Positions 1 to 64,000 of a DNA stretch of 64,000 nucleotides are shown here, piece after piece. A model generated the notes under the pieces. It was not told where the DNA came from. It saw only the letters and a list, made by a program, of their open reading frames with translations, and ran no database searches. Source of the stretch: Acidobacteriota bacterium (GTDB lineage Bacteria > Acidobacteriota > Thermoanaerobaculia > Multivoradales > J023); assembly GCA_029263395.1 (NCBI GenBank), contig JAJCXO010000030.1, forward strand, positions 62,001 through 126,000, in the 5' to 3' direction. Numbering within the stretch: the first letter of the stretch is position 1; the number at the start of each line of letters is the position of its first letter. The position numbers and the translations under genes are program-made.

Positions 1-1
1 C

Positions 2-1411
2 AATCAGCTGCGGATCGACGATCGGCAAGTTCGCATCGAACCGCAAACGATGGATGTCTTGGTGTTCCTGGCCCAGCACCCTGGCCAAGTCCTCTCCAAA
101 AGCGAACTAATCCAGGAAGTATGGGATGGAAGGGCTGTCAGTGACGACGCCCTGGTCGTCGCCATCTACGAGCTGCGTAAGGCCCTCGGCGACAACGCTC
201 GGCAGCCTACCTACATCGAAACCATCCCGCGACGCGGCTACCGCTGGCTCCTGCCAACCGAAATTCACAACAAGCAAACCGCCCTCGAGCTCGCGCAACG
301 CAGCAAACCCAGCTGGCGGGCTGCCACCATCGGCATGCTCGGCATAGCCGCCGCAGCAGCGACAGTTTGGTTCCTTAGTTCCTCAGAAGCAAAGCGGATA
401 GTACCGACCACAGCACCCGCGATACAACAGCAGACCGTTGAGACCCAGACGGTTGAGCCCCAGACCGTTGAGACCCAGACCGTTGAGGTACAAATGGCGA
501 AGGGGCGACACTTTCTCGACCAGCGGACGCCATCGAGTCTTCACCGTGCCGCGAGCACCTTCCGCCGTGTCGTCGAGCTTGAGCCCACCTTCGCCAACGC
601 CCATGCCGACTTGGCGCTAACCCTCACCTTGATGGCCGACTTGCGCCTCGGTGACCGCTTCGAGCTTTATCACGCTGCCCGGACTGCAGCCGAAAAAGCC
701 CTTGCGCTCGACCCTGACGCTGCTCGCGCCCACTCCGCGCTAGGTATCACACAGCTGCTCTTCGATTGGAACTTCGATGCTGCAGATCAGAGTCTGCAAC
801 GTGCGATCGAACTTGACCCAGAAGAACCCATGACCTATCAAGCCAGGGGTTGGCTGTTGTCCGCTAACCAGCATCATAAGGCAGCAGAGGAATCTATCCG
901 ACGGGCAATTGCGATCGACCCGGTCAATCCCAGTCGCTACACCGATCTCGGTTTTGTACTCAACATTGCCGGGAAACCGAGGCAAGCGATCGTTGAAGCG
1001 CACAATGCGCTCGAGCTCGATGCTGCCTTCGGACCGGCTTACGAAACGATCTCGTACGCCCAAACTCTCTTGCACGACGAGCCTGCAGCGGTCGCAACTC
1101 ACCTCGAGATGTTGCGCCGCCAAGGGGTCGGTGACGGTCCGCGGAACACGTTGCGTGAAGCCTTCGATCACGGCGGCCTCACGGCGTACATCGCTACGAC
1201 TCTGAAGTGGCTTCCGCCAGAAGAGGCGCTCATGCTGCGAGCGCAGCTCGAGCTCCGACTCGGTGAGACAGATCGCGCCTTGGCCTATGTCGAACGGGCT
1301 TTCGACCGCCGCGACTGGGAAATTCTCTGGCTCCCGCAGTTGCAAGAGCTGGCGGAGCTGCGCACCGAACCTAGATTCAGCCGTCTGGTTCGCCGACTAC
1401 AGGGCACTTGA
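2..1411 (+). CDS. CadC-like winged-helix/TPR transmembrane regulator (5'-truncated)
   Basis: This is a one-component transcriptional regulator whose start lies before the window; the frame is open from base 2 (NQLRIDDRQVRIEPQTMDVL). The visible order is an OmpR/PhoB-type winged helix (VLSKSELIQEVW, then the wing RRGYRWLLP near 225-255), one membrane segment (IGMLGIAAAAATVWFL, about 330-375), a low-complexity linker, and at least five TPR-like helices to the C-terminus. This is the CadC/ToxR architecture, with a cytoplasmic DNA-binding head and a periplasmic sensor, here made of TPRs. The linker is an in-frame 15-bp minisatellite at about 438-490 giving VETQT/VEPQT units. The internal ATG at 50 would cut the winged-helix domain, so it is not the true start. 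Targets are unknown. Confidence 0.85.
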   Translation, partial: NQLRIDDRQVRIEPQTMDVLVFLAQHPGQVLSKSELIQEVWDGRAVSDDALVVAIYELRKALGDNARQPTYIETIPRRGYRWLLPTEIHNKQTALELAQRSKPSWRAATIGMLGIAAAAATVWFLSSSEAKRIVPTTAPAIQQQTVETQTVEPQTVETQTVEVQMAKGRHFLDQRTPSSLHRAASTFRRVVELEPTFANAHADLALTLTLMADLRLGDRFELYHAARTAAEKALALDPDAARAHSALGITQLLFDWNFDAADQSLQRAIELDPEEPMTYQARGWLLSANQHHKAAEESIRRAIAIDPVNPSRYTDLGFVLNIAGKPRQAIVEAHNALELDAAFGPAYETISYAQTLLHDEPAAVATHLEMLRRQGVGDGPRNTLREAFDHGGLTAYIATTLKWLPPEEALMLRAQLELRLGETDRALAYVERAFDRRDWEILWLPQLQELAELRTEPRFSRLVRRLQGT

Positions 1412-1546
1412 GCCAGATCTTCAACCCTGAAGACCGAAGGCAACCATCTCGCCCAGGTTACGCAAGTAGAGACGCGTGCGCCGAGCACGGTGGAAATCTC
1501 AGGGCTCACGCCACCACCCGAGGCCACATGTTACGCTCTACCCATC

Positions 1547-1810
1547 ATGCGCGAGACAGCATCCCCACACCCCGAGTCGGACCGCCACGTCCTCTGCCCA
1601 TTCTGTAAGACACCCTGCGACCGAGGGCCTTCAACCGCGTGCACCGGTTGTGGCGCCCGCGGATCGCTCGATGGGGATGTGATGGTTTTCGACACCGCCC
1701 AGAAGGCTGACCGTCAAACTCTGGCAAAGGCGCCAGAGGTCGCTCGCAGCGTGGGCAGCGGCGCAACCCGGCCGCGAGCCCGACTGCGCAAGAAGGGTCG
1801 GCCCGACTGA
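1547..1810 (+). CDS. small zinc-ribbon hypothetical protein
   Basis: This is an 87-residue ORF (ATG 1547; an in-frame ATG at 1490 would add 19 residues). It contains two Cys pairs, CPFC and CTGC, plus a further Cys between them, in the order CPFCKTPCDR...CTGCGAR, which could bind zinc like the small prokaryotic zinc ribbons. The C-terminus is basic (RPRARLRKKGRPD). No ribosome-binding site is convincing, and a minus-strand ORF overlaps it, so it may not be a gene. If it is not, 1412-1883 would be about 470 bp of unexplained sequence between the regulator and yjjX. Confidence 0.35.
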   Translation: MRETASPHPESDRHVLCPFCKTPCDRGPSTACTGCGARGSLDGDVMVFDTAQKADRQTLAKAPEVARSVGSGATRPRARLRKKGRPD

Positions 1811-1883
1811 GTTGGTCAGTTCCAGGTTGAGAGCCAAGCCCACGGGCAGCAGCACATCCAACCCGCCTTCTCGCTGCCTCAGA

Positions 1884-2429
1884 CTATCCGCCATATAAAC
1901 GAGGGTTGAGGAACGGAATCAGAGCCAGCACCACCGCGGGCTCGTACAGTCCGGCGCGATCGATCACCCCGTCGGTCAACAAGCCGACCGCTCCCTCTTG
2001 CTGCTTGGAGTTGGAGCGACCGAACACCATGTCGTCTGCTTCACCCAATTCGTGGCCTTGTCGCACCAGATCGGCTACCGCTGGCGGCAGAACCAGGGTT
2101 GCCGTTCGACTCTTGCCAACCTGTGACCGCGACCGCACCGCAACCCAGGCGAACGCCAACATCTCGTTGCCGTGTTCGCCCTGCTGATCCGCGATGCCAC
2201 CTTCGAGACCTACCCAGAAGTCGGCACGAGTGATCTCACCTTCGGCAGCCACCGCTCGATTCTCAGCACCGAGCAGGGTCTCAGCATCACCGAACGGCTG
2301 ATCGGGCACTCCGGACGGCACCGAGACCGTCACCAGCTTGAAAGTCTGCTGCGGGAAAACCCGCTGGAAGCCGCGCTCGGTCGCACGAGCCTTGACCGGA
2401 TTACCCGACGCCAGGACAACGGTCTTCAA
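1884..2429 (-). CDS. yjjX: inosine/xanthosine triphosphatase, YjjX family
   Basis: This is a YjjX-type house-cleaning phosphatase, a family that hydrolyses non-canonical purine triphosphates (ITP, XTP) so that deaminated bases are not built into nucleic acid. The start VVLASGNPVKARA is the phosphate-binding ASGNPVK loop. It is followed by SVPSGVPDQPFGDAET, ADFWVGLEGGI and KQQEGAVGLLTDGVIDR, in family order and spacing. From the TTG at 2429, with GAAGAG about 9 bp upstream, the protein is 181 aa, close to the usual 170-180. A GTG at 2498 is also in frame but adds a low-complexity tail read from a repeated GGGACCTCATCTTC-like sequence (2464-2515), so I prefer 2429. It is divergent from the LOG gene. 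Confidence 0.85.
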   Translation of the reverse strand: MKTVVLASGNPVKARATERGFQRVFPQQTFKLVTVSVPSGVPDQPFGDAETLLGAENRAVAAEGEITRADFWVGLEGGIADQQGEHGNEMLAFAWVAVRSRSQVGKSRTATLVLPPAVADLVRQGHELGEADDMVFGRSNSKQQEGAVGLLTDGVIDRAGLYEPAVVLALIPFLNPRLYGG

Positions 2430-2532
2430 CGGAACATTCTCTTCATGGCTCCCATTTTCAACAGGGACCACATCTTTACAGGGGACCTCATCTTCCACGG
2501 GGACCTCGTCTTCCTATGAAATACTCCGCACG

Positions 2533-3663
2533 ATGCATAATGAAATCGACTCTATCGAAGACTTCGAGCGTCAGGCGCAGATCGGCGGCTTCGGCTGCAC
2601 TGTCATTCAGGGCCTCGACCTGCGCGCCTACACTGACGCGTTGACAGCCGGCCCCTGCACCGAAGCTGTCTTCCTGGGCTGTTTGCTGGAGGATGCCGCC
2701 ACCCGGCACATCCAAGCCACCGGTGGTTTGATCTTTCCACGCCTGCGGAACTTGCCGTTCCGCACCTATCGTCCAAACCTCTACACCGTCGACGAGTTGA
2801 TGGCGGGCTACCAACGCGGCAACCCAGAGAGCTACGCCAACAGTCTCGACCAGCGAGTTTACGCCCACTTCGATCAACAGCGCCAAGCCCATAGCTTGCC
2901 AGTCCTCGAGGCTTTAGCCCAGCGCCTACACGACCATGCGATCGACAACGCACTCGCTGACCTCTTGCATGGCGCAGAATCCTCGCGTCACGTCATCGCG
3001 ATCATGGGCGGCCACGCCATGCTGCGCACCGATCCCGAGTACCGCAAGGTCGCCCGCATCGCCCAACGGCTGGCGGCACACGATCCCCGCATCCTGGTGG
3101 CCAGCGGCGGCGGGCCGGGGGCGATGGAGGCCTGCACGCTCGGCGGATGGCTCACCAAAGCCGACGAAAGTGTCCTCGACCAGGCCCTCGAGATCCTCAG
3201 CCAGGCCCCGAGTTATCGCGATGAAGCCTGGCTCGACACCGCCTTCGAAGTTCGCGACGCCTTCCCCGATCACGGCGACAGTCTCGGCATCCCAACCTGG
3301 TTCTATGGTCACGAACCGCCCAACCTCTTCGCCAGCCACATCGCCAAGTACTTCTCCAACAGCCTGCGGGAAGACGGCCTCCTAGCCATCGCCCAGTATG
3401 GTGTCATCTATGCTCCTGGCAGCGCCGGCACCATCCAGGAGATCTTCCAAGACGCGGCTCAAAATCACTACGGAACTTTCAAAGTCGTTAGTCCGATGGT
3501 CTTCCTCGGACGCCGCTACTGGACCGAAAAAAAGCCGATCTTCCCGATCCTCCGTGACCTCGCGGCGGATCGCCAATACGGTGCGCTATTGACGCTGGCC
3601 GACGAGGTCGACGAAGTAGTCGACTTCATCCTCGAGCATCCACCGCTGGCCTACGAGGGGTAG
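2533..3663 (+). CDS. LOG-family nucleotide phosphoribohydrolase (Rossmann fold)
   Basis: This 376-residue protein belongs to the LOG/PpnN (lysine decarboxylase-like) family, which hydrolyses the N-glycosidic bond of nucleoside 5'-monophosphates to base plus ribose 5-phosphate. Diagnostic motifs are ASGGGPGAMEA (about residues 190-200) and PGSAGTIQEIF (about 293-303), the latter a variant of the PGGxGTxxE catalytic motif keeping Gly-Thr and Glu. It is longer than plant-type LOG (about 200 aa) and shorter than E. coli PpnN (454 aa), with an N-terminal domain of about 130 residues I cannot name. The ATG at 2533 (MHNEIDSIEDF) is chosen because the upstream in-frame sequence is low-complexity and overlaps yjjX. 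The gene lies 38 bp before the EndoQ-helicase gene on the same strand, so the two are probably co-transcribed. The substrate is inferred, not shown. Confidence 0.8.
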   Translation: MHNEIDSIEDFERQAQIGGFGCTVIQGLDLRAYTDALTAGPCTEAVFLGCLLEDAATRHIQATGGLIFPRLRNLPFRTYRPNLYTVDELMAGYQRGNPESYANSLDQRVYAHFDQQRQAHSLPVLEALAQRLHDHAIDNALADLLHGAESSRHVIAIMGGHAMLRTDPEYRKVARIAQRLAAHDPRILVASGGGPGAMEACTLGGWLTKADESVLDQALEILSQAPSYRDEAWLDTAFEVRDAFPDHGDSLGIPTWFYGHEPPNLFASHIAKYFSNSLREDGLLAIAQYGVIYAPGSAGTIQEIFQDAAQNHYGTFKVVSPMVFLGRRYWTEKKPIFPILRDLAADRQYGALLTLADEVDEVVDFILEHPPLAYEG

Positions 3664-3701
3664 CCGAAGACCATGCCGCGATCGCAGGCTCGGGACTCGA
3701 C

Positions 3702-6700
3702 ATGAGCTTCTACGCCGACCTCCACATCCACTCCAAATACTCCCGTGCGACGAGCCGCAACTGCGACCTCGAGCATCTGGCATTGTGGGCCAGGCGCAAG
3801 GGCCTTGGAGTGATCGCCACAGGTGACTTCACCCATCCGGCGTGGTTCGACGAGATTCGCGACAAGTTGGTGCCGGCCGAGCCGGGATTGTTCCGCTTGC
3901 GACCGGAGATCGAGCGCGAGATCGATCGTCAGCTGCCCCGCAGCTGTGCTGGCCCGACCCGCTTCATGCTCGAAGTCGAGATTTCGACGATTTACAAGAA
4001 GGCTGAGCGCACCCGCAAAGTCCATCACCTGATCTACGCGCCTGACATCGACACCGCCTCACGCTTTCGGAACAGCCTGGACAAAATCGGCAACATCAAA
4101 TCGGATGGCCGGCCGATCCTCGGGCTCGACTCGCGGCACTTGCTCGAGATCACCCTCGAAAGCGGGCCCGACGCCTACCTGGTACCGGCTCACATCTGGA
4201 GGCCTTGGTTTGCCGCGTTGGGCTCGAAGTCAGGCTTCGACTCGATCGAGGAGTGTTATGGCGACCTTTCCCAACATATCTTCGCGGTCGAGACTGGGCT
4301 GTCGTCGGACCCACCGATGAACTGGCGGGTGTCGAGCCTCGATCGGTTTACCCTGGTATCGAATTCCGACGCCCACTCGCCGCCCATGCTGGGCCGCGAG
4401 GCCTGCGTGTTCAATACCGAGCTCGATTACTTCGCAATGCGACGCGCCCTCGAGACCGGTGACGGGTATGGCGGCACAGTGGAGTTCTTCCCCGAGGAAG
4501 GCAAATATCATCTGGACGGGCACCGGGCCTGCCAACTGCGCTGCAAGCCTGACGAGACCCGCCGCTTCGAGGGTCGCTGCCCAACCTGCCACAAGCCATT
4601 GACGGTCGGCGTGATGCATCGGGTCGAGACCCTGGCCGACCGTCCTGGGACCGAGCCACCCGCCGGGGCAGCACCCTTCAAGAGCATTGTGCCGCTGCCT
4701 GAGATCGTCTCAGAGTTGTGCGGCGTCGGGCCGAAGTCGAAAACCGTTGGCAACCGCGTTGCTGCCCTGGTCGCCCGGCATGGCCCCGAGCTCAACATCC
4801 TCGAACGCTTGCCCCTCGAAGACCTCGGCCGAGACGGGGATCCGTTGTTCACCGAGGCGATCGAGCGCCTGCGTCAAGGTCACGTCTATTGTGAGGGTGG
4901 CTACGACGGCGAGTATGGCACCGTCCGTCTCTTCGAGCCCGGCGAACTGACGGCCCGGACCGCTGTCCCCAGTCTGTTCGATATGCCCGAGCCTGAACCC
5001 CAACCCGGGCCATCCCAGAAGCGAGCCCAATGGGACGCTCCGGTTGCACCCGAGGTAGCTCCTCCTGAGGCTTCTCCTGCTCCAGAGCTTTCTCCAACTC
5101 CAGAGGTTCCTCCAACTCCAGAGGTTTCTCCAACTCCAGAGCCAGCTCTAGCTCCAGAGCTATCGCTAGCTCCAGAGCCATCTCTAGCTCCAGAACCTCC
5201 CCCTGCTCCTCCGTTGACCAATCGCCCGCTACCCTTCGAAACCGCAGCTACGCCACCCTCGGTGCTCGATCGTCTCGACATCGACCAACGCACCGCAGCG
5301 GAGATCGTGGAGGGTCCACTGCTGATCATTGCCGGCCCCGGTACTGGCAAGACCCGCACCCTCACCCACCGCATCGCCCATCTGGTCGATAGTGACATCG
5401 CACTGCCCGAAGAGTGTTTGGCCATTACCTTCACCCGACGAGCAGCGGAGGAGCTAGCCGAGCGACTGGAAGACCTGCTCGGAGCCAAGGCCCACGATGT
5501 CACCGTCAAGACCTTTCATGGTCTCGGCTTGGCCATCCTGCGCGAGCAATGCCAGGAAATCGGATTACACCCGGGCTTCCGAATCGCCGAGGAAGCCGAG
5601 CGGCTCGACGTGATCCACGAGCTGTTTAATCTTTCCAGTAGCCAGGCCGCCAAGCTGCTTTCGGGGTTCTCGGCCGCAAGACGCCAGCGTGCGGCAGACC
5701 CTGGCGCCATCCAACCGACGGTCAGTGATCCGCTGTTGGCCGACCCTTTGTTCACCAATCTGGCCGCCTATGAGACCGAACTCTGGGACCGCAACCGAGT
5801 TGAATTCGACGACCTACTGATTCTGCCGGCCCGGTTACTCGCCGAGCGCCCCGATCTGCGGGACGACTATCGCAACCGTTTCCATTGGATCTCGATCGAT
5901 GAATATCAGGACATCGATCCACTGCAATACCACCTCGTGCAATTGCTCACGCCACCGGAATCCAACCTTTGCGCGATCGGCGACCCGGACCAATCGATCT
6001 ACCGCTTCCGGGGCGCCGAGGTCGGCTTCTTTCTGCGCTTTCAGCAAGACTTTCCAGACGCTCACGTCGTTCACCTGGGCCGCAATTACCGCTCCAGTCG
6101 TGTGATCGTCGCGGCGGCGCTGTCGGCCATCGCACCGACCAGCCTGGTCGGTGATCGGCCACTGAGAGCAGTCCATGACGCTCCAGCCGACAACGTTGTT
6201 CTGTTCGAAACAGCGAGTGAACGGGCCGAGTCGGAAACGGTCGTCCACACCATCGAACGACTGCTGGGCGGCACTTCCTACTTCTCGGTCGACAGTGGCC
6301 GAGTGGAAGGCGACCTGAGCTCCAACCTGTCGTTCGACGACTTCGCCGTGCTCTACCGCACGGACGCCCAGTCGAGCTCCATGATCGAAGCCCTCGAGCG
6401 CTCCGGTATCCCCTACCAGAAACGCTCCCACAACCGCCTCACCAGCCGCCCCGAAGTCCGTGTTCTGCTGTCTGCGCTGGGCCACGGCCAGCAAGAGAAG
6501 ATTCGCACCAAAAACCGGCGTCGTTCCAAAACCGTCCTCGATCGGCTCAACGCCGAGGCCGTCCGCTTAGCCACCCTCACCGAGGCAACCGGCACCAGGT
6601 CTTCCGCCAAGAAGGCCTCCGGCGCCTTGGGCCCAGCGGCCTTCCGCCAAGCCGTCGAGCTGGTCGCACCCCTGGCCCGACGCCACGGCAACGACCTCCA

Positions 6701-7103
6701 AGGTTTCCTGGCCGAAGTTGCCCTTGGCGCCGAGATGGACACCTGGGATCCTCGTGCGGAACGAGTTTCCCTACTCACCCTTCACGCCGCCAAAGGCCTC
6801 GAGTTCCCGGTCGTCTTCATCATCGGCTGCGAAGACGGCCTGCTGCCCCTGCGCTTCTCCACCGACCCTCTCGAAGACGACGCAATCAGCGAAGAGCGCC
6901 GCCTCTTCTTCGTCGGCATCACCCGCGCCCGCACTCGACTCTACCTCTCCCACACCCGTCGCCGCTCCTGGCGCGGCGAGCTGCGAGATCGCCAAGCATC
7001 ACCCTTTCTGAGCGATATCGATGCCTCGTTGGTCGACGTACAACGGAGTGCCGAACGGGTCAAGCAGCGAAACGACCAGCCGAAGCAGTTACGGTTGATC
7101 TAG
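3702..7103 (+). CDS. endonuclease Q (PHP domain) fused to UvrD/Rep SF1A helicase
   Basis: This 1133-residue fusion has three parts. Residues 1-425 match EndoQ-type PHP phosphoesterases: metal motif DLHIHSKYSRATS (6-18), GDFTHP, PAHIWRPWF, SNSDAHSPP and a zinc ribbon (CQLRC...CPTCHK). EndoQ nicks DNA 5' to deaminated bases (uracil, hypoxanthine, xanthine). Residues about 445-505 are a Pro/Glu linker of degenerate 18-bp repeats (SPTPEPALAPEL). The rest is a complete SF1A helicase: AGPGTGKT Walker A (about 544), FTRRAAEEL, IDEYQD Walker B (about 732), GDPDQSIYRFRGA, GRNYRSS, TLHAAKGLEFPVV and FVGITRART. A lesion-specific nick coupled to unwinding from that nick is the obvious model for cytoplasmic base-deamination repair. 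All catalytic motifs look intact in both halves. Confidence 0.9.
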   Translation: MSFYADLHIHSKYSRATSRNCDLEHLALWARRKGLGVIATGDFTHPAWFDEIRDKLVPAEPGLFRLRPEIEREIDRQLPRSCAGPTRFMLEVEISTIYKKAERTRKVHHLIYAPDIDTASRFRNSLDKIGNIKSDGRPILGLDSRHLLEITLESGPDAYLVPAHIWRPWFAALGSKSGFDSIEECYGDLSQHIFAVETGLSSDPPMNWRVSSLDRFTLVSNSDAHSPPMLGREACVFNTELDYFAMRRALETGDGYGGTVEFFPEEGKYHLDGHRACQLRCKPDETRRFEGRCPTCHKPLTVGVMHRVETLADRPGTEPPAGAAPFKSIVPLPEIVSELCGVGPKSKTVGNRVAALVARHGPELNILERLPLEDLGRDGDPLFTEAIERLRQGHVYCEGGYDGEYGTVRLFEPGELTARTAVPSLFDMPEPEPQPGPSQKRAQWDAPVAPEVAPPEASPAPELSPTPEVPPTPEVSPTPEPALAPELSLAPEPSLAPEPPPAPPLTNRPLPFETAATPPSVLDRLDIDQRTAAEIVEGPLLIIAGPGTGKTRTLTHRIAHLVDSDIALPEECLAITFTRRAAEELAERLEDLLGAKAHDVTVKTFHGLGLAILREQCQEIGLHPGFRIAEEAERLDVIHELFNLSSSQAAKLLSGFSAARRQRAADPGAIQPTVSDPLLADPLFTNLAAYETELWDRNRVEFDDLLILPARLLAERPDLRDDYRNRFHWISIDEYQDIDPLQYHLVQLLTPPESNLCAIGDPDQSIYRFRGAEVGFFLRFQQDFPDAHVVHLGRNYRSSRVIVAAALSAIAPTSLVGDRPLRAVHDAPADNVVLFETASERAESETVVHTIERLLGGTSYFSVDSGRVEGDLSSNLSFDDFAVLYRTDAQSSSMIEALERSGIPYQKRSHNRLTSRPEVRVLLSALGHGQQEKIRTKNRRRSKTVLDRLNAEAVRLATLTEATGTRSSAKKASGALGPAAFRQAVELVAPLARRHGNDLQGFLAEVALGAEMDTWDPRAERVSLLTLHAAKGLEFPVVFIIGCEDGLLPLRFSTDPLEDDAISEERRLFFVGITRARTRLYLSHTRRRSWRGELRDRQASPFLSDIDASLVDVQRSAERVKQRNDQPKQLRLI

Positions 7104-7284
7104 GGTTCCCGAAGGCCGACCACAGACGCCGACACGAGCCTGGCAAGAGCGGCTCACTCGCAGGTGTGCCTCATCACGCTCACTCCCGGATCACCCACTT
7201 GAAACTCCCAAAAAATGATATAAAAGCATAGACAGTGCGCTCCGAGAGATCGTACAACCCAACGAATCAACAACAGGGGAAACT

Positions 7285-8181
7285 ATGCAAACAGGCTCAG
7301 GTCTTGTCCGTATTGGTTGCAGGATCATGATGGGGTTGGCACTAATCGGGACACAGCCTACTCAGGCAACACCTCTCGGCATGGCAGGCGATGACGCGGC
7401 AGATCGTGCCGTCGTCTTCGACACCCAGACCGGTGCGATCTTAGGCGCAGTCAACGTCGGCCCTGGATCGGTGGGCGATTGTGCGATCACTCCGGATCAG
7501 AGCCTGGGGCTTATCGTGGACCGCGCCTCACGATTGTGGCTCATCGATCTCGAGCAGACTCCACCGGCCCTCGCATCCGGAGTCAATCCGATTGCGATGT
7601 CCAGTCTTGGCCAGGATGTTGATCTCACCGCTGACGGCCGCTACGCACTGGTCTGTGGAGACTCAGATGTCGTTTCGGTAGTCGATATTTCAGCCCGCTC
7701 CGAGATCGACACGTTTGATCTCGGTCACGGCTGCCAGGCAGTCGAAGTGTGTGACGACGGCTCCGTACTGGTCGCGTGGTCCTCGATCTCCGACAATGGC
7801 AGACTCGTTCGACGGTTGGTGTTGGACGGGACGGGACAGCTCAGCGATTCCGGCGAGTCGACAGTTCCTGACTTCCCGACCAACGTGCACTGCGCTCCGG
7901 GAGCTTCCTCGGCTCTGATCTTACAACTCGGTTGGGATGTGACATCGGTTGCGGTGCCGGATCTGACCTCGCTCGATCAGGTGACTCTGAGCGGCGCAGC
8001 CGCTACGGCTGTGTTCCATCCGGACCAAGACCGCGTGTCCATCCGCGCCGAAGACGCAATCGAGGTCTATTCGTACAACTCGACCACCGGCGCTCTGAGC
8101 AATACACTTTGGAGTGGTCGCAAACAGTCCCGTAAACCGACCCGGAAGCATCCAGACTGTTGGCGCTACACTGACGTCTAA
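7285..8181 (+). CDS. secreted beta-propeller (YVTN/WD40-like) protein
   Basis: This is a 298-residue protein with an N-terminal export signal (GCRIMMGLALIGTQPTQA) followed by repeated propeller blades of the YVTN/lactonase-like type: DRAVVFDTQTGAILGAV, DCAITPDQSLGLIVDR, VDLTADGRYALVCGD, SVVDISARSEIDTF, and VFHPDQDRVSIRA. Such proteins act in the periplasm or outside the cell as binding scaffolds; no enzyme motif is evident. The C-terminus changes character abruptly to a basic stretch (SGRKQSRKPTRKHPDCW) from about 8119, which does not look like a final blade, so the gene may be truncated or frameshifted. Upstream, 7104-7284 is A/T-rich before the start (TGATATAAAAGC near 7217) and may hold the promoter. 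Confidence 0.7.
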   Translation: MQTGSGLVRIGCRIMMGLALIGTQPTQATPLGMAGDDAADRAVVFDTQTGAILGAVNVGPGSVGDCAITPDQSLGLIVDRASRLWLIDLEQTPPALASGVNPIAMSSLGQDVDLTADGRYALVCGDSDVVSVVDISARSEIDTFDLGHGCQAVEVCDDGSVLVAWSSISDNGRLVRRLVLDGTGQLSDSGESTVPDFPTNVHCAPGASSALILQLGWDVTSVAVPDLTSLDQVTLSGAAATAVFHPDQDRVSIRAEDAIEVYSYNSTTGALSNTLWSGRKQSRKPTRKHPDCWRYTDV

Positions 8182-8243
8182 AATGTCGCCAAGGTGCGAA
8201 GGCCCATACGCTGGACCTAGAATCAAACAACCGGAGAGTGATG

Positions 8244-8684
8244 ATGAATCTAAACACGATGGTTTATGCGGTGGCCTCGGGCGGACTCATCGGACTCATC
8301 GGACTCATCGGACTCATCGGGTGCAGTTCGAATCCCCAAAACCTTCAAACCGCTGCGGAAACGCCCGCTGGCCTTCAGAGCATCGCGGACGTGGAGCCAT
8401 CACGCAGCGCTGCTTGGAAGCAGGTGGACAAAACAGTCCGCGAGCAGGGCAAGATCATCGGTTATGGCGACTTGACTGCTGGGCTCGCGGTGATTGAGAA
8501 AGACTTTACGGTAAACATCAAAGATTCTGGAGACCATTGGTACGTGGACCTCAATCCTCATTCCGGCGAGGGCCACGACTACACGTTTAGTGTGATGAAG
8601 GACACGGGTGAAATGGTGGACGTGATGATCGGGTCCCTGCTACCCATGCCGCCGCCCCCAGAGACCATTCCGCCGCCAGAGTAA
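8244..8684 (+). CDS. small lipoprotein with repeat-built signal peptide
   Basis: This protein of about 146 residues has a lipobox (LIGC, cleavage before Cys near residue 28), so it should be lipid-anchored. The hydrophobic core of its signal peptide is encoded by four perfect tandem copies of the 9-mer GGACTCATC (8283-8318), giving repeated GLI tripeptides. The mature part is acidic and soluble with a Pro-rich end (PMPPPPETIPPPE); I recognise no family. ATG 8244 sits 7 bp after GGAG; ATG 8241 and GTG 8238 are in frame too. The gene converges with the TonB receptor across a shared hairpin. Confidence 0.65.
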   Translation: MNLNTMVYAVASGGLIGLIGLIGLIGCSSNPQNLQTAAETPAGLQSIADVEPSRSAAWKQVDKTVREQGKIIGYGDLTAGLAVIEKDFTVNIKDSGDHWYVDLNPHSGEGHDYTFSVMKDTGEMVDVMIGSLLPMPPPPETIPPPE

Positions 8685-8703
8685 AACGTTCCTGGCATAG
8701 TAA

Positions 8704-8729
8704 AGGCCCCGGTTTCACAACCGGGGCCT
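8704..8729. terminator. hairpin between convergent genes
   Basis: A perfect 11-bp stem (AGGCCCCGGTT / AACCGGGGCCT) closes a 4-nt loop in the 74-bp gap between the lipoprotein gene (+) and the TonB receptor (-). On the minus strand the stem is followed by TTTACTAT, so it fits best as the terminator of the receptor gene. On the plus strand there is no U-tract. Confidence 0.65.
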
Positions 8730-8758
8730 CCGAAAGACGGATCCAACGCGACGCAGGA

Positions 8759-11700
8759 CTAGAAGCGGAAGCCGACCGACACGCGAAAACGCCGCGGGGT
8801 CTGAAAGTCCGACTCGTTCTGCGCTTGCCCGAACGTTGAACGCTTTTCCCAGTTGACACCTTCCACCGGGGTCTCGGTGAAGGGGTTGAATTCCTCTAGG
8901 TCGCGGGTGCTCAAGTTCGGGGAGGTCACCGCATCTTCGTTGAAGATGTTGATGATTTCGGGTTGGATGAAGATCTCGAACCGCTTGAAGTTGAACGAGT
9001 AGTTCAAAGAGAGGTCCGACCGGTGGACATTGTCGGTCTCGAAGGACCCCTTACCCTCAGGGTAGTAGTCCAACGAGTTCGGCGGGTCGGCGTAACCCGG
9101 GTTATCCACGAACGGCCGCGGGTCAACATCGAACGTCACGTCGCGGGGATTCCCCGAGAAGTAGTTCTCGAGCCAACTCATATTGAGTTTGTGGCGCTCG
9201 TTGTTGATGATGTCGTAAACCGCCCAGGCCCGCAGCGTGTGCCGCTGATCGGACAAGAGGTTGCCCGTGGGATAGTTCCACCGTGCCTCTTTGTATTCCG
9301 GGTCGGCCTCGGCGATGGCAAAGTTCGCAGCACTGTTCGAGGTTTCGCCCTCCCAATTACCCTCGAGCTCCGACAGGGTGTAGTTGAGCGCTAAGCTGAG
9401 CTTGGACGAGGGTTGATAACGGATCGAGGTGGCCAACCCTTGGTATTCGCGAGTGAGCCCGTTGTCGAAGTTGCCGATGAAACCAATATCGGCAGGGCCG
9501 GTGGAGGTTTCGACTTGACCCGTGGTCAGGTCTCGCCGGATGCCGTAGTGGTCGACCCATTCCCGTGAGATCAGATCCGCCCGGATCAGGCCCTTCGACC
9601 CCAACCGTTTGGCGATACCGATGGTGATCTCATCCACCGCTGGCGAGGATAGGCCTCCCGGTGCGGCTTGGGTGGTAGCACCCGGTACGTCATTCCGGTT
9701 TTGGAAACCGACGATCGGAGCGTTGGGGTCGAGCAGGTTGAGATCAAAAACTCCACCCTGGGACTCGTACCAGGCAAAAATTTGGCGCAGTACTTCGTCG
9801 GCGGTCAAACAGTTGACACCCGGGGTGCAGCCGACGTTGATGTCCGGGCCACCATAGTTGTACCGCAGATCACCAATGGCGCCACCGGGTGAGGCGGAAT
9901 CAGCTTGCTGATTGAGGCCTGCCACATAGGTGGCCACGCTTGCCCGCAGGATCAGGTCACCGTCACCCTTGACGTCATAGTTGATACCCAACCGGGGCGA
10001 GAACTTGCTGTCGTTGGCAACCGTGGTGCCCGAACTGTCGATGCCATCATTTTCGTCGTAGCGGACGCCGAGATTGAAGCTCCACTTGTCGTTGAGCTGC
10101 CAAGAGTCGTTGATATAAAACGAGTCGGTGTTGAACGAGGTCGGCCGCGCCAGATCTTCGTTGAACACTGCAAACCAACGGATCCAGGGAGTACTGCCCG
10201 GGCCACCGAACACCGGAATAGCGCTGTTGCTTGCCGGATCGATGACCGGATCACCGGCGGCGTCACGGATCACGTCGGTGCCATAAACCGTAAAATCGCT
10301 GCCGGTTTGGTGGTTGACCACGAACCGAATATCTTCGAACGTGTCGTAGCCGAACACTAGGTCGTGCGTGCCGGCATTTGCGGTCGACAAGAAGTACGAG
10401 CCTTTGGCGAGGAGATTCTCGTTGTTGCGCTCCTCGTCTTGACAGTCCCCGCAGAAGGTCGGCGCCCAATAGCGAAATCCCTCACCACGGGTACGAATCA
10501 GCGTACCTTCGATCAGGTCTCGCGGACCGCCGGAACCGACACCGAGGGTGAACTTCCGCTCCGACCACTGCGCCTCAGCGAACAGACTGGAGCTGAGAAT
10601 GCCGGTGTAATTGACCGATTTGATTTCCTGCGGATCACCGCGGTTCGGGTTGAGGCTGCGGATATCGAGGATGTCGCCAAAATCGGTATTGGTCCGGTCC
10701 CGTTCGATCTCGAGATAGGAACCGATCACGCTGTGACTGTTGCTGGGCGACACCGTCAGTTTGACTTCGCCCCGTGTTTCTTCCTCGGTCCGATCGTAGT
10801 TGACCCGTGTAAAGTCGGTCGAGGCGGTGTCCGCCGTCGAGCGGTCACGGCCGGCGGTGAAGAACCACAGGTGGTCTTTCAGGATGAAGCCACCGAGGGT
10901 CGCCTCGTACACTTCGCTGATGTCGTCGGTCTGAGACGTGGTGAGAGGTGTCGCGGACTCCCAATCCTCATTCGTCAGATTGACCCGCAGAGAGCCATTG
11001 AAACTGTTGCCGCCCGACTTGGTGATGGCATTGACCACACCGCCGGTGAACCGTCCATACTCGGCCGAGATACCCGAGATCGAGGTGGTGGTCTCTTGGA
11101 CCGCATCCTCGATGAACAAGTCGAGGATCTGAGCCCGCAAATTCTCGTTGATCACCACACCGTTGACCATGTAGAGGTTCTCGTAACTCGGGGCACCAGC
11201 GATGACCGGGGTTGAGCTCCGGAAGCCCGAGTTGGTGACACCCGGCGTCAGGTTGACGATGTCATCGAGCTCACGTTGCACCGGCAGGCTCTCGAGCTCA
11301 CCGTGAGTGATCGTCGATGCGACGGTGCCGGTCTCGGAGATCAAGGACTGTTGGCTGATCACCACAATTTCTTCGACCAATTCGCCGATCTGCAGCGTGA
11401 TGTTGGAAGGTGTGGTCTGGGCAGCGGAGAGCTTCACCTCACGTACTGACGAGTCAAAACCCTCGAGGCTGTAGGTCACCTTGTAAACGCCTGGCGGCAG
11501 GAAGGCGAGCTTGTAGCTGCCGTTGGTGTTGGTGATTGTCGTGCGTTCACCCTGCAAGGCTGCCGACTCGGCGGCAACCGTGACACCCGGCAGGCTACTA
11601 CCGTCTTGGTCGCTCACGCGGCCCGTCAGGGTACCGGTGGGATTCTGCGCCCAGGCTTGCCCGGCGAGCAGCAACAACGCTGCAGCGACCCTCGAGACCG

Positions 11701-11764
11701 GGACCAGACTCTTGCTTCGCTTGATGTGGGTGCCCAAGCACAGCGGGTGAAGGGTAGTTCGCAC
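8759..11764 (-). CDS. TonB-dependent outer-membrane receptor with CarboxypepD_reg domain
   Basis: This 1001-residue outer-membrane receptor has a signal peptide (SRVAAALLLLAGQAWA), a carboxypeptidase regulatory-like Ig domain (TGTLTGRVSDQDGSSLPGVTV to about residue 100), a plug (ENLYMVNGVVINENL, GISAEYGRFTGGVVNAITKS), then a large barrel ending in a terminal Phe (SVGFRF). It imports an unidentified substrate across the outer membrane with TonB energy. The GTG at 11764 is preceded by AAAGGAG at 7-bp spacing; the upstream in-frame ATG at 11839 would put 25 non-signal residues in front. It differs clearly from the two receptors at 27-33.5 kb. The leader has a near-consensus sigma-54 promoter, and a sigma-54 activator gene lies directly upstream in the same orientation. 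Confidence 0.93.
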   Translation of the reverse strand: MRTTLHPLCLGTHIKRSKSLVPVSRVAAALLLLAGQAWAQNPTGTLTGRVSDQDGSSLPGVTVAAESAALQGERTTITNTNGSYKLAFLPPGVYKVTYSLEGFDSSVREVKLSAAQTTPSNITLQIGELVEEIVVISQQSLISETGTVASTITHGELESLPVQRELDDIVNLTPGVTNSGFRSSTPVIAGAPSYENLYMVNGVVINENLRAQILDLFIEDAVQETTTSISGISAEYGRFTGGVVNAITKSGGNSFNGSLRVNLTNEDWESATPLTTSQTDDISEVYEATLGGFILKDHLWFFTAGRDRSTADTASTDFTRVNYDRTEEETRGEVKLTVSPSNSHSVIGSYLEIERDRTNTDFGDILDIRSLNPNRGDPQEIKSVNYTGILSSSLFAEAQWSERKFTLGVGSGGPRDLIEGTLIRTRGEGFRYWAPTFCGDCQDEERNNENLLAKGSYFLSTANAGTHDLVFGYDTFEDIRFVVNHQTGSDFTVYGTDVIRDAAGDPVIDPASNSAIPVFGGPGSTPWIRWFAVFNEDLARPTSFNTDSFYINDSWQLNDKWSFNLGVRYDENDGIDSSGTTVANDSKFSPRLGINYDVKGDGDLILRASVATYVAGLNQQADSASPGGAIGDLRYNYGGPDINVGCTPGVNCLTADEVLRQIFAWYESQGGVFDLNLLDPNAPIVGFQNRNDVPGATTQAAPGGLSSPAVDEITIGIAKRLGSKGLIRADLISREWVDHYGIRRDLTTGQVETSTGPADIGFIGNFDNGLTREYQGLATSIRYQPSSKLSLALNYTLSELEGNWEGETSNSAANFAIAEADPEYKEARWNYPTGNLLSDQRHTLRAWAVYDIINNERHKLNMSWLENYFSGNPRDVTFDVDPRPFVDNPGYADPPNSLDYYPEGKGSFETDNVHRSDLSLNYSFNFKRFEIFIQPEIINIFNEDAVTSPNLSTRDLEEFNPFTETPVEGVNWEKRSTFGQAQNESDFQTPRRFRVSVGFRF

Positions 11765-11889
11765 TGCGTTCTCCTTTTGTTGTTGGCCTCGGTCGAAAAC
11801 CAATGCTCCCTTACCCGGGAGATTGGCCCAGGCAGGCAATGGCTGTTCGACTGGCTGCTAGATCGGGTCTCTACGTAAATTTTTTGTAA

Positions 11890-11905
11890 AGCAATTCCCG
11901 AGCCA
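11890..11905 (-). promoter_or_regulatory. sigma-54 (-24/-12) promoter of the TonB receptor
   Basis: Read on the minus strand the sequence is TGGCTCGGGAATTGCT, which differs from the TGGCACGN4TTGCW consensus at one base and keeps the invariant GG and GC with correct spacing. Transcription would start near 11878, leaving a leader of about 115 nt before the GTG at 11764. Confidence 0.75.
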
Positions 11906-11907
11906 GT

Positions 11908-11922
11908 TTGGACAAAGTCCAA
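11908..11922. promoter_or_regulatory. palindrome TTGGAC-AAA-GTCCAA abutting the promoter
   Basis: A perfect 6+6 bp inverted repeat with a 3-bp spacer lies immediately upstream of the -24 element. It uses the same TTGGAC/GTCCAA half-sites as the two palindromes at 12067-12115 but in inverted arm order, so it could be a related low-affinity or autoregulatory site. Confidence 0.4.
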
Positions 11923-12066
11923 AAAATGCGCACCCGAATCCGCCGAGCCGAGAGACCAAGCGACACGATCCTGGGACAAAGTGCCGATTTCATGGGACGG
12001 CGACCGCGTCAGCCAGTGATGTTACCGATGGCTGTCGTGAGGGCCAGCCCGACCGTTTCCGTCCCT

Positions 12067-12115
12067 GGTCCAAGGTTGGACCACAAAAAACAGACGGATG
12101 GTCCAACCTTGAACC
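12067..12115. promoter_or_regulatory. paired enhancer-like palindromes
   Basis: GGTCCAAGGTTGGACC (12067-12082) is a perfect palindrome with 7-bp arms. GGTCCAACCTTGAACC (12100-12115) is the same site with one mismatch. Their starts are 33 bp apart, about three helical turns, and they lie about 190-230 bp upstream of the predicted sigma-54 start site. This is the expected geometry for enhancer sites bound by the Fis-type helix-turn-helix of the adjacent activator. The rest of the 418-bp gap (11765-12182) holds the promoter, the 11908 palindrome and the 12118 hairpin. Confidence 0.6.
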
Positions 12116-12117
12116 GA

Positions 12118-12153
12118 GGGTGACCAACTTTGGTACCACCTCTTGGGTCACCC
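12118..12153 (-). terminator. possible terminator of the sigma-54 activator gene
   Basis: GGGTGAC and GTCACCC form 7-bp arms around a 22-nt loop about 30 bp after the activator's stop codon. There is no U-tract, so it may only be a weak hairpin or another operator. Confidence 0.3.
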
Positions 12154-12182
12154 CAAACGGTCTGGGCTAGCCAAGAAGCCGA

Positions 12183-14915
12183 TCAGGATTCGATTCCCAT
12201 TTCCCGGATCTTGCGCAACAACGTAGTCCTGGAGATCCCTAAAAGCCGCGATGCCTCACGTCGTTTTTGACCCGAATTGGCAAGTGCTTTGAGGATCAAT
12301 TGCCGTTCGAGGTCTTTAACCTGGTCCCACATCTGCAATGACTCCGGTGGATCGGAGGAATTTTCGGTATCTTCGATTTGCGCCTCGGGAGGCGGCAAAT
12401 CCGACGCCGTTGAGCCGCCACCGTTGGACGGCACACTGCGAATCCGCGCCGAGAGCATCCGTGAGTCGATGAGCTGATCGTCGGCCGCCTGGCTCGCCAA
12501 GCGCCGCACTTCGTTCTGCAATTCCCGAATGTTGCCTGGCCAGCCGTAGAGCCGCATCAGGTCGAGAGCCTTGCGTGAGAGACCACAACGGGTCCAATTT
12601 TCACTCTCCAAGCTGTGGCGCAAGAAGTGCTCAACCAGGGCAGGTAGATCCTCCCGACAGTCACGCAGCGGCGGCACCTCGAGCAAGGCGCCAGCTAATC
12701 GGTAGAAGAGATCGCTACGAAACTTGCCGTCCTCGATCAACGCCATCAGATCCTGATTGGTCGCCGCGATCACCCACACATCGACGGCAACCTCGGTCCC
12801 CCCGACCGGATGCACTCGCTTCTCTTGCACCGCTCGCAGCAACTTGGCTTGAAGCAGGATCGGCATTTCACCGATCTCGTCGAGAAACAGCGTGCCACCC
12901 TCGGCAGATCGAAACCACCCTTGACGCTGGCTAACCCCGGTGGCGACGCCTTTGTCGATGCCAAACATCTCGGATTCGAGCAACTCGGACGGGATCGCCG
13001 CGCAGTTGACCGGCACAAACGGTCCCTGCCGACGGGCCGACGAGCGATGGAGAATTTGCGCCACCAACTCTTTCCCGACGCCGGTCTCGCCTTCGATCAT
13101 CACCGTCAGCTCAGCGCCGAGCACGGTTTCCATCGTTTGGTAGAGATTCGTCATCGCCGACGAGCAGCCCACAACATAGCCGTCGGGGAACACGAGTTGA
13201 CTCTGAGCTTCATCGAAGCACGGCGCGATAGCGCTTAGTCGACCGCCAGGCCTGCCTCCCACCACAGACTCTGCGGTCAACAAGATCCCGGGCTCGGCAT
13301 CAAGATCCACCGATGGATCGAGAGCAAGCTCAGCGCCGGTTGGTTCCTCGGACGGGTCAACTGCCCGAGATTGGGTTGCCGCGGTCTCGATGGCGGCTTC
13401 CTCGACTCCAACGGTAGCGCCCGACCGGCCTCGACGCGACCGGGCGGCGGCCGCGCCGCGGATCCAGAAACCGACACCACAGCCAACGGCCGCGGCGATC
13501 CCCAACCACCACCAGGGTATCGAAGTCTTCTCCGAGTCCGCCGTCCCACCCACCGCGGAATCCCCGACTGATGGCGGTTCTTGCATTAACTCGTTGGCTT
13601 CTTTGATGCGGACCTCCGCCTCGGCGAAGGAGCGCATCGCAGCTTCGCTGAGGATTTCGGTCCGGAGCTGGTCGTACTGCCTGAAAGCTTCGAGCGCCGC
13701 CGCTTCCTGCCCCAGCACCGCCAGCGTCTCGGCGAGTTCGCGATAAGCCTCCATCAGATTACGCCGAGCCCCGAGTTCGGTCGCCATCCCAACCGCCGTA
13801 TCAATCAGTTCGAGGGCTCGTTGCGCAGCCCCTTGACGGCGCAGGACCGAGCCCAACAAAACCAGATTGTCGGCTTCGCGTCTGCGCTCGCCGGTTTCTC
13901 GGTGGATGCTGATCACCTGCTCGAAGTAACGTTCTGCCCGATCCAGCTGGCCGCTGTCCCGATAGGCTTCTCCCAGCTTGGACAGGACAATCGCAACCCC
14001 TCGACGGTCTCCCCCTTGTTCGCGAAAGCGTAACGCTTCCTCCAGGTTCTCCAGACCGGCGTCACGCTGACCGAGTGTGATACGGACGGTTCCCAAGGTG
14101 GCCAACACCTTGCCGAGCTCATCACGGTTGTCTAGCCGGCGTTGGATCGCCAACGCCGATTCCAAAACCGACAAGGCCTTCTCTGGCAGCCCGTTCTGCT
14201 TGTAGAGGGTGCCGATATTCCGCAAGGACTTGCCTACTCCGGCCTGGTCCTCTGCCTCTTCAAACGCTTGCAAGGCGCGCAGATGGTAACTGGTCGCCTG
14301 GCCCAGATCAGCGAGATAGCGATAGGCATAGCCAACCCCGTTGAGCGCCGCACCCCGGCCCCTGTGGTCACCCAGCAGGGTGTAGAGAGCCACCGCCTCG
14401 TTGGACCGTGCCAACGCCTGACGATAGTCGCCGAGCGATCGATACCCGTGTCCCAGCAGGTCGACGCCGGCGGCCTCGGCCCGCTGATCCCCGAGCTGGC
14501 GGGCAAGCTCGACCTTACGCTCACAGGCCTTCACTGTCTCCTGGTATTGCCCCTGCTGATAGTAGGCTGAGCAGAGCGCGCCATAGATCTCCAATTCCAT
14601 CTTCTGGTCGGGTGCCACCGCCAGCAGGGCCAACGCTTCGGCACCATGAACCAGCACCTGAGCATCGTCGGTCCCCCGTAACAGGCCGATGAGTTCAACC
14701 AACACATCGAGCCGCTGACGCCGGCCCGTAACGCTCTCGAGCTGCTGCTCCAAGCGCTCGATCGCCCCACTCTCGGCGTTCCGCGCCGGTGATGGCGATT
14801 GTGCCTGGAGGGTCGAGGTGACGAACAATCCAAGCACCAAAGGCACAATCCAGCAACCTTGCGATCCGGCTCGCCTTCGAGGTCGCGGGATTTGGTACCT
14901 GTTCATGTGTGACAT
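12183..14915 (-). CDS. membrane-spanning sigma-54 activator with TPR sensor
   Basis: This 910-residue protein has an N-terminal signal/anchor (WIVPLVLGLFVTSTLQAQ), about ten TPR units (residues 50-440), a membrane segment (IPWWWLGIAAAVGCGVGF, about 460-480), a linker, a sigma-54-type AAA+ domain (GETGVGKE Walker A about 608; FLDEIGEM Walker B) and a C-terminal Fis helix-turn-helix (RREASRLLGISRTTLLRKI). The topology implies periplasmic TPRs and a cytoplasmic ATPase, so signal and output are in one chain with no receiver domain. The loop that contacts sigma-54, usually GAFTGA, reads GVATGV. ATG 14915 (MSHMNRYQ) is chosen because longer in-frame starts translate REP repeat DNA. The neighbouring receptor, with its sigma-54 promoter and palindromes, is the likely target. 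Confidence 0.85.
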   Translation of the reverse strand: MSHMNRYQIPRPRRRAGSQGCWIVPLVLGLFVTSTLQAQSPSPARNAESGAIERLEQQLESVTGRRQRLDVLVELIGLLRGTDDAQVLVHGAEALALLAVAPDQKMELEIYGALCSAYYQQGQYQETVKACERKVELARQLGDQRAEAAGVDLLGHGYRSLGDYRQALARSNEAVALYTLLGDHRGRGAALNGVGYAYRYLADLGQATSYHLRALQAFEEAEDQAGVGKSLRNIGTLYKQNGLPEKALSVLESALAIQRRLDNRDELGKVLATLGTVRITLGQRDAGLENLEEALRFREQGGDRRGVAIVLSKLGEAYRDSGQLDRAERYFEQVISIHRETGERRREADNLVLLGSVLRRQGAAQRALELIDTAVGMATELGARRNLMEAYRELAETLAVLGQEAAALEAFRQYDQLRTEILSEAAMRSFAEAEVRIKEANELMQEPPSVGDSAVGGTADSEKTSIPWWWLGIAAAVGCGVGFWIRGAAAARSRRGRSGATVGVEEAAIETAATQSRAVDPSEEPTGAELALDPSVDLDAEPGILLTAESVVGGRPGGRLSAIAPCFDEAQSQLVFPDGYVVGCSSAMTNLYQTMETVLGAELTVMIEGETGVGKELVAQILHRSSARRQGPFVPVNCAAIPSELLESEMFGIDKGVATGVSQRQGWFRSAEGGTLFLDEIGEMPILLQAKLLRAVQEKRVHPVGGTEVAVDVWVIAATNQDLMALIEDGKFRSDLFYRLAGALLEVPPLRDCREDLPALVEHFLRHSLESENWTRCGLSRKALDLMRLYGWPGNIRELQNEVRRLASQAADDQLIDSRMLSARIRSVPSNGGGSTASDLPPPEAQIEDTENSSDPPESLQMWDQVKDLERQLILKALANSGQKRREASRLLGISRTTLLRKIREMGIES

Positions 14916-15026
14916 GCCGCGCCGTCGTCCAACGGGCATTGCTCCGAAGGGCTGTGACAATCGGCTTATGCTACCACGCCTTCCGGTGACCTCTCGGCAG
15001 CCTCGACCAGGTGTACAAAGCCCTCG

Positions 15027-15173
15027 ATCACATTCTGTCCCGAAGGGGTTACCATCCATCAGCCCAGGGTAAGCGTAGCGCAACCCTGGGTACCGCCCGA
15101 TCACATTCTGTACCCCGAAGGGGTTACATCCACCAGCCCAGGGTAAGCGCAGCGCAACCCTGGGTAACGTCCG
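15027..15173 (+). repeat. two tandem 73-bp REP-type repeats
   Basis: Two near-identical units (15027-15099 and 15100-15173) share GATCACATTCTGT, a CCGAAGGGGTTAC block and a hairpin core CCCAGGGT...ACCCTGGG with a 12-nt loop. A third copy in inverse orientation sits beyond the transposase gene (15713-15785). This arrangement is typical of REP sequences around a RAYT gene. The 304-bp gap 14916-15219 is mostly this repeat plus the upstream region of the activator. Confidence 0.7.
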
Positions 15174-15219
15174 GGCCAATCCCCAAACCCTGAAAGGGTT
15201 TCATAAAGACAAGGTCCAA

Positions 15220-15675
15220 ATGTCGCAGTCAGCCGCAAAAATTTATCTCCATATCGTCTTCTCGACGAAACACCGAGCGCCCTTCCTCGCCGATCAAGAA
15301 TTACGCCAAGAAACCCATGCTTACCTCGCTGGCGCCTGCCGCAAAATCGGCGCACCCTCTCTCATCGTCGGCGGGGTCGAGGATCACGTCCATATTTCAT
15401 GTTACATGTCGCGAACGATCACCGTGGCAAGTTTCATGGCTGAGATTAAACGAGAGTCGTCCAAGTGGCTCAAGACCAAGGACATCAACTTGTCACAATT
15501 CCAATGGCAGGCTGGGTATGGAGTCTTTTCCATTAGCCCGTCGCATGTTGACGACCTCCGACGGTACATCGAGAACCAGGAAAAGCATCATCGTCGCGAG
15601 TCGTTCCAAGAAGAATACCGGCGTCTTCTGGAAAAATACGATATCGATTACGACGAGAAATATGTTTGGGACTGA
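15220..15675 (+). mobile_element. IS200/IS605-type Y1 transposase (TnpA/RAYT)
   Basis: This 151-residue HUH single-strand transposase has the metal-binding HUH pair (EDHVHIS, about residues 54-60) and the catalytic tyrosine in RRYIENQEKHH (about 122), with the usual family ending YDIDYDEKYVWD. The length is normal for TnpA and the ORF is intact. It is flanked by two direct REP hairpins upstream and one inverted copy downstream and has no TnpB partner, so a domesticated REP-associated transposase (RAYT) is more likely than a mobile IS. It acts by cutting and joining single-stranded hairpin DNA; the REPs are its presumed substrate. Confidence 0.85.
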
Positions 15676-15712
15676 GGGTTCATCCCGCAGGGTTTGTGGA
15701 ACCCTCTCAATC

Positions 15713-15785
15713 TTACCCAGGGTTGCGCTTCGCTTACCCTGGGCTGATGGATGTAACCCCTTCGGGGTAGATGATCGAAGCGCCA
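15713..15785 (-). repeat. inverted REP copy downstream of the transposase
   Basis: It contains the reverse complement of the upstream unit: CCCAGGGTTGCGCTTCGC...ACCCTGGG, then GATGTAACCCCTTCGGGGTA. Together with 15027-15173 it brackets the transposase gene and forms a REPIN-like inverted arrangement. Confidence 0.65.
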
Positions 15786-15871
15786 TCAGGGTAGAGGATC
15801 GAGCGGCGCGGTTTGCGTGGTATCGTTTCGTACAAATCCAGCCCAAACCATCCCACGGTAATCCTTAGTCC

Positions 15872-16594
15872 ATGCCGAAGAGAAATCGCAAGAAAGCACC
15901 CGAAATCCCCCGTGAGCTCGATCGTGCGGGGGCGCTTTGCCTCGCCTTCTCCAACTCCGGGACCCCGCGACGCGACGGTCGACGACAGGCCGCCCAGGCT
16001 CCGGCGCGGGTCGAGCTGGCAACTTTTGCCGATCTTGTGGCATGGGGACGGCGGATGAAGGTACTCGACGCAACCGACAGCAAGCGGCTCCTGCGTATAG
16101 CCGCTGAGCAACCCGGCGAGGCGGTGACGCTGGTGGTGCAGGCGATCTCGCTGCGGACCGCGCTGCAACGGATCTTTGCTGCCCACGTCCGGCGGGCGAA
16201 GCCGAAACCGGAAGACCTCGAGCGGCTCAACGCGTCGATAACAAAGCGGCGAGTGGTTCTGGCAACCGATGGCTACCGAGCGGACTGGGGGGAAGGGCCG
16301 GACGCTCTCGACCGGACCGTGGCCCCGATCGCCGAGTCGGCCCTCGATCTCCTGGTCTCAGACCAACTGGCGAAAGTGCAACGATGCCCTGGCAAAGGCT
16401 GTCAGCAACTCTTCCTATCCCATGATCCGCGGCGCGTGTGGTGCGACGCCAACACCTGTGGCAGTCGGGCCAAGGGCAAGCGGTACCAACAGTTCCTCAA
16501 GAACATCGCCGCGCAAGACAGGCAACGGCGGCAGGACGAACGGCAAGAGTGGATGGCGCAACGCGCCAAGGATGCCAAGTCGGCAACTTCCTGA
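15872..16594 (+). CDS. ABATE/CGNR zinc-finger domain protein
   Basis: This is a 240-residue protein of the CGNR (ABATE) family, generally thought to be transcription or stress regulators. The C-terminal treble-clef finger is visible as RCPGKGCQQLF...RVWCDANTCGSRAKGKRY (about residues 169-208), with CGSR replacing the eponymous CGNR and followed by the usual basic helix. The N-terminal 150 residues, largely helical, fit the ABATE stress-binding domain but carry no motif I can prove. A basic start (MPKRNRKK) and no signal peptide indicate a cytoplasmic protein. It converges with the VPS10 gene across a tandem hairpin array. Confidence 0.8.
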   Translation: MPKRNRKKAPEIPRELDRAGALCLAFSNSGTPRRDGRRQAAQAPARVELATFADLVAWGRRMKVLDATDSKRLLRIAAEQPGEAVTLVVQAISLRTALQRIFAAHVRRAKPKPEDLERLNASITKRRVVLATDGYRADWGEGPDALDRTVAPIAESALDLLVSDQLAKVQRCPGKGCQQLFLSHDPRRVWCDANTCGSRAKGKRYQQFLKNIAAQDRQRRQDERQEWMAQRAKDAKSATS

Positions 16595-16653
16595 AGTTCT
16601 GACTCCGAGTTGTGCTCAGGCCCCGATATGACGATATGTGGCCGCTATATCCC

Positions 16654-16811
16654 ACTGGAAGTACCGGCTGTTTCCGGTGGGATGCGCTTGACAAAACCGG
16701 AAGTACCAGGGACTTCCGGTGGGATACGTTCGACAAAACCGGAAGTGCCGGCGACTTCCGGTGGGATACCCTCGACAAAACCGGAAGTACCGGCGACTTC
16801 CGGTGGGATAC
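16654..16811. repeat. four tandem 42-bp units, each a 25-nt hairpin
   Basis: Hairpins start at 16654, 16696, 16738 and 16780, an exact 42-bp period. The core is ACCGGAAGT-N7-ACTTCCGGT with 9-bp arms (first copy has one mismatch), joined by GGGATAC..TCGACAAA linkers. The array fills the convergent gap between the CGNR gene and the VPS10 gene. Because 42 is divisible by three, 14-residue repeats are open in several frames, but I see no gene. It could end transcription from both sides or bind a protein. Confidence 0.8.
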
Positions 16812-16891
16812 CTCCTGAAAGAGCCCCATCAGCCAGTGATTTCGACCGCTGAGCACAGGCCAAGACCGGCATTTGGCCGCATTCCGAACCG

Positions 16892-19800
16892 TCAATTGTC
16901 CTTCTGGCCGCGGATCTTCGGCTTCTTCTCCAGCCGCGGCTCGCGCGGTTCGGGCATCTCGACCTCGAAGTCGGTGTTGGCTTCGCTCGTGGCGCTGCGG
17001 ATCTCGAGCGTGTAGGTACCAGGGGTGATGTACAACGGACGCTCGAGGCGTACAGCTTCTGACCATGGCTTCGCCGACCGGGTTTCGCGCTCGGGTTCTA
17101 TGGTCACCTCGGGATTTTTGGCGTTTCGCTTCTTTTTCCGGCGCGGCTTGGCCTCAGCCTCTTGCTCCGCTTGTTCGTCTTGCCGCGCCTTTTCCGCCAT
17201 TAGCGCAAGCTCTTCGTCGAGCAGTAGATCCCAGGTGAAGGTGTTGATGCCGGCGGCAGCATCGAGCTCGAGGCGTTGGACGGCGTGGCCGGCGTCATCT
17301 TTGACCAGCAGGGTGACGCGGGTTTCGTCAGCGGTCCAAAACGGTACGGTCATGCGGGGCTCGTCGAGCGGATCGTGGAACCACCGCGAGCGCCGACCGC
17401 GCCAATCGCGCTCGTAAGTCACGGGCTCCACCGGGAAGAGGTGTAAGGGAGAGGCCCGGACCTCGGGGGTGAGCTCTTGGATCGGCAAGGCGTCGAGAAT
17501 GAAAATCGATCGACCATGGGTGCCGGCCACCAACTCGCGCTCCCGGGGATGGACGATGAGGTCGTGCACCGGCACGTTGGGCAGCTCCGCTGGCAGCGCC
17601 TGCCAGCTGGCGCCACGATCGAGGGAGGTGTACACCCCACGGTCGGTGCCGACGTAGAGCACTTCCGAATTGACCGGATCTTCCTTCACCACGTTGATCG
17701 GCTCGGCGGGTAGGCCCGAGGCCAACGAGGCCCAGCTGGCACCGAGGTCTTCGGTGACGTAGAGGTAGGCGGTGAGGTCGTCGTCGCGGTAACCCGACAA
17801 ACTGAGGTAGGCACGATCGCGCTGATGCCGTGACGCAACCACCCGGGTGACCCAGCGGTCAGCCGGCAGCCCGGCGGCAACATCGCGCCATTCGCGACCG
17901 CCGTCATCGCTGACATGGACCTGGCCGTCGTCGGTGCCGGCCCACAACAAACCGAATTCTTCCGACGACTCCGCGATGGTGGTCAACGTGCCAAAGGCAA
18001 CGTCGCCCCGCTCCGGTGACCGGCTGAGATCGGGGCTGATCGCGCGCCAAGTTTCCCCCTGGTCGAGAGAGCGGTAGAGCTTGTTGGCGCCAAAGTACAA
18101 GATGTCGCGATTGTGTTCGGACAGCAGGATCGGAGATGACCAGTTGTAGCGCAGAGCGGGCTCACCGAGCAGATCACGGGGGCGAGCGGATCGTCGCTCA
18201 CCGTCGGCGCCGATGCGGCTGTAATAGCCAAACTGCGAGCCGAGGTAGGTCGTTCTGTTGTCCCGCGGATCCACTTGGACGTACATGCCGTCACCACCGC
18301 CGATGCGGCGCCAGGCGTCGATGCCAGGGCGCGAACGGCTCGAGCCCATCAGCACACCGTTGTCTTGGAGCCCACCGTAGATGTTGTAGGGCTCGGCCAT
18401 GTCGACCTCGACGGTGTAGAACTGCCCGACCGGCTGACGATCCAGTTTGAGCCAGCTTTTGCCGCCGTCGTAGCTGACGTCGAGGCCGCCGTCGTTGCCG
18501 GTGATCACCCGGTTGCTGAAGTGCGGATCGATCCACAACGATTGATGGTCGGCGTGGACGCCACGGCCGTTGGCGGAGACGAAGGTTTTGCCACCGTCGT
18601 GGGAAGTGATCAGCGGCACGCCCAGCACGTAAATGCGATCGGGATCGTCCGGGGCGACCCGGATCTGGCCGAAATAATAACCGTAGGTGTAAACCACGTC
18701 GCGGACCGGGTCGTCGTGGGTACGGTGCCAGCTGGCGCCGGCATCGTCGGAGCGCCACACTTCGAGGCCTTTGATGTCGGTTGAAAACAAGTTGGCGTTG
18801 GCGTCGTCGAGCTCGGCGCGGAGCTGTTCGAGGGTGAGTTCGTCGTTCTCGAGCATGGCGATCAGCTGGTCAGCGTCGAGGCTGGTGTCGAGATCGTTGC
18901 CGCGGATGAAGTCCTCGATCTCTTCCGGGTCCTGAGCCAGGAATTCATCCTTAGTCATCGTCCGCAGGCGTTTGGCGGTGATTGCACCGTCCCCCATGTC
19001 CCACAACGCTTCTGGCAAGAGCTCTTGATTGTCGAGGGAGGCGTAAATCATCCCTGGCTTGGACGCTGAAACCGCCAATCCAATGCGGCCGACGTGAGCA
19101 CCCCGCGGGAAACCACCGCTCAGCTTGACCCAGTTGTCGCCACCATCGGTCGACTTCCAGATGCCCGAGGCGGAGCCGCCTTCGACAAAGTTCCAGGGCC
19201 GTCGCGAGCGTTGCCAGGAGGCCGCGTACAAGACGTTGGGGTCGACCGGATCCAGCACCAAGTCGACAAAACCGGCAAAACTGTCGCTCACTGGCAATTC
19301 CGCAACCAGCACCTGCTCCCACGTTGCGCCGCCGTCGAGGGTGCGATAGACGCCACGTTCGCCCCCCGGGGTGTAGAGCTTGCCAAGGACCGCGACGTAA
19401 ACCCGGTTGGAGTCCCGCGGATCCACCCGGATCCGACCGATGCGGTCGCTGTCACCAAGCCCCATGTGGCGCCAGGTGGCACCACGGTCGTCGGAACGGA
19501 AGACGCCATAACCGCCGTAGGACGAACGCGAAGAGTTGTCTTCACCGGTGCCGACCCACAATGTCTCGGGGTTGGAAGGGTCGAGCGCAATATCACCCAT
19601 GATGATCGACGGCTGATCGTCGAACAGCGGCTCGAAGGTGACGCCGTTGTTCTCGGTGCGCCACAAGCCGCCGGAAGCGTACGCAACGTAGAACGTGTAG
19701 GGTTTGCCGGGTACCGACTCGATATCGATGACCCGTCCACCCTGCACCACCGGACCCACGTTGCGCCAGGCCAGGCCACGGAACAACGACTCACGGTCGA

Positions 19801-19972
19801 GCAGCTGGTGGCGTTCCCAAGCTGTCTGGCGTTCGGCAAAGGTAGCCGGCGCTGACGGCCCGGGACGCTGAACGGCGGGTTCTTCGGCGGCTAGCAGAGC
19901 ACACCCACCAGTGATCAACAGAGAGAGGGTGACGGACAGACACACGGTACGCAGGCGCGGATCGACGGACAT
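16892..19972 (-). CDS. secreted VPS10/sortilin-like BNR propeller protein
   Basis: This 1026-residue exported protein (signal VCLSVTLSLLITGGCALLA) contains repeated Asp-box/BNR blades: SGGLWRTENNGVTFEPL, YGVFRSDDRGATWRHM, RGVYRTLDGGATWEQV, GIWKSTDGGDNWVKL, ISHDGGKTF, YVTEDLGASWASL and VYTSLDRGASWQALP. This is the VPS10/sortilin-like or 'glycosyl hydrolase' ten-bladed propeller common in Acidobacteriota and Bacteroidota. No sialidase catalytic site is evident, so binding or peptidase-associated roles are possible. A Lys/Arg-Ala-Glu-rich coiled stretch near the C-terminus (EKARQDEQAEQEAEAKPRRKK) is unusual. It stands alone, with a start at the ATG 19972. Confidence 0.88.
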   Translation of the reverse strand: MSVDPRLRTVCLSVTLSLLITGGCALLAAEEPAVQRPGPSAPATFAERQTAWERHQLLDRESLFRGLAWRNVGPVVQGGRVIDIESVPGKPYTFYVAYASGGLWRTENNGVTFEPLFDDQPSIIMGDIALDPSNPETLWVGTGEDNSSRSSYGGYGVFRSDDRGATWRHMGLGDSDRIGRIRVDPRDSNRVYVAVLGKLYTPGGERGVYRTLDGGATWEQVLVAELPVSDSFAGFVDLVLDPVDPNVLYAASWQRSRRPWNFVEGGSASGIWKSTDGGDNWVKLSGGFPRGAHVGRIGLAVSASKPGMIYASLDNQELLPEALWDMGDGAITAKRLRTMTKDEFLAQDPEEIEDFIRGNDLDTSLDADQLIAMLENDELTLEQLRAELDDANANLFSTDIKGLEVWRSDDAGASWHRTHDDPVRDVVYTYGYYFGQIRVAPDDPDRIYVLGVPLITSHDGGKTFVSANGRGVHADHQSLWIDPHFSNRVITGNDGGLDVSYDGGKSWLKLDRQPVGQFYTVEVDMAEPYNIYGGLQDNGVLMGSSRSRPGIDAWRRIGGGDGMYVQVDPRDNRTTYLGSQFGYYSRIGADGERRSARPRDLLGEPALRYNWSSPILLSEHNRDILYFGANKLYRSLDQGETWRAISPDLSRSPERGDVAFGTLTTIAESSEEFGLLWAGTDDGQVHVSDDGGREWRDVAAGLPADRWVTRVVASRHQRDRAYLSLSGYRDDDLTAYLYVTEDLGASWASLASGLPAEPINVVKEDPVNSEVLYVGTDRGVYTSLDRGASWQALPAELPNVPVHDLIVHPRERELVAGTHGRSIFILDALPIQELTPEVRASPLHLFPVEPVTYERDWRGRRSRWFHDPLDEPRMTVPFWTADETRVTLLVKDDAGHAVQRLELDAAAGINTFTWDLLLDEELALMAEKARQDEQAEQEAEAKPRRKKKRNAKNPEVTIEPERETRSAKPWSEAVRLERPLYITPGTYTLEIRSATSEANTDFEVEMPEPREPRLEKKPKIRGQKDN

Positions 19973-20102
19973 CGGCTTCTCCTTGGTCGAGTTCGGGCTT
20001 TGTTTAGCACAGGAAAGAAGGCGAGGCCAGCCGCGTCCGAGTCTTCAGTCTTCGAAAACACAAACATTCACGCATCAAAACACCAGCGCATCCACATATC
20101 TG

Positions 20103-20108
20103 TATAAT
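20103..20108 (+). promoter_or_regulatory. -10 box TATAAT just before the PilZ start
   Basis: A perfect TATAAT ends 9 bp before the ATG of the PilZ gene. Initiation about 7 bp downstream would leave almost no 5' leader, so the mRNA could be leaderless. The -35 region is weak. Confidence 0.4.
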
Positions 20109-20117
20109 AGGTGAGTT

Positions 20118-20453
20118 ATGGGGAACCCCAATCGGCGCCTTGGACGGCGACTCAACGTCAAGTTTCGGCCGATCGGCGAAGATACGGCACACGTCGGCTA
20201 TAGCACCAACGTGTCAGCAACGGGGATGTTTGTCGCCACCATCCGGCCACTCAAGCCGGGTACCGAGGTGGATATCGAACTCAGCGACAAAGAGCATTCC
20301 ATCCACCTCGATGCGGTGGTGGTGCACGCCCGTAAGGTACCTCCGAACTGGCAACGGCTCCGTCCCTCCGGTATGGGGCTCCGCTTCCTCGACCCGTCGG
20401 AGCGCTCCCTAGCTCTGCGTCAGTTGGTCGGGCCAACGGCCTCGCTCTGGTAA
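20118..20453 (+). CDS. PilZ-domain protein
   Basis: This is a 111-residue single-domain PilZ protein, likely a cyclic-di-GMP receptor acting in the cytoplasm. It has the arginine motif at the N-terminus (RRLGRRLNVKF; RxxxR) and the second motif as NVSATGMFV (N/DxSxxG), followed by the beta-barrel strands (EVDIELSDKEH, DAVVVHARKV, GMGLRFLDPS). Both c-di-GMP-binding motifs look intact. No cyclase or phosphodiesterase gene is in the window, so its output partner is unknown. Confidence 0.88.
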   Translation: MGNPNRRLGRRLNVKFRPIGEDTAHVGYSTNVSATGMFVATIRPLKPGTEVDIELSDKEHSIHLDAVVVHARKVPPNWQRLRPSGMGLRFLDPSERSLALRQLVGPTASLW

Positions 20454-20503
20454 GCCCTCCCCCCTATTACCCCCTACCGCTTGCTGCCCTACTGCTTGCT
20501 GAC

Positions 20504-20785
20504 CTACTGCTCGACGGCATCCAAGCGGCCGAGCAACACCTCGGCGATTAGCAGAAACATCACAGCGGCACCGAACGAAAGTGCCAACGCGATCGGTTTG
20601 TCGAGGCTGACGAGCAGGGGCCGAATGACGATCACCGCAACGACGGGCGGCAACGCCGTCATCAAGACGGCGGACATCGGCTTGGTGAGCTTGGTCTGAC
20701 AATGAGGGCATACGCCGTGGCTCAGGGGCGAGATCAGGACGGTCTTGATCAGTGACAACGGTCCGTCACAACTCGGGCACTGCAT
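20504..20785 (-). CDS. small zinc-ribbon membrane protein
   Basis: This is a 93-residue protein with an N-terminal zinc ribbon (MQCPSCDG...VCPHCQTKL, two CxxC pairs) and two membrane segments (MSAVLMTALPPVVAVIVI and ALALSFGAAVMFLLIAEVLL). The ATG at 20785 has AAGGAG at 8-bp spacing. Small ribbon-plus-membrane proteins of this kind have no assigned function. It ends 50 bp from the PilZ stop, in convergent orientation. Confidence 0.7.
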   Translation of the reverse strand: MQCPSCDGPLSLIKTVLISPLSHGVCPHCQTKLTKPMSAVLMTALPPVVAVIVIRPLLVSLDKPIALALSFGAAVMFLLIAEVLLGRLDAVEQ

Positions 20786-20929
20786 AACTTGGTCTCCTTG
20801 GTAGAACCCAACACCCAATCCTAGCCTGTAGAATCCTCGGGATCCTTCCAGTTGACACATTGCAATGAACTCTCGTGCATCCGGCAGGCCAACCTTCGAG
20901 GCCTGTCGCACTCGAATAGGAGCCCGAAC

Positions 20930-21829
20930 ATGCTTATAACAACAAAAACCTCGACCGATCGCTGGCATCGAACCCACCTCGCAACCTGTTGGGTTGTAAG
21001 TTTTCTACTCGTAGCCGTCGTGTCAGCGACCACTGTGTCGGCGACCACTGTGTCGGCGGCGAACTACCGGGTCGAAGTTGAGCAAGGGGGCGTGGCGCGG
21101 TGGGACGGCGATGACATCACCCGCTGTGGCATGGATGGCAAGTCTTTCGCACCGGTCGACGGCGCGTGCTGGTTTCCAATCGACTTCCGGCGAGATCTGG
21201 GGCGACTCGAGATCGCCCGCTGGACCAGCAGCGGCCTCGACACCGGCTGGCTCGACATCGTGCCGCGCGAATTCGAGCAGCAAGACATCGAGTTCCCCGA
21301 CGACACCTACGTCCACCTGAGCCAAGAAAATCTCACCCGTCATCACCAAGAGCAGTCCGTCATCCGACCCTTGCTGCGTAAGGACTGGAAGCAGCCGGCC
21401 CAGTTTTCGATCCCATTGGGGACACCCGCTGCCAGCCTGCCCAAAGGTGGTGGTTTTGGTGCGCATCGGACCTTCAATGGCGAACCACGGGCTCGCCACC
21501 GCGGCATGGACTACGCGATCTCTGCCGGCACACCGGTGACAGCGGTTGCGCCAGGCAATGTGGTCCTGGCCGAGGAGCACTTCTTCGCGGGGCTGGGCGT
21601 TTACATCAACCATGGCAACGGTCTCTTCAGCCTCTCCTTCCACATGCAGAGTGCAACCGAAGCCGGTTCGACGGTCGAAAAGGGCGCCAAGATCGGCGAA
21701 GTTGGCTCCACCGGCCGCTCCACTGGCCCCCACCTACACCTCGGCCTACATTGGCGTGGCGCTTGGATCGATCCCGAGTGGTTGATCACCAAGGCAGACT
21801 CGATCCCGCAGGTGCAGGAGGCGCCCTGA
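20930..21829 (+). CDS. M23 (LytM-type) peptidase
   Basis: This is a 299-residue exported zinc endopeptidase of the M23 family, expected to cut peptidoglycan cross-links in the periplasm. The zinc motifs are complete: HRGMDYA (HxxxD) and GPHLHLGLHW (HxH), with the usual GTPVTAVAPGNVVLA and GNGLFSLSFHMQ strands before them. The N-terminal 150 residues form a beta-rich domain I cannot name. ATG 20930 has AGGAG at 7-bp spacing. The signal peptide end is coded by a 15-bp repeat (SATTVSATTVSA). It lies 21 bp before the AAC(3)-like gene, so the two may be co-transcribed. Confidence 0.9.
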   Translation: MLITTKTSTDRWHRTHLATCWVVSFLLVAVVSATTVSATTVSAANYRVEVEQGGVARWDGDDITRCGMDGKSFAPVDGACWFPIDFRRDLGRLEIARWTSSGLDTGWLDIVPREFEQQDIEFPDDTYVHLSQENLTRHHQEQSVIRPLLRKDWKQPAQFSIPLGTPAASLPKGGGFGAHRTFNGEPRARHRGMDYAISAGTPVTAVAPGNVVLAEEHFFAGLGVYINHGNGLFSLSFHMQSATEAGSTVEKGAKIGEVGSTGRSTGPHLHLGLHWRGAWIDPEWLITKADSIPQVQEAP

Positions 21830-21850
21830 CCGTAGTCCTCGAGTTGCAAC

Positions 21851-22660
21851 ATGCCCATCAAAACCCTCGATCGAGCGCCGGTCACTGAAACCAGCTTACG
21901 CCGCGATCTTGCAGCTCTCGGCGTCGAGCCGGGGCCCCCGTTGATTGTCCACTCGTCACTGAGCGCCATCGGTTGGGTGGTCGGTGGCGCACCGACAGTG
22001 GTGCGGGCGCTGCTGGCAGCAGTCGGCGACGAAGGAACGCTGGCGATGCCGGCAGCCACCCCGCAGTGTGCAGATCCTGCCACCTGGAGCGAGCCGCGGA
22101 TTCCCGACCGGTGGCTCGAGCAGGTTCGGGACAACCTGCCAGTTTTCGATCCTCGCACTACCCCCACCGGGCTGGGGGTCATTCCGGAGACCTTCCGCAA
22201 TTGGCCCGGGGTCCTGCGCAGTGACCATCCCGTGGAATCCGTCTGCGCCCGGGGTCCGCTAGCGGACGAAATCACCCGTGAACACCCGCTCGAGTTTTCA
22301 GAGGGGCCCGGCGCTCCGTTTGGCAAGCTGCTCGATCTCGACAGCAGGATCTTGCTGCTCGGGGTGGGTTTCAATCGCTGCACCGCGCTGCACACCGCGG
22401 AGACACTGGTGGACAAGCGCCGGACCATGACGGAGACATTCCCGATCTGGGACGGCGATCAGCGGGTTTGGGTAACCGTGCAGAACGTAGCCAACGATAG
22501 GAATCGACTGTTTCCACTCATCGGCGAGCGTTACCTGACGGCGTACACGTCTGAGCGAAGTAGGGCGGAACAGGGTCCGGTTGGTAATGCGCAGTCAATC
22601 CTGTTTCCCATGCGCAACTTGGTGAGCTTCGCCCAGGAGCAATTCGAAGCCCTGTTGTGA
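21851..22660 (+). CDS. AAC(3)-family aminoglycoside N3-acetyltransferase-like protein
   Basis: This 269-residue protein is of the Antibiotic_NAT family, which transfers acetyl from acetyl-CoA to an amino group, classically the 3-amino group of 2-deoxystreptamine. Family motifs present are LIVHSSLSAIGWV, the LAMPAATPQ segment, RSDHPVESVCARGPLA, GAPFGKLLDLDSRILLLGV and NRCTALHTAET. The length is normal. Chromosomal homologues in environmental bacteria often have no resistance role, and nothing here (no mobile element, ordinary base composition) suggests a recently acquired resistance gene. The natural substrate is not known. Confidence 0.85.
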   Translation: MPIKTLDRAPVTETSLRRDLAALGVEPGPPLIVHSSLSAIGWVVGGAPTVVRALLAAVGDEGTLAMPAATPQCADPATWSEPRIPDRWLEQVRDNLPVFDPRTTPTGLGVIPETFRNWPGVLRSDHPVESVCARGPLADEITREHPLEFSEGPGAPFGKLLDLDSRILLLGVGFNRCTALHTAETLVDKRRTMTETFPIWDGDQRVWVTVQNVANDRNRLFPLIGERYLTAYTSERSRAEQGPVGNAQSILFPMRNLVSFAQEQFEALL

Positions 22661-22677
22661 GCCACACTAGAAACGCT

Positions 22678-23304
22678 TCAGGCTCCCGGCCGCAAATTGA
22701 CCTGCCCGCGCGTCGCGTCGATCAGGGCTTGCTCGAGACGCTCGACGTCTTCGATCGGCACCGCAATCACCATACGGATACGGGCACCGTAGTCCGCCTG
22801 TGTTGGCTCCAAGCTAAAGGCGCTCAGGACGCCTTGTACAGCACCGCTATGTTCGTAGCCGAAGACAAAGCGCAACATTTCGACGATTGGCGTCTCGACG
22901 ATCGTGGCAGCGTCCAGGGCGTCGGCGGCCGCGCCACCGTAGGCTCGAATCAGGCCACCGGTGCCGAGTTTGGTACCGCCGTAATATCGGGTCACAACGA
23001 CAGCAACGTTGGTCAAACGTCGACCGTCGATCTCCTGCAAGATCGGACGCCCGGCGGTGCCGCTGGGTTCGCCGTCGTCACTGAAACGCATCGCGTCCTG
23101 ATCGAGTCCGAGCCGCCAAGCGAAGCAGTTGTGGGTGGCGTCGCGGAACTCCTCGCGACGAGCCTCGACAAACGCCATCGCATCTTCGGGCGACACCACC
23201 GGCTCGATCGAAGCGATGAACCGCGAGCCTTTGATCTTCGGTGGCTCTAGCCGCAGAGCGCGGGAAACCGTTCGAATCGTCGGCACGCGAAGCCTCTGGG
23301 ACAA
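22678..23304 (-). CDS. yigZ: YigZ/IMPACT family protein
   Basis: This 208-residue protein of the YigZ (UPF0029/IMPACT) family has the signature RFSDDGEPSGTAGRPIL followed by VVVTRYYGGTKLGTGGLIRAY, and a C-terminal DUF1949-like half. Family members are cytoplasmic and proposed to bind nucleic acid or ribosome-associated factors; the biochemical role is unsettled. It ends 18 bp from the convergent AAC(3)-like gene and lies 16 bp downstream of the crotonase gene on the same strand. Confidence 0.9.
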   Translation of the reverse strand: MSQRLRVPTIRTVSRALRLEPPKIKGSRFIASIEPVVSPEDAMAFVEARREEFRDATHNCFAWRLGLDQDAMRFSDDGEPSGTAGRPILQEIDGRRLTNVAVVVTRYYGGTKLGTGGLIRAYGGAAADALDAATIVETPIVEMLRFVFGYEHSGAVQGVLSAFSLEPTQADYGARIRMVIAVPIEDVERLEQALIDATRGQVNLRPGA

Positions 23305-23319
23305 CCGGCTAGCGACAAC

Positions 23320-24117
23320 TCAATCGTTGCCGCGGATGTTGCCGTCGGGGAAGTTGACCACCTGCCCGTGCCGTCCCTCACCGCCTGCGAAACGACCAGC
23401 ACCCTGTTCTGGTTCGCCGCTGGCAAGCGTTGCCGCCCCGTGCTGAAGCTCGTTGAGAAGAGCCATCTCGAGGGACATGCCAGCAGACTCGTAGACACTG
23501 CGTCGATCGTTGACTAAGCAGACCTGGGGAAAACCCGCAATCTCGTGGGCCAACGCCTCAGCCGCCCGGCGACTCTCCCCCACCGGCACAACCCGGTTGG
23601 CGAGTCCCAGGGTGAGCGCCTCTTCAGCATCCACCGGCCGCCCGGTGAGGATCAAGTCGAGTGCTCGCGAAGTACCGACGATACGCGGCAGCCTGACCGT
23701 GCCCCCATCCACCAGCGGGACTCCGAGTCGGCGGCAGAAGACACCAAAGATGGAGGTCTCTTCGACAACCCTCAGATCACACCACAGCGCGAGCTCGAAC
23801 CCGCCTGCCACGGCGTAGCCGGATACCGCGGCAATCACTGGTTTGCCCAACTGCATGCGGGTGGGTCCCATGGGTCCGTCGCCGTCCGGTGCGACGCGGT
23901 TGCCACGGCCTTTTGACATCGCCTTGAGATCGGCCCCGGCGCAGAAGTTGCCACCTTCACCCCACAACACTGCAACTTTGGCTTCAGCCGTCGAGTCGAA
24001 CTCGCGAAATGCTTCCGCCAATGCGTTGGCGGTCGGCCGGTCTACCGCGTTGCGAAGTTCGGGACGCGATAGAACAACAGTGAACACGGGTCCGTCTTTC
24101 TCGATTCTTACCGACAT
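23320..24117 (-). CDS. crotonase-family protein lacking the first catalytic Glu
   Basis: This is a 265-residue enoyl-CoA hydratase/isomerase superfamily protein. The oxyanion and CoA-binding parts are clear: FCAGADLKAM, PVIAAVSGYAVAGGFELAL and GGTVRLPRIVG. In the segment where hydratases read FGQPEILLG this protein reads FGVFCRRLG, so the first catalytic Glu is Cys; the second Glu is represented by Asp (RALDLILTG). It belongs to the CRRxGVPLxDGG subgroup, whose reaction is not established. Hydration is therefore unlikely. The gene follows gap in the same orientation. Confidence 0.85.
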   Translation of the reverse strand: MSVRIEKDGPVFTVVLSRPELRNAVDRPTANALAEAFREFDSTAEAKVAVLWGEGGNFCAGADLKAMSKGRGNRVAPDGDGPMGPTRMQLGKPVIAAVSGYAVAGGFELALWCDLRVVEETSIFGVFCRRLGVPLVDGGTVRLPRIVGTSRALDLILTGRPVDAEEALTLGLANRVVPVGESRRAAEALAHEIAGFPQVCLVNDRRSVYESAGMSLEMALLNELQHGAATLASGEPEQGAGRFAGGEGRHGQVVNFPDGNIRGND

Positions 24118-24214
24118 TCGCTAGCCCCCTTCTCGAGTCGCAATATCGAGGTCTCTCGGAACTCGCTCAGCCGTTGATGATCTTCATCACCGCCATGCTG
24201 AGCGAGTGTTTCAA

Positions 24215-25219
24215 TCAACCGATCTTAGCCAGGCGGGTCACCAGATCAACGACACGATTCGAATAACCCCATTCGTTGTCGTACCAGGCGACAACTTTGA
24301 TCCAACCGTCGCCAGGGCTGATGGTCGAAAGCCCGTCGAAGATCGCCGAATGTGGATTGCCGACGATGTCGCAGGAGACCAACGGCGCCTCGCTGTATTC
24401 GATGATGCGGCGCAACGGGCCGTCGGCGGCCGCATGAACCGCGCCGTTGACTTCGTCGAGGGTGACGTCTCGGCTGAGTCGGCAGACGAGGTCGACAATC
24501 GAGCCGTCGGGAACCGGCACCCGCAACGCACAACCATCGAGTTTGCCCGCCAGTTGCGGCAATACTTTGCCGACCGCTCGAGCAGCTCCGGTGGTGGTCG
24601 GGATGATGTTTTCGGCCGCCGCTCGGCTACGACGCAGGTCACGGTGAGGAACGTCCGCCAACCGCTGACCATTGGTGTAGGCGTGGACGGTGGTGATCAA
24701 TCCTTCTTCGAAGCCAAATTCCTCGTCGAGCACCATCGCGATCGGCGCCAGACAATTGGTGGTGCAGGAGGCGTTCGATACCAACCGATGTTTCGCTTCG
24801 AGTTGATCGTCGTTGACACCCATCACGATCATGGCGTCGATCTCGTCTTTCGGCGGCACGGTGAGCACCACCTTCTTGGCGCCGGCCGCCAGATGTTTCT
24901 CGAGCGGTGCACGGTGACGAAAGACGCCGGTTGACTCGATGACGATGTCGACCCCCATTTCCTTCCAAGGGATTTCCGCTGGATCCCGCTGGGAGGTCAT
25001 GGCGATTTCGTCTCCGCCAACGGTCATCACGTCACCTTCGACCGCAACCGTGCCGGAGAAGACTCCCATCACCGAGTCGTATTTCAAGAGGTAGGCGAGC
25101 TGCTCGTTCTCGAACAGATCGTTGATCGCCACCACTTCGACGTCTTCTCGACGGTGCAAAATCCGAAACACGCTGCGACCGATCCGACCAAAACCGTTGA
25201 TGCCGATACGTATGGTCAT
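24215..25219 (-). CDS. gap: glyceraldehyde-3-phosphate dehydrogenase (type I)
   Basis: This canonical phosphorylating GAPDH (334 aa) is the glycolytic NAD(P)-dependent enzyme. It has the Rossmann start IGINGFGRIGRSVFRIL, the catalytic SNASCTTNCLAP, the histidine in TVHAYTNGQ, phosphate-site residues TTTGAARAVGK and LRVPVPDGS, and the C-terminal WYDNEWGYSNRVVDL. The ATG at 25219 shares a base with the upstream paralogue's TGA stop (TGATG), so the pair is translationally coupled. No pgk or tpi lies downstream in the window. Confidence 0.95.
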   Translation of the reverse strand: MTIRIGINGFGRIGRSVFRILHRREDVEVVAINDLFENEQLAYLLKYDSVMGVFSGTVAVEGDVMTVGGDEIAMTSQRDPAEIPWKEMGVDIVIESTGVFRHRAPLEKHLAAGAKKVVLTVPPKDEIDAMIVMGVNDDQLEAKHRLVSNASCTTNCLAPIAMVLDEEFGFEEGLITTVHAYTNGQRLADVPHRDLRRSRAAAENIIPTTTGAARAVGKVLPQLAGKLDGCALRVPVPDGSIVDLVCRLSRDVTLDEVNGAVHAAADGPLRRIIEYSEAPLVSCDIVGNPHSAIFDGLSTISPGDGWIKVVAWYDNEWGYSNRVVDLVTRLAKIG

Positions 25220-26232
25220 CACGCCACCTCCTTGTCGAGCTCGATAAATCGCTCGATGAGATCAACCGCGCGGTGGGAATAGCCCCAACCGTTGTCGAAC
25301 CAGGTCAGTGTCTTGGAGATCGAATCGCCCTGCACCATGGTGGCCAAGGAGTCGAAGGTGCCGGAGTGCGCGTCACGCAGAATGTCGGTCGAGACGATCG
25401 GATTGTCCTCGTAGTCGAGCAGACCACGGAAACGGCTGGAGGCCGCGGTTCGAATCACCTCGTTGATCGCCACCTTCGTCACTGGCTTGTCATGCCAGCA
25501 CACCAGATCCACCACTGAACCATCGGGGACCGGGACGTTCATCGCCATGGCGCTGAGCCGTCCGTTGAGGGCCGGCAGCAATTCTTGTAACACCTCGGCG
25601 GCATTGGTCGCCTGGGGAATGATGTTCTGCGCCGCCGCTCGGCCACGCCGTTTGTCCTCGGACGGGACGTCGGCCAGACGCTGCTGGTTGGTGTAGGCAT
25701 GAACCGTCGACAAGAATGCTCGGCGAATCCCGAACGCTTCGTGCAAGATCTTGATGATCGGGCCGGCACAGTGGGCGGTGCACGAGCCGTTCGAGATGAT
25801 CTGATGCTCCAGCTTCAAGGCTTCGTCGTTGACCCCGGGTACGATCGTGACATCGGGTGGATCAAGAGGAGGCGAACACAAGATGACCCGTTTTGCGCCG
25901 CGCTCGAGATGTGCCTCGAGCTCCTGGCGGCTGCGAGATTTTCCCGTCGCCTCGATCACGGTGTCGATACCGAGATCACCCCACATCAAGTCCTTGGGCT
26001 CGTCCAGCATCGGGACCTGGCGTCCGTATGCGTAGAGGTTGCCATCACGAATGCTGACTTCGTCTTTGAACCGCCCCAGGATGGTGTCGTAACGCAGCAA
26101 ATACTCGAGAGCTTTGGGGTCTGCTGGGTCGCTGATCGCCGCCATTCGGATGTGGTCGCTGCGGTACAAAATCCGAAACAAACTCCTACCGATCCTACCG
26201 AAGCCCATCAGGGCCACGCGTGTTGCTGACAT
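25219..26232 (-). CDS. divergent GAPDH paralogue with altered substrate and cofactor sites
   Basis: This is a 337-residue GAPDH-fold protein coupled to gap. The Rossmann start (MGFGRIGRSLFRIL), the catalytic Cys (SNGSCTAHC) and the histidine (TVHAYTNQQ) remain. Residues that hold the substrate phosphates in true GAPDH are changed: TTTGAA is QATNAA, and the Arg of LRVPVPDGS is Asn (MNVPVPDGS). The nicotinamide-contacting Asn of DNEWGYSNR is His (DNGWGYSHR). It therefore probably acts on another aldehyde or phosphorylated substrate, or regulates its neighbour. ATG 26232 has AAGGAG at 7-bp spacing; the longer in-frame start at 26457 reads repeat DNA. Confidence 0.88.
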   Translation of the reverse strand: MSATRVALMGFGRIGRSLFRILYRSDHIRMAAISDPADPKALEYLLRYDTILGRFKDEVSIRDGNLYAYGRQVPMLDEPKDLMWGDLGIDTVIEATGKSRSRQELEAHLERGAKRVILCSPPLDPPDVTIVPGVNDEALKLEHQIISNGSCTAHCAGPIIKILHEAFGIRRAFLSTVHAYTNQQRLADVPSEDKRRGRAAAQNIIPQATNAAEVLQELLPALNGRLSAMAMNVPVPDGSVVDLVCWHDKPVTKVAINEVIRTAASSRFRGLLDYEDNPIVSTDILRDAHSGTFDSLATMVQGDSISKTLTWFDNGWGYSHRAVDLIERFIELDKEVA

Positions 26233-26260
26233 CTGGATCTCCTTACGAGATTGCTGGGAA

Positions 26261-26308
26261 GACCTGTTGCTTGGAAGACTTGTTGCTTGGAAGACCTGTT
26301 GCTTGAAG
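26261..26308. repeat. three tandem 16-bp units upstream of the GAPDH operon
   Basis: GACCTGTTGCTTGGAA, with one to three changes per copy, is repeated at 26261, 26277 and 26293. The array lies in the leader of the divergent GAPDH paralogue, about 30 bp before its start. A period of 16 would shift the frame if translated, so it is non-coding. Confidence 0.75.
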
Positions 26309-26462
26309 AGCTTAGTTCTATCGAAGATCTTCCGTTTTACCCGGAAGACCTTATTCCATCGAAATTCCGTCGAAAACCCGGATTCTGCTGCAGACGTTGG
26401 CTTCGCCAGGTCTGTCGCGGCGTTGGTTCGTCGATTGGTTGGCTGAGTGGGCTGCACGCCTG

Positions 26463-26487
26463 TTCTCGACCGTCCCTCGGTCGAGAA
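26463..26487. promoter_or_regulatory. perfect 10-bp inverted repeat in the gap / TonB-receptor intergenic region
   Basis: TTCTCGACCG and CGGTCGAGAA flank a 5-bp spacer. It lies about 230 bp upstream of the GAPDH paralogue start in an 820-bp divergent gap (26233-27052), so it may be an operator for the gap operon. The same gap also holds the 16-bp repeats, a TATACT-like -10 on the minus strand (near 26508) and the sigma-54 promoter for the next receptor. Confidence 0.45.
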
Positions 26488-26800
26488 CCAGCGCTTCGTC
26501 CGCTAAGTATAGTTCTCGTCCATCCCCCACGCCTTTTGATGCGTCGACATCGCACATCCCTACTTGGCGACGACTCGTCCCAACACCCCACGCACCCTCG
26601 AATCTCACCGATTCGGAAGGTTTGAATCCAAAGCCATGAATCGTTCACAAGCTTGGATCAGGCGATCCCTAAGACCTGGCAGGGCATCCCTAAAGGGCCA
26701 AATAGGCAATTAGCTGTTGGTTTTCCGACCGTCGATATAAATCGCTGACTTACAACGACTTAAGACTCGGCACATGGCACAATAGCAAGGTTTTTCCTAG

Positions 26801-26816
26801 TGGCACACTACTTGCT
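26801..26816 (+). promoter_or_regulatory. sigma-54 promoter of TonB receptor (copy 1)
   Basis: TGGCACACTACTTGCT matches the -24/-12 consensus at all but one informative base with correct spacing. Transcription would start near 26828, leaving about 225 nt before ATG 27053. I see no convincing paired palindrome in the 200 bp upstream; short candidates are CCCTAAAGGG (26687) and the repeated ATCCCTAA near 26665 and 26685. Confidence 0.8.
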
Positions 26817-27052
26817 TTTTATAGAGCACAGGAGCTGACTTCCAAATTTCTAGTTTGTAACAGGCGGTCCCCGAATACCCGCCATACACACCAGTAACGG
26901 ACGCACTCCCAATTGCAGGACTGAGACGACGACCGCCGAGATTCCCCGAGCACGGCTGTGCTGTGTGACTCGGCGGTCCCCTCCGAAGCAATCGAGGATT
27001 TGCTCGTGACTTTGGAGGCAACACCAACCGCCACAAGGAGGATTTGAGCAAC

Positions 27053-30001
27053 ATGAAGAACTCACCATGGACCAGAGGACTGGCTCTGCTGGTCGCCTTG
27101 ACCTTAGCGACGGCCCCTGTCGCCTTTGGTCAGTCGACCCGCGGCGACATCCAGGGCTCCGTCAAAGACGAAACCGGCGCAGGTTTGCCGGGGGTCAATG
27201 TCACCGTCACCTCTCCTGCCCTCGCCGGCTCGAGAACGGTGACTAGTGACGAAAAAGGTAACTTCCGCGTCGTCGCGGTGCCCCCTGGGGCCTATAAAGC
27301 CGCTTTCATGCTCGATGGCTTCCAGTCCATCGAGCAGGAGAACGTGGTTGTCAACATCGGCAGCACCCAACGTCTCAACGTCGAAATGACCTCAGCGTTC
27401 ACCGAAGAGCTGATCGTGACTTCGGAGCGACCGGTGGTCGATAGCGCAAGTACCGATCTCGGCGTCAATGTCGGGGAAAGCTTCTTCAAAGAGCTCCCCA
27501 CCGGACGCAACTACACTTCGATCGCCAGATTGGCTCCTGGGGCCCAACAAGACGCCTGTGTCGGCGACAACTGCCAGACCAGCTTCTACGGCTCCACCAG
27601 TGCCGAGAATGCCTACTACGTCGACGGTGTCAACACCACCGGCATCGAGCTCGGTCAGGAGGGTCAGTCCCTCAACTTCGAGTTCATCCAAGAGGTGCAG
27701 GTCAAAACCGGCAGCTACTCCGCTGAGTACGGCCGGGCCATCGGCGGTTTGGTCAACGTCATCACCAAGTCCGGTGGTAACGAGTTCAAGGGTGATGTCT
27801 TCGGCTATTTCGACGATGTCCAGAACTCACTCTCCGGCGAAGCGGCCCGCGGGCCGGTCTCCGGCACCCGTCACATCAAAGAGTTCACCAAGTCTGACAT
27901 CGGCGTCGACCTCGGCGGCTACTTGGTGAAGGACAAGTTGTGGTTCTTCACCGCCTACAACCGAGTCGACAACACCAATGATGTCGAAGTCATCGACGAC
28001 TTCACCAACGCCGTCCCTGGCGCCCCCGGTCTTGGCGACGTCTTCGAAGACAAGCTCGAGCGTGATCTGTGGGCCGCCAAGCTGACTTGGGCGATCAGCA
28101 GCAGCCACTCGCTTTATCTCTCGGCGTTCGGCGACCCGAGCACTCGCACGGGCCCGCTGCCCGGCGTTTCACTGGCCGCGACACCGCTGCACTTCGTCGG
28201 CACCGTCGAGACCGGCGCTTCGGACTTTGCACTCAATTATGACGGTGTGCTGAGCGACAACCTGATCGTCAACGCCCGGTTCTCCTCCCACAAAGAGAAG
28301 TCCAACCAGGTCGGCGAAGGCGCCAACACTCCGGGTTTCGCCGACAACACCGATCCGCTGGGAGACGGTACCGTCGTCCAGGGTTTTGAAGGCCTCATTT
28401 CCGGCTTCGGCTTTTATCAGAACCAACCGGAGCTCCGGCGTGAGAACATCAACGCCGACGCTACCTACTTTCTCGACGACTTCGGTGGCTCCCATGAGTT
28501 CAAGGCGGGTTACGAATTCGAAGACATCACCGGCCAACAAGACAACTTCAATGGCGGCACCGGTCAACGCATCAACCGCTTCAACTGCGTCCAGAGCGCA
28601 ACCCGCGACTGCCAAGGAAGTCCCTTCTATTACCGGCACCGGTTCTACACCGGCGACAACACGCTCAATCCGAGCACGTTGACCGCGGCCAACATCCAGA
28701 ACCCGCTGTCCGTGGGTATCAAAACCGAAAACGACGCCATCTACCTGCAGGACACCTGGCGTCCAACCTCGAACTTGACCATCAACGCCGGCGTGCGTTG
28801 GGAAACCCAGCAACTGTTCAACCATCTCGGCGGCGTCCAGGCCGACATCGATGACAACATCGCGCCGCGGATTGGCTTCACCTGGGATCCGACCAAAAGT
28901 GGCAGAGCCAAGATTTTTGCCCACTACGGTCGGTACTACGAAACGATTCCGGTCGACATCGCCATCCGTTCGTTCGGTGGTGAGATCTCGATCTTCACCT
29001 ACAACCTGTCGCCGGATCCCAGCGTGGTTGCCAACGATCCGACAGTCCGGGCCTCGCGTTTCCTCGGCGGCGGCATCTCTCGCGTCGATCCAGACCTCAC
29101 CGGCCAGTTCCTCGACGAAATCGTGGTCGGCGGTGAGTGGGAAGTCAAACGCTCCTGGAGTCTTGGAGCCAAGTACATCCAACGCGACCTGGCCGACGTC
29201 ATCGAAGATGCGCTGGCAGCTGACGGTAGCTACTTCATCGGTAACCCAGGCCAAGGTCAGCTGGAAGGTACTTTCGATCTCGGTTACGCCTTCGGCTACA
29301 ACAACACCCTGCATCAACTCGACGAACCGACCCGGGAGTACACCGGCATTGAGCTCACCGCCTCCAAGCGCCTGACGAAGAACTTCCAGTTCCTCGCCTC
29401 CGCTTTGTGGTCAGAGCTCAAGGGTGATTACGACGGCAGCTTCCAACTCTCCACCGGTCAGCTCGATCCCAACCTCAACTCGGCCTTCGACTACTTCGAC
29501 TTCTCGGTCAACAACGACGGTTTCCTCTCCAACGATCGGGAGTGGCAGCTCAAGTTCGACGGCATCTACCAGTTCGACTTTGGCTTGACCGCAGGCCTCT
29601 CAGCGTTCTACCGCACCGGCACACCAGTGACCGCTATGGGTTACGCCGATGCCTACAGCAACTGGGAGTTCTATCTGTCGACCCGTGGCGCGTTCGGCCG
29701 CGTCGATGACGCCTATGAAGCTGACCTCCACTTGGGTTACCCACTCAAGCTCGGGGATCGGTTCGACCTCAACCTTTTGCTCGACGTCTTCAACCTGCTC
29801 GATGCACAGACCGAGACGCTGCGCAACAACCGCTACACGATCGCCCAAGAGTCGTATCGACCGATCGATCCGTTCACTGGGGCTATCACGACGATCCAGC
29901 CGAATGATGCGAGCACACCGTCCAACAACCCCGCGTTCAATACAGCGCGGGCTTGGACCAACCCGCGACGGGTGCGGTTCGGTGTCCGTTTGAGCTGGTG
30001 A
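27053..30001 (+). CDS. TonB-dependent receptor, tandem copy 1
   Basis: This 982-residue outer-membrane receptor has signal LALLVALTLATAPVAFG, a CarboxypepD_reg domain (RGDIQGSVKDETGAGLPGV), a TonB-box-like EELIVTSERP, a plug (NAYYVDGVNTTGIELG; GSYSAEYGRAIGGLVNVIT) and a barrel ending in VRFGVRLSW. The ATG at 27053 follows AAGGAGG by about 11 bp; a TTG at 27044 is closer to it but adds nothing to the signal. The next gene is a close paralogue sharing most residues, with its own promoter and an identical-stem terminator. Differences concentrate in a mid-barrel segment (about residues 435-480 and 515-540), which may set substrate choice. The substrate is unknown. Confidence 0.93.
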   Translation: MKNSPWTRGLALLVALTLATAPVAFGQSTRGDIQGSVKDETGAGLPGVNVTVTSPALAGSRTVTSDEKGNFRVVAVPPGAYKAAFMLDGFQSIEQENVVVNIGSTQRLNVEMTSAFTEELIVTSERPVVDSASTDLGVNVGESFFKELPTGRNYTSIARLAPGAQQDACVGDNCQTSFYGSTSAENAYYVDGVNTTGIELGQEGQSLNFEFIQEVQVKTGSYSAEYGRAIGGLVNVITKSGGNEFKGDVFGYFDDVQNSLSGEAARGPVSGTRHIKEFTKSDIGVDLGGYLVKDKLWFFTAYNRVDNTNDVEVIDDFTNAVPGAPGLGDVFEDKLERDLWAAKLTWAISSSHSLYLSAFGDPSTRTGPLPGVSLAATPLHFVGTVETGASDFALNYDGVLSDNLIVNARFSSHKEKSNQVGEGANTPGFADNTDPLGDGTVVQGFEGLISGFGFYQNQPELRRENINADATYFLDDFGGSHEFKAGYEFEDITGQQDNFNGGTGQRINRFNCVQSATRDCQGSPFYYRHRFYTGDNTLNPSTLTAANIQNPLSVGIKTENDAIYLQDTWRPTSNLTINAGVRWETQQLFNHLGGVQADIDDNIAPRIGFTWDPTKSGRAKIFAHYGRYYETIPVDIAIRSFGGEISIFTYNLSPDPSVVANDPTVRASRFLGGGISRVDPDLTGQFLDEIVVGGEWEVKRSWSLGAKYIQRDLADVIEDALAADGSYFIGNPGQGQLEGTFDLGYAFGYNNTLHQLDEPTREYTGIELTASKRLTKNFQFLASALWSELKGDYDGSFQLSTGQLDPNLNSAFDYFDFSVNNDGFLSNDREWQLKFDGIYQFDFGLTAGLSAFYRTGTPVTAMGYADAYSNWEFYLSTRGAFGRVDDAYEADLHLGYPLKLGDRFDLNLLLDVFNLLDAQTETLRNNRYTIAQESYRPIDPFTGAITTIQPNDASTPSNNPAFNTARAWTNPRRVRFGVRLSW

Positions 30002-30024
30002 TCTCCTGATCATCGCCTGAGCCA

Positions 30025-30049
30025 AGGGGACCTTCGGGTCCCCTTTTTT
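30025..30049 (+). terminator. UUCG-loop intrinsic terminator
   Basis: AGGGGACC-TTCG-GGTCCCCT followed by five T is a textbook strong terminator 24 bp after the first receptor copy. Confidence 0.93.
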
Positions 30050-30225
30050 GCGTCTGGAAAACCGTCTGGAATCGAAACTTCTCAGGACCCAGACGCCACT
30101 TCGAACGGCGGCCCAGAAATCCAGAATCAGCGATTCAATCAGCTGAATTGTTCACCATCTTGAACCTTGGGGATCACTCGTCGTATCAGTGGGATCGATG
30201 GTTCCGAATACGTAAATCTAGTCTG

Positions 30226-30242
30226 GACAACCCCAGGTTGTC
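30226..30242. promoter_or_regulatory. palindrome GACAACC-CCA-GGTTGTC
   Basis: A perfect 7+7 bp inverted repeat lies about 100 bp upstream of the predicted sigma-54 start of the second receptor copy. It is an enhancer candidate and differs from the palindromes at 12067 and 55786, so another activator may bind it. The remaining 527-bp gap (30002-30528) contains the terminator of copy 1 and the promoter of copy 2. Confidence 0.5.
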
Positions 30243-30306
30243 TTAGTGCTTGCTTTTCAATGAGTTGAGTCAGCGGCGTCGATCCCGAGAAGCTCTGCTT
30301 TCCAGT

Positions 30307-30322
30307 TGGCACACAGCTTGCT
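30307..30322 (+). promoter_or_regulatory. sigma-54 promoter of TonB receptor (copy 2)
   Basis: TGGCACACAGCTTGCT has the invariant GG and GC at the proper distance and differs from the first copy's element only within the spacer. The start would be near 30334, about 195 nt before ATG 30529. Confidence 0.8.
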
Positions 30323-30528
30323 TTATGTATAGGGACAACGTGTTGACTTTCAGGGACCTAGTTCATAGATTGGTGCCTTATTCATTCTTGAAAAGACATT
30401 CACATCTTGAATGTTTCCCTTGATATGCAAGTTCGAGACGACGTCGTCGAGCCAAGCTCCCGAAACGCACTCCGCGTTGCTTGGCTCGAGCGGCATTACC
30501 AACCCCTCACTAGGAGGACTTGATTTAC

Positions 30529-33504
30529 ATGAACAGATCATATTGGACCAAAGGACTGGTTCTGCTGGTCGCTCTGACCCTGATGACGGCTCCTGCCGCA
30601 TTTGGTCAGTCGACTCGCGGCGACATCCAGGGTTCCGTCAAAGACGAAACCGGCGCTGAACTGGTTGGCGTCACCGTCACGGTGACCTCACCTGCTCTCG
30701 CAGGCTCTAGAACCGTGACTACCGACGAGAAGGGCAATTTCCGCGTCGTCGCCCTGCCGCCGGGCATCTACAAAGCGTCCTTCACGCTCGACGGCTTCCA
30801 GTCAATCGATCAGGAGAGCGTCGTTGTCAACATCGGCAGCACGCAGCGTCTCAACGTCGACATGACGTCGGCCTTCACCGAAGAGCTCGTCGTGACCTCC
30901 GAACGGCCTGTGATTGACAGTGCTAGCACCGACCTCGGTGTCAATGTTGGTGAGAACTTCTTCAAGGAGCTCCCGACCGGCCGTAACTACACCTCGATCG
31001 CTCGGTTGGCCCCAGGCGCCCAGCAGGACGCCTGCACCGGCGACGCCTGCCAGACCAGCTTCTACGGCTCGACCAGCGCCGAGAACGCGTACTATGTCGA
31101 CGGTGTCAACACCACCGGCATCGAGCTCGGCCAGGAAGGCCAACAGCTCAACTTCGAGTTCATCCAAGAAGTCCAGGTCAAAACCGGCAGCTACTCCGCC
31201 GAGTACGGCCGTGCGATCGGTGGTTTGGTCAACGTCATCACCAAGTCCGGTGGTAACGAGTTCAAGGGTGATGTCTTCGGCTACTACGACGATGTCCAGA
31301 ACTCGCTCTCCGGCGAAGCGCGCCGCGGACCGATCTCCGGCACCAGCCACATCAAAGAATTCACCAAGTCCGACATCGGCGTCGATGTGGGTGGTTTTTT
31401 GGTGAAGGACAAACTGTGGTACTTCGCGGCCTATAACCGGGTCGACAACACCAACGACATCGAAGTCATCGACAACTTCACCGATGCCGTCCCGGGCGCT
31501 CCCGGCTTCGGTGATGTCTTCGAGGACGAGCTCGAGCGTGATCTGTGGGCCGCCAAGTTGACTTGGGCGATCAGCAGCAGCCACTCGTTCTACCTCTCGG
31601 CATTCGGCGATCCGAGCAGCCGCACCGGCCCGTTGCCGAGTGCCTCGCTGGCCAGCACCGCGTTGCATTTCACTGGCACGGTCGAGACCGGCGCCACTGA
31701 CTTTGCCCTCAACTACGATGGCGTGTTGAGCGACAACTTCATCGTCAACGCCCGGTTCTCTTCTCACAAAGAGAAGTCCAACCAGGTTGGCGCTGGCTCC
31801 GGCACGGTCGACTTCCTCGACAACACCGATCCGCTGGGTGACGGCACCATCGTCCATGGCTTCTTCGACGAGTTCACCGGAGCCCCGTACGTCGCTGGTT
31901 TCGGCTTCTACCAGAACCAGCCCGAGCTCCGACGCGAGAACATCAATGCCGACGCCACCTACTTCGTGGATGACTTCGGTGGCTCGCACGAGTTCAAAGC
32001 CGGTTACGAGTTCGAAGACATCACCGGCCAGCAGGACAACTTCAACGGTGGCACCGGCCAGCGTGTTTATCGCTTCGACTGCGACCCGTCTGCGCGCTTC
32101 TGCGGCGAGCCGGGAGCGGAGCAGCAGTTCTACTACCGCCACCGCTTCTACACCGGTGACAACACCCTCGATCCCACGGCGCTGACGCCTGGCAACGTGC
32201 AGAATCCGTTGTCGGTGGGCATCAAGACCGAGAACGACGCCATCTATGTGCAGGACACCTGGCGTCCGACCTCGAACTTCACCATCAACGCTGGTGTGCG
32301 CTGGGAGACCCAGCAGCTCTTCAACCACCTCGGTACGGTCCAGGCCGATATCGATGACAACATCGCCCCGCGTGTTGGTTTCACTTGGGACCCGACCAAG
32401 ACCGGCCGTGCGAAGATCTTCGCTCACTACGGCGTGTATTACGAAACCATCCCGATGGATATCGTGATTCGCTCGTTCGGTGGTGAGATTCAGATCTTCA
32501 CCTACAACCTGTCGCCGGATCCCAACGTTGTGGCCCACAACCCGGATGTCCGGGCTTCGCGGTTCCTCGGTGGTGGCATCTCCCGCGTTGATCCTTCCCT
32601 CACCGGCCAGTCTCTCGATGAGATCGTGGTTGGTGGTGAGTGGGAGTTCAAGCGCTCTTGGAGTGTCGGCGTCAAATACATTCAGCGTGAGCTGAACGAC
32701 GTGATCGAAGATGCGCTGTCGGCTGACGGCGACTACTTCATCGGCAACCCGGGTCAGAACGAGCTCTCCGGCACCTTTGACCTCGGTTATGCCTTTGGCT
32801 ACAACAACACTCTGCATCAGCTCCAAGAGCCGACGCGGGAGTACACCGCCATTGAGTTCACCGCCTCCAAGCGCCTGACGAAGAACTTCCAGTTCCTCGC
32901 TTCCGCCTTGTGGTCGGAGCTCGAGGGTGACTACGACGGGAGCTTCCAGCTTTCCACAGGTCAGCTCGATCCCAACCTCAACTCGGCCTTCGACTACTTC
33001 GACTTCTCGGTCAACAACGAGGGCTTGCTCTCCAACGACCGTGAGTGGCAGCTGAAGTTTGACGGCATCTACCAGTTCGACTTCGGCATGACCGCCGGCT
33101 TCTCGGCGTTCTACCGCACCGGTACTCCCATCACTGCCATGGGCTACTCAGATGCTTATAGCAACTGGGAGTACTACCTGTCGCGGCGCGGCGCCTTCGG
33201 CCGTGTCGACGATGCTTACGAGGCCGACCTTCACGTGGGCTACCCGGTCAAGCTCGGTGACCGGTTCAACCTCAACCTCTTGCTCGACGTCTTCAACGTG
33301 CTCGACGTGCAGACCGAAACATTGCGTAGCACCCGCTACACGATCGCGCAAGAGTCCTATCAACCGCTCGACTGGCTCACCGGTGAAGTCACCACCATCC
33401 AGCCGGGCGACGTGAACAGCCCGCCGAACAACGCCGCGTTCAACACGGCGCGTGCCTGGACCAATCCCCGGCGCGTTCGGTTTGGTGTTCGTTTGAGCTG
33501 GTGA
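30529..33504 (+). CDS. TonB-dependent receptor, tandem copy 2
   Basis: This 991-residue paralogue of the preceding receptor has the same domain order: signal LVLLVALTLMTAPAAFG, CarboxypepD_reg (RGDIQGSVKDETGAELVGV), EELVVTSERP, plug with AYYVDGVNTTGIELG, and a barrel ending VRFGVRLSW. Large blocks of plug and late barrel are identical to copy 1. The mid-barrel has an insertion (FFDEFTGAPYVAG) and different cysteine-bearing loops (RFDCDPSARFCGEPG against RFNCVQSATRDCQG). ATG 30529 follows AGGAGG by about 11 bp. The duplication includes promoter and terminator, so both copies look functional. Confidence 0.93.
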   Translation: MNRSYWTKGLVLLVALTLMTAPAAFGQSTRGDIQGSVKDETGAELVGVTVTVTSPALAGSRTVTTDEKGNFRVVALPPGIYKASFTLDGFQSIDQESVVVNIGSTQRLNVDMTSAFTEELVVTSERPVIDSASTDLGVNVGENFFKELPTGRNYTSIARLAPGAQQDACTGDACQTSFYGSTSAENAYYVDGVNTTGIELGQEGQQLNFEFIQEVQVKTGSYSAEYGRAIGGLVNVITKSGGNEFKGDVFGYYDDVQNSLSGEARRGPISGTSHIKEFTKSDIGVDVGGFLVKDKLWYFAAYNRVDNTNDIEVIDNFTDAVPGAPGFGDVFEDELERDLWAAKLTWAISSSHSFYLSAFGDPSSRTGPLPSASLASTALHFTGTVETGATDFALNYDGVLSDNFIVNARFSSHKEKSNQVGAGSGTVDFLDNTDPLGDGTIVHGFFDEFTGAPYVAGFGFYQNQPELRRENINADATYFVDDFGGSHEFKAGYEFEDITGQQDNFNGGTGQRVYRFDCDPSARFCGEPGAEQQFYYRHRFYTGDNTLDPTALTPGNVQNPLSVGIKTENDAIYVQDTWRPTSNFTINAGVRWETQQLFNHLGTVQADIDDNIAPRVGFTWDPTKTGRAKIFAHYGVYYETIPMDIVIRSFGGEIQIFTYNLSPDPNVVAHNPDVRASRFLGGGISRVDPSLTGQSLDEIVVGGEWEFKRSWSVGVKYIQRELNDVIEDALSADGDYFIGNPGQNELSGTFDLGYAFGYNNTLHQLQEPTREYTAIEFTASKRLTKNFQFLASALWSELEGDYDGSFQLSTGQLDPNLNSAFDYFDFSVNNEGLLSNDREWQLKFDGIYQFDFGMTAGFSAFYRTGTPITAMGYSDAYSNWEYYLSRRGAFGRVDDAYEADLHVGYPVKLGDRFNLNLLLDVFNVLDVQTETLRSTRYTIAQESYQPLDWLTGEVTTIQPGDVNSPPNNAAFNTARAWTNPRRVRFGVRLSW

Positions 33505-33527
33505 TCCTCTGATCATCGCCTGAACAA

Positions 33528-33551
33528 AGGGGACCTTCGGGTCCCCTTTTT
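33528..33551 (+). terminator. UUCG-loop intrinsic terminator
   Basis: The same AGGGGACC-TTCG-GGTCCCCT stem as after copy 1 is followed by four T, 23 bp after the stop codon. Confidence 0.93.
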
Positions 33552-33673
33552 CGTGCCCTGAATGCTCTTGACCACAGTAGCGCTGGACTCGCTGGCGCAG
33601 ACCAGCCCATCACGAGCCGAGCCCCGTGTCTCGACACCCCGGAACCGGCCTCTACCGCTCCAAACCTCGGTGC

Positions 33674-33925
33674 GGACGCATTTGTCGGCCGACATTTGCG
33701 CTAGCACGCGGTGTTGACGCATTTGTCGGCCGACATTTGGGGCCGCACCCCGGTGTTGACGCGTTTGTCGGCCGACATTTGCGCTAGCACGCGGTGTTGA
33801 CGCGTTTGTCGGCCGACATTTAGGGCCGCACCCCGGTGTTGACGCGTTTGTCGGCCGACATTTAGGGCCGCACCCCGGTGTTGACGCGTTTGTCGGCCGA
33901 CATTTGGGGCCGCACCGCGGTGCTC
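33674..33925. repeat. six tandem palindrome units, 41-42-bp period
   Basis: The perfect palindrome TGTCGGCCGACA recurs at 33683, 33724, 33766, 33807, 33849 and 33891. Between copies are two alternating spacers, a 41-bp type with GCGCTAGCACGC and a 42-bp type with GGGGCCGCACCCC, in the order A, B, A, B, B, each able to pair on itself. The array lies in the 482-bp convergent gap between the second receptor and the VWFA gene. Spacers repeat, so this is not a CRISPR array, and no gene is apparent. Confidence 0.85.
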
Positions 33926-33986
33926 GAGCCATCGTAGACGGACTCTTAACGTGATCCCGACCCAAACACAAGTAACAAGCCGACAA

Positions 33987-35789
33987 TCAACCGCTACTCG
34001 CTGACACCCCCGCCGAGATGAACGAGGCGGCGGCGCCGAGTTCGTCGTGGACTCCAGCACCGAAGATGTGGCGACCTGGACGCATCAAGAGACGCGCTTC
34101 ATAGGTGTAGTGTTTGGTGCGAGCGTTGTCGTAGTCCTGCCGCGGAATCTGGATCAAGATCTCGTCCTGTTGGACGTCGGCGACCGCACCCTCTTCGTCC
34201 ATCGCCGTAAAATAGACCCTCAAACGCCCCTCGTAGGAGCTTTCGCGGGGTACCAGTACAATCTTACCGAGCGGGATTTGAACCAGAAAAGGGACCACCA
34301 CGTTCTGGGCGTCATAACGGCTCATCGCCCCGATACTGACCCCGATCTCGAGCGGATTCGTTTGCACGCCGTGGCGCAAGCTCGAAGCGGTACGCTCGCT
34401 CATCCGCTGGGACACTGGTTTGTCGCGATAGCCATCGCGATGGCGCACTGTCACGCCCTTTCTAGCAACCTTGACCTCAACTTCATGGTATCGCCCATCA
34501 CCAGCGCGCGCTGGTGAATAACCCAGCGAATAGTACGTCTTGAAGTCGGCGCCGACCCGGCTGAGGAGCGGCCCGATGTCGTTGACATTGACGATCGATG
34601 TACCGCCCGTTCGGTGGGCAATGTACTGAATCGAGTCCTGGAGATTGTCCTGGTGCATGTCGTTGGCGTAGGCAGCTCCACCATCGACGCTACTCGCCCG
34701 CGAGTTCTCTGCGTCGCCCGCCGTCAGCCCTTGCAGTCCGGAGGCGTCGATAGTGTGAAACGTCACCCCCGAGGCGTTGGCATGATTGGCCAGAACCTGG
34801 AACTCGCGCACCGCATTCAGCTGCTGGGACTCGAGAATCGCCGACATGTCCTCGAATTTCCGTTGAATGTGGAAAAAGAGGTCACGCCCTGGCGACATCG
34901 GCAAGCCATCCGAGACGTAGACCACGGCTTTGCGACCTGGAAGTCCAGCAACCGAGGTGATGGTGTCCCGCAAGGCATCGAGGGTGAACCGAAGATCGTT
35001 CATGATCGAGGAAGCGTGCTGGCGGGTGCGCGCCAAAACCGCAGTGGCGTCCTCGGATTGATCGATCTTCTTGAGCAAATCGCGTCGTTCCCGATTGGCC
35101 TGCAAGCGACCGCCGGTGAGCCCCTCGAGCTCAAACAAAGCCGACGTCACCAGGCTTTGATCTTCGGTGAACCGCTGCCGAATGTTGAGTGAGCGATCGT
35201 AGGACACCAACATCACCCGATCTTGTCGCCCGAGCGTGTGCAAGAACGCCCGTAGCTGACGAAAAACCCGGTTGCGATGAAATGGCTCGATATTGAAGTT
35301 GTCGACGTAGACGACAACATGTAGACGCTGATCTTCGGGAATCTCACGCAGGTTCAACTGCGCTGCTCGATCCCGAGCCTCCGGACTCGAGGCTGGCCTC
35401 GCAACCACTGGCTTGCCATCTGCAACCGCATAAAAATTCTGTATGACGATCGGCTTGCCATCTTCCAGTACTTCGAAGTCTTCCCGCGTTAGGCCGGTGA
35501 TCGGGTTGCCCTTCTTGTCGTTGACAAAAACTTCGATGTTGACGATGTTGACGTCGCGAGTCTCGAAGAAAGCTCCCTCCAGACGGTCATCGCCCTGAGA
35601 TCCGGTCGGCCCTTCTGCACTGGCCGCGGCACTCTCTTGAGCCAGCGCCGCATCTTGGGAGAACCACGGAGCGACGAGCAGCCAACCCATCACTAGCACG
35701 ATGACTGCTGCCCAGGGACTCCTTACGGTGAGGCGTCCTGCCGTGATGTTTTCAATGGTGTAGCGTCTTACGGCGCAGGATCGTCTCAT
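33987..35789 (-). CDS. secreted VWFA-related Acidobacterial domain protein
   Basis: This 600-residue exported protein has a hydrophobic signal (WAAVIVLVMGWLLVAPWF, about residues 26-43) and a von Willebrand A fold of the acidobacterial subtype: NIVNIEVFVNDKKGNPITGLTREDF before it, RLHVVVYVDNFNIEP, AFLHTLGRQDRVMLVSYD, LPGRKAVVYVSDGLPM and DFKTYYSLGYSP. The metal-site DxSxS is replaced by DNFN, so metal-dependent adhesion of the usual kind is doubtful. The C-terminal 130 residues are beta-rich. Proteins like this are numerous in Acidobacteriota and of unknown role. A standalone gene, converging on the palindrome array. Confidence 0.88.
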   Translation of the reverse strand: MRRSCAVRRYTIENITAGRLTVRSPWAAVIVLVMGWLLVAPWFSQDAALAQESAAASAEGPTGSQGDDRLEGAFFETRDVNIVNIEVFVNDKKGNPITGLTREDFEVLEDGKPIVIQNFYAVADGKPVVARPASSPEARDRAAQLNLREIPEDQRLHVVVYVDNFNIEPFHRNRVFRQLRAFLHTLGRQDRVMLVSYDRSLNIRQRFTEDQSLVTSALFELEGLTGGRLQANRERRDLLKKIDQSEDATAVLARTRQHASSIMNDLRFTLDALRDTITSVAGLPGRKAVVYVSDGLPMSPGRDLFFHIQRKFEDMSAILESQQLNAVREFQVLANHANASGVTFHTIDASGLQGLTAGDAENSRASSVDGGAAYANDMHQDNLQDSIQYIAHRTGGTSIVNVNDIGPLLSRVGADFKTYYSLGYSPARAGDGRYHEVEVKVARKGVTVRHRDGYRDKPVSQRMSERTASSLRHGVQTNPLEIGVSIGAMSRYDAQNVVVPFLVQIPLGKIVLVPRESSYEGRLRVYFTAMDEEGAVADVQQDEILIQIPRQDYDNARTKHYTYEARLLMRPGRHIFGAGVHDELGAAASFISAGVSASSG

Positions 35790-35958
35790 GGTGGCAAGGT
35801 CCTCGTGAGCTGAACCCGAGGAGATTCCTCCGGTCCATGGAGGCAGATCTTACCACCGGCACCGGCAGCCTATTCTGGCGGTTGGTGTGGGTTGAGGTGT
35901 GGGTGTGGTGGGTTTAAGTGGGTGTATCTCATGGGTCGAGGCTGGTAAGGTCTGGCCT

Positions 35959-38460
35959 ATGCGAGCAGCCATTCTTTTTCTAGCGTTAGTCCTCGTCGGC
36001 ACCATGCTTTGGCTGACGATGGCTTGGGTACCATCAGACGGTTCGACCCATTTTTGGCAAGCGCCAACCGGGACGCTGACGGTCCCAACCCAAGGTCTTT
36101 CCTACTTCCCTCGCTGGTCTCATCAACGGCAAGCGGCAACACCGCTCGAGACATCTATTGCCGCGGCTTCAATCGAAGGTGCGAGAGTCGACGTCTCAGT
36201 CCGTTGGGATCCCGCCCCCGGGACCTATCAGCTGTCGTTGACCGATGAGCTGACGACTGCGTTCGCGGATCGTGTCGAGGGCCGGATCAACGCCACCTTA
36301 CGTACGGTGGAGCTACGCTGTCTGCTCGTCGAACAGCTTGTGGAGGAACAACAGGCGGCCAGCAATGGCAACCAACCAGCGAACGACTGTCCAGCCAACC
36401 TTGCCGCAACACTCAGTCAAGAGTCAGCCACCGCCCTTGGCGCGCAACCCGAACGACTCGAGATCAGGATGACCCCCGATCCGACGGCGGTGCGGGAGCA
36501 GCTACTAGCGACGATCGCCGAAGATCTTGGCCCCGCGGACCGGCGCGTCTTGGTACTCGGTCTCGATGGCCTCGATTGGGACCTCGTGCTGCCGTGGGTG
36601 CAAGCTGGCAAGATGCCGCATCTCGATCGACTGATGAAGGCCGGGTCCTGGGGCGTCATGGAAACCCTCGTCCCCATCCTTTCGCCCCTGATCTGGACGA
36701 CTACGGCGACCGGTGTTTCCCCAGACAAACATGGCATCCTCGATTTTGTAGAGAAGGAGCCGACTCGCGGCATTCTGCTGCCGGTGACAGGCCGCAACCG
36801 CAGAGTCCCAGCGGTCTGGAACCTGGCCTCGGCACTCGAACGATCGGTCGGCGTGGTGGGTTGGTGGGCGACCTGGCCAGCCGAGCGAGTCAACGGCGTG
36901 ATGGTGTCGGATCGTCTCTACTACACCTTGACCCAGGGGATCTCAGAATCGGTCTTCCGACAAGATCCGCCAGAGCTGGTGTTTCCCGAGGATCGTACCG
37001 CCGATATCGTCGAACTGCGGGACCGGGCAGTGCAAGAGACCGACTGGCAAGCGGTACGGTACTTCATGGATGTGCCCGAGCAGCAGTTCACAGCCGCCGT
37101 CGAGCAGAATCTCGGCATGGAAGACCCCGTCGACGGCTTTCGTCGTATCCTGGCCTCGTCCCGCACCTACCTCGGCGCTGGACTTCAGCTGGCCAGTGAT
37201 CAGCCCGACCTGCTGATGGTTTATCTCGAAGGCACCGACACGCTGGGCCATCTATTAGCTCCGTATATGCCACCGCCGACCCTCGACATCGACCCCAGGC
37301 TGGCGGCGATCTACGTCAAGGCTGTGCCTAAGTACTTCGAAGTTGTCGATCGCTGGATCGGAAGATTCCTCGAACACTACCCACTGGACAAATCGGCGAT
37401 TGTCATCGTCTCCGATCACGGTTTCAAGTGGGACGAAGGGCGTCCCAGAGGGCTCTCCGGGACCGCGGGGCCGACGGCGCCGCTGTGGCACGAGACCGAC
37501 GCGGTATTCGCGGTCGCAGGCCGCGGCGTCGCAAGCCGCGGCAGAGTGACGGGGTCCTCAGCGTCGGTTTACGACGTCGCCCCCACAATCATGGCCTTAC
37601 TCGGCCTACCGGCGGACGCCGGCTGGCCAGGCACCCCCTTACCTGGCGTCACCACCCCTGCGCTCGATCCGATCGACTACGAGCCCCTGGTGCCGCCCTC
37701 GTCCTATCGACCCCAACTCAGTGGTGATGACATTCCGGTAGACCCAGAGTTCATCGCCAAGTTGCGATCCCTCGGCTACCTCGGTGGGGAGGAGCCAGGT
37801 CTCGCAGCATCCAGTTCTGCCGCAACCTCTGACGAAACGCCCACACCGGAAGAGCTACCCAAGTCCACGTCGGCGCCATCATCGGTCGATCCGGGGTCGG
37901 TCACCCGCGGCCAACTCAACAACCTGGCCGTGCTCAAGATCAATCAAAAAGAGTACGATGAGGCCGAGCCCTTACTCCGACAAGCCATCGAGCTCAGCCC
38001 AGAGTATCCCTCTCCACACTACAACTTGCGGCGCCTGTATATGGAAACGCAACGGTATGAAGATGCCGATCGCGAGTTGTGGCTGGCGGTATCCAAAGGG
38101 CTGCGAGATCCTGAGCGCACGGTCGATCGGGCGGCGGCAGACTACGACGGTCTCGAGCTACCCGAACGATCGGCAGCCCTGCTCGAAACCGCGATGGAAC
38201 GGTTCCCGGAACACGAACCGTTTTGGGTGCATCTGTTGGTCGTCAGAATCCGCCTGGATCAATGCGCCGAGGCCTTGGAGACCGGTGCTGAGGGATCACA
38301 GAAGTTTCCTTCGAGCGCGCCACTCCATGCTTTTTATGGGCTGGCGGCGGGCTGCGTCGGCGAGTTCGGTACGGCACGTACCGCACTGGAAACATCGCTA
38401 TCGATCAACCCGGATCAACCGAAAATTCGACGAACTCTCTCCCAGCTCCCCCCTGGCTAA
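35959..38460 (+). CDS. membrane-anchored alkaline-phosphatase-superfamily enzyme with TPRs
   Basis: This 833-residue protein starts with an anchor (ILFLALVLVGTMLWLTMAWV), then a type I phosphodiesterase/nucleotide pyrophosphatase-like domain: LGLDGLDWDLV (metal Asp), SPLIWTTTATGVSPDKHGI (nucleophile Thr), YLEGTDTLGH and IVSDHGFKW (metal Asp-His), to about residue 560. After a Ser/Thr-rich linker come TPR units (LNNLAVLKINQKEYDEAEPLL). The catalytic domain should face the periplasm. The substrate is unknown; phosphodiesters or phosphoglycans are possible. ATG 35959 has GGTAAGG at 8-bp spacing. It is followed by a TPR gene in the same direction. Confidence 0.85.
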   Translation: MRAAILFLALVLVGTMLWLTMAWVPSDGSTHFWQAPTGTLTVPTQGLSYFPRWSHQRQAATPLETSIAAASIEGARVDVSVRWDPAPGTYQLSLTDELTTAFADRVEGRINATLRTVELRCLLVEQLVEEQQAASNGNQPANDCPANLAATLSQESATALGAQPERLEIRMTPDPTAVREQLLATIAEDLGPADRRVLVLGLDGLDWDLVLPWVQAGKMPHLDRLMKAGSWGVMETLVPILSPLIWTTTATGVSPDKHGILDFVEKEPTRGILLPVTGRNRRVPAVWNLASALERSVGVVGWWATWPAERVNGVMVSDRLYYTLTQGISESVFRQDPPELVFPEDRTADIVELRDRAVQETDWQAVRYFMDVPEQQFTAAVEQNLGMEDPVDGFRRILASSRTYLGAGLQLASDQPDLLMVYLEGTDTLGHLLAPYMPPPTLDIDPRLAAIYVKAVPKYFEVVDRWIGRFLEHYPLDKSAIVIVSDHGFKWDEGRPRGLSGTAGPTAPLWHETDAVFAVAGRGVASRGRVTGSSASVYDVAPTIMALLGLPADAGWPGTPLPGVTTPALDPIDYEPLVPPSSYRPQLSGDDIPVDPEFIAKLRSLGYLGGEEPGLAASSSAATSDETPTPEELPKSTSAPSSVDPGSVTRGQLNNLAVLKINQKEYDEAEPLLRQAIELSPEYPSPHYNLRRLYMETQRYEDADRELWLAVSKGLRDPERTVDRAAADYDGLELPERSAALLETAMERFPEHEPFWVHLLVVRIRLDQCAEALETGAEGSQKFPSSAPLHAFYGLAAGCVGEFGTARTALETSLSINPDQPKIRRTLSQLPPG

Positions 38461-38545
38461 ACGGTCCTGGTGCCAGTCTGTTCACTAGCCGGGACAAGCT
38501 GCGAGATCACCTCGAAGAGATGATGTAGACTCATCTCACAGAAAG

Positions 38546-39337
38546 ATGAGAAGACTATTCTCGATCGTTACCGTCGCGCTGCTCCTGACGGTCGGCCCTC
38601 AGGCCGAAGCGTTAGGGAAGGACCGCCTTAAACTCGCCAGGTCGCAAGCGGCTAAGGCTGAGAAGATGGTCGAAAAATCTGAGTACGTCGGCGCCGAGCG
38701 CCTTTTTCGCAACGCCATCTCGATCGAACCCCTTCTACCCACTGCTTATCTGGGTTTGGGTAAGGCGCTGGTGGGGCAGCAGCGATATGCCGAAGCGCTC
38801 GACGTTCTAGAACAGGCTGAGCAACGTTACGTCGAATGGGAACAAGCGGTCCAGATCGGTGACCTGACCAAAAGAGTGGTGGCCGAGAGGCAGCTGCAGA
38901 GCATTGAGGACGTGCGGGCGACAATCAGTGGTCGCAACAGTGCCAGTAGCCGGGGCTCCTCCCAACCCGGACAAGTCGGGATTGGCCAGCTCACTCCTGA
39001 GAAGATCCAAACTGAACAGTTCTTGTTTCGCAATCATCGCGAGCTAGAGGGTTTTCATGCCATCCCGGCCCAGGTTTTCTACCTCGAAGGTATCTCCTAC
39101 TTGCGTACCAACCAACGTACCAAGGGAATCGAAGCGCTCAGGGTTTGTCTGCTGACCAACCGTCGGCACTACCTGGCGCATTACAACCTGGCGGTGGCAC
39201 TCTTTACTCAGGGAGAGTTCGACGAAGCCAAAACTCACCTTGATTCAGCCCTCAAAGGTGGCGTCGAGCCCCACGGTAATTTTGTCGCCGATCTGGACCT
39301 CGCTCTCGGTTCACGCCTGATCACTGGCGGACAGTAG
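38546..39337 (+). CDS. secreted TPR protein
   Basis: This is a 263-residue protein with a signal peptide (LFSIVTVALLLTVGPQAEA) and TPR helices at both ends (YVGAERLFRNAISIEPLLPTAY, HYLAHYNLAVALFTQGEFDEA), separated by a Ser/Gly-rich loop. No enzymatic motif. It probably works as a periplasmic scaffold with the preceding phosphatase/TPR protein. The start codon lies in an inverted repeat (CTCATCT at 38530-38536, AGATGAG at 38544-38550) that could mask initiation. It converges with the TPR/FG-GAP pair. Confidence 0.8.
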   Translation: MRRLFSIVTVALLLTVGPQAEALGKDRLKLARSQAAKAEKMVEKSEYVGAERLFRNAISIEPLLPTAYLGLGKALVGQQRYAEALDVLEQAEQRYVEWEQAVQIGDLTKRVVAERQLQSIEDVRATISGRNSASSRGSSQPGQVGIGQLTPEKIQTEQFLFRNHRELEGFHAIPAQVFYLEGISYLRTNQRTKGIEALRVCLLTNRRHYLAHYNLAVALFTQGEFDEAKTHLDSALKGGVEPHGNFVADLDLALGSRLITGGQ

Positions 39338-39351
39338 CTAGAGACCGGGTG

Positions 39352-40893
39352 CTATTCGACGCGCCACGGACGGTCGTTGGGCAATCCTTGGCGATACCTT
39401 TCGAGGCTGTACTCCAGGTGCTGGACGAAGCCGGGGTCGGCCTGATCCTGAGCCACCTCGAGCAGTGCTTGCTGAGCTGAGATGGCGGCATCGAACCTGC
39501 CGCCAGCTGCCAAGGCCATCGCCAAGGTTTCGACGTTCTCTGGATTGTTGCGATCCAGCTTTGCCGCCAATGCCAGCGCACGATCCGCGTCGGCTCGCGT
39601 ACAAGCTTTCGAAGTTGCCAAGAGGCGTGCCAGGGAACCACTGAGCTCCGGATCTTCCGGATGGATTTTGACCGCCTCCTCCAGAACGCTGCGTGCTTCG
39701 TCGTATCGCTGCAAGGCGATCCAGGCTAGGGACTCGAGGTATCGAGCCCGCACAAAGCTAGGAGAGATCTCGACGGTCTTCCGAAAGTGCTTGGCAGCAG
39801 GCTCATAGTCTCGGGTCCGCATCAAGACGCTGGCGAGTCTGAAGTTGAGTTTCACATTAGCTGGAATCTGCTCCAGCGCCTTCCTGTAGAAATCAGTAGC
39901 TTCGGTGAGCTGGTCCCGAGTGTCGTAGATTGTCCCAAGGTTGAGCAAGGCGAGGCCAAACTCTGGATCGAGACGTAGTGCCTCGCGAGCACTCGCCTCC
40001 GCGGCGTCCAACTGCCCCTCGTGCAGCAATACCGCGGCCAAATTGAGATGGGCTCGTTTGCTATCTGGATTGGCAGCAATCGCTCCGCGAAACGCCTTTT
40101 CGGCCAAGTCGAAACGTTTCGACTTGAGCGCCTGGGCACCGGTGGTCAGAAAGATCTGCGAACTCACACTGAGCGAGCTGACCTCGGCGAGGATCTCATC
40201 CGGCACAACTAGCTTGGCCTGGCCGGCCAGAGCGGTGTGCTCCCGGGCCTTGTCGATCTGTCCCAAGTGACGGTAAGCCAGCGCCAAGGGATATTGCAAT
40301 TGACTAGCCTGTGGTTGAGCGTCCAGCGCCGCCACAAAGTGCTGCACCGCTGCCGCATGGTCCTCTTGGGTGGTCGCAATCTTACCCAAGGCCGCATGAA
40401 CCGGTGCCGCCAACTCGGGCTCGTCAATCACCTTCTGCAATAGAAGCCCAGCCGGTTCAATATCACCCAGTCCGATGAGCACTCGCGCTAGCCTCAACGT
40501 AGCCAACGGGTGGGCGCTATCGAGTTCCAGCACGCGTTCGAACTTCGCCTTGGCCTCTGGAAAGCGCGCCGTATCCTCATAGATGTAGCCCAGCAAGTAG
40601 GGCCAAAGGGGCTCTTCAGGTTCGATCTCGGCGGCGTTCTGGTAGCAGGCCTCGGCTATTGGGAACACGTGGTGGGCGTGAAAGACCTGTCCAGTATGGC
40701 CATAAAGACGACCACGGGCGCCGCCTTCTGCACCCTCGAGGGCGCTCACCAACGCCTCGCGGGCGGCGGACAGTCGCTCTTCAACACCCGTCTCGAGACC
40801 CGTCAGCTCCAAGTTTGGCAACGGAACTTCAGCTACCCCTGGTGTGCTGATAATCAGCATCAACACGAGAGGCAACACAGTCGACCGAATCAA
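39352..40893 (-). CDS. secreted TPR-repeat protein
   Basis: This is a 513-residue protein with a signal peptide (TVLPLVLMLIISTPGVA) and about twelve TPRs covering nearly the whole chain (ACYQNAAEIEPEEPLWPYLL, KRAHLNLAAVLLHEGQLDAA, FGLALLNLGTIYDTRDQL, RYDEARSVLEEAVKIHPEDP). It overlaps the FG-GAP gene by 4 bp (ATGA), so the two are translationally coupled. TPR proteins paired with CRTAC1/ASPIC proteins recur in Acidobacteriota and Planctomycetota and are thought to form extracytoplasmic assemblies; the job is not known. Confidence 0.85.
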   Translation of the reverse strand: MIRSTVLPLVLMLIISTPGVAEVPLPNLELTGLETGVEERLSAAREALVSALEGAEGGARGRLYGHTGQVFHAHHVFPIAEACYQNAAEIEPEEPLWPYLLGYIYEDTARFPEAKAKFERVLELDSAHPLATLRLARVLIGLGDIEPAGLLLQKVIDEPELAAPVHAALGKIATTQEDHAAAVQHFVAALDAQPQASQLQYPLALAYRHLGQIDKAREHTALAGQAKLVVPDEILAEVSSLSVSSQIFLTTGAQALKSKRFDLAEKAFRGAIAANPDSKRAHLNLAAVLLHEGQLDAAEASAREALRLDPEFGLALLNLGTIYDTRDQLTEATDFYRKALEQIPANVKLNFRLASVLMRTRDYEPAAKHFRKTVEISPSFVRARYLESLAWIALQRYDEARSVLEEAVKIHPEDPELSGSLARLLATSKACTRADADRALALAAKLDRNNPENVETLAMALAAGGRFDAAISAQQALLEVAQDQADPGFVQHLEYSLERYRQGLPNDRPWRVE

Positions 40894-42800
40894 GGCTCGG
40901 GCTCCGGTTGCGTACCTTCACCCTTGTGCAAGGTAGTGTAACGCCCGAGCGGTGGAGCACTCCAAATCTCACTCGAACCATCCGGCCAAAAGACGTGGGC
41001 TCGTCGGACCTTCGGTTTACGATCGACTGACCCCAAACCGAACAGAATCCGAGGATCGTTGGCCGAGGCAAAGCTGCCATCGCTCCGCACCCGACGCCAC
41101 AGCTTCCGTCCGTCGGCAAGCTCGAGAGCAACCCGCGCTCCCACCGCATCCCGCTTCAGCTCCGGATTCACCAGACGCAGCCCCAACCAAGCCTGGTTGT
41201 GTCCAGCTTCGTTGCGCAGCAGCCTCGCCGGGCCATTGTTGTTGGCGATCACAACATCGGTGTCACCGTCGTTGTCGAGGTCTCCGAAGGCCGCCCCTCG
41301 GCTCACCTCGGAGGTTTCGAACGCTGCTCCTGCTTGCGCGGTAATGTCCTCGAAACGTGCTGCACCACCACTGGCTCCAAGGTTACGGAACAGCTGGTTG
41401 GGTTGATGCAGGGGAAACGGATCCTTTGCCAACACCAACTCAGCGATCACTTGTACCGCACCATTGGCGGTCAGCAAGTCGATCCAGCCATCATTATCGA
41501 AGTCCACCCAGGCTGTTCCAAACGACGTAAACGGGACGCTGGGAGCCGCTAGCCCAGTAACCAACGTCTTGTCGCTGAACCAGCCATCACCCTCATTGAC
41601 GTAAATCGTGTTGGTCTGGCGATTGAGATGCGTGAGGAAAATATCGTCGTCACCATCGCCATCAAAATCGGCGGCGTCAACACCCATCGAGGCCTCGGGC
41701 TCACCATCCATATTGACCGCAACACCGGCCAACGCTGCTTCATTGACAAACCGGACGAGGTTGTCCTTGCCACGCCCTTGATTGATCCAAAGTTGATTCG
41801 ATAGCTGATCATTGGCGACATAAAGGTCCGGCCAGCCGTCGAGATTAAAATCCGCCGCGACAACTCCCAACGCACCGCCAAACTCGGCAGCGATGCCGGC
41901 AACCGCGCTGACGTCTCGAAAACTCACTTGACCATCCGCGCCGGGACCGAGATTGCGAAACAGCCGATCCGGGACCGAGGGATAGGAGCGCGGCCCACAA
42001 TAGTCACGTGCACTGGAGGTCGTAAAGCAGGGTTTGTGAGTATCGAGAGTGAAGTCGACATAGTTCCCGACATAAAGGTCGAGCAGGCCGTCGCGATCGT
42101 AGTCGACGAAGGTTGCGCTGACACTCCACTCGTCAACGCCAACCCCAGCACTGGCGGTCGCATCGACAAACGTACAGTCGCCTTGGTTGCGCCATAGCTG
42201 ATTGTCGCCGAAATTGGTCACATAGAGATCAACCGCTCCATCGTTGTCGATGTCACCGGTAGCAACACCCATGCCGTAGCGAGTCGCTCGCAGGCCACTC
42301 GATTCGGTGATGTCCACCAGCTTCGCTCGTCCATCGGCAAGGTCATTACGATAGAGCCGATCACCGAGCTCGCCGTCTGATCCGAGCATCGCAGGCTTGG
42401 GCGGAAACGATGCCTCGGCGAGGGACTTTCCCTTGCCCAACATCGTGCCTTGCGACAAATAGACATCTAGATCACCATCGCTGTCGCAATCGAACAGGCC
42501 AACTCCGGCACCCGCGACTTCCGCAAAATAGAGTTCACCGGACATACCGTTGAAGTGCACAAACTCGAGACCACTCTCAGCCGCAACTTCAACGAACAAG
42601 GCCGGCGCATCAGCGCGCACTTTCTCGGCGCTTACCGTATCGGCGCTTACCGTATCGGTACCCACCGTCTCAGCGCGCACCTCACCACTTGACCCGAGGC
42701 AACACGCAGCAACCAAGCTGATCGTCACTTTTCGTAGATCCAGCGGCCGTTGTGCTGTTAGGGGGGTGTTGATCAAAGGTCTCTCAGTTGGCGGCTTCAT
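40890..42800 (-). CDS. secreted FG-GAP/VCBS repeat protein with ASPIC/UnbV domain (CRTAC1-like)
   Basis: This is a 636-residue exported protein with a seven-bladed integrin-type propeller of calcium-binding FG-GAP loops (DCDSDGDLDVYLSQG, DIDNDGAVDLYVTNFGDN, DYDRDGLLDLYVGNYVD, DFNLDGWPDLYVANDQ, DFDGDGDDDIFLTHL, DNDGDTDVVIANNN) followed by an ASPIC/UnbV domain (GARVALELADGRKLWR, FGLGSVDRKPKVRRAHVFW, PDGSSE). Such proteins bind Ca2+ and act outside the cell. The mature N-terminus carries 15-18-bp repeats (TDTVSADTVSAEKV). It is coupled to the downstream TPR gene by a 4-bp overlap. Confidence 0.92.
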   Translation of the reverse strand: MKPPTERPLINTPLTAQRPLDLRKVTISLVAACCLGSSGEVRAETVGTDTVSADTVSAEKVRADAPALFVEVAAESGLEFVHFNGMSGELYFAEVAGAGVGLFDCDSDGDLDVYLSQGTMLGKGKSLAEASFPPKPAMLGSDGELGDRLYRNDLADGRAKLVDITESSGLRATRYGMGVATGDIDNDGAVDLYVTNFGDNQLWRNQGDCTFVDATASAGVGVDEWSVSATFVDYDRDGLLDLYVGNYVDFTLDTHKPCFTTSSARDYCGPRSYPSVPDRLFRNLGPGADGQVSFRDVSAVAGIAAEFGGALGVVAADFNLDGWPDLYVANDQLSNQLWINQGRGKDNLVRFVNEAALAGVAVNMDGEPEASMGVDAADFDGDGDDDIFLTHLNRQTNTIYVNEGDGWFSDKTLVTGLAAPSVPFTSFGTAWVDFDNDGWIDLLTANGAVQVIAELVLAKDPFPLHQPNQLFRNLGASGGAARFEDITAQAGAAFETSEVSRGAAFGDLDNDGDTDVVIANNNGPARLLRNEAGHNQAWLGLRLVNPELKRDAVGARVALELADGRKLWRRVRSDGSFASANDPRILFGLGSVDRKPKVRRAHVFWPDGSSEIWSAPPLGRYTTLHKGEGTQPEPEP

Positions 42801-43035
42801 TCACGCAAAATCCAGTGGGAAACGTGAGGGAAGACAAGGCAATGTGCATCCGTAAGTCTACCAGACCGGCTCCCGTTCACCCGGTGGTCTGACAACGCCC
42901 AACCACTGGTGTTGACCGGCCCAACATTCGAAGATGGTGTGGGATGCCAGGCGCAGACGTCGAGCCGCCGGCAGCATCACCTGTCGGTTGTGCTAGGGTG
43001 TTTGGGTTGCTCTGGATCGAACATCGCCGAACGTC

Positions 43036-44376
43036 ATGATCGCATTCGTTTCCCTTTTCCTGGGCCTCATCGTGGGCCTCGAACCTGTCGAGCTGCTGGT
43101 GGACGAATCGGTTGCCAGCGTCGAGATCCGCCTCAACGGGGAGACCATCGCCGAACTCCAGGGCAGCCCATGGTCTCGAACCCTGGACTTCGGCCCAGAA
43201 TTGCGACCCCACGAGCTACAGGCTATCGCCTACGATCGAGACCATCAGGTTGTGGCTCAGGCCCGACAATGGGTCAACTTGCCGCGACCACCAGCCGAGG
43301 CAACGGTGATGCTCGAAGGCGGTGACGAAGGACGCGACGTCATCGCCCGCCTCAGCTGGGAAAGCGTTGTTGCCAGCGTCCCAAACAGCATCGACATCAC
43401 ATTTGATGGCCGTCCCCTAACGGTTGAAGATCCAAACCGTATCCGCTTACCTAAACACGACCCTGAACAACTCCACTTTCTCCGCGCCGAGCTCGACTTC
43501 TCGCGCAATGTCTCCACGGTCATCGAAATGGTCTTCGGCGGGTCTTACGCCGATCGCCTCAGCGTGCAGCTCACCGCAGTACCAGTGAACCTTCTACGTG
43601 GTGCAGACTTACCCTCCATCGATGCGCTGGGTAGTCGCCTCTCGAAGGAAAATCGTCCACTGAGTGTCGTCGCGGCCGAAAAAGGACCAGCAGAAATTGT
43701 CGTGGTCCGCGACGAAGGGATCCGCGGCCACCTCAACCGCATCGGCAGGACCAGTGGGAAGTCTCTCCGCCGACACGCTCGCCTGGGCCTCGAAGGTCGG
43801 GCCGCTAAATCTCTACGCTTCAAGATGTCGTTGCCACGGGATCATCAGGTCCGCTTCCTATGGCCCTTCTCCGAGCGCCGCGAACGAGAACGTCTCGACT
43901 TCGACTTGCTGATTCCATCGCAAACCTTCACCTCCCGTGACGGTGGCCTCTACTGGTTGCTGACGGAATATTCGCCGCCAGCAAGCTTCGCGCCGAACCA
44001 ACGGCTGACCGACGCAGTCGCAGTTGCTGGACTGCTCGCTGCCGGGCGTAATCGACGACGGGCGGTCCTCCTCGTAGTCGGTGCCGACGCCCGTGACACC
44101 AGCACGTTCTCACCCCAGCAGGTTCGTAGCTATTTGCGTCAGTTGAGGGTGCCTCTCTTCGTCTGGTCACCAGAACCAGCCTCAGCTTCCCTGCGTGAGG
44201 GCTGGGGCGCCGTCGCCGACATTTCATCACTGGCAAGCTTGGAGCAAGCGGTCAAGAATCTACGGCGACAACTCGAACAGCAGCGGATCGTCTGGGTTGA
44301 CGGGGTTCACTTACCCGAGGACATCATCCTTGCGCCCAATCCAAAGAAAGCTGGCGACCTGAGTCTGGTCCGTTGA
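43036..44376 (+). CDS. secreted Ig-like/VWFA-like hypothetical protein
   Basis: This is a 446-residue protein with a short N-terminal hydrophobic stretch (MIAFVSLFLGLIVGLEPV), an Ig-like beta domain (VASVEIRLNGETIAELQGSPW, residues 25-80), a middle beta-rich region, and a C-terminal part that resembles a degenerate VWFA fold (RRAVLLVVGADARDTSTFSP, VRSYLRQLRVPLFVWSP). I do not recognise a named family. It ends 2 bp before the start of the peptidase gene, so the two are probably one operon and may act together at the cell envelope. Confidence 0.7.
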   Translation: MIAFVSLFLGLIVGLEPVELLVDESVASVEIRLNGETIAELQGSPWSRTLDFGPELRPHELQAIAYDRDHQVVAQARQWVNLPRPPAEATVMLEGGDEGRDVIARLSWESVVASVPNSIDITFDGRPLTVEDPNRIRLPKHDPEQLHFLRAELDFSRNVSTVIEMVFGGSYADRLSVQLTAVPVNLLRGADLPSIDALGSRLSKENRPLSVVAAEKGPAEIVVVRDEGIRGHLNRIGRTSGKSLRRHARLGLEGRAAKSLRFKMSLPRDHQVRFLWPFSERRERERLDFDLLIPSQTFTSRDGGLYWLLTEYSPPASFAPNQRLTDAVAVAGLLAAGRNRRRAVLLVVGADARDTSTFSPQQVRSYLRQLRVPLFVWSPEPASASLREGWGAVADISSLASLEQAVKNLRRQLEQQRIVWVDGVHLPEDIILAPNPKKAGDLSLVR

Positions 44377-44378
44377 CC

Positions 44379-45761
44379 ATGCGGAACTACGAACTCGTTC
44401 TCTATCGTTGGCCGTATGTCTCCGGGTTGGCGACAAGTGTCCTCACTCTGGGATGGATCATCTCGGCGTGGTCTGCGCTGGCAGCGGAACCCCCACAAAC
44501 GACACCGTCAACAACTGAAGCACCGTCTGCGACTGAAATACCGTCTGTGAGTGAAACATCATCTGCAAGTGAAGCACCGTCAGAAGAGCCCGAGATCCTT
44601 GGCATCGCTGCAGACTTTCTCCCCCTAGCTGCGAACGACTCCGAACGCCACTCGGCAACTCCCGGTACTCGGCTCTATAGCCAAGCCGATCTGACCTCAA
44701 CTATCCTGGCTATGATCGACGTTGCGGTCGAGCTCGAGGTCCTGGCAAGGCACGGACCTTGGGTCGAGGTCCGCTACGCCTCTTGGAAGGGCTGGATCAC
44801 CACCCAAGACCAGCCCGACACGGGTCCCACCGCCACCCGCTCCGATCCCGAGCTTGCCGCTTGGCGACTCGCATTGGCCCGAGACATCCTTGGCCAGGGC
44901 TCGAACTCGGCGTCCCAGCCAGCTCACAAACTCGGCACATTCAATCTCCTGACCGACGTCGAGAACCGTCGCTTGCTGCACTTGCTGGCGAATATCGCCG
45001 ACCATTTGCCGGCGGCCTACAGCGAACGCTTCGGCATCGAACTCGGCCACGGCAACAGCAGCGGTAGCGGCGAGACCGTCATCCTCTTTGCGCGCGAGGA
45101 AGCCTACCGTGCCTACGAGTCGAGAGTACGACCGGAAACGGATCGCGGCACCCTGGGGCATGCTGACCAGGGGCTCGCCGTCCTCTATGTCGGCCGTCAA
45201 GGGCCGGACGACGTTGCCGCCATTCTGGTCCACGAGCTGACCCACGTTCTCAACCGACGACACTTGCGTAAGACCCCGCCCCCCTGGCTCGAAGAAGGCA
45301 TGGCACACGATCTCGCGTTCTGCCAGATCGATGGCCTGGGGCGTCTCGAACTCGCGACGTTGGGCGGCCGCAGCGTGGTGATCGAAGAACACTTTTATCA
45401 ACCCGGCGGCTTCATCGACTTCGACCGCTCGATCCACGTTACCGGCCCCAAGGCCTCATGGGACCTACTCCGCAAGCGGTGGCGCCAGGGCGACACGCTG
45501 TCCCTGGAGCTACTGATAGATCTGGTCAGCCGCGAGTTCTTCGACCCCGACGATCGCCCGCTTCGTTATGACACCAGCACTTTCTTCATCCGCTACTTGC
45601 TCGACAGCGGGGATCGCGAATTGGCCGACCGCTTCCAGGCCTATCTCGCCTCGCTGGCAGACGACAATGCCGAACCTGCAGCCGGCTTGGCCTCTTTCCT
45701 GGCCGAGGATTGGGACACCTTGGAGCAGGGCTTCACCTCTTGGCTCGAGGATGGGAGCTGA
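44379..45761 (+). CDS. secreted SH3b/gluzincin metallopeptidase
   Basis: This is a 460-residue exported protein with signal LATSVLTLGWIISAWSALA, a linker of five 18-bp-type repeats (TEAPSATEIPSVSE), a bacterial SH3 domain (GTRLYSQADLTSTILAMID...GPWVEVRYASWKGWI) and a zinc peptidase domain with HELTHVLNRRH (HExxH, about residue 285) followed by the third-ligand Glu in PPPWLEEGMAHD. The arrangement matches DUF1570-like peptidases. ATG 44379 is used; a TTG at 44373 is in frame. The gene ends exactly where a MITE-like repeat begins. Confidence 0.83.
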   Translation: MRNYELVLYRWPYVSGLATSVLTLGWIISAWSALAAEPPQTTPSTTEAPSATEIPSVSETSSASEAPSEEPEILGIAADFLPLAANDSERHSATPGTRLYSQADLTSTILAMIDVAVELEVLARHGPWVEVRYASWKGWITTQDQPDTGPTATRSDPELAAWRLALARDILGQGSNSASQPAHKLGTFNLLTDVENRRLLHLLANIADHLPAAYSERFGIELGHGNSSGSGETVILFAREEAYRAYESRVRPETDRGTLGHADQGLAVLYVGRQGPDDVAAILVHELTHVLNRRHLRKTPPPWLEEGMAHDLAFCQIDGLGRLELATLGGRSVVIEEHFYQPGGFIDFDRSIHVTGPKASWDLLRKRWRQGDTLSLELLIDLVSREFFDPDDRPLRYDTSTFFIRYLLDSGDRELADRFQAYLASLADDNAEPAAGLASFLAEDWDTLEQGFTSWLEDGS

Positions 45762-45997
45762 CAGCTAGCCTCGATCCCGGCCCGTTTTGCCATTTTCGGC
45801 TCGGTGAGGGAGATCTTGTCGAGCGAGCAAGCAGCGAACGTGTTTGAGCTGCGCACCTGCTCGCATCTCGTGTTGGTTAGCACCAAACAAGACTCAGGCG
45901 CGCTACAGGAGATCCGGCGAGTTTCCGGAGCTGCGGCGCAGCCCACAAGGCCGACCGAGCTCTCGACCTGTTATTGAATGGGCTTTCTAGCCTAGCT
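45762..45997. repeat. MITE-like dispersed repeat, copy 1
   Basis: First of three homologous elements in the window (others at 50687 and 61871), all in the same + orientation and all between convergent genes. Shared blocks include GATCCCG..CGTTTTGCCATTTTC, GAGCGAGCAAGCAGCGA, GTGTTTGAGC and GCTGCGGCGCAGCCCACAA. Ends carry imperfect inverted repeats (AGCTAGCCTCGATCCC against AGCTAGGCTAGAAAGCCC). No convincing gene is inside. Confidence 0.8.
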
Positions 45998-46017
45998 CCC
46001 TATCCGATCCGGCCCCT

Positions 46018-46641
46018 TCAGCGCTTCGGGAAACCTGGATCTTCCTTGACCTCTTCGATTTGGGCGATGTGGCGCTCGGTATGCCCTGACAGGAAGAAAA
46101 GCCAGGTGTAGGCATCAAGGTCCCCAAAGGCAGGATGCGGGCCAACGAAGCTGCGAAGGTCCTGCGCTTCTTTGGCGATCTTGACGGCAGCCGCTCGCTG
46201 GGCCTCGAACGCTTTGAGCATCGCCTTGCGCTTCTTCCAACGTTGAGCGGGGGCCACCACCTCCGGCGCTTTGAACTTCTGACTACGATCGACGATGGCC
46301 TTCATCACCTCATCTTCCTTAGCGGTATCAGACCGATCCACCGCCGGTGACTCGAGAAGTTCGACCACATTCTTGCCGAGCACCTCCTCCACAATCGCCA
46401 GATGTTCGGTGCACTCGGCGATCGACCATTTGTCTTCGGACGGTTTGTAGTTCCACTGCTTCTTGGACAAACCGTCCACCGCGTCGAGTAGGGCTTGCCG
46501 AGTCTTGCCGAGATGCGCGACGAGTCGCTCGCGCTCAGCCTCGGTCAAGGGCTCGGCGACGAGTGTCGACGAAGCGATCGTCATCAACAAGGCGCTGAGG
46601 CACAGAGTCGACCAACGACGTTTTAGAGAGTTAGTTTGCAT
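46018..46641 (-). CDS. exported DinB-superfamily protein
   Basis: This is a 207-residue four-helix DinB/YfiT-like protein. Metal-ligand histidines are present in ECTEHLAIVEEV (about residue 80) and GHTERHIAQIEEV (near the C-terminus), and the DKWSIAECTEHL motif is typical. Unusually it has a signal peptide (RWSTLCLSALLMTIASSTLVA), so it should act in the periplasm, whereas most DinB-fold thiol transferases are cytoplasmic. ATG 46641 has CGGAG at 7-bp spacing. The reaction is unknown. Confidence 0.82.
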   Translation of the reverse strand: MQTNSLKRRWSTLCLSALLMTIASSTLVAEPLTEAERERLVAHLGKTRQALLDAVDGLSKKQWNYKPSEDKWSIAECTEHLAIVEEVLGKNVVELLESPAVDRSDTAKEDEVMKAIVDRSQKFKAPEVVAPAQRWKKRKAMLKAFEAQRAAAVKIAKEAQDLRSFVGPHPAFGDLDAYTWLFFLSGHTERHIAQIEEVKEDPGFPKR

Positions 46642-46842
46642 TGATATCTCCGAGTTGGCAGTTGATTCAGAATGGGTTCCTGACCAAGAGACGAACGAAG
46701 CCAAGCGTAGGGGACACTTCGACCGATATTAGCCATTTCCATCAGCAGTTTAGTCGTTGCACCACCGCCACACGTAAACTTGGATATGAAATCTGCTCGG
46801 GTACGAGCTTCACGACGCTTTCTCTCGACGAGGTTAACCCCA

Positions 46843-47835
46843 ATGCAACGCAACTCGATCATCGCGATTACCGCCGCCGTGCTTATCGCGGCTGCCGGTT
46901 TCTTCATATGGCGCCACATGTCCCAACTCAGCGATCAACTCGGCAACCTCACCCAGCAGGTCGACACCCTGGACGAGAAGTTGGTGACAGCGGAGGGTCG
47001 CGCTACCGAAGCAGAGGGCCGCGCCACGGCAGCGGAGACCCGGGCCGCCGCGGCAGAAGCAGCAAAAATTGAGGCGGCTGAGCGCGCCGAAAACGCATTA
47101 CAGCGCGAGCAGCTCAGCGCTCAACAGGCGCAAGCAGCGGCGGCAGCCCGCAGGCAAGCCGAGCAACGTGAGCAACAAGCTGCGATGGCGCGACAGGAGG
47201 CCGAAGTTCGGGCAGCTGAGGAAGCCGAAGCACGGGCTGTCGCGGAGGCAAAACAGCGTGTCGCTGAAGACGCCAAACTCGAGGCACGGCTCGCTGCGAT
47301 AGCGGCTGAGGAAGAGGCTCGCCAAACGCAGATCAAGGCTGACAAAGTCCGCCAGAAGTTGTTGGACGAACTCAACCGAATGCACAACGCCCTCGGCCGC
47401 ATCGCCAAAACGCGCCGCACCGCCCTCGGTCTGGTAATGACCTTGGACAGTGATCAGATTGAGTTCGACTTCAACAAAGCCAACCTGAGACCAGAGAATC
47501 GGGAAGTCCTGAGTCGGATCGCTGGCGTCCTGCTGACCTTCGACAATTACGCTCTCCAAGTCTACGGCCATACCGACAATATTGGGTCCGAGGAGTACAA
47601 CCTGACGCTGTCTGAGCAACGCGCCAACTCGGTGCGCGATTACTTGGTAGCTACTGGGGTCGAAGCGGGGGTTGTCACCACCAAGGGTCTCGGCCAAGGC
47701 TCTCCCTTGGTAGAGGGTACGGATCCGGTCTCGCGGCAACGCAATCGTCGAGTTGAGCTGGCGATTGTCTTTTCGGAGGGAGACTACGAGGCAATCGCCG
47801 AGGAAGAGGCCCAGGGACCTGCAGAACCCGGTTAA
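46843..47835 (+). CDS. OmpA-family protein with coiled-coil stalk
   Basis: This is a 330-residue protein with an N-terminal anchor (IIAITAAVLIAAAGFFIW), a long Ala/Glu-rich coiled coil (about residues 35-190) and a C-terminal OmpA peptidoglycan-binding domain (DFNKANLRPENREVL, YGHTDNIGSEEYNLTLSEQRANSVRDYL cut as two motifs: YGHTDNIGSEEYN and LSEQRANSVRDYL). It should link membrane and murein. ATG 46843 follows GAGG by 9 bp. The tatD gene starts 9 bp after its stop, so they are probably co-transcribed. Confidence 0.88.
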   Translation: MQRNSIIAITAAVLIAAAGFFIWRHMSQLSDQLGNLTQQVDTLDEKLVTAEGRATEAEGRATAAETRAAAAEAAKIEAAERAENALQREQLSAQQAQAAAAARRQAEQREQQAAMARQEAEVRAAEEAEARAVAEAKQRVAEDAKLEARLAAIAAEEEARQTQIKADKVRQKLLDELNRMHNALGRIAKTRRTALGLVMTLDSDQIEFDFNKANLRPENREVLSRIAGVLLTFDNYALQVYGHTDNIGSEEYNLTLSEQRANSVRDYLVATGVEAGVVTTKGLGQGSPLVEGTDPVSRQRNRRVELAIVFSEGDYEAIAEEEAQGPAEPG

Positions 47836-47844
47836 AGTAGGCGC

Positions 47845-48624
47845 ATGCAAGGACCGATCGACTCTCATTGTCACCTCCAGTCACTCACCGACGACGAACG
47901 CAAGGAGGCTCTCGACGCGGCTCGCGAGCGTGGAGTCTCAGGCTTCCTGGTACCAGCCATTCACTTCGCCGACGCCGATTTCCTGCTCGAGTTTTGCCAC
48001 CAACACGACGACGTATGGTGCGCTCTCGGCAACCACCCCCATTATGCCGAGGAGTGGCAAGACGGTGATCAGCAACGACTGCGATCACTGCTGTCCGACC
48101 CCAAGGCGGTGGCGGTGGGAGAGTGTGGACTCGACTTCTTCTACGACCACTCCCCGCGTGAACAGCAGACCCGAGTGATGCGCGAACAATGGGAGCTGGC
48201 AATCGAGCTTGGACTACCGGTAGTTGTCCACAACCGAGAAAGCAACAACGCCATGCTCGATATCGTTCGCAATCCAGAGATGGCGGATCTCACCGGGGAT
48301 TTCCATTCGTTCGCCGGCGGCCTGGAGATGGCGCGGGAGCTACTCGACCGCGGCTTTTACCTCGGCCTGTCAGGCATGGTGACGTTCCGCAAGGCGGACA
48401 ACGTACGTGAGGTCTTGCCGATTGCCCCCCGCGAGCGACTCCTGGTGGAAACCGACACACCCTACCTAGCGCCAGTACCCTACCGCGGCAAGCCCAACCG
48501 CCCGGCGTTCGTGGTCGAGATTCTGGAGCGCGTGGCGCAGGAATTGGGCGTACCACGTGAGGACGCAATCGACCTCACCAACAAGAACTTCTTCCGTCTG
48601 TTTGCCGGCGCCGCAAACGGATGA
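47845..48624 (+). CDS. tatD: TatD-family metal-dependent deoxyribonuclease
   Basis: This is a 259-residue TIM-barrel metal hydrolase with complete TatD motifs: IDSHCHL (HxH), VGECGLDFFYDHS (Glu), VVVHNRES (His), GDFHSFAGG (His) and VETDTPYLAP (Asp). TatD enzymes are cytoplasmic 3'-5' DNases implicated in DNA quality control. The gene overlaps the next by 4 bp (ATGA), indicating translational coupling. Confidence 0.93.
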   Translation: MQGPIDSHCHLQSLTDDERKEALDAARERGVSGFLVPAIHFADADFLLEFCHQHDDVWCALGNHPHYAEEWQDGDQQRLRSLLSDPKAVAVGECGLDFFYDHSPREQQTRVMREQWELAIELGLPVVVHNRESNNAMLDIVRNPEMADLTGDFHSFAGGLEMARELLDRGFYLGLSGMVTFRKADNVREVLPIAPRERLLVETDTPYLAPVPYRGKPNRPAFVVEILERVAQELGVPREDAIDLTNKNFFRLFAGAANG

Positions 48625-50672
48625 CTCGACCTCCGGATCGAGCGCTCTGGCAGCGACTCGAGCCCACTCTCCGCCTCTATACGCTGAGCGCTTTGGTAGT
48701 GGCACATCCACTGCTGGCGCTACTCGCCAAATATCCCGAGTTCTTCGTCGTCAGAGGCTGGAGCGCCGGCAAAACCTGGTTGCTGGCCGCCGCCTTGATC
48801 GTCATGGTTCCCTTTCCGCTGGTCTTGTTAAGGACCGCGTTGGCCCGTTGGGGGCCAAATCGCCACAATCTGCCAGCGGGTTTCGACCTCGCGGTTGTTA
48901 CCGCAGCAACATCCGTATGGGTGCTGCAGCTGTTGCACGGCTGGAGATCCGATTATCTGGTCGCTGCGCTAGCGATCCTCGGCGCAGTCGTGATGGGCTG
49001 GAGTATCCGACGATTCGATCATGTTCGCAGCTTCCTCACCTTTCTCTCACCGGCGCTGCTGGTCGTCCCGTTGGTCTTCATGCTCGATCCACGAATCACC
49101 CGGCTAGGGAAGACAACACCAGACCTGGCAACTGTCCCTGCGACGCTCGAGCTCACCACCGACGCGCCGATCTTCTTCCTGGTATTCGACGCCCTCTCGG
49201 CCACTGCGCTGATGGATGAGAACCAACTGATCAATCGACGACGTTATCCTCATCTGGCGGCCCTGGCAGATGACGCAACCTGGTTCCCCAACACCTCGAG
49301 CGTCGCACGCTGGACGCTGGAAGCGGTGCCGGCAATCCTGACCGGTAACTTCCCCGAACCCGGGAAGCTTTCCCGCCTAGCTGACCATCCGCGCAATCTC
49401 TTCACGCTGCTCGGGTCTAACTATCGCATCGTCGCCGACGAAGCATCAACCAAACTCTGTCCACCGCAGCTCAATGTCTATCCACGCCCGGAGCCATCGG
49501 ACAGCCTGCCGGCCCTGGTGTCAGACCTCGGCCTCGTCTACTTGCATCGCACCTTACCGCGAGGTTACGCCCGGCGCCTGCCTCGAGTCGACCAAGCCTG
49601 GGGCAACTTCATTGATCCCAAGGGGAGAGTGGATAGCGAAGTTGATCGCTTCTACCGCTTTCTCGACACCTTCCAATCCGACGCCGAGCCAACCCTCCAC
49701 TTCCTGCACGTCGTCTTCCCTCACATGCCCTACCAGTACCTGCCCTCGGGCAAGCTGTTTCGCACCGAGGTTTCGAAGTATTTGCGTCCACTCGGCTCAC
49801 TCGAGGATCGGCGCTCCAGCGAAGAAACCAGGATCTTTCTCTACAAGCGATACCTGCTGCAAGCCGGCCTAGTGGACAAGATGGTCGGCGATCTTGTCGC
49901 CCGGCTGCAAGAGCTCAACCTCTACAACCGCTCCACTGTGATCCTCACAGCCGATCACGGCGGACGCATGGCGGCCATCAACTACCTCGATGACATCTTC
50001 TTCGTGCCGTTGCTGATCAAGCGCCCTCACCAGGGCCACGGAGAGGTTGACCGTCAGCCGGTGAGCACCCTCGATCTCTTGCCATCACTCTTCGATCTTC
50101 TCGGCGCGGAGCCGATGAATTCGGCCGATCGCCTACAGCGTTCGTTTCTGTCCCCCGGCTACCAGCCACCCCTCCAGCTATACCAGAACAAGCAGCGGGT
50201 GCCGTTCGATCTTGGCCTCCACACCAGCAAACTAGATCTCGTCGCCTGGAAGCTCGAGCACTTCGGCAACGGTGAAGATCCCCGCTCTCTTTACCGTGCC
50301 GGCGGCCCACGCCCAGACCTCCTCGATCTCCGGCCTGAAGACCTCGATCTCCGTGACGAGCCCCGGCTGAGGGTGACCCTCGATCTCGGCGGCCCGTCGA
50401 TTCCCTACGATCCAACATCGAGCTTCGCCCCCGCCTTGATCTCCGGTAGCTCGAGCTTAGATGGCTATGACCAGCCGTGTTGCGAGTTTGCTCTCAGCGT
50501 CAACGGCACGATCGAAGCCACCATGAGCAGCCGCCCCGACGGACCAAACACGGTTCGCTTCCGCTGCACTATCCCAGAATCGACCCTAAGGGCTGGGCCC
50601 AACGACATCCGGGTGTGGGTCGTCGATCCGAACAATCCGCAACGCCTGCTACGCCCCAACACTGAAAAGTGA
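48621..50672 (+). CDS. integral-membrane sulfatase/LTA-synthase-like transferase
   Basis: This is a 683-residue protein with five N-terminal membrane segments (within residues 20-160) followed by a periplasmic sulfatase-fold domain: FFLVFDALSATALM (metal Asp), NTSSVARWTLEAVPAILTG (nucleophile Thr of the LtaS/EptA kind rather than sulfatase Cys) and LTADHGGRM (metal Asp-His). The Thr nucleophile suggests phosphotransfer to a surface glycan rather than sulfate hydrolysis; this is an inference. It is coupled to tatD by overlap, and the nearby methyltransferase and small membrane protein (minus strand) suggest a glycoconjugate-modifying locus. Confidence 0.85.
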   Translation: MTRPPDRALWQRLEPTLRLYTLSALVVAHPLLALLAKYPEFFVVRGWSAGKTWLLAAALIVMVPFPLVLLRTALARWGPNRHNLPAGFDLAVVTAATSVWVLQLLHGWRSDYLVAALAILGAVVMGWSIRRFDHVRSFLTFLSPALLVVPLVFMLDPRITRLGKTTPDLATVPATLELTTDAPIFFLVFDALSATALMDENQLINRRRYPHLAALADDATWFPNTSSVARWTLEAVPAILTGNFPEPGKLSRLADHPRNLFTLLGSNYRIVADEASTKLCPPQLNVYPRPEPSDSLPALVSDLGLVYLHRTLPRGYARRLPRVDQAWGNFIDPKGRVDSEVDRFYRFLDTFQSDAEPTLHFLHVVFPHMPYQYLPSGKLFRTEVSKYLRPLGSLEDRRSSEETRIFLYKRYLLQAGLVDKMVGDLVARLQELNLYNRSTVILTADHGGRMAAINYLDDIFFVPLLIKRPHQGHGEVDRQPVSTLDLLPSLFDLLGAEPMNSADRLQRSFLSPGYQPPLQLYQNKQRVPFDLGLHTSKLDLVAWKLEHFGNGEDPRSLYRAGGPRPDLLDLRPEDLDLRDEPRLRVTLDLGGPSIPYDPTSSFAPALISGSSSLDGYDQPCCEFALSVNGTIEATMSSRPDGPNTVRFRCTIPESTLRAGPNDIRVWVVDPNNPQRLLRPNTEK

Positions 50673-50686
50673 CCCGGGCCCAATCC

Positions 50687-50902
50687 AACTAGATCCCGCC
50701 CCTTTTTGCAATTTCGGTTCGAGGGAGGGAGGCCTTGTGGAGCGATCAAGCAGCGAGCGTGTTTGAGCCTCGCTCCTGGCGCGGGCTCGTATCAGTTTGC
50801 ACCAGCAGGACTTAGGCATCTCGCAACAGATCCGCCGAGTTCCCGGAGCTGCGGCGCAGCCCACAAGGCCGATCGCGCTCTCGATGCGCTCTTGGATGCA
50901 AT
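50687..50902. repeat. MITE-like dispersed repeat, copy 2
   Basis: Second copy of the element at 45762 and 61871, beginning with AACTAGATCCCG and ending against the stop codon of the convergent methyltransferase gene. The inner inverted repeat is reduced to GCCTTGTGG / CCACAAGGC. The GCTGCGGCGCAGCCCACAA block is conserved exactly. Confidence 0.8.
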
Positions 50903-52306
50903 CTAACTCTGCCGCGGTTGCAAGAGATACAGGTGGCGTAAGCCATCTTGCAGCTCTTTTCTCTCGAGCACCTCGAAGCGCTCTTCGATACGGGCAACGA
51001 CAAACGCGGTCTCGTAGTCATGTACGGCGCCGCCTTTGTTGCGCAACAGGCGCTGGACCATCGGGTCGCTCTCGGTGACAAGCTCGAGCACCAAATTGCC
51101 GCCGAGCTCGGCGAGCCAGTCGAGCACTTCGGTGACGGGCAGGTTGGCAGTGATCACCAGATGATGAATCAGCGCCAAACAGAGCACCAAGTCCGGCTGC
51201 CCCCGCTCGCTCAGGGTACGACGCTCACGCTCCCGCCAGCCGAGCGCCGGTGAAGGGTCTGCGAGCTGGATGCAGAGCGGCAGCACGTTGCTCGGGCCGT
51301 CCGCCATGAGACGTCGATAGAGATGCTCGACGGCCAGGTGATCACCGTCGATGGCAACCACATAGTCGGCATGCTCGGCGACCAAGCAGCTGTAGTCTCC
51401 TGTGTTGCACCCCAAGTCCCAGACCAAGCCTGGACGCAGCCGACGAGCGGCCTCCTCCACAAAGTGATGCTTCTGATCCCGATCCTCCGAGTCATAAGAG
51501 CAAGCCTGGGTGTAAGACGCCCATTCCGACTCACTTCGGCGCCAGCGCAGTCGCCGCACGATCTTTTCCAACCGCTCGACGTTGTGGACGATCATCTGCT
51601 TACGGAAGCCAGCTCCCCGAAGCTCTTGACGGAGGCTATTCACGGCTTCGGTTTTGGCGTGCGCCGCTTGCAGCCGGGCCTGCAAATAGACATCAGTCGC
51701 AACCCCTGGCCGCAATCTGTCCCACCAGCTGAACAGGCGATTGATCTCCTCGGCACCGATGCCGTCCAACGAACCGCGTAGCCAGGGATGGAATCCGACG
51801 TCGAGGTAGGCAGTCAGCAGCAGCGGATAGAGGTATAGCTGGCAGAATTGGAGATAACCCGCCCAGGGATCGCCGTCAATCCAGGTCTCGAAGGAGGCAA
51901 TGTCGATGAAAACCGGGTGCGTGCCCTGCCACTGCACGTTGTAGGACGAGGCGTCCTTGAGGATCATGTCGTCATCAAGAGCCAGCCTGAGCAGTTCGAG
52001 CTGCAACAAAGCAGCATCGCGCAGCATGCCGAAAGACCACTCGTAGGGATAAGAAACGAAGGCTATACGTCGATGCTCGAGGGTTGCTACCCAGCCTTCG
52101 GCGGCAAGCTCCTCCGGCATCTCCACGCGGTGGGTTGCAACCACCTTCCCGGCATCACTCAGGCGCTCGAAAAAAGCGGTTGCGGCGAGCGTTTCCCAAG
52201 CGTCGAGCGCCCGAGGGCTTAGAGCCCGCAGCACCCGATCCCCGGAATAGACAACTCGCCCTTCGCGGTCGCGGAAGGACCCCGCGTCAAACCGGAGGCT
52301 GGTCAT
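50903..52306 (-). CDS. class I SAM-dependent methyltransferase with N-terminal extension
   Basis: This is a 467-residue protein whose C-terminal half is a class I methyltransferase: VWDLGCNTGDYSCLVAEHA (SAM motif I), VVAIDGDHLAVEHLY, and DLVLCLALIHHLVI. The N-terminal 250 residues include YVDxG/SSYNVQWQGTHPVFIDIASF, a motif region seen in NoeA-like methyltransferases linked to polysaccharide loci. ATG 52306 (MTSLRFDAGS) is chosen because the upstream frame overlaps the small membrane gene. The start overlaps that gene by 20 bp, indicating coupling. The acceptor is unknown. Confidence 0.85.
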   Translation of the reverse strand: MTSLRFDAGSFRDREGRVVYSGDRVLRALSPRALDAWETLAATAFFERLSDAGKVVATHRVEMPEELAAEGWVATLEHRRIAFVSYPYEWSFGMLRDAALLQLELLRLALDDDMILKDASSYNVQWQGTHPVFIDIASFETWIDGDPWAGYLQFCQLYLYPLLLTAYLDVGFHPWLRGSLDGIGAEEINRLFSWWDRLRPGVATDVYLQARLQAAHAKTEAVNSLRQELRGAGFRKQMIVHNVERLEKIVRRLRWRRSESEWASYTQACSYDSEDRDQKHHFVEEAARRLRPGLVWDLGCNTGDYSCLVAEHADYVVAIDGDHLAVEHLYRRLMADGPSNVLPLCIQLADPSPALGWRERERRTLSERGQPDLVLCLALIHHLVITANLPVTEVLDWLAELGGNLVLELVTESDPMVQRLLRNKGGAVHDYETAFVVARIEERFEVLERKELQDGLRHLYLLQPRQS

Positions 52307-52499
52307 CCTGCTCTTTTTTGATCCCCAGAAAGCCCAGTAGCTTGCGCCAGTAGAGCTTGACAGCCAACGCGACCCCCGCGGCGCCGCCGAGGAGCAGCTG
52401 AAGAAACATGCTGCCAGAGGCCGGATCGAGATAAGCGTGAGCAGGCACCGCTGACAACAGCAGGATGATCGCAAGTGCAAAAAGATGAGTTTTGTTCAT
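52287..52499 (-). CDS. small YLDPxSGS-type membrane protein
   Basis: This is a 70-residue protein with signal/first helix (LFALAIILLLSAVPAHA), the motif AYLDPASGSMFLQ, a second helix (LLGGAAGVALAVKLYW) and a charged tail (IKKEQDDQ). Proteins with this YLDPGTGS-like pattern often sit beside sulfatase-fold and methyltransferase genes in surface-polysaccharide loci; the function is unknown. It overlaps the start of the methyltransferase gene by 20 bp and is transcribed with it. Confidence 0.78.
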   Translation of the reverse strand: MNKTHLFALAIILLLSAVPAHAYLDPASGSMFLQLLLGGAAGVALAVKLYWRKLLGFLGIKKEQDDQPPV

Positions 52500-52640
52500 G
52501 GCAGCTCGAGATGGACGGTGAATCCTTAGCTTATCACCGGCAGCTCAACGGACGGCGGGTACAAGATCAAACGGCCGACCTTGCCCGGCAACAGCGTGCG
52601 TGGTTCAATAGCGTATCCATTTTAGGTAGAGGAGGCTTCG

Positions 52641-53306
52641 ATGCGGTGGCAGGTTCGTCATTTCATCAATCTGCACAAAGCACTTGTGACGCCTGTCGTT
52701 CTCGGGCTCATGGCCTTCTATGGCGAATGGGGCGAAACGGCTTTCGTTTATCTAGCACTACACGGTAGTTATGCGATCTTGTGGCTGATCAAGGAGGCGA
52801 CGTTTCGCGACCGACGGTTCGAGGAGGAGATCGCCTTCCCAATCGGGGTCTGTTTTGTCTTCCTGCCGCTGGTCAGCTATTGGGTGGCACCGTGGCTCAT
52901 CACCTCACGCCACCTAACAGCGCCGCCGTGGCTACTTGGCCTATCAGTAGCGCTGGTAGTCTTTGGTACCTTCCTGCACTACGTTGGTGATGCTCAGAAG
53001 CATTACGTGCTACACCTGCGGCGCGGGCTGATCACCGACGGCCTGTTCAGCCGCACCCGCAATCCCAACTACCTTGGCGAAATGCTGATCTACGCCGGCT
53101 TCGCTAGCCTGGCACAACACTGGCTGGCCTGGGTGGCGCTGCTGCCCTGGTGGGCTTTCTTCGTTAAGAACATGTTGGCTAAAGACGAGTCCATCTCTCG
53201 TTATCCAGACTTCGCCGCCTACCGCCAACGCTCGGGCTTGCTGGTTCCTCGCGTCTTGCCAACCCGTAAGACACTGAGCTCAGAAACATCCCACGATCCG
53301 GGCTGA
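52641..53306 (+). CDS. integral-membrane ICMT/DUF1295-like methyltransferase or reductase
   Basis: This is a 221-residue protein with about five membrane helices and the C-terminal signature GLFSRTRNPNYLGEMLIYAGF, shared by isoprenylcysteine carboxyl methyltransferases and DUF1295/steroid-reductase-like enzymes, followed by FVKNMLAKDESISRYPDFAAYRQ cut here as DESISRYPDFAAYRQRS. The cofactor (SAM or NADPH) cannot be decided from sequence. Start ATG 52641 follows GGTAGAGGAGGC. Divergent from the small membrane gene. Confidence 0.8.
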   Translation: MRWQVRHFINLHKALVTPVVLGLMAFYGEWGETAFVYLALHGSYAILWLIKEATFRDRRFEEEIAFPIGVCFVFLPLVSYWVAPWLITSRHLTAPPWLLGLSVALVVFGTFLHYVGDAQKHYVLHLRRGLITDGLFSRTRNPNYLGEMLIYAGFASLAQHWLAWVALLPWWAFFVKNMLAKDESISRYPDFAAYRQRSGLLVPRVLPTRKTLSSETSHDPG

Positions 53307-53399
53307 CGATCTCGAGACGCCGCTGGCCCGGCTTGTCGTAGACGGAATCGCAGATCAACCAGCGATGGGATCGGGACCCTGGCTTATCACCCTGCTCGG

Positions 53400-54110
53400 C
53401 TACACCGAACGGGTCAGCCCACCATCAACCCGCAGGTTCTGACCGGTGATGTACCCCGCCTCGTCCGACAGCAAGAAGGCCGCGGTGTTGGCAATCTCTT
53501 CGACCTGGCCGAAGCGCCCAGCTGGAATCTCAGCGACCAGATGGGCTTCTTCGGGATAACTATCGATAAAACCCGGCAGTATGTTGTTCATCCGGATGCC
53601 GGCCGACGCATAACGGGTCGCAAAAAGCTTGGTGAAGCTGCCGAGAGCGGCACGCAAGGAGGAGGAAAGCGGAAAATCAGCGCTCGGCTCATAGGCTGAA
53701 AAAGTCGAAATGTTGACCAGGGCACCGCCACCTTGCTTCTCCATGATCGGCGTCACTAGACGCGCCAGGCGGACTACATTCAACACCACCAGATCAAAGG
53801 CAGCATGCCAGTCGTCATCCGAGAGGTCGAGAATCGGCCCAGTCGCCGGATGGCCAGTGTTGTTGACTACGGCGTCGATCCGTCCCCATTCTTCGACCGT
53901 GGCATCCACCATTGCGGCGAGGTCCGCTGGCTCGGTGACCGAGCCCCGAAACCCCAGACCGCCAAGCTCGGCGGCCAACTCCGCGGCAGCGTCGGAGGTC
54001 GACATCAACGCAACCCGGTAACCGCGGGAAGCTAGCTCACGGGCACAAGCAGCCCCCATTCCGCGGCCAGCGGCGGTGACGATGGCGACGGGCTCTCGAG
54101 TTGCTGGCAT
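53400..54110 (-). CDS. SDR-family protein with degenerate catalytic tetrad
   Basis: This is a 236-residue short-chain dehydrogenase fold. The nucleotide site (VTAAGRGMGAACA), the NNTG motif (VVNNTGHPATG), catalytic-Ser strand (LVNISTFSAYEP) and C-terminal GYITGQNLRVDGG are present. Where YxxxK should be, the sequence is PLSSSLRAALGSFTK, so Tyr is Ser and Lys is Arg. A recognisable subgroup (RMNNILPGFIDS) has this change, so it may bind cofactor without ordinary oxidoreductase chemistry. It is divergent from the sigma-54 activator gene. Confidence 0.85.
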   Translation of the reverse strand: MPATREPVAIVTAAGRGMGAACARELASRGYRVALMSTSDAAAELAAELGGLGFRGSVTEPADLAAMVDATVEEWGRIDAVVNNTGHPATGPILDLSDDDWHAAFDLVVLNVVRLARLVTPIMEKQGGGALVNISTFSAYEPSADFPLSSSLRAALGSFTKLFATRYASAGIRMNNILPGFIDSYPEEAHLVAEIPAGRFGQVEEIANTAAFLLSDEAGYITGQNLRVDGGLTRSV

Positions 54111-54258
54111 CGGTCGTATCTCCTGGTTCGTCTATAGATAGTTTGGTGACCCATCGAGCCTAACACTCACCCTCCCCTCGTTACACATCACCCTTGGTCG
54201 AGCAGCACCTCTGAGACCAGCACTTCCGAGCCCAATTCAATCTCACCGCCTGTGTAGA

Positions 54259-55752
54259 ATGAGGACTGTGGATCTCCAGACCCAACGGGCCACCGACTTC
54301 GCCGAAAAGCGGCGCATTCTCCAGCTCGAGACGCTCTACGATCTGGCTCTGGCGCTGCACGCCAATCGATCGGAAAGTGAACTGATCGAGGAACTCTTGC
54401 AGCGAGTTTGCGCGGTGCTAGATCCTGCCGCTGCCGCGGCCGTCACCCGGGACCCCTACGGCAGTGCTCGCTCATTGGCCATGGTCGGCTGGGCAGGTAC
54501 GACACCAGACGGCGATGCAATGCTTACCGATCCACTGTGGAGCGATCTGTTGGCCGAAGGCAAAGGTATCGCACGCCATGACGGCGAATGGATGCAACGC
54601 CCCTATCGCGAACTGATTACCACCCCCTTGGTCTATCGCGGCGTCTACCTCGGCTACATCGTACTGATCGACAAAGAGTCGCGAGGAGATCCCGATCCAA
54701 CCTATAGCACCGCCGATCGTCGCTTCCTCGATTCGGTGGCGGCCTTGGCCGGTGTTGCTCTCGACAGCGCACGCCAGCTAGAAGAGCTCGCGACACAACG
54801 CGAACGCCTGCAAGAAGAGAACAAGATTCTCAAGGGACGACTGGTCGAAGAGTTCGCTGGCGAGCGCATCGTCGCGCAGGCTCCTCCCATGCGCCAAGTG
54901 GTCGACATGGTCGAGCGCATCGCGCCGCGCAAAGTCACGGTTCTGCTCAAGGGTGAAAGCGGCACCGGCAAGGAGTTGATAGCCAAGTTGGTCCACACCC
55001 TATCGGGACGCAGCGGGGCCCTGATCGCCATCAACTGCGCGGCGCTCCCAGAGTCCCTACTCGAAAGTGAGCTCTTCGGGATCGAAGGCGGCGTCGCGAC
55101 CGGCGTCCAGGCGCGGCGCGGCAAATTCGAGTTGGCTGACGGCGGCAGCTTGTTTTTGGATGAGATCGGCGATCTCGAACTCCCCCTGCAGGTCAAACTT
55201 CTCAGGGCCCTGCAAGAACGTGAGGTGACACATTTGGGGGGACACCAAGCGATTCCAGTCGACGTCCGAGTCATCGCTGCAACCCATCGCAATCTGGAAT
55301 CTCTGGTGGAGGAAGGTCGCTTTCGAGAGGACCTCTACTATCGGCTCAAGGGGGTCGACGTCGAACTGCCACCGTTACGCCAAAGGCGGCAAGATATCCC
55401 CCATATGGTGCGTCTGTTCTCCGAAGAGTTCTGTCAACGGGAGCAGATCCCTACTCCGCAACTCGAGCCCGAAGCGCTAGCCCTGTTGTTGGCCTACGAC
55501 TATCCCGGCAATGTGCGCGAGCTCCAGAACCTGATCGAGGGAGCGGTCTCTTTGGCCAAAGGGGTCATCGACGTTGACCTGATTACGAGCCTGCTTGGCG
55601 GTAGCGACGCGGAATCTGATAATCCTCTTGATCTCGACACGATCGAGCGTCGGCATATCAATCGGGTAATCCGACTGACCGGCGGCAACAAAAGCGCCGC
55701 GGCTCGACTGCTCGGCATTGATCGACGCACGCTTCAGCGCAAAGGACACTAA
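54259..55752 (+). CDS. GAF-type sigma-54-dependent activator
   Basis: This is a 497-residue cytoplasmic enhancer-binding protein: N-terminal GAF sensor (about residues 25-175; CAVLDPAAAAAVTRD, VYLGYIVLIDKESRG), coiled linker, AAA+ domain (GESGTGKE Walker A about 231; FLDEIGDL Walker B) and Fis helix-turn-helix (GGNKSAAARLLGIDRRTLQRK). The sigma-54 contact loop reads GVATGV at 55090-55107 in place of GAFTGA, as in the TPR activator. Three palindromes and a sigma-54 promoter lie just downstream, ahead of the partner-switching operon, its likely target. A GTG at 54268 with GAGG upstream is an alternative start. Confidence 0.9.
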   Translation: MRTVDLQTQRATDFAEKRRILQLETLYDLALALHANRSESELIEELLQRVCAVLDPAAAAAVTRDPYGSARSLAMVGWAGTTPDGDAMLTDPLWSDLLAEGKGIARHDGEWMQRPYRELITTPLVYRGVYLGYIVLIDKESRGDPDPTYSTADRRFLDSVAALAGVALDSARQLEELATQRERLQEENKILKGRLVEEFAGERIVAQAPPMRQVVDMVERIAPRKVTVLLKGESGTGKELIAKLVHTLSGRSGALIAINCAALPESLLESELFGIEGGVATGVQARRGKFELADGGSLFLDEIGDLELPLQVKLLRALQEREVTHLGGHQAIPVDVRVIAATHRNLESLVEEGRFREDLYYRLKGVDVELPPLRQRRQDIPHMVRLFSEEFCQREQIPTPQLEPEALALLLAYDYPGNVRELQNLIEGAVSLAKGVIDVDLITSLLGGSDAESDNPLDLDTIERRHINRVIRLTGGNKSAAARLLGIDRRTLQRKGH

Positions 55753-55766
55753 GAGCGTCCGCGACT

Positions 55767-55880
55767 GTGACATTTCGCCGCGCACGCGACATTTTGTCGC
55801 AACCGTCTCGAGGCCCTTGAACTCCGGCATCTGGCGCCTGTTGTCAGATAATCCAGTTCAAGAGTGCGACATTTTGTCAC
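55767..55880. promoter_or_regulatory. three enhancer-like GCGACATTTTGTCGC sites
   Basis: GCGACATTTTGTCGC (55786-55800) is a perfect palindrome with TTT spacer. GCGACATTTTGTCAC (55866-55880) has one mismatch and GTGACATTTCGCCGC (55767-55781) three. The nearest is about 135 bp upstream of the predicted sigma-54 start, typical for an activator of the kind encoded immediately before it. Confidence 0.65.
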
Positions 55881-55980
55881 ACAGCGTCGATCCGACAATT
55901 CGGCTTTCCCTCCAGCGCAAAATTAATAAACAACTTACTCTCAATACATTAGGAGGTTTCCAACGGATCTTGTCGAAACC

Positions 55981-55996
55981 TGGCAGAGGCCTTGCG
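55981..55996 (+). promoter_or_regulatory. sigma-54 promoter of the partner-switching operon
   Basis: TGGCAGAGGCCTTGCG keeps TGGCA and TTGC with exact spacing (mismatches at two less important positions and the last base). Start near 56007, just before the GAGGAGG ribosome site at 56017-56023. Confidence 0.6.
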
Positions 55997-56028
55997 AAAC
56001 AAAACCTTGAACCAGCGAGGAGGCACTC

Positions 56029-56211
56029 ATGCTAGAATCAGGTCGAAATCGCGATGTCGCAATTTCTGGGGTCCCAGCCCAGATGCTCTCTGGAGCATCA
56101 ATTCAGGTGCTAAGTTCGGCCGGCACCCTGTTGAGTTTCGCTTGGCTCTTGCTGCAAAACAAGATTCATCCCTTCGTGGTCTACCTACTCCAGGTCTACT
56201 TGACCTTCTGA
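56029..56211 (+). CDS. candidate 60-residue small protein
   Basis: This is the first ORF after the sigma-54 promoter, with a strong GAGGAGG ribosome site 5 bp before ATG 56029. The protein is hydrophobic in its second half (IQVLSSAGTLLSFAWLLL, then FVVYLLQVYLTF), so it could be a small membrane protein. I recognise no family and it may instead be a leader region. It ends 43 bp before the anti-sigma kinase gene. Confidence 0.4.
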   Translation: MLESGRNRDVAISGVPAQMLSGASIQVLSSAGTLLSFAWLLLQNKIHPFVVYLLQVYLTF

Positions 56212-56254
56212 GGATTGCCCGATCAACCCGCCGGCCACCGCCGGGACTAGTGCT

Positions 56255-56674
56255 ATGCAGCAAGTGAGGCTCACGCTGCCCATGATCCCCAACATGGAGC
56301 TCACCGCCAGTAAAACGGCGTGCGCGATGGGGGAGCAGATCGGCCTGAGCCCAGACAAGATCGACGAAGTGCAGATGGCGGTCGTCGAGGCTTGTATCAA
56401 CGCCTTCGAGCACAGTGGTGCTTCGGACCGCGAAGTACGGATCCTGCTACAGGTCCTCGGCTCGGAAGATGAGCCAAATGGTCTGGAAATCACCATTCAA
56501 GATGGGGGTGGCGGCTTCACCCCTGATAAGATTCCCCGACGAGGCAGTGAAGAGAATCTCAAGGCTCCGCGTAAGAGAGGACATGGTCTGAGGATCATTG
56601 ATGGATTGATGGATGAAGTGGACATCCGGTCCGATTCCGAAGGAACAACCGTCGTCATGCGGAAAATGCGGTGA
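56255..56674 (+). CDS. anti-sigma serine kinase (RsbW/SpoIIAB-like)
   Basis: This is a 139-residue GHKL ATPase of the anti-sigma-factor kinase type. N-box EACINAFEHSG, G1 box DGGGGFTP and G2 box GHGLRIIDGLMDEV are intact. In partner switching such kinases bind a sigma factor or other target and phosphorylate a STAS antagonist, here probably the next gene product (start 12 bp after its stop). No alternative sigma-factor gene is adjacent, so the target is unknown. Confidence 0.9.
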   Translation: MQQVRLTLPMIPNMELTASKTACAMGEQIGLSPDKIDEVQMAVVEACINAFEHSGASDREVRILLQVLGSEDEPNGLEITIQDGGGGFTPDKIPRRGSEENLKAPRKRGHGLRIIDGLMDEVDIRSDSEGTTVVMRKMR

Positions 56675-56686
56675 CGGGAGTATTCG

Positions 56687-57040
56687 ATGACTGAGAGTCT
56701 AAAGCTGACCGTTGACGACCAACGGGACGGCCTGTCGGTGATCTACACCGATGGATACATCAACAACCAAGGCGGCGAGGAGATCGCACGAGTCGCCTAC
56801 GAGTTGATCGAGAAGGGGCAAAAATGCCTCTTGCTAAACCTTGCAGGTACAAAAATCGTCAATTCGATCGGTATCTCGATCCTGATCGAGATCATCGAGA
56901 AGATGTTGGAGATCGATGGGAAACTGGCTTTTTGCAGCCTGACGCCAACGATCGAAAAGACATTCCACATTATGGGTCTCGCCCAGTATGCCGGGATCTA
57001 CCCCGACGAGGACAACGCCGTCAGCATAATGACTTCGTGA
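56687..57040 (+). CDS. STAS-domain anti-anti-sigma factor
   Basis: This is a 117-residue STAS protein of the RsbV/SpoIIAA type (LTVDDQRDGLSVIYTDGYIN, CLLLNLAGTKIVNSIGISIL, MLEIDGKLAFCSL, FHIMGLAQYAGIY). In the conserved loop where SpoIIAA has DSSG the protein has NSIG, so the Ser directly before Gly is Ile and only the preceding Ser could be phosphorylated. It lies between the kinase and the phosphatase genes, as expected for the switch's shuttling component. Confidence 0.88.
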   Translation: MTESLKLTVDDQRDGLSVIYTDGYINNQGGEEIARVAYELIEKGQKCLLLNLAGTKIVNSIGISILIEIIEKMLEIDGKLAFCSLTPTIEKTFHIMGLAQYAGIYPDEDNAVSIMTS

Positions 57041-57094
57041 GGCTTGTATCCTCACGGTGGCGCTTGATCCTCGCCTTGACGAACTAAAAAAGCC

Positions 57095-58705
57095 ATGTCA
57101 CCCGAGTCGATGTCCTCTGCGCGTCGCTCCGCCGGGTCTTCAGATATCAGCGCCTGGGAGAAGGTCTTCTCCCTCGCCAGGAAAGAAGCCGACGACCGAC
57201 TGACCTTGGAGCAGGAGCTCAAGCGCTGGGGCCAAGACCACAGCGCCGATGCTGCGTTATACACCGAGTTCGAAGACGGTTTCCAGCTACTGTCGAAGAC
57301 TGGTGCGACGCCGTTCCCACAACAGATTCAAACGACGGAAGAGCTCGCTGAAGAATGGTCTCGCCTAGAACTTCCACAGACCCTCTTGTTACATACCGCC
57401 AATCTCGATGACCCGCAGTCGTCGACTGCGCTGGTGCTGTTAGCTGCCGGAGCCCGCATCAGCAGCCTCAAGCGGCAGGTTCAAGAACAAAACTTCCAGG
57501 CTAAATTCCGTGGCGTCGAGCTCCAGGCCCTCTATGACGTCGGTCTGGCGATCGCTTCCACTCTAGATCTCGAAGAGCTGTGCGAAGAGGCTTTGTTACG
57601 GGCCGTGTCGTTGCTCGACGCCCGTCGCGGCGCGCTCTATTTGCTCGAATCCGGACGCTATCGATTGACCAGTCGTTTTGGCGGCGAGGCGCTCGCACAC
57701 TTCGAAGCTGATCCGGCACAAATCACATCGTTGCTCGACGACAAGGCGAATGGTGCCAGCGCCTGGCTTCCCGGTGCCAACCACCTACTGGCCGTGCCCG
57801 TCGAGGTCGAACGTAATGCCCGCGGACTGTTGGTGGTCGCGGACAAGGAGAGTCGACACGGCGTGGGGCCTTTTCCAGCAACGGACCGTCGGACGCTGCT
57901 GCTCTTCGCCAACCAAGCCGCAATCGCGATAGAGAACGCCAAATTGCACAAGTTGGCACTCGAGAAAGAGCGACTCGAACGTGAAATGGAGTTGGCGGCG
58001 GAGATTCAACAGCAGCTACTGCCCAAAGTCATGCCGACGATTCCGGGTTACGAAGTGATCGGCTGGAATCGCCCGGCCCGTCAAGCTGGGGGGGACTACT
58101 ACGACTTCCAGCACCTCGAGAACGGCGGTTGGGGGCTAGTCGTTGGCGACGTCGTCGGCAAAGGAGTACCGGCTGCTATCTTGGTGTCTACCCTGCACTC
58201 GTCATTGCGAGTGTTGCTCGATCAGATGGAAGTCGGGCCGGCTTTGATCGAACGCCTCAATCGCCACATCTTCGAGTCTTCGAGCGCCAACAAGTTCATC
58301 ACGATGCTGCTTGCTGCTCTCGATACCGAGAAACACACTCTGGCTTACCTCAATGCTGGGCACAACCCAGGGTTACTGGTCCGGGCTGCAGGCGACATCG
58401 AGCATATGACTTCCGGCGGTCTTCCCCTTGGCCTACTTCCTGACGGCCAGTTTGGCAGCGCGACCCTCGATCTCGACCACGGCGACCTGATCTGTATTTA
58501 CAGTGATGGCATCACAGAATGTGAAGCGCCCGACGAAGAAGAGTTCGGACTGGAGCGCCTGACCGACTTGCTCAAGAAGCATCGGCGCCAACCGCTGCCC
58601 GAAGTGCTCCACCTGATCGACCGAGCGGTCACCTCGTTCGCCCAGGGGTTACCACAAGGCGACGATCAAACGGTCATCCTGCTGCGTCGCCGACAGCCCG
58701 CTTGA
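57095..58705 (+). CDS. GAF-PP2C (SpoIIE/RsbU-type) serine phosphatase
   Basis: This is a 536-residue soluble phosphatase. A GAF domain (about residues 145-285; FRGVELQALYDVGLAIAST, ARRGALYLLESGRY) is followed by a coiled linker (ELAAEIQQQLLPKVMPTIPG) and a SpoIIE-type PP2C domain with metal aspartates in AGGDYYDF, VGDVVGKGVPAA, IYSDGITECEA and GDDQTVILL. It should dephosphorylate the STAS protein in response to a GAF-sensed signal. The 3' end overlaps the convergent tldE-like gene by 32 bp. Confidence 0.9.
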   Translation: MSPESMSSARRSAGSSDISAWEKVFSLARKEADDRLTLEQELKRWGQDHSADAALYTEFEDGFQLLSKTGATPFPQQIQTTEELAEEWSRLELPQTLLLHTANLDDPQSSTALVLLAAGARISSLKRQVQEQNFQAKFRGVELQALYDVGLAIASTLDLEELCEEALLRAVSLLDARRGALYLLESGRYRLTSRFGGEALAHFEADPAQITSLLDDKANGASAWLPGANHLLAVPVEVERNARGLLVVADKESRHGVGPFPATDRRTLLLFANQAAIAIENAKLHKLALEKERLEREMELAAEIQQQLLPKVMPTIPGYEVIGWNRPARQAGGDYYDFQHLENGGWGLVVGDVVGKGVPAAILVSTLHSSLRVLLDQMEVGPALIERLNRHIFESSSANKFITMLLAALDTEKHTLAYLNAGHNPGLLVRAAGDIEHMTSGGLPLGLLPDGQFGSATLDLDHGDLICIYSDGITECEAPDEEEFGLERLTDLLKKHRRQPLPEVLHLIDRAVTSFAQGLPQGDDQTVILLRRRQPA

Positions 58706-60005
58706 CCGGGCCACAGAAACCCTCGGCATTGGCCAACACAATTGCCGGTGCTGAGATTGCGCCGAGCGGAGTGGTTGGTGTCGAGTGGACCACGGTCTCG
58801 CCACCGATGGCATTGAGCCGCGCCAAAGCACGGAGCAGACTCTCTTCCCAGGCAAAATCAGGTAGCGCGGCGCCAAGTCGCCCAGCTTCAATGCGGCGAA
58901 CGCAGCGTGCATTCGCTCGAATCCGTAGTTGGGTCGGCTCATAACATTCTGGTGGATCAAGCCAACCGATGTAGATCCCACCGTCCGCCGCATCGAGCAG
59001 CTCTTGGTCCGAGGCCCCCCCAGGCAGCAAAAAGAGGTTGCCAAACAGTGCATCCTGACCACCAACTGCCTGCGCTGTCGGACGCATCCCGGCCTCGGCT
59101 CCTTGATACTCGTTGAGCGCCACCGTCGATGGCTGGCCCTCGCAGATCAAGTCGAGAGGCTGCTTGGGGGATCCCTCGAGGTCAAAAGGGAATGGCAGGC
59201 CAGGAAGCCGATGGCCATCGTCGCGCAGATTCAAAGCACGGTCAAAGACCTGGAAGTTGCGATGCCGGACCAGGAAGGAAGTGCCATCCAAATAGGATCT
59301 GCCAGCAAGTGCAAACGTATTGATCACGTTCAACAATGCGATCGTGGCTTCGGGCGCCAGCAGCACCGGCACCGAGCCAGACGGTAACTCAGCACTTCTT
59401 TCCGCGGGTTGGTGGTTCACCCGTTCACAGATCTTTGGAACACCGAGTGCCGCCAACGAACGCGCCGACCCAGCAGCCCGGCTGCCGCCGTGCGAACCGT
59501 TGCGTCGAGCTTCGAAAGAAACTTCTGAAGATGCCGCAGAGCGCCGCAATCCATGGCTGTTGAAAACCGCCAGTCGGGTTTCCGACCAATCGAGCTGCCC
59601 TTTGATCGTGTGACCGCACCAAGTTTGCAGAAGTCCCTGGGCCGATTTCAGATCGAGCCTCGATAGTTCGCTATCGAGAAGTTTGCCGACAAAGCGCAAG
59701 TCGCGGTTGTTGGTTGGAAGGACGGGTTGCTTCTTGGCCTTGGGCTGGACCTTGGACACCGCCAAAGCTTGCCTCAGTCCGGCCTCGAGGTCGCTGGCAT
59801 TCGCCGTATCCGTGCGATGCCAACCTTGTCTGCCACCTTCGATCACCCGAATCAATACGGTCAACTGAGGGCTAGCAAACTGATCCTTTCGACGATCGGA
59901 AGACGCCTGACCATACTTGCGCTCGAACCACACAAGTTCGGTCTCATCCGCCGTCGATGTCGCCAGCACTTGTTCGAAAGTGGCGGAGACCTGATCGAAA
60001 GGCAT
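58674..60005 (-). CDS. TldD/PmbA (TldE-like) family protein
   Basis: This is a 443-residue protein with the C-terminal TldD/PmbA fold (GSVPVLLAPEATIALLNVI, LAGRSYLDGTSFL, GLPFPFDLEGSPKQPLDLI, GNLFLLPGG). The zinc motif HExxxH of TldD is absent, so it is TldE/PmbA-like, the non-catalytic partner of the heterodimeric protease that trims antibiotics such as microcin B17. No TldD partner lies in the window. ATG 60005 is chosen over an upstream start at 60158 because the family fold begins shortly after it. Confidence 0.78.
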   Translation of the reverse strand: MPFDQVSATFEQVLATSTADETELVWFERKYGQASSDRRKDQFASPQLTVLIRVIEGGRQGWHRTDTANASDLEAGLRQALAVSKVQPKAKKQPVLPTNNRDLRFVGKLLDSELSRLDLKSAQGLLQTWCGHTIKGQLDWSETRLAVFNSHGLRRSAASSEVSFEARRNGSHGGSRAAGSARSLAALGVPKICERVNHQPAERSAELPSGSVPVLLAPEATIALLNVINTFALAGRSYLDGTSFLVRHRNFQVFDRALNLRDDGHRLPGLPFPFDLEGSPKQPLDLICEGQPSTVALNEYQGAEAGMRPTAQAVGGQDALFGNLFLLPGGASDQELLDAADGGIYIGWLDPPECYEPTQLRIRANARCVRRIEAGRLGAALPDFAWEESLLRALARLNAIGGETVVHSTPTTPLGAISAPAIVLANAEGFCGPVKRAVGDAAG

Positions 60006-60288
60006 AAAAGCCTTAGGTAAGGCTGAAGCGCGCGACAACGTCAGTTCCTCAATCTCTTCTCGGATGCCGTCTTTAGACTGGTACCGTCTTTGGACGATGG
60101 CCGAGATGGGTGTCTTGTGAAGACGTGAATGGTCGGCTCGCGCTGCTGCGGAAGCCACGAAACCAGTTTACCAGGTCTGGCGTACGCTACGTCAGCAGAT
60201 GTCTGCCCCAAACACGCTCCCAACTTGCTCACGATAGAAGCGTCCCCCAGATCCGTCGGTGGCAAGACCGGGCGGAATAGAGCAAGAT

Positions 60289-60304
60289 TGGCTTGTGTCT
60301 TGCA
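60289..60304 (+). promoter_or_regulatory. possible sigma-54 promoter of pcm
   Basis: TGGCTTGTGTCTTGCA keeps TGGC, G at position 7 and TTGCA with exact spacing. Start would be near 60316, 48 bp before ATG 60364. It is weaker than the receptor promoters. The rest of the 358-bp divergent gap (60006-60363) shows no other clear feature. Confidence 0.45.
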
Positions 60305-60363
60305 AGCTCATCTTGAGAAGATGGGCCAGCGAATCCGTGAGCCCGTCGTTGTAGTGAAAGGTT

Positions 60364-61188
60364 ATGAATAATCGAGCCCAATGGTCGCGTCGAGCCGAGG
60401 CGGAAGCCTGGCAGCCAGCTCGACTGCGGACGCGAACGTCTCCCACCGTGGACGAATGGCGACACCGGCAAGGCCCTGCTTTCGCTGGCGTCATGCTGGT
60501 GATCCTGATCATTTCACTATTCTGGAGCGACATCGCAACGGCTCAAGTCGACCCGTTCAAGAGGCTCCGGTACTCGATGGTCGACGAGCAGATCCGCAAA
60601 CGGGGCGTCAAACAACCCGACGTCCTATCGGCGCTCGAAACGGTCCCACGCCACTTATTTGTCCCCGAGATGCAGCAACCGATCGCTTACCAAGACGCCC
60701 CGGTGACGTTTGCTCCAGGGCACAACTTGCCCCACGCTATCGTCTCGGCGCGGATGATCGAGTTGCTCGAGCTCGACAGCGACGACAGAGTGCTTGAGAT
60801 CGGCACCGGTTCAGGTTACGACGCCGCGCTGCTGTCGCGCGTGGCAGGCAAGATCTTCACGATCGAGATCGATCGCAGCCTCGGTGTGCGAGCGAAGGAG
60901 ATCTTGGGTCAACTCGGCTTCAGCAACGTCGAGGTCAAGATTGGTGACGGTTATCGTGGCTGGCCCGAACAAGCTCCTTTCGACGCTATTCTCGTCACGG
61001 TGTCCACTCCAGAGCCACCACCACCGCTCTACGATCAACTCAAAATGGGTGGCAAAATGGTGGTTGCCGTCGGTGACCTCGTCCAGGAGATGCAACTGAT
61101 CGTCAAGACCCCAGAAGGGCGCATCACCCGGCCGGTAAGTCTGGTCAACCTGGGACCGATGACCGGAGAAGTCAAGCAGCGAGAGTAG
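60364..61188 (+). CDS. pcm: exported protein-L-isoaspartate O-methyltransferase
   Basis: This is a 274-residue Pcm that repairs isoaspartyl residues with SAM. Motifs: MVDEQIRKRGV, RHLFVPEMQQPIAYQDAPV, VLEIGTGSGYDAALLSRVAG and LKMGGKMVVAVGD. Where cytoplasmic Pcm has GQTISQP this one has GHNLPHAIVSARM. Residues 42-60 are a membrane/signal segment (VMLVILIISLFWSDIATAQ), so the enzyme should be exported or anchored, which is unusual for a SAM enzyme since the cofactor is cytoplasmic. The 40 basic residues before the segment are doubtful; ATG 60493 would give a shorter, more typical signal. Confidence 0.88.
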   Translation: MNNRAQWSRRAEAEAWQPARLRTRTSPTVDEWRHRQGPAFAGVMLVILIISLFWSDIATAQVDPFKRLRYSMVDEQIRKRGVKQPDVLSALETVPRHLFVPEMQQPIAYQDAPVTFAPGHNLPHAIVSARMIELLELDSDDRVLEIGTGSGYDAALLSRVAGKIFTIEIDRSLGVRAKEILGQLGFSNVEVKIGDGYRGWPEQAPFDAILVTVSTPEPPPPLYDQLKMGGKMVVAVGDLVQEMQLIVKTPEGRITRPVSLVNLGPMTGEVKQRE

Positions 61189-61321
61189 GTCCAAAAGACC
61201 GACGCCCCTTCGCTCAGAGCCCTTCTCTCGATATCCTACGCCTGACGTCGGCGTCGGCCGACGACCGCACATCTGATTCACTGGCGACTAGACGTCGCCC
61301 GACCGAAATATTGAGGACCAC

Positions 61322-61825
61322 ATGAGCGAAGATTCCAAACCCCTGGTCGGTATTGTGATGGGCAGCGCCTCCGACTGGGGTGTGATGCGTGCTGCCCCGG
61401 AAACCCTCGAACGTTTTGGTGTTGCCAACGAATATCGGGTAGCTTCGGCCCACCGCACGCCCGCGCTGGCCACCGAGTGGGCCCGAACCGCGGCTGACCG
61501 CGGTCTAGAGGTTGTGATCGCCGCCGCTGGCGGTGCCGCCCACCTGGCTGGAGTCGTGGCGGCCCACACCCACCTACCGGTCCTCGGCGTGCCGCTGTCG
61601 GGCTGGGCTCTCGATGGCTTGGATGCGCTCTTGGCTACCGTTCAGATGCCCAAAGGGGTGCCGGTTGGAACGCTTGCTATCGGCAAGGCGGGGGCAATCA
61701 ATGCCGCGCTCTTGGCGATTAGAATCCTCGCCTTGAGCCGTCCCGAGCTAGCCGAGAAGCTCCGTCAGTTCCACGAAGAAGAGACCCGTAAGGTGATGGA
61801 GATCGAACTGACACTCGACGATTGA
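61322..61825 (+). CDS. purE: N5-carboxyaminoimidazole ribonucleotide mutase PurE
   Basis: This is a 167-residue class I PurE, the purine-biosynthesis mutase converting N5-CAIR to CAIR. The signatures GIVMGSASDWGVM, VASAHRTP and AAAGGAAHLAGVVAAHT contain the active-site Ser, Asp and His. It stands alone; purK, its usual partner, is not in the window. Length is typical. Confidence 0.95.
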   Translation: MSEDSKPLVGIVMGSASDWGVMRAAPETLERFGVANEYRVASAHRTPALATEWARTAADRGLEVVIAAAGGAAHLAGVVAAHTHLPVLGVPLSGWALDGLDALLATVQMPKGVPVGTLAIGKAGAINAALLAIRILALSRPELAEKLRQFHEEETRKVMEIELTLDD

Positions 61826-61870
61826 AACCGAACGCCGCCAGCCCATCTCAATCTGGCTGGCGGCAAGACG

Positions 61871-62092
61871 AACTAGATCCCGTCTCGTTTTGCCATTTTC
61901 GGCTCAGCGAGGGAGGTCTTGTGGAGCGAGCAAGCAGCGAGCATGTTTGAGCTTCGCACCTGTTCGCATCTCGTATCCGATAGCACCAAAAGGGCTTAGG
62001 CTTCTCGCGACAGACCCGGCGAGTTCTGGAGCTGCGGCGCAGCCCACAAGACCTCCCTCGCTCTCGGCGCGCATTGGATGGGATCGAACTAG
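61871..62092. repeat. MITE-like dispersed repeat, copy 3 (most complete)
   Basis: This copy has the best-preserved symmetry. Inner arms AGCGAGGGAGGTCTTGTGG (61906-61924) and its exact reverse complement (62044-62062) enclose about 120 bp; outer ends ACTAGATCCC and GGGATCGAACTAGT are imperfect inverted repeats. It lies between purE (+) and a secreted-protein gene (-) and stops next to the latter's stop codon. Confidence 0.83.
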
Positions 62093-62581
62093 TCACAGTA
62101 CGGCGAGCACTCGGCTCATCAGCCGTGCCGGCACCGCCACTCGGATGTCGGCATCATCACTGTCGACTTCGATATCGAAGGTGCGCCAGTTCTTGGTGAC
62201 ACGGATGCGTTCGGTCGGAGTATCGACCTCTACCAACACGCCGGATGGACAGCTCTCAATCTCCTTGGCAATCGCTACCAAGCCCTCTTTGAACGGGGCG
62301 ATCTCAGCCCGCATCTCATCCAAGGCATCCTCGGGCATCAACCGCGGAGCCAGGAAGACGGCAAGATCGACCAACAGGGCGGGAACCGGAACGTAGAGTC
62401 GGGCCCCGTCCGCACCACGCTCGCTGACGTTCACAGTGATCGTGCCGGTCGCAGCAACTGCCGTGGCGAAGGCAAACACCGGCATGAGCAGGACAAGAGT
62501 CGCAATTGCGACATATCGAGTGAAGGACCGGTGCTTAGTCTGATGGTCACGAGACATTTGGGAAGCTGTTGTCTGGCCCAT
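62093..62581 (-). CDS. secreted hypothetical protein, paralogue of the next gene
   Basis: This is a 162-residue protein with a signal peptide (YVAIATLVLLMPVFAFATAVA) and one copy of the domain also seen in the neighbour: ITVNVSERGADGARLYVPVPALLVDLAVF, then a helix, then VEVDTPTERIRVTKNWRTFDIEV and VAVPARLMSRVL. ATG 62581 has GGAGG at 5-bp spacing. No family name is known to me. It lies 36 bp downstream of its paralogue, so they form an operon. Confidence 0.72.
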   Translation of the reverse strand: MGQTTASQMSRDHQTKHRSFTRYVAIATLVLLMPVFAFATAVAATGTITVNVSERGADGARLYVPVPALLVDLAVFLAPRLMPEDALDEMRAEIAPFKEGLVAIAKEIESCPSGVLVEVDTPTERIRVTKNWRTFDIEVDSDDADIRVAVPARLMSRVLAVL

Positions 62582-62617
62582 GGTGGCCTCCTATTTGGAC
62601 GGACGGTCGTCAGTGGG

Positions 62618-63184
62618 TCAGTCGGCCTCGTTCTGATTGTCGATCCACACCTTGACGGTCTCGTCGCCGTCACGCACGGTCACAAGCTCACCCGGACCGT
62701 AGTCGGACAAGGCTTGCAGCGCCGCTTCGAAGTCAAACGTGCCTTCGGGTCCTGAGAGCAACGCGTCAACGACTGCCAGCGGAAACTTGACGTCGACGTC
62801 AGCACCATGTTCTGTGCTTTCGGTGGTCTTGATTAGAACGTACTCACCCGACTTCTTGACCACCACTGTTTCGTCACGGCTCTCGACGGTCACGAAGGTG
62901 GCATCGGGAGCATCTTTGATCTCGTTCCACAGGGCCATCAACTCCTGCCAATCCATATCGAGATCATCGATTCTGAGTTCGCCATCCATCCTGACGTCCT
63001 CAGGAATCATCGCGACTGCCGCACTCATCAGCGAAAAGGGCAAGTTGATCTTGACGGTTTCGCCATCGCGGGGATTTTCCACCTCGACGTGAATCCATTG
63101 GTCAGCCACAGCCATACCGGTCATTGCCAGCGCAGCGATCAGAAAACAGAACAAAGATTTGCTAAAGAGCGACGTATGTTTCAT
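62618..63184 (-). CDS. secreted hypothetical protein with the same repeated domain
   Basis: This is a 188-residue protein with signal peptide LFCFLIAALAMTGMAVA and a domain of the pattern WIHVEVENPRDGETVKINLPFSLMSAAVAMIP, a helical middle (ELMALWNEIKDAPDATFVTVES), then DVKFPLAVVDALLSG and LVTVRDGDETVKVWID. ATG 63184 has AGGAG at 8-bp spacing. The VxVPxxLVxAxL strand-helix motif appears twice here and in the downstream paralogue. Function unknown; exported, acidic. Confidence 0.75.
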   Translation of the reverse strand: MKHTSLFSKSLFCFLIAALAMTGMAVADQWIHVEVENPRDGETVKINLPFSLMSAAVAMIPEDVRMDGELRIDDLDMDWQELMALWNEIKDAPDATFVTVESRDETVVVKKSGEYVLIKTTESTEHGADVDVKFPLAVVDALLSGPEGTFDFEAALQALSDYGPGELVTVRDGDETVKVWIDNQNEAD

Positions 63185-63359
63185 GAGGGAATCTCCTGTA
63201 TGAATGTGAGGCTTATGAGCAACCTCTACCCATACAACGGAGTCCATTCGACTTTTGTTACGCGGCGATCCCAACCATCTTTCTTGAATCGACCCTGTTG
63301 CAGCCTGTCCCAGTGATCGCGCCGGACACCTCAGAGGTGCGGTAGGCTTGCAGTTCCCT

Positions 63360-64000
63360 ATGTCTTCATCCTCGAATCGGGCCGACTCACCAGTCGCGTC
63401 GCCACCCAATCAGTTCATACCCTTGGGCTCCGCTGACGCCGAGACACCAACTCGACCGTCCGACGCCGCATATCTGATGTCAGCCGTTGTGTGTGCTTTG
63501 TTGATCGCCATCCCGTTTCTGGTGACCACACTGCCGCCGATCACGGATCTACCTCAGCAAACCGCGCAGATCCGGCTGCTGTTGGAGGCGACGAGTCAGG
63601 ACGACAGCCCGTACCGAGTGCAATGGCTCCATCCCAACAAGTTGGGTTATATCCCACTGTTGATCGCTTGGATGACGACGACCCCAATGGCCGCGGGCCG
63701 CATCGGTGTCTTGATCATTGGTTTGCTGTGGGTCGCCGCTCTGCACGGCCTGGCACGCGCTACCGACCGTGCCCCGGCGGCGGCGGGACTGGCCTGTGTG
63801 TTCTTCTTCAACCACTTGACCTATTGGGGCCTACTCAACGCCCTGATCGGCTTACCGATCTTCGTCCTGTGGTTCCTGTTGATCGAGAAGCTGCATTCAA
63901 TCAGCCGGGCCAACAACAGTCCGTCGGTGAAACACGGCCTGCTCCTCTTGGTGTCCGCGGTTTTGCTCTACTCGGCACATGTCCTCTGGCTGGCGGCCGG
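63360..64000 (+). CDS. polytopic membrane protein (3'-truncated by window end)
   Basis: The frame is open from ATG 63360 to the end of the window, about 213 residues with no stop. After a 40-residue soluble lead come a membrane helix (AVVCALLIAIPFLVTTL), the motif PPITDLPQQTAQIRLL, and further helices (GRIGVLIIGLLWVAALHG, LLNALIGLPIFVLWFLLI, HGLLLLVSAVLLYSAHVLW). The PPITDLPQ loop after the first helix resembles large hypothetical membrane proteins related to glycosyltransferases, but no family can be fixed from this fragment. A small perfect palindrome CACCTC-A-GAGGTG (63327-63339) lies just upstream. Confidence 0.7.
   Translation, partial: MSSSSNRADSPVASPPNQFIPLGSADAETPTRPSDAAYLMSAVVCALLIAIPFLVTTLPPITDLPQQTAQIRLLLEATSQDDSPYRVQWLHPNKLGYIPLLIAWMTTTPMAAGRIGVLIIGLLWVAALHGLARATDRAPAAAGLACVFFFNHLTYWGLLNALIGLPIFVLWFLLIEKLHSISRANNSPSVKHGLLLLVSAVLLYSAHVLWLAA

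Follow-up and report, generated by a model that had tools for sequence, protein, structure and literature searches.

Background

To our knowledge, the events that follow the nick made by endonuclease Q (EndoQ) are unsettled. For PfuEndoQ, the position of the nick and the ends of the product have been established (PMC4357722), and its zinc ligands E76, H84 and H139 have been reported to be essential (PMC8307549). Archaeal EndoQ has a PIP box at its C-terminus with which it binds PCNA, and this binding stimulates it; bacterial EndoQs had already been noted to contain clamp motifs (PMC4858679).

UvrD-type motors of the SF1A class are found in several described systems that act on DNA. The 2B region is the part that keeps monomers of Rep, UvrD and PcrA inactive. 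RepD, the partner of PcrA, is itself a nicking enzyme, and MutH makes the nick for MutL-UvrD. AddA, RecB and AdnA/AdnB, which work on the ends of DNA, have a nuclease of the RecB type at the C-terminus. SF1A helicases have 3'-5' polarity, the Rep monomer is activated by deletion of 2B, and RepD-PcrA and MutL-UvrD are both examples of an SF1A helicase with a partner that loads or activates it (PMC13238157).

The gene described here lies in a window of 64,000 nucleotides (the whole stretch of DNA that was analysed). Its product resembles the described endonucleases Q (PfuEndoQ, TkoEndoQ, Bacillus pumilus EndoQ; TIGR00375) in fold, metal and pocket residues, zinc ribbon and C-terminal clamp-like motif. 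However, the chain of PfuEndoQ counts about 400 residues, whereas the fusion chain runs on into a helicase and carries the clamp-like motif at the helicase end. With RepD-PcrA and MutL-UvrD it would share a partner-activated UvrD-type motor at a nick; those are separate proteins, whereas here a single chain holds both nickase and motor, and the site marked by the nick would be a damaged base. AddA, RecB and AdnA/AdnB likewise contain UvrD-type motors, matched by both sequence and fold, but the fusion differs from them in its N-terminal, PHP-type predicted lesion nickase. We read the protein as a bacterial EndoQ tethered to a 3'-5' helicase, which would serve as a one-protein starter for the repair of deaminated bases, and we give this reading a probability of roughly 55%.

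Architecture of the fusion gene

The earlier note had proposed that an EndoQ is joined to a UvrD-type helicase by a Pro/Glu repeat linker, and domain, PDB and fold searches bear this out by placing both modules in one 1133-residue frame (Table 1). The domain search of 3702-7103 matched Pfam UvrD-helicase (PF00580, E 6.8e-71) and UvrD_C (PF13361, E 1.2e-38), and EndoQ was recognised through the PfuEndoQ structures. The linker was as described, with 18/36-bp tandem repeats at 5072-5209 and predicted disorder (pLDDT below 50 for residues 423-516 in the structure model). The span corresponding to residues 417-521 varies from 41 to 146 residues over 44 sequences.

Table 1. Features of the EndoQ-helicase fusion gene, in window coordinates.
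Feature	Position	Strand	Basis
EndoQ-helicase fusion gene	3702..7103	+	single ATG-to-stop frame, 1133 aa plus stop
EndoQ module, residues 1-417	3702..4952	+	PfuEndoQ match by sequence and fold
Zinc ribbon of EndoQ, HxxC...CxxC, residues 274-296	4521..4589	+	PfuEndoQ ribbon alignment
Pro/Glu linker, residues 418-520, predicted disordered	4953..5261	+	tandem repeats, low pLDDT
SF1A UvrD/PcrA/Rep-type helicase module, residues 521-1119	5262..7058	+	Pfam, PDB, fold
Walker A AGPGTGKT, residues 544-551	5331..5354	+	sequence reading; K550, T551 in 44/44
Walker B / motif II DEYQD, residues 733-737	5898..5912	+	sequence reading; D733, E734 in 44/44
GGTSYFSVDSGR, family-typical stretch, residues 856-867	6267..6302	+	residue counts over 44 sequences
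Shortened 2B region without GIG motif, residues 904-1026	6411..6779	+	length comparison
C-terminal QLRLI, residues 1129-1133, sliding-clamp-binding-like	7086..7100	+	pattern count; QLxLF consensus

In the window's own genome this gene gave the only EndoQ match. Against the copy in a genome of the same genus (L132), dN/dS was 0.048 for the EndoQ module and 0.109 for the helicase module, and these low values make decay of either module unlikely; as judged by this ratio, both are under purifying selection.

The EndoQ module

PfuEndoQ structures were matched by sequence (5zb8, E 5.4e-42) and by profile (E 1.2e-52). Residues 1-422 of the structure model superimposed on 5zb8 with a Z-score of 39.6 and an rmsd of 3.3 over 379 aligned positions of the 398-residue chain, giving a TM-score of 0.84 by target length. 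According to the model, the whole EndoQ fold is present, including its C-terminal region. The score against the NCBIfam equivalog TIGR00375 was 137.2 bits, below the curated cut-off of 326.6, and on its sequence the protein is classed as a bacterial EndoQ relative outside TIGR00375 membership.

The residues of the PHP-type metal site are H8, H10, D42, E93, H108, H164, E197, D223 and H225. E93, H108 and H164 are invariant in all 78 aligned bacterial EndoQ rows (47 fused, 2 split and 29 stand-alone), and together with D223 and H225 they occur in 47/47 fused rows. These three correspond to the PfuEndoQ residues E76, H84 and H139, with H84 and H139 mapped by direct alignment and E76 via the flanking sequence; H195 belongs to the same PfuEndoQ site set and has H225 as its counterpart. 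PfuEndoQ D193 (Asn in the 7k31 chain) maps to the invariant D223, and the base-pocket residues G199 and S201 are the counterparts of G169 and S171 in PfuEndoQ. Every catalytic or metal residue that was checked is thus there, in agreement with the earlier claim of an apparently complete EndoQ with PHP metal motifs, and loss of metal ligands, which had been named beforehand as speaking against that claim, was looked for in the alignments and not seen. From these residues, the EndoQ module is predicted to nick 5' of dU, dI, dX and AP sites.

The zinc ribbon, also claimed from the start, keeps C277, C293 and C296 in 47/47 fused rows, but the first ligand position is occupied by a histidine (H274), so that the pattern reads HxxC...CxxC here as opposed to CxxC...CxxC in PfuEndoQ. 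Histidine at this position was seen in 46/47 fused, 2/2 split and 29/29 stand-alone bacterial EndoQs, and since it is shared by the split and stand-alone proteins it is not specific to the fusion. Histidine is able to bind zinc, and H274 can be regarded as a candidate zinc ligand replacing the cysteine.

The helicase module and its 2B region

The helicase module matched PDB entry 1pjr (E 2.9e-87), and the top fold matches of the structure model were UvrD, PcrA and Rep (Z 40-49), which it resembles in both core motifs and fold. Nine catalytic residues (K550, T551, D733, E734, Q764, R797, K1031, E1034 and R1075) were each found in 44/44 sequences; with Pfam and fold in agreement, this upholds the earlier reading of an apparently complete SF1A helicase. 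The module scores below the equivalog cut-offs for UvrD, PcrA and Rep, and it differs from these helicases in having a short 2B region, a rarely occurring GIG motif, a stretch of its own at residues 856-867 (G856 and D864 in 44/44, R867 in 41/44) and a separate position in the tree, where the helicases of the fusions form their own clade apart from the paralogues.

The 2B region is 122 residues long in the window protein and ranges from 84 to 122 residues over the 44 fused proteins. The distance from NYR to motif V was 182-227 residues in the 43 of 44 fused proteins in which it was measurable, compared with 259-306 residues in 16 of 19 helicase paralogues, and by this comparison each of those 43 fused proteins has a shortened 2B. 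GIG-like letters were seen in 4/44 fused proteins, the window protein not being one of them, as against 12/16 measured paralogues. In the structure model, 2B retains four helices of at least 10 residues. For the study of autoinhibition by 2B among UvrD-family helicases, the fusions amount to a natural experiment.

The C-terminal motif

The window protein ends in QLRLI, which deviates from the sliding-clamp-binding consensus QLxLF (PMC4549789) at the final position. The pattern Q[LM]xL[FLIMV] was found at the C-terminus of 59/66 fused frames, as compared with 0/19 helicase paralogues and 1/753 other open frames, and 24/66 fused frames had the strict LF ending. The second frames of L072, L076, L060 and L096 likewise finish in a clamp-like motif. 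Stand-alone EndoQs outside the fused clade carried the motif in 14/22 cases and an LF ending in 20/22, whereas those inside the clade, which have lost the helicase, had it in 0/6, so that some lineages appear to retain EndoQ minus both the motor and the tail. The clamp-like tail is placed at whichever end comes last, which is that of EndoQ in most stand-alone proteins outside the fused clade and that of the helicase in the fusion. From its C-terminal sequence, the fusion is a candidate beta-clamp client. The shortened 2B and the clamp-like motif both go beyond the earlier note, and both bear on the mechanism.

Distribution and history of the fusion

The survey across bacteria drew on a genome collection at species level. 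Of the 80 loci there that were nearest to the fusion gene, 72 had both modules in one frame, 2 had them in adjacent frames, 5 had EndoQ alone and 1 was cut by a contig end. This repetition of the architecture rules out chance or a frame artefact. According to the record titles, the fused carriers belong to nine phyla and include Micromonospora, Saccharopolyspora and Actinopolyspora records, and with named strains among the carriers genetics is possible. A search of 58 other genomes of relatives, a set that overlaps with the 80 loci (L023, L024), gave 13 with an EndoQ match. Of these, 9 were fused, 3 (L011, L013, L016) were truncated at a contig end or shortly before it, and 1 (L022) was a fragment. 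Fusions are numerous and probably old.

The EndoQ profile matched 38/297 genomes of the window's phylum, 6/296 of Actinomycetota (the phylum of L030) and 14/195 of Planctomycetota (the phylum of L032), each count including the positive genome on which the draw was centred. The examined literature understates how common genes of the EndoQ type are in bacteria. The description of EndoQ in the earlier note as stand-alone and chiefly archaeal was half right: EndoQs from Bacillus and Desulfovibrio had already been published, and the profile matches extend across bacterial phyla (PMC4357722 for the published enzymes). No description of an EndoQ-UvrD fusion was found in the literature searched, in so far as the available sections tell, and the Desulfovibrio homologue in Figure 9A of PMC4357722, which depicts bacterial EndoQs and gives their lengths, could be one. 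Sequence databases may well hold such proteins under a helicase name.

The EndoQ tree and the helicase tree each group the fused proteins together, and six stand-alone EndoQ rows fall within the fused clade of the EndoQ tree. Because both trees keep the fused proteins together, they suggest a single ancient fusion from which the helicase was lost several times later.

The recurrence of stand-alone EndoQ within the fused clade would also suit two unrelated jobs, namely a general UvrD-like repair helicase to which EndoQ merely adds a domain for DNA binding or delivery; the fusion would then reflect co-regulation and no coupled reaction. The long and variable linker points the same way, as it implies that the modules are not coupled rigidly. 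We nevertheless consider this improbable: the invariant catalytic residues disfavour a binding-only role for EndoQ, and the helicase, with its short 2B, forms a separate clade. Separate UvrD-type frames were moreover present in 14/14 carrier or EndoQ genomes examined, so a general helicase is already available.

Proposed mechanism

In the preferred reading, a one-protein starter of deaminated-base repair, the EndoQ module would flip out a uracil, hypoxanthine, xanthine or abasic site and cut the strand directly 5' to it, as its conserved residues indicate, leaving a 3'-OH and, on the damaged side, a 5'-phosphate. The SF1A motor, kept near the nick by the linker, would load onto the intact strand, and by moving 3'-5' on that strand it would pass the lesion and peel off the damaged 5' end. 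The short 2B may leave the motor active as a monomer, in which case the placement of EndoQ would set the site of work; 2B is reduced rather than absent in the model, however, and could still inhibit. The QLxLF-like C-terminus would dock on the beta clamp and position the enzyme at replicating DNA, a polymerase would refill from the 3'-OH, and other nucleases would take off the flap. Nicking followed by unwinding would fit the known chemistry and polarity, and coupled repair is favoured by the occurrence of the modules together across nine named phyla and by the purifying selection on both.

The order of events could also be the reverse, with the 3'-5' translocase dragging EndoQ over single-stranded or newly unwound DNA (forks, R-loops) and EndoQ cutting last, the nick not being processed by the motor. 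PfuEndoQ accepts single-stranded as well as duplex DNA (PMC8307549), monomers of SF1A proteins move along a single strand without acting as helicases (PMC13238157), and the clamp-like C-terminus would put the protein at forks. Cutting of a single strand there would be expected to break the fork, however, and the short 2B points to relieved inhibition of unwinding rather than to a pure translocase, and we regard searching before cutting as rather unlikely.

As a natural fusion, the protein points to a 3'-5' helicase as a candidate for what acts after the EndoQ nick and to the clamp as a candidate platform, and a single recombinant protein makes the pathway testable. It may be a DNA repair tool complete in itself. 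More tentatively, with the odds somewhat against it, the protein can be pictured as an old and widespread clamp-tethered lesion nickase with a covalently attached helicase lacking much of the autoinhibitory 2B, in which damage recognition would both switch on strand displacement and aim it, with UvrABC, MutL and a glycosylase all dispensed with, and whose tail was lost along with the helicase in six rows.

Gene neighbourhood and redundancy

A deaminated-nucleotide operon was considered and rejected. The divergent inosine/xanthosine triphosphatase gene (1884-2498) and the SLOG-like gene ending 38 bp upstream of the fusion gene are both kept in L132 alone, and were found in 0/11 loci of other relatives (some of them short) and in 0/80 nearest loci (E 1e-8). 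When the neighbouring frames of 92 loci were clustered, no meaningful sharing across phyla was apparent by eye; the widest cluster resembles ABC ATPases, and a cluster of 19 loci consists of antisense frames over the fusion gene itself. The frame picker prefers the longest frames, so true genes may be hidden in GC-rich loci. That no gene neighbourhood common across phyla backs a repair role speaks against such a role.

An antiviral role has been suggested for bacterial EndoQ (PMC8307549), and in defence the fusion might nick incoming DNA with uracil or altered bases and open it with the helicase, like nuclease-helicase anti-phage systems. The best PADLOC matches were to GajB of Gabija, but among the matches listed (the best 25 of 50) they cover the helicase part alone. 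In addition, the clustering, which involved no search for defence genes by name, revealed no meaningful cross-phylum neighbour, the EndoQ tree mostly follows phyla, and searches with the EndoQ module through 72,556 records of plasmids and 50,697 of phages gave no match (E 1e-5). Viral contigs yielded one partial EndoQ relative, at a contig edge, among 291 candidate stretches. Taken together, we consider defence very improbable.

For deaminated-base repair, the preferred reading, the window's genome also holds a uracil-DNA glycosylase match and a weak endonuclease V (EndoV) match, and the fusion may be redundant in view of these. EndoQ as a substitute for EndoV was rejected, as the window's phylum gave no sign of it: EndoV was matched in 15/38 EndoQ-positive versus 62/259 EndoQ-negative genomes, tallied by genome handle and taking two draws of 297 genomes as identical. 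Two of the five confirmed fused genomes have an EndoV match (G072 and, weakly, G000).

Domain architecture and conserved residues

The earlier note had described the window protein as an EndoQ joined through a Pro/Glu linker to an SF1A helicase, and both sequence searches and the predicted fold bore this out. Residues 1-417 were recognised as EndoQ by sequence (E 5.4e-42 to 5zb8, the structure of the archaeal reference PfuEndoQ, and 1.2e-52 with a profile), and the predicted structure contained an EndoQ fold (Z 39.6 over 379 residues). Residues 521-1119 matched SF1A helicases of the UvrD/PcrA/Rep type in both sequence and fold. Neither part reached the relevant NCBIfam cut-offs: the EndoQ part scored 137 bits where TIGR00375, the EndoQ model, requires 326.6, and the helicase part fell short of the equivalog thresholds for UvrD, PcrA and Rep. 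The intervening linker is Pro/Glu-rich with DNA tandem repeats, and residues 423-516 were disordered in the AlphaFold2 model (pLDDT <50; mean pLDDT 81.9 and pTM 0.59 for the whole model), from which nothing reliable can be read about the mutual orientation of the modules. The repeat units are of 18/36 bp in the window (5072-5209) and 21 bp in the related locus L011 (7-176). The sequences of L011, L013 and L016 stop within the linker, at or just short of contig ends, perhaps because the repeats interrupted assembly.

The fusion gene and its neighbours in the window
Feature	Position	Strand	Remark
Divergent inosine/xanthosine triphosphatase gene	1884-2498	-	Above two NCBIfam cut-offs
Weakly SLOG/lysine-decarboxylase-like gene	2527-3663	+	Ends 38 bp upstream of the fusion gene
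EndoQ-helicase fusion gene	3702-7103	+	Single frame, 1133 aa

In the printed alignment, PfuEndoQ H84, H139, E167, G169, S171, D193 and H195 correspond to window H108, H164, E197, G199, S201, D223 and H225, and E76 was placed at window E93 by flanking sequence, the gap there being left unaligned by HMMER. Activity of PfuEndoQ is abolished by E76A, H84A and H139A, and its H139, G169 and S171 keep out normal T and A (PMC8307549). A loss of key metal ligands was looked for; the window counterparts of the mapped residues were invariant in all 78 bacterial sequences aligned (47 fused, 2 split into neighbouring frames and 29 stand-alone). Catalytic residues are intact in both modules. The first ligand of the zinc ribbon is His, not Cys, in 77/78 sequences, the window protein included. 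Two alphaproteobacterial fusions (L036 and L046) carry H8Q (DVQIHS versus DLHIHS), with loss of one PHP metal ligand and retention of the others counted. On the helicase side, each of nine catalytic residues counted was present in 44/44 fused sequences. The stretch GGTSYFSVDSGR (window residues 856-867, 6267-6302) has several near-invariant positions across the fused family.

Compared with the same-genus copy, dN/dS was 0.048 and 0.109 for the EndoQ and helicase modules, both of which are under purifying selection, and 0.144 for the linker, but with dS saturated.

Distribution of the fusion

A survey across bacteria, suggested in the earlier note, gave at least 580 confirmed relatives in an EndoQ profile search of the genome collection. 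Among the best 80, which were analysed, 72 were fused, 2 split (L072 and L076, each with two overlapping neighbouring frames), 5 stand-alone (L049, L064, L067, L069 and L073) and 1 cut by a contig end (L024); this fused share overstates that among all EndoQs, because these loci are the most like the fused query. By record titles and taxonomy lookup, fusions occur in nine phyla: Acidobacteriota, Actinomycetota, Planctomycetota, Myxococcota, Pseudomonadota, Verrucomicrobiota, Binatota, Melainabacteria and Elusimicrobiota. Many carriers are metagenome assemblies; others are named strains of Micromonospora, Saccharopolyspora, Actinopolyspora and Polyangium. The architecture is real, widespread and built of known parts; it is probably old and apparently undescribed in the literature searched.

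Even samples of three phyla were also searched, each count including the positive genome at the sample's centre. In the window's phylum, the EndoQ profile matched 38/297 genomes, with 5 confirmed as fused (the window's own, G004, G072, G196 and G228) and G003, at a contig end, not assigned; G203, G247, G291 and G330 have long frames with EndoQ and without a helicase match, and eight matches whose loci were not retrieved lie in frames of 72-481 aa. EndoQ was found in 6/296 genomes of Actinomycetota (the phylum of L030), five having a long frame with helicase and the sixth (G362) not being assigned, and in 14/195 of Planctomycetota (the phylum of L032), where 4 were fused; ten planctomycetal loci were fetched, the other four matches being in frames of 458-557 aa. 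Bacterial EndoQ is therefore patchy yet by no means rare, with the fusion among its common forms.

Evolutionary history

The trees comprised the window protein and 43 of 67 usable fused frames, chosen for diversity, with three more from the phylum sample in the EndoQ tree; five contig-end fragments and same-order relatives were left out. In the EndoQ tree (78 modules), one branch (SH-aLRT 97) placed 47 fused, 2 split and 6 stand-alone modules on one side and 23 stand-alone modules on the other, with 6 changes of state when split was scored as fused. In the helicase tree (65 modules), a branch with support 99 separated 44 fused and 2 split modules from 19 ordinary paralogues, two actinobacterial ones (L155 and L157) attaching beside the fused side via a long branch. 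The simplest reading of these midpoint-rooted trees, obtained by quick searches of bacterial sequences without an archaeal outgroup, is one fusion followed by several helicase losses. Long co-inheritance of both modules is evident from the sequences.

Shortened 2B region and clamp-like tail

Two features were absent from the earlier note. The first concerns the 2B subdomain, which lies between motif V and the NYR motif in a stretch that is shortened: this stretch spans 182-227 aa in 43 fused sequences (43/44 measured) and 259-306 aa in paralogues (16/19 with both anchors found), without overlap. GIG-like letters were present in 4/44 fused sequences versus 12/16 paralogues. Deletion of 2B turns a Rep monomer into a helicase, and accessory proteins including MutL, PriC and RepD can activate monomers, 2B orientation being implicated (PMC13238157).

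The second is a C-terminal tail, Q[LM]xL[FLIMV], resembling the sliding-clamp consensus QLxLF (PMC4549789). It ends 59/66 fused frames (24 in the LF form), 0/19 helicase paralogues and 1/753 other open frames of the loci (>=100 aa, many not genes). Among the seven exceptions, L096 is a frame-shifted record whose next frame has the motif, L038 carries it nine residues short of the end, L029, L039, L051 and L062 have degenerate tails, and L042 plainly lacks one. Stand-alone EndoQs outside the fused clade showed the pattern in 14/22 cases (LF ending in 20/22), and the six within it in none. By these counts, the tail closes EndoQ outside the fused clade and closes the helicase in fusions, and it disappeared when the helicase was lost. 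In archaea, a C-terminal PIP box lets EndoQ bind PCNA, which stimulates it, and a clamp motif in bacterial homologues has already been noted (Shiraishi et al. 2016, PMC4858679); what is new is its location at the helicase end. Clamp binding by the fusion is reasonably likely.

Proposed mechanism

We judge that the fusion probably acts as a lesion nickase (probability roughly 0.8). Among relatives, EndoQ is established to cut on the 5' side of a deaminated base, with a 3'-OH and a 5'-phosphate as product ends (PMC4357722), and SF1A helicases move 3' to 5' (PMC13238157). A motor of this polarity, loaded at the nick on the intact strand, would move past the lesion, turning the damaged strand into a displaced 5' flap, the useful direction because the 3'-OH would stay available to polymerase. 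Such coupled nicking and peeling seems slightly better than an even bet.

Genomic context and an A-run at the junction

The window's own genome has one EndoQ match, a UDG match, several other UvrD-type frames and a weak, partial endonuclease V match (G000:C116:19669-20043; 43.6 bits, covering positions 14-138 of 198) that may be a diverged EndoV; the fusion therefore looks like an addition to ordinary repair, not its replacement. The EndoQ module had no match in plasmid or phage records, and no neighbour gene recurred meaningfully across phyla in the neighbouring frames of the loci. A deaminated-nucleotide cluster beside the fusion was suggestive, but both neighbour genes were found only within the genus.

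Gastranaerophilales-type records have a run of mostly nine A at the EndoQ/linker junction (8-10 A in 11/14 loci examined: L072 and L076, around 7239, L052, L057, L060, L071, L092, L093, L095 and L097, with A8 in L056). The run may be an assembly error, a site of phase variation, or a slippage site from which both the fusion and free EndoQ are made; it is here that L072 and L076 are divided into two frames (A9 and A10).
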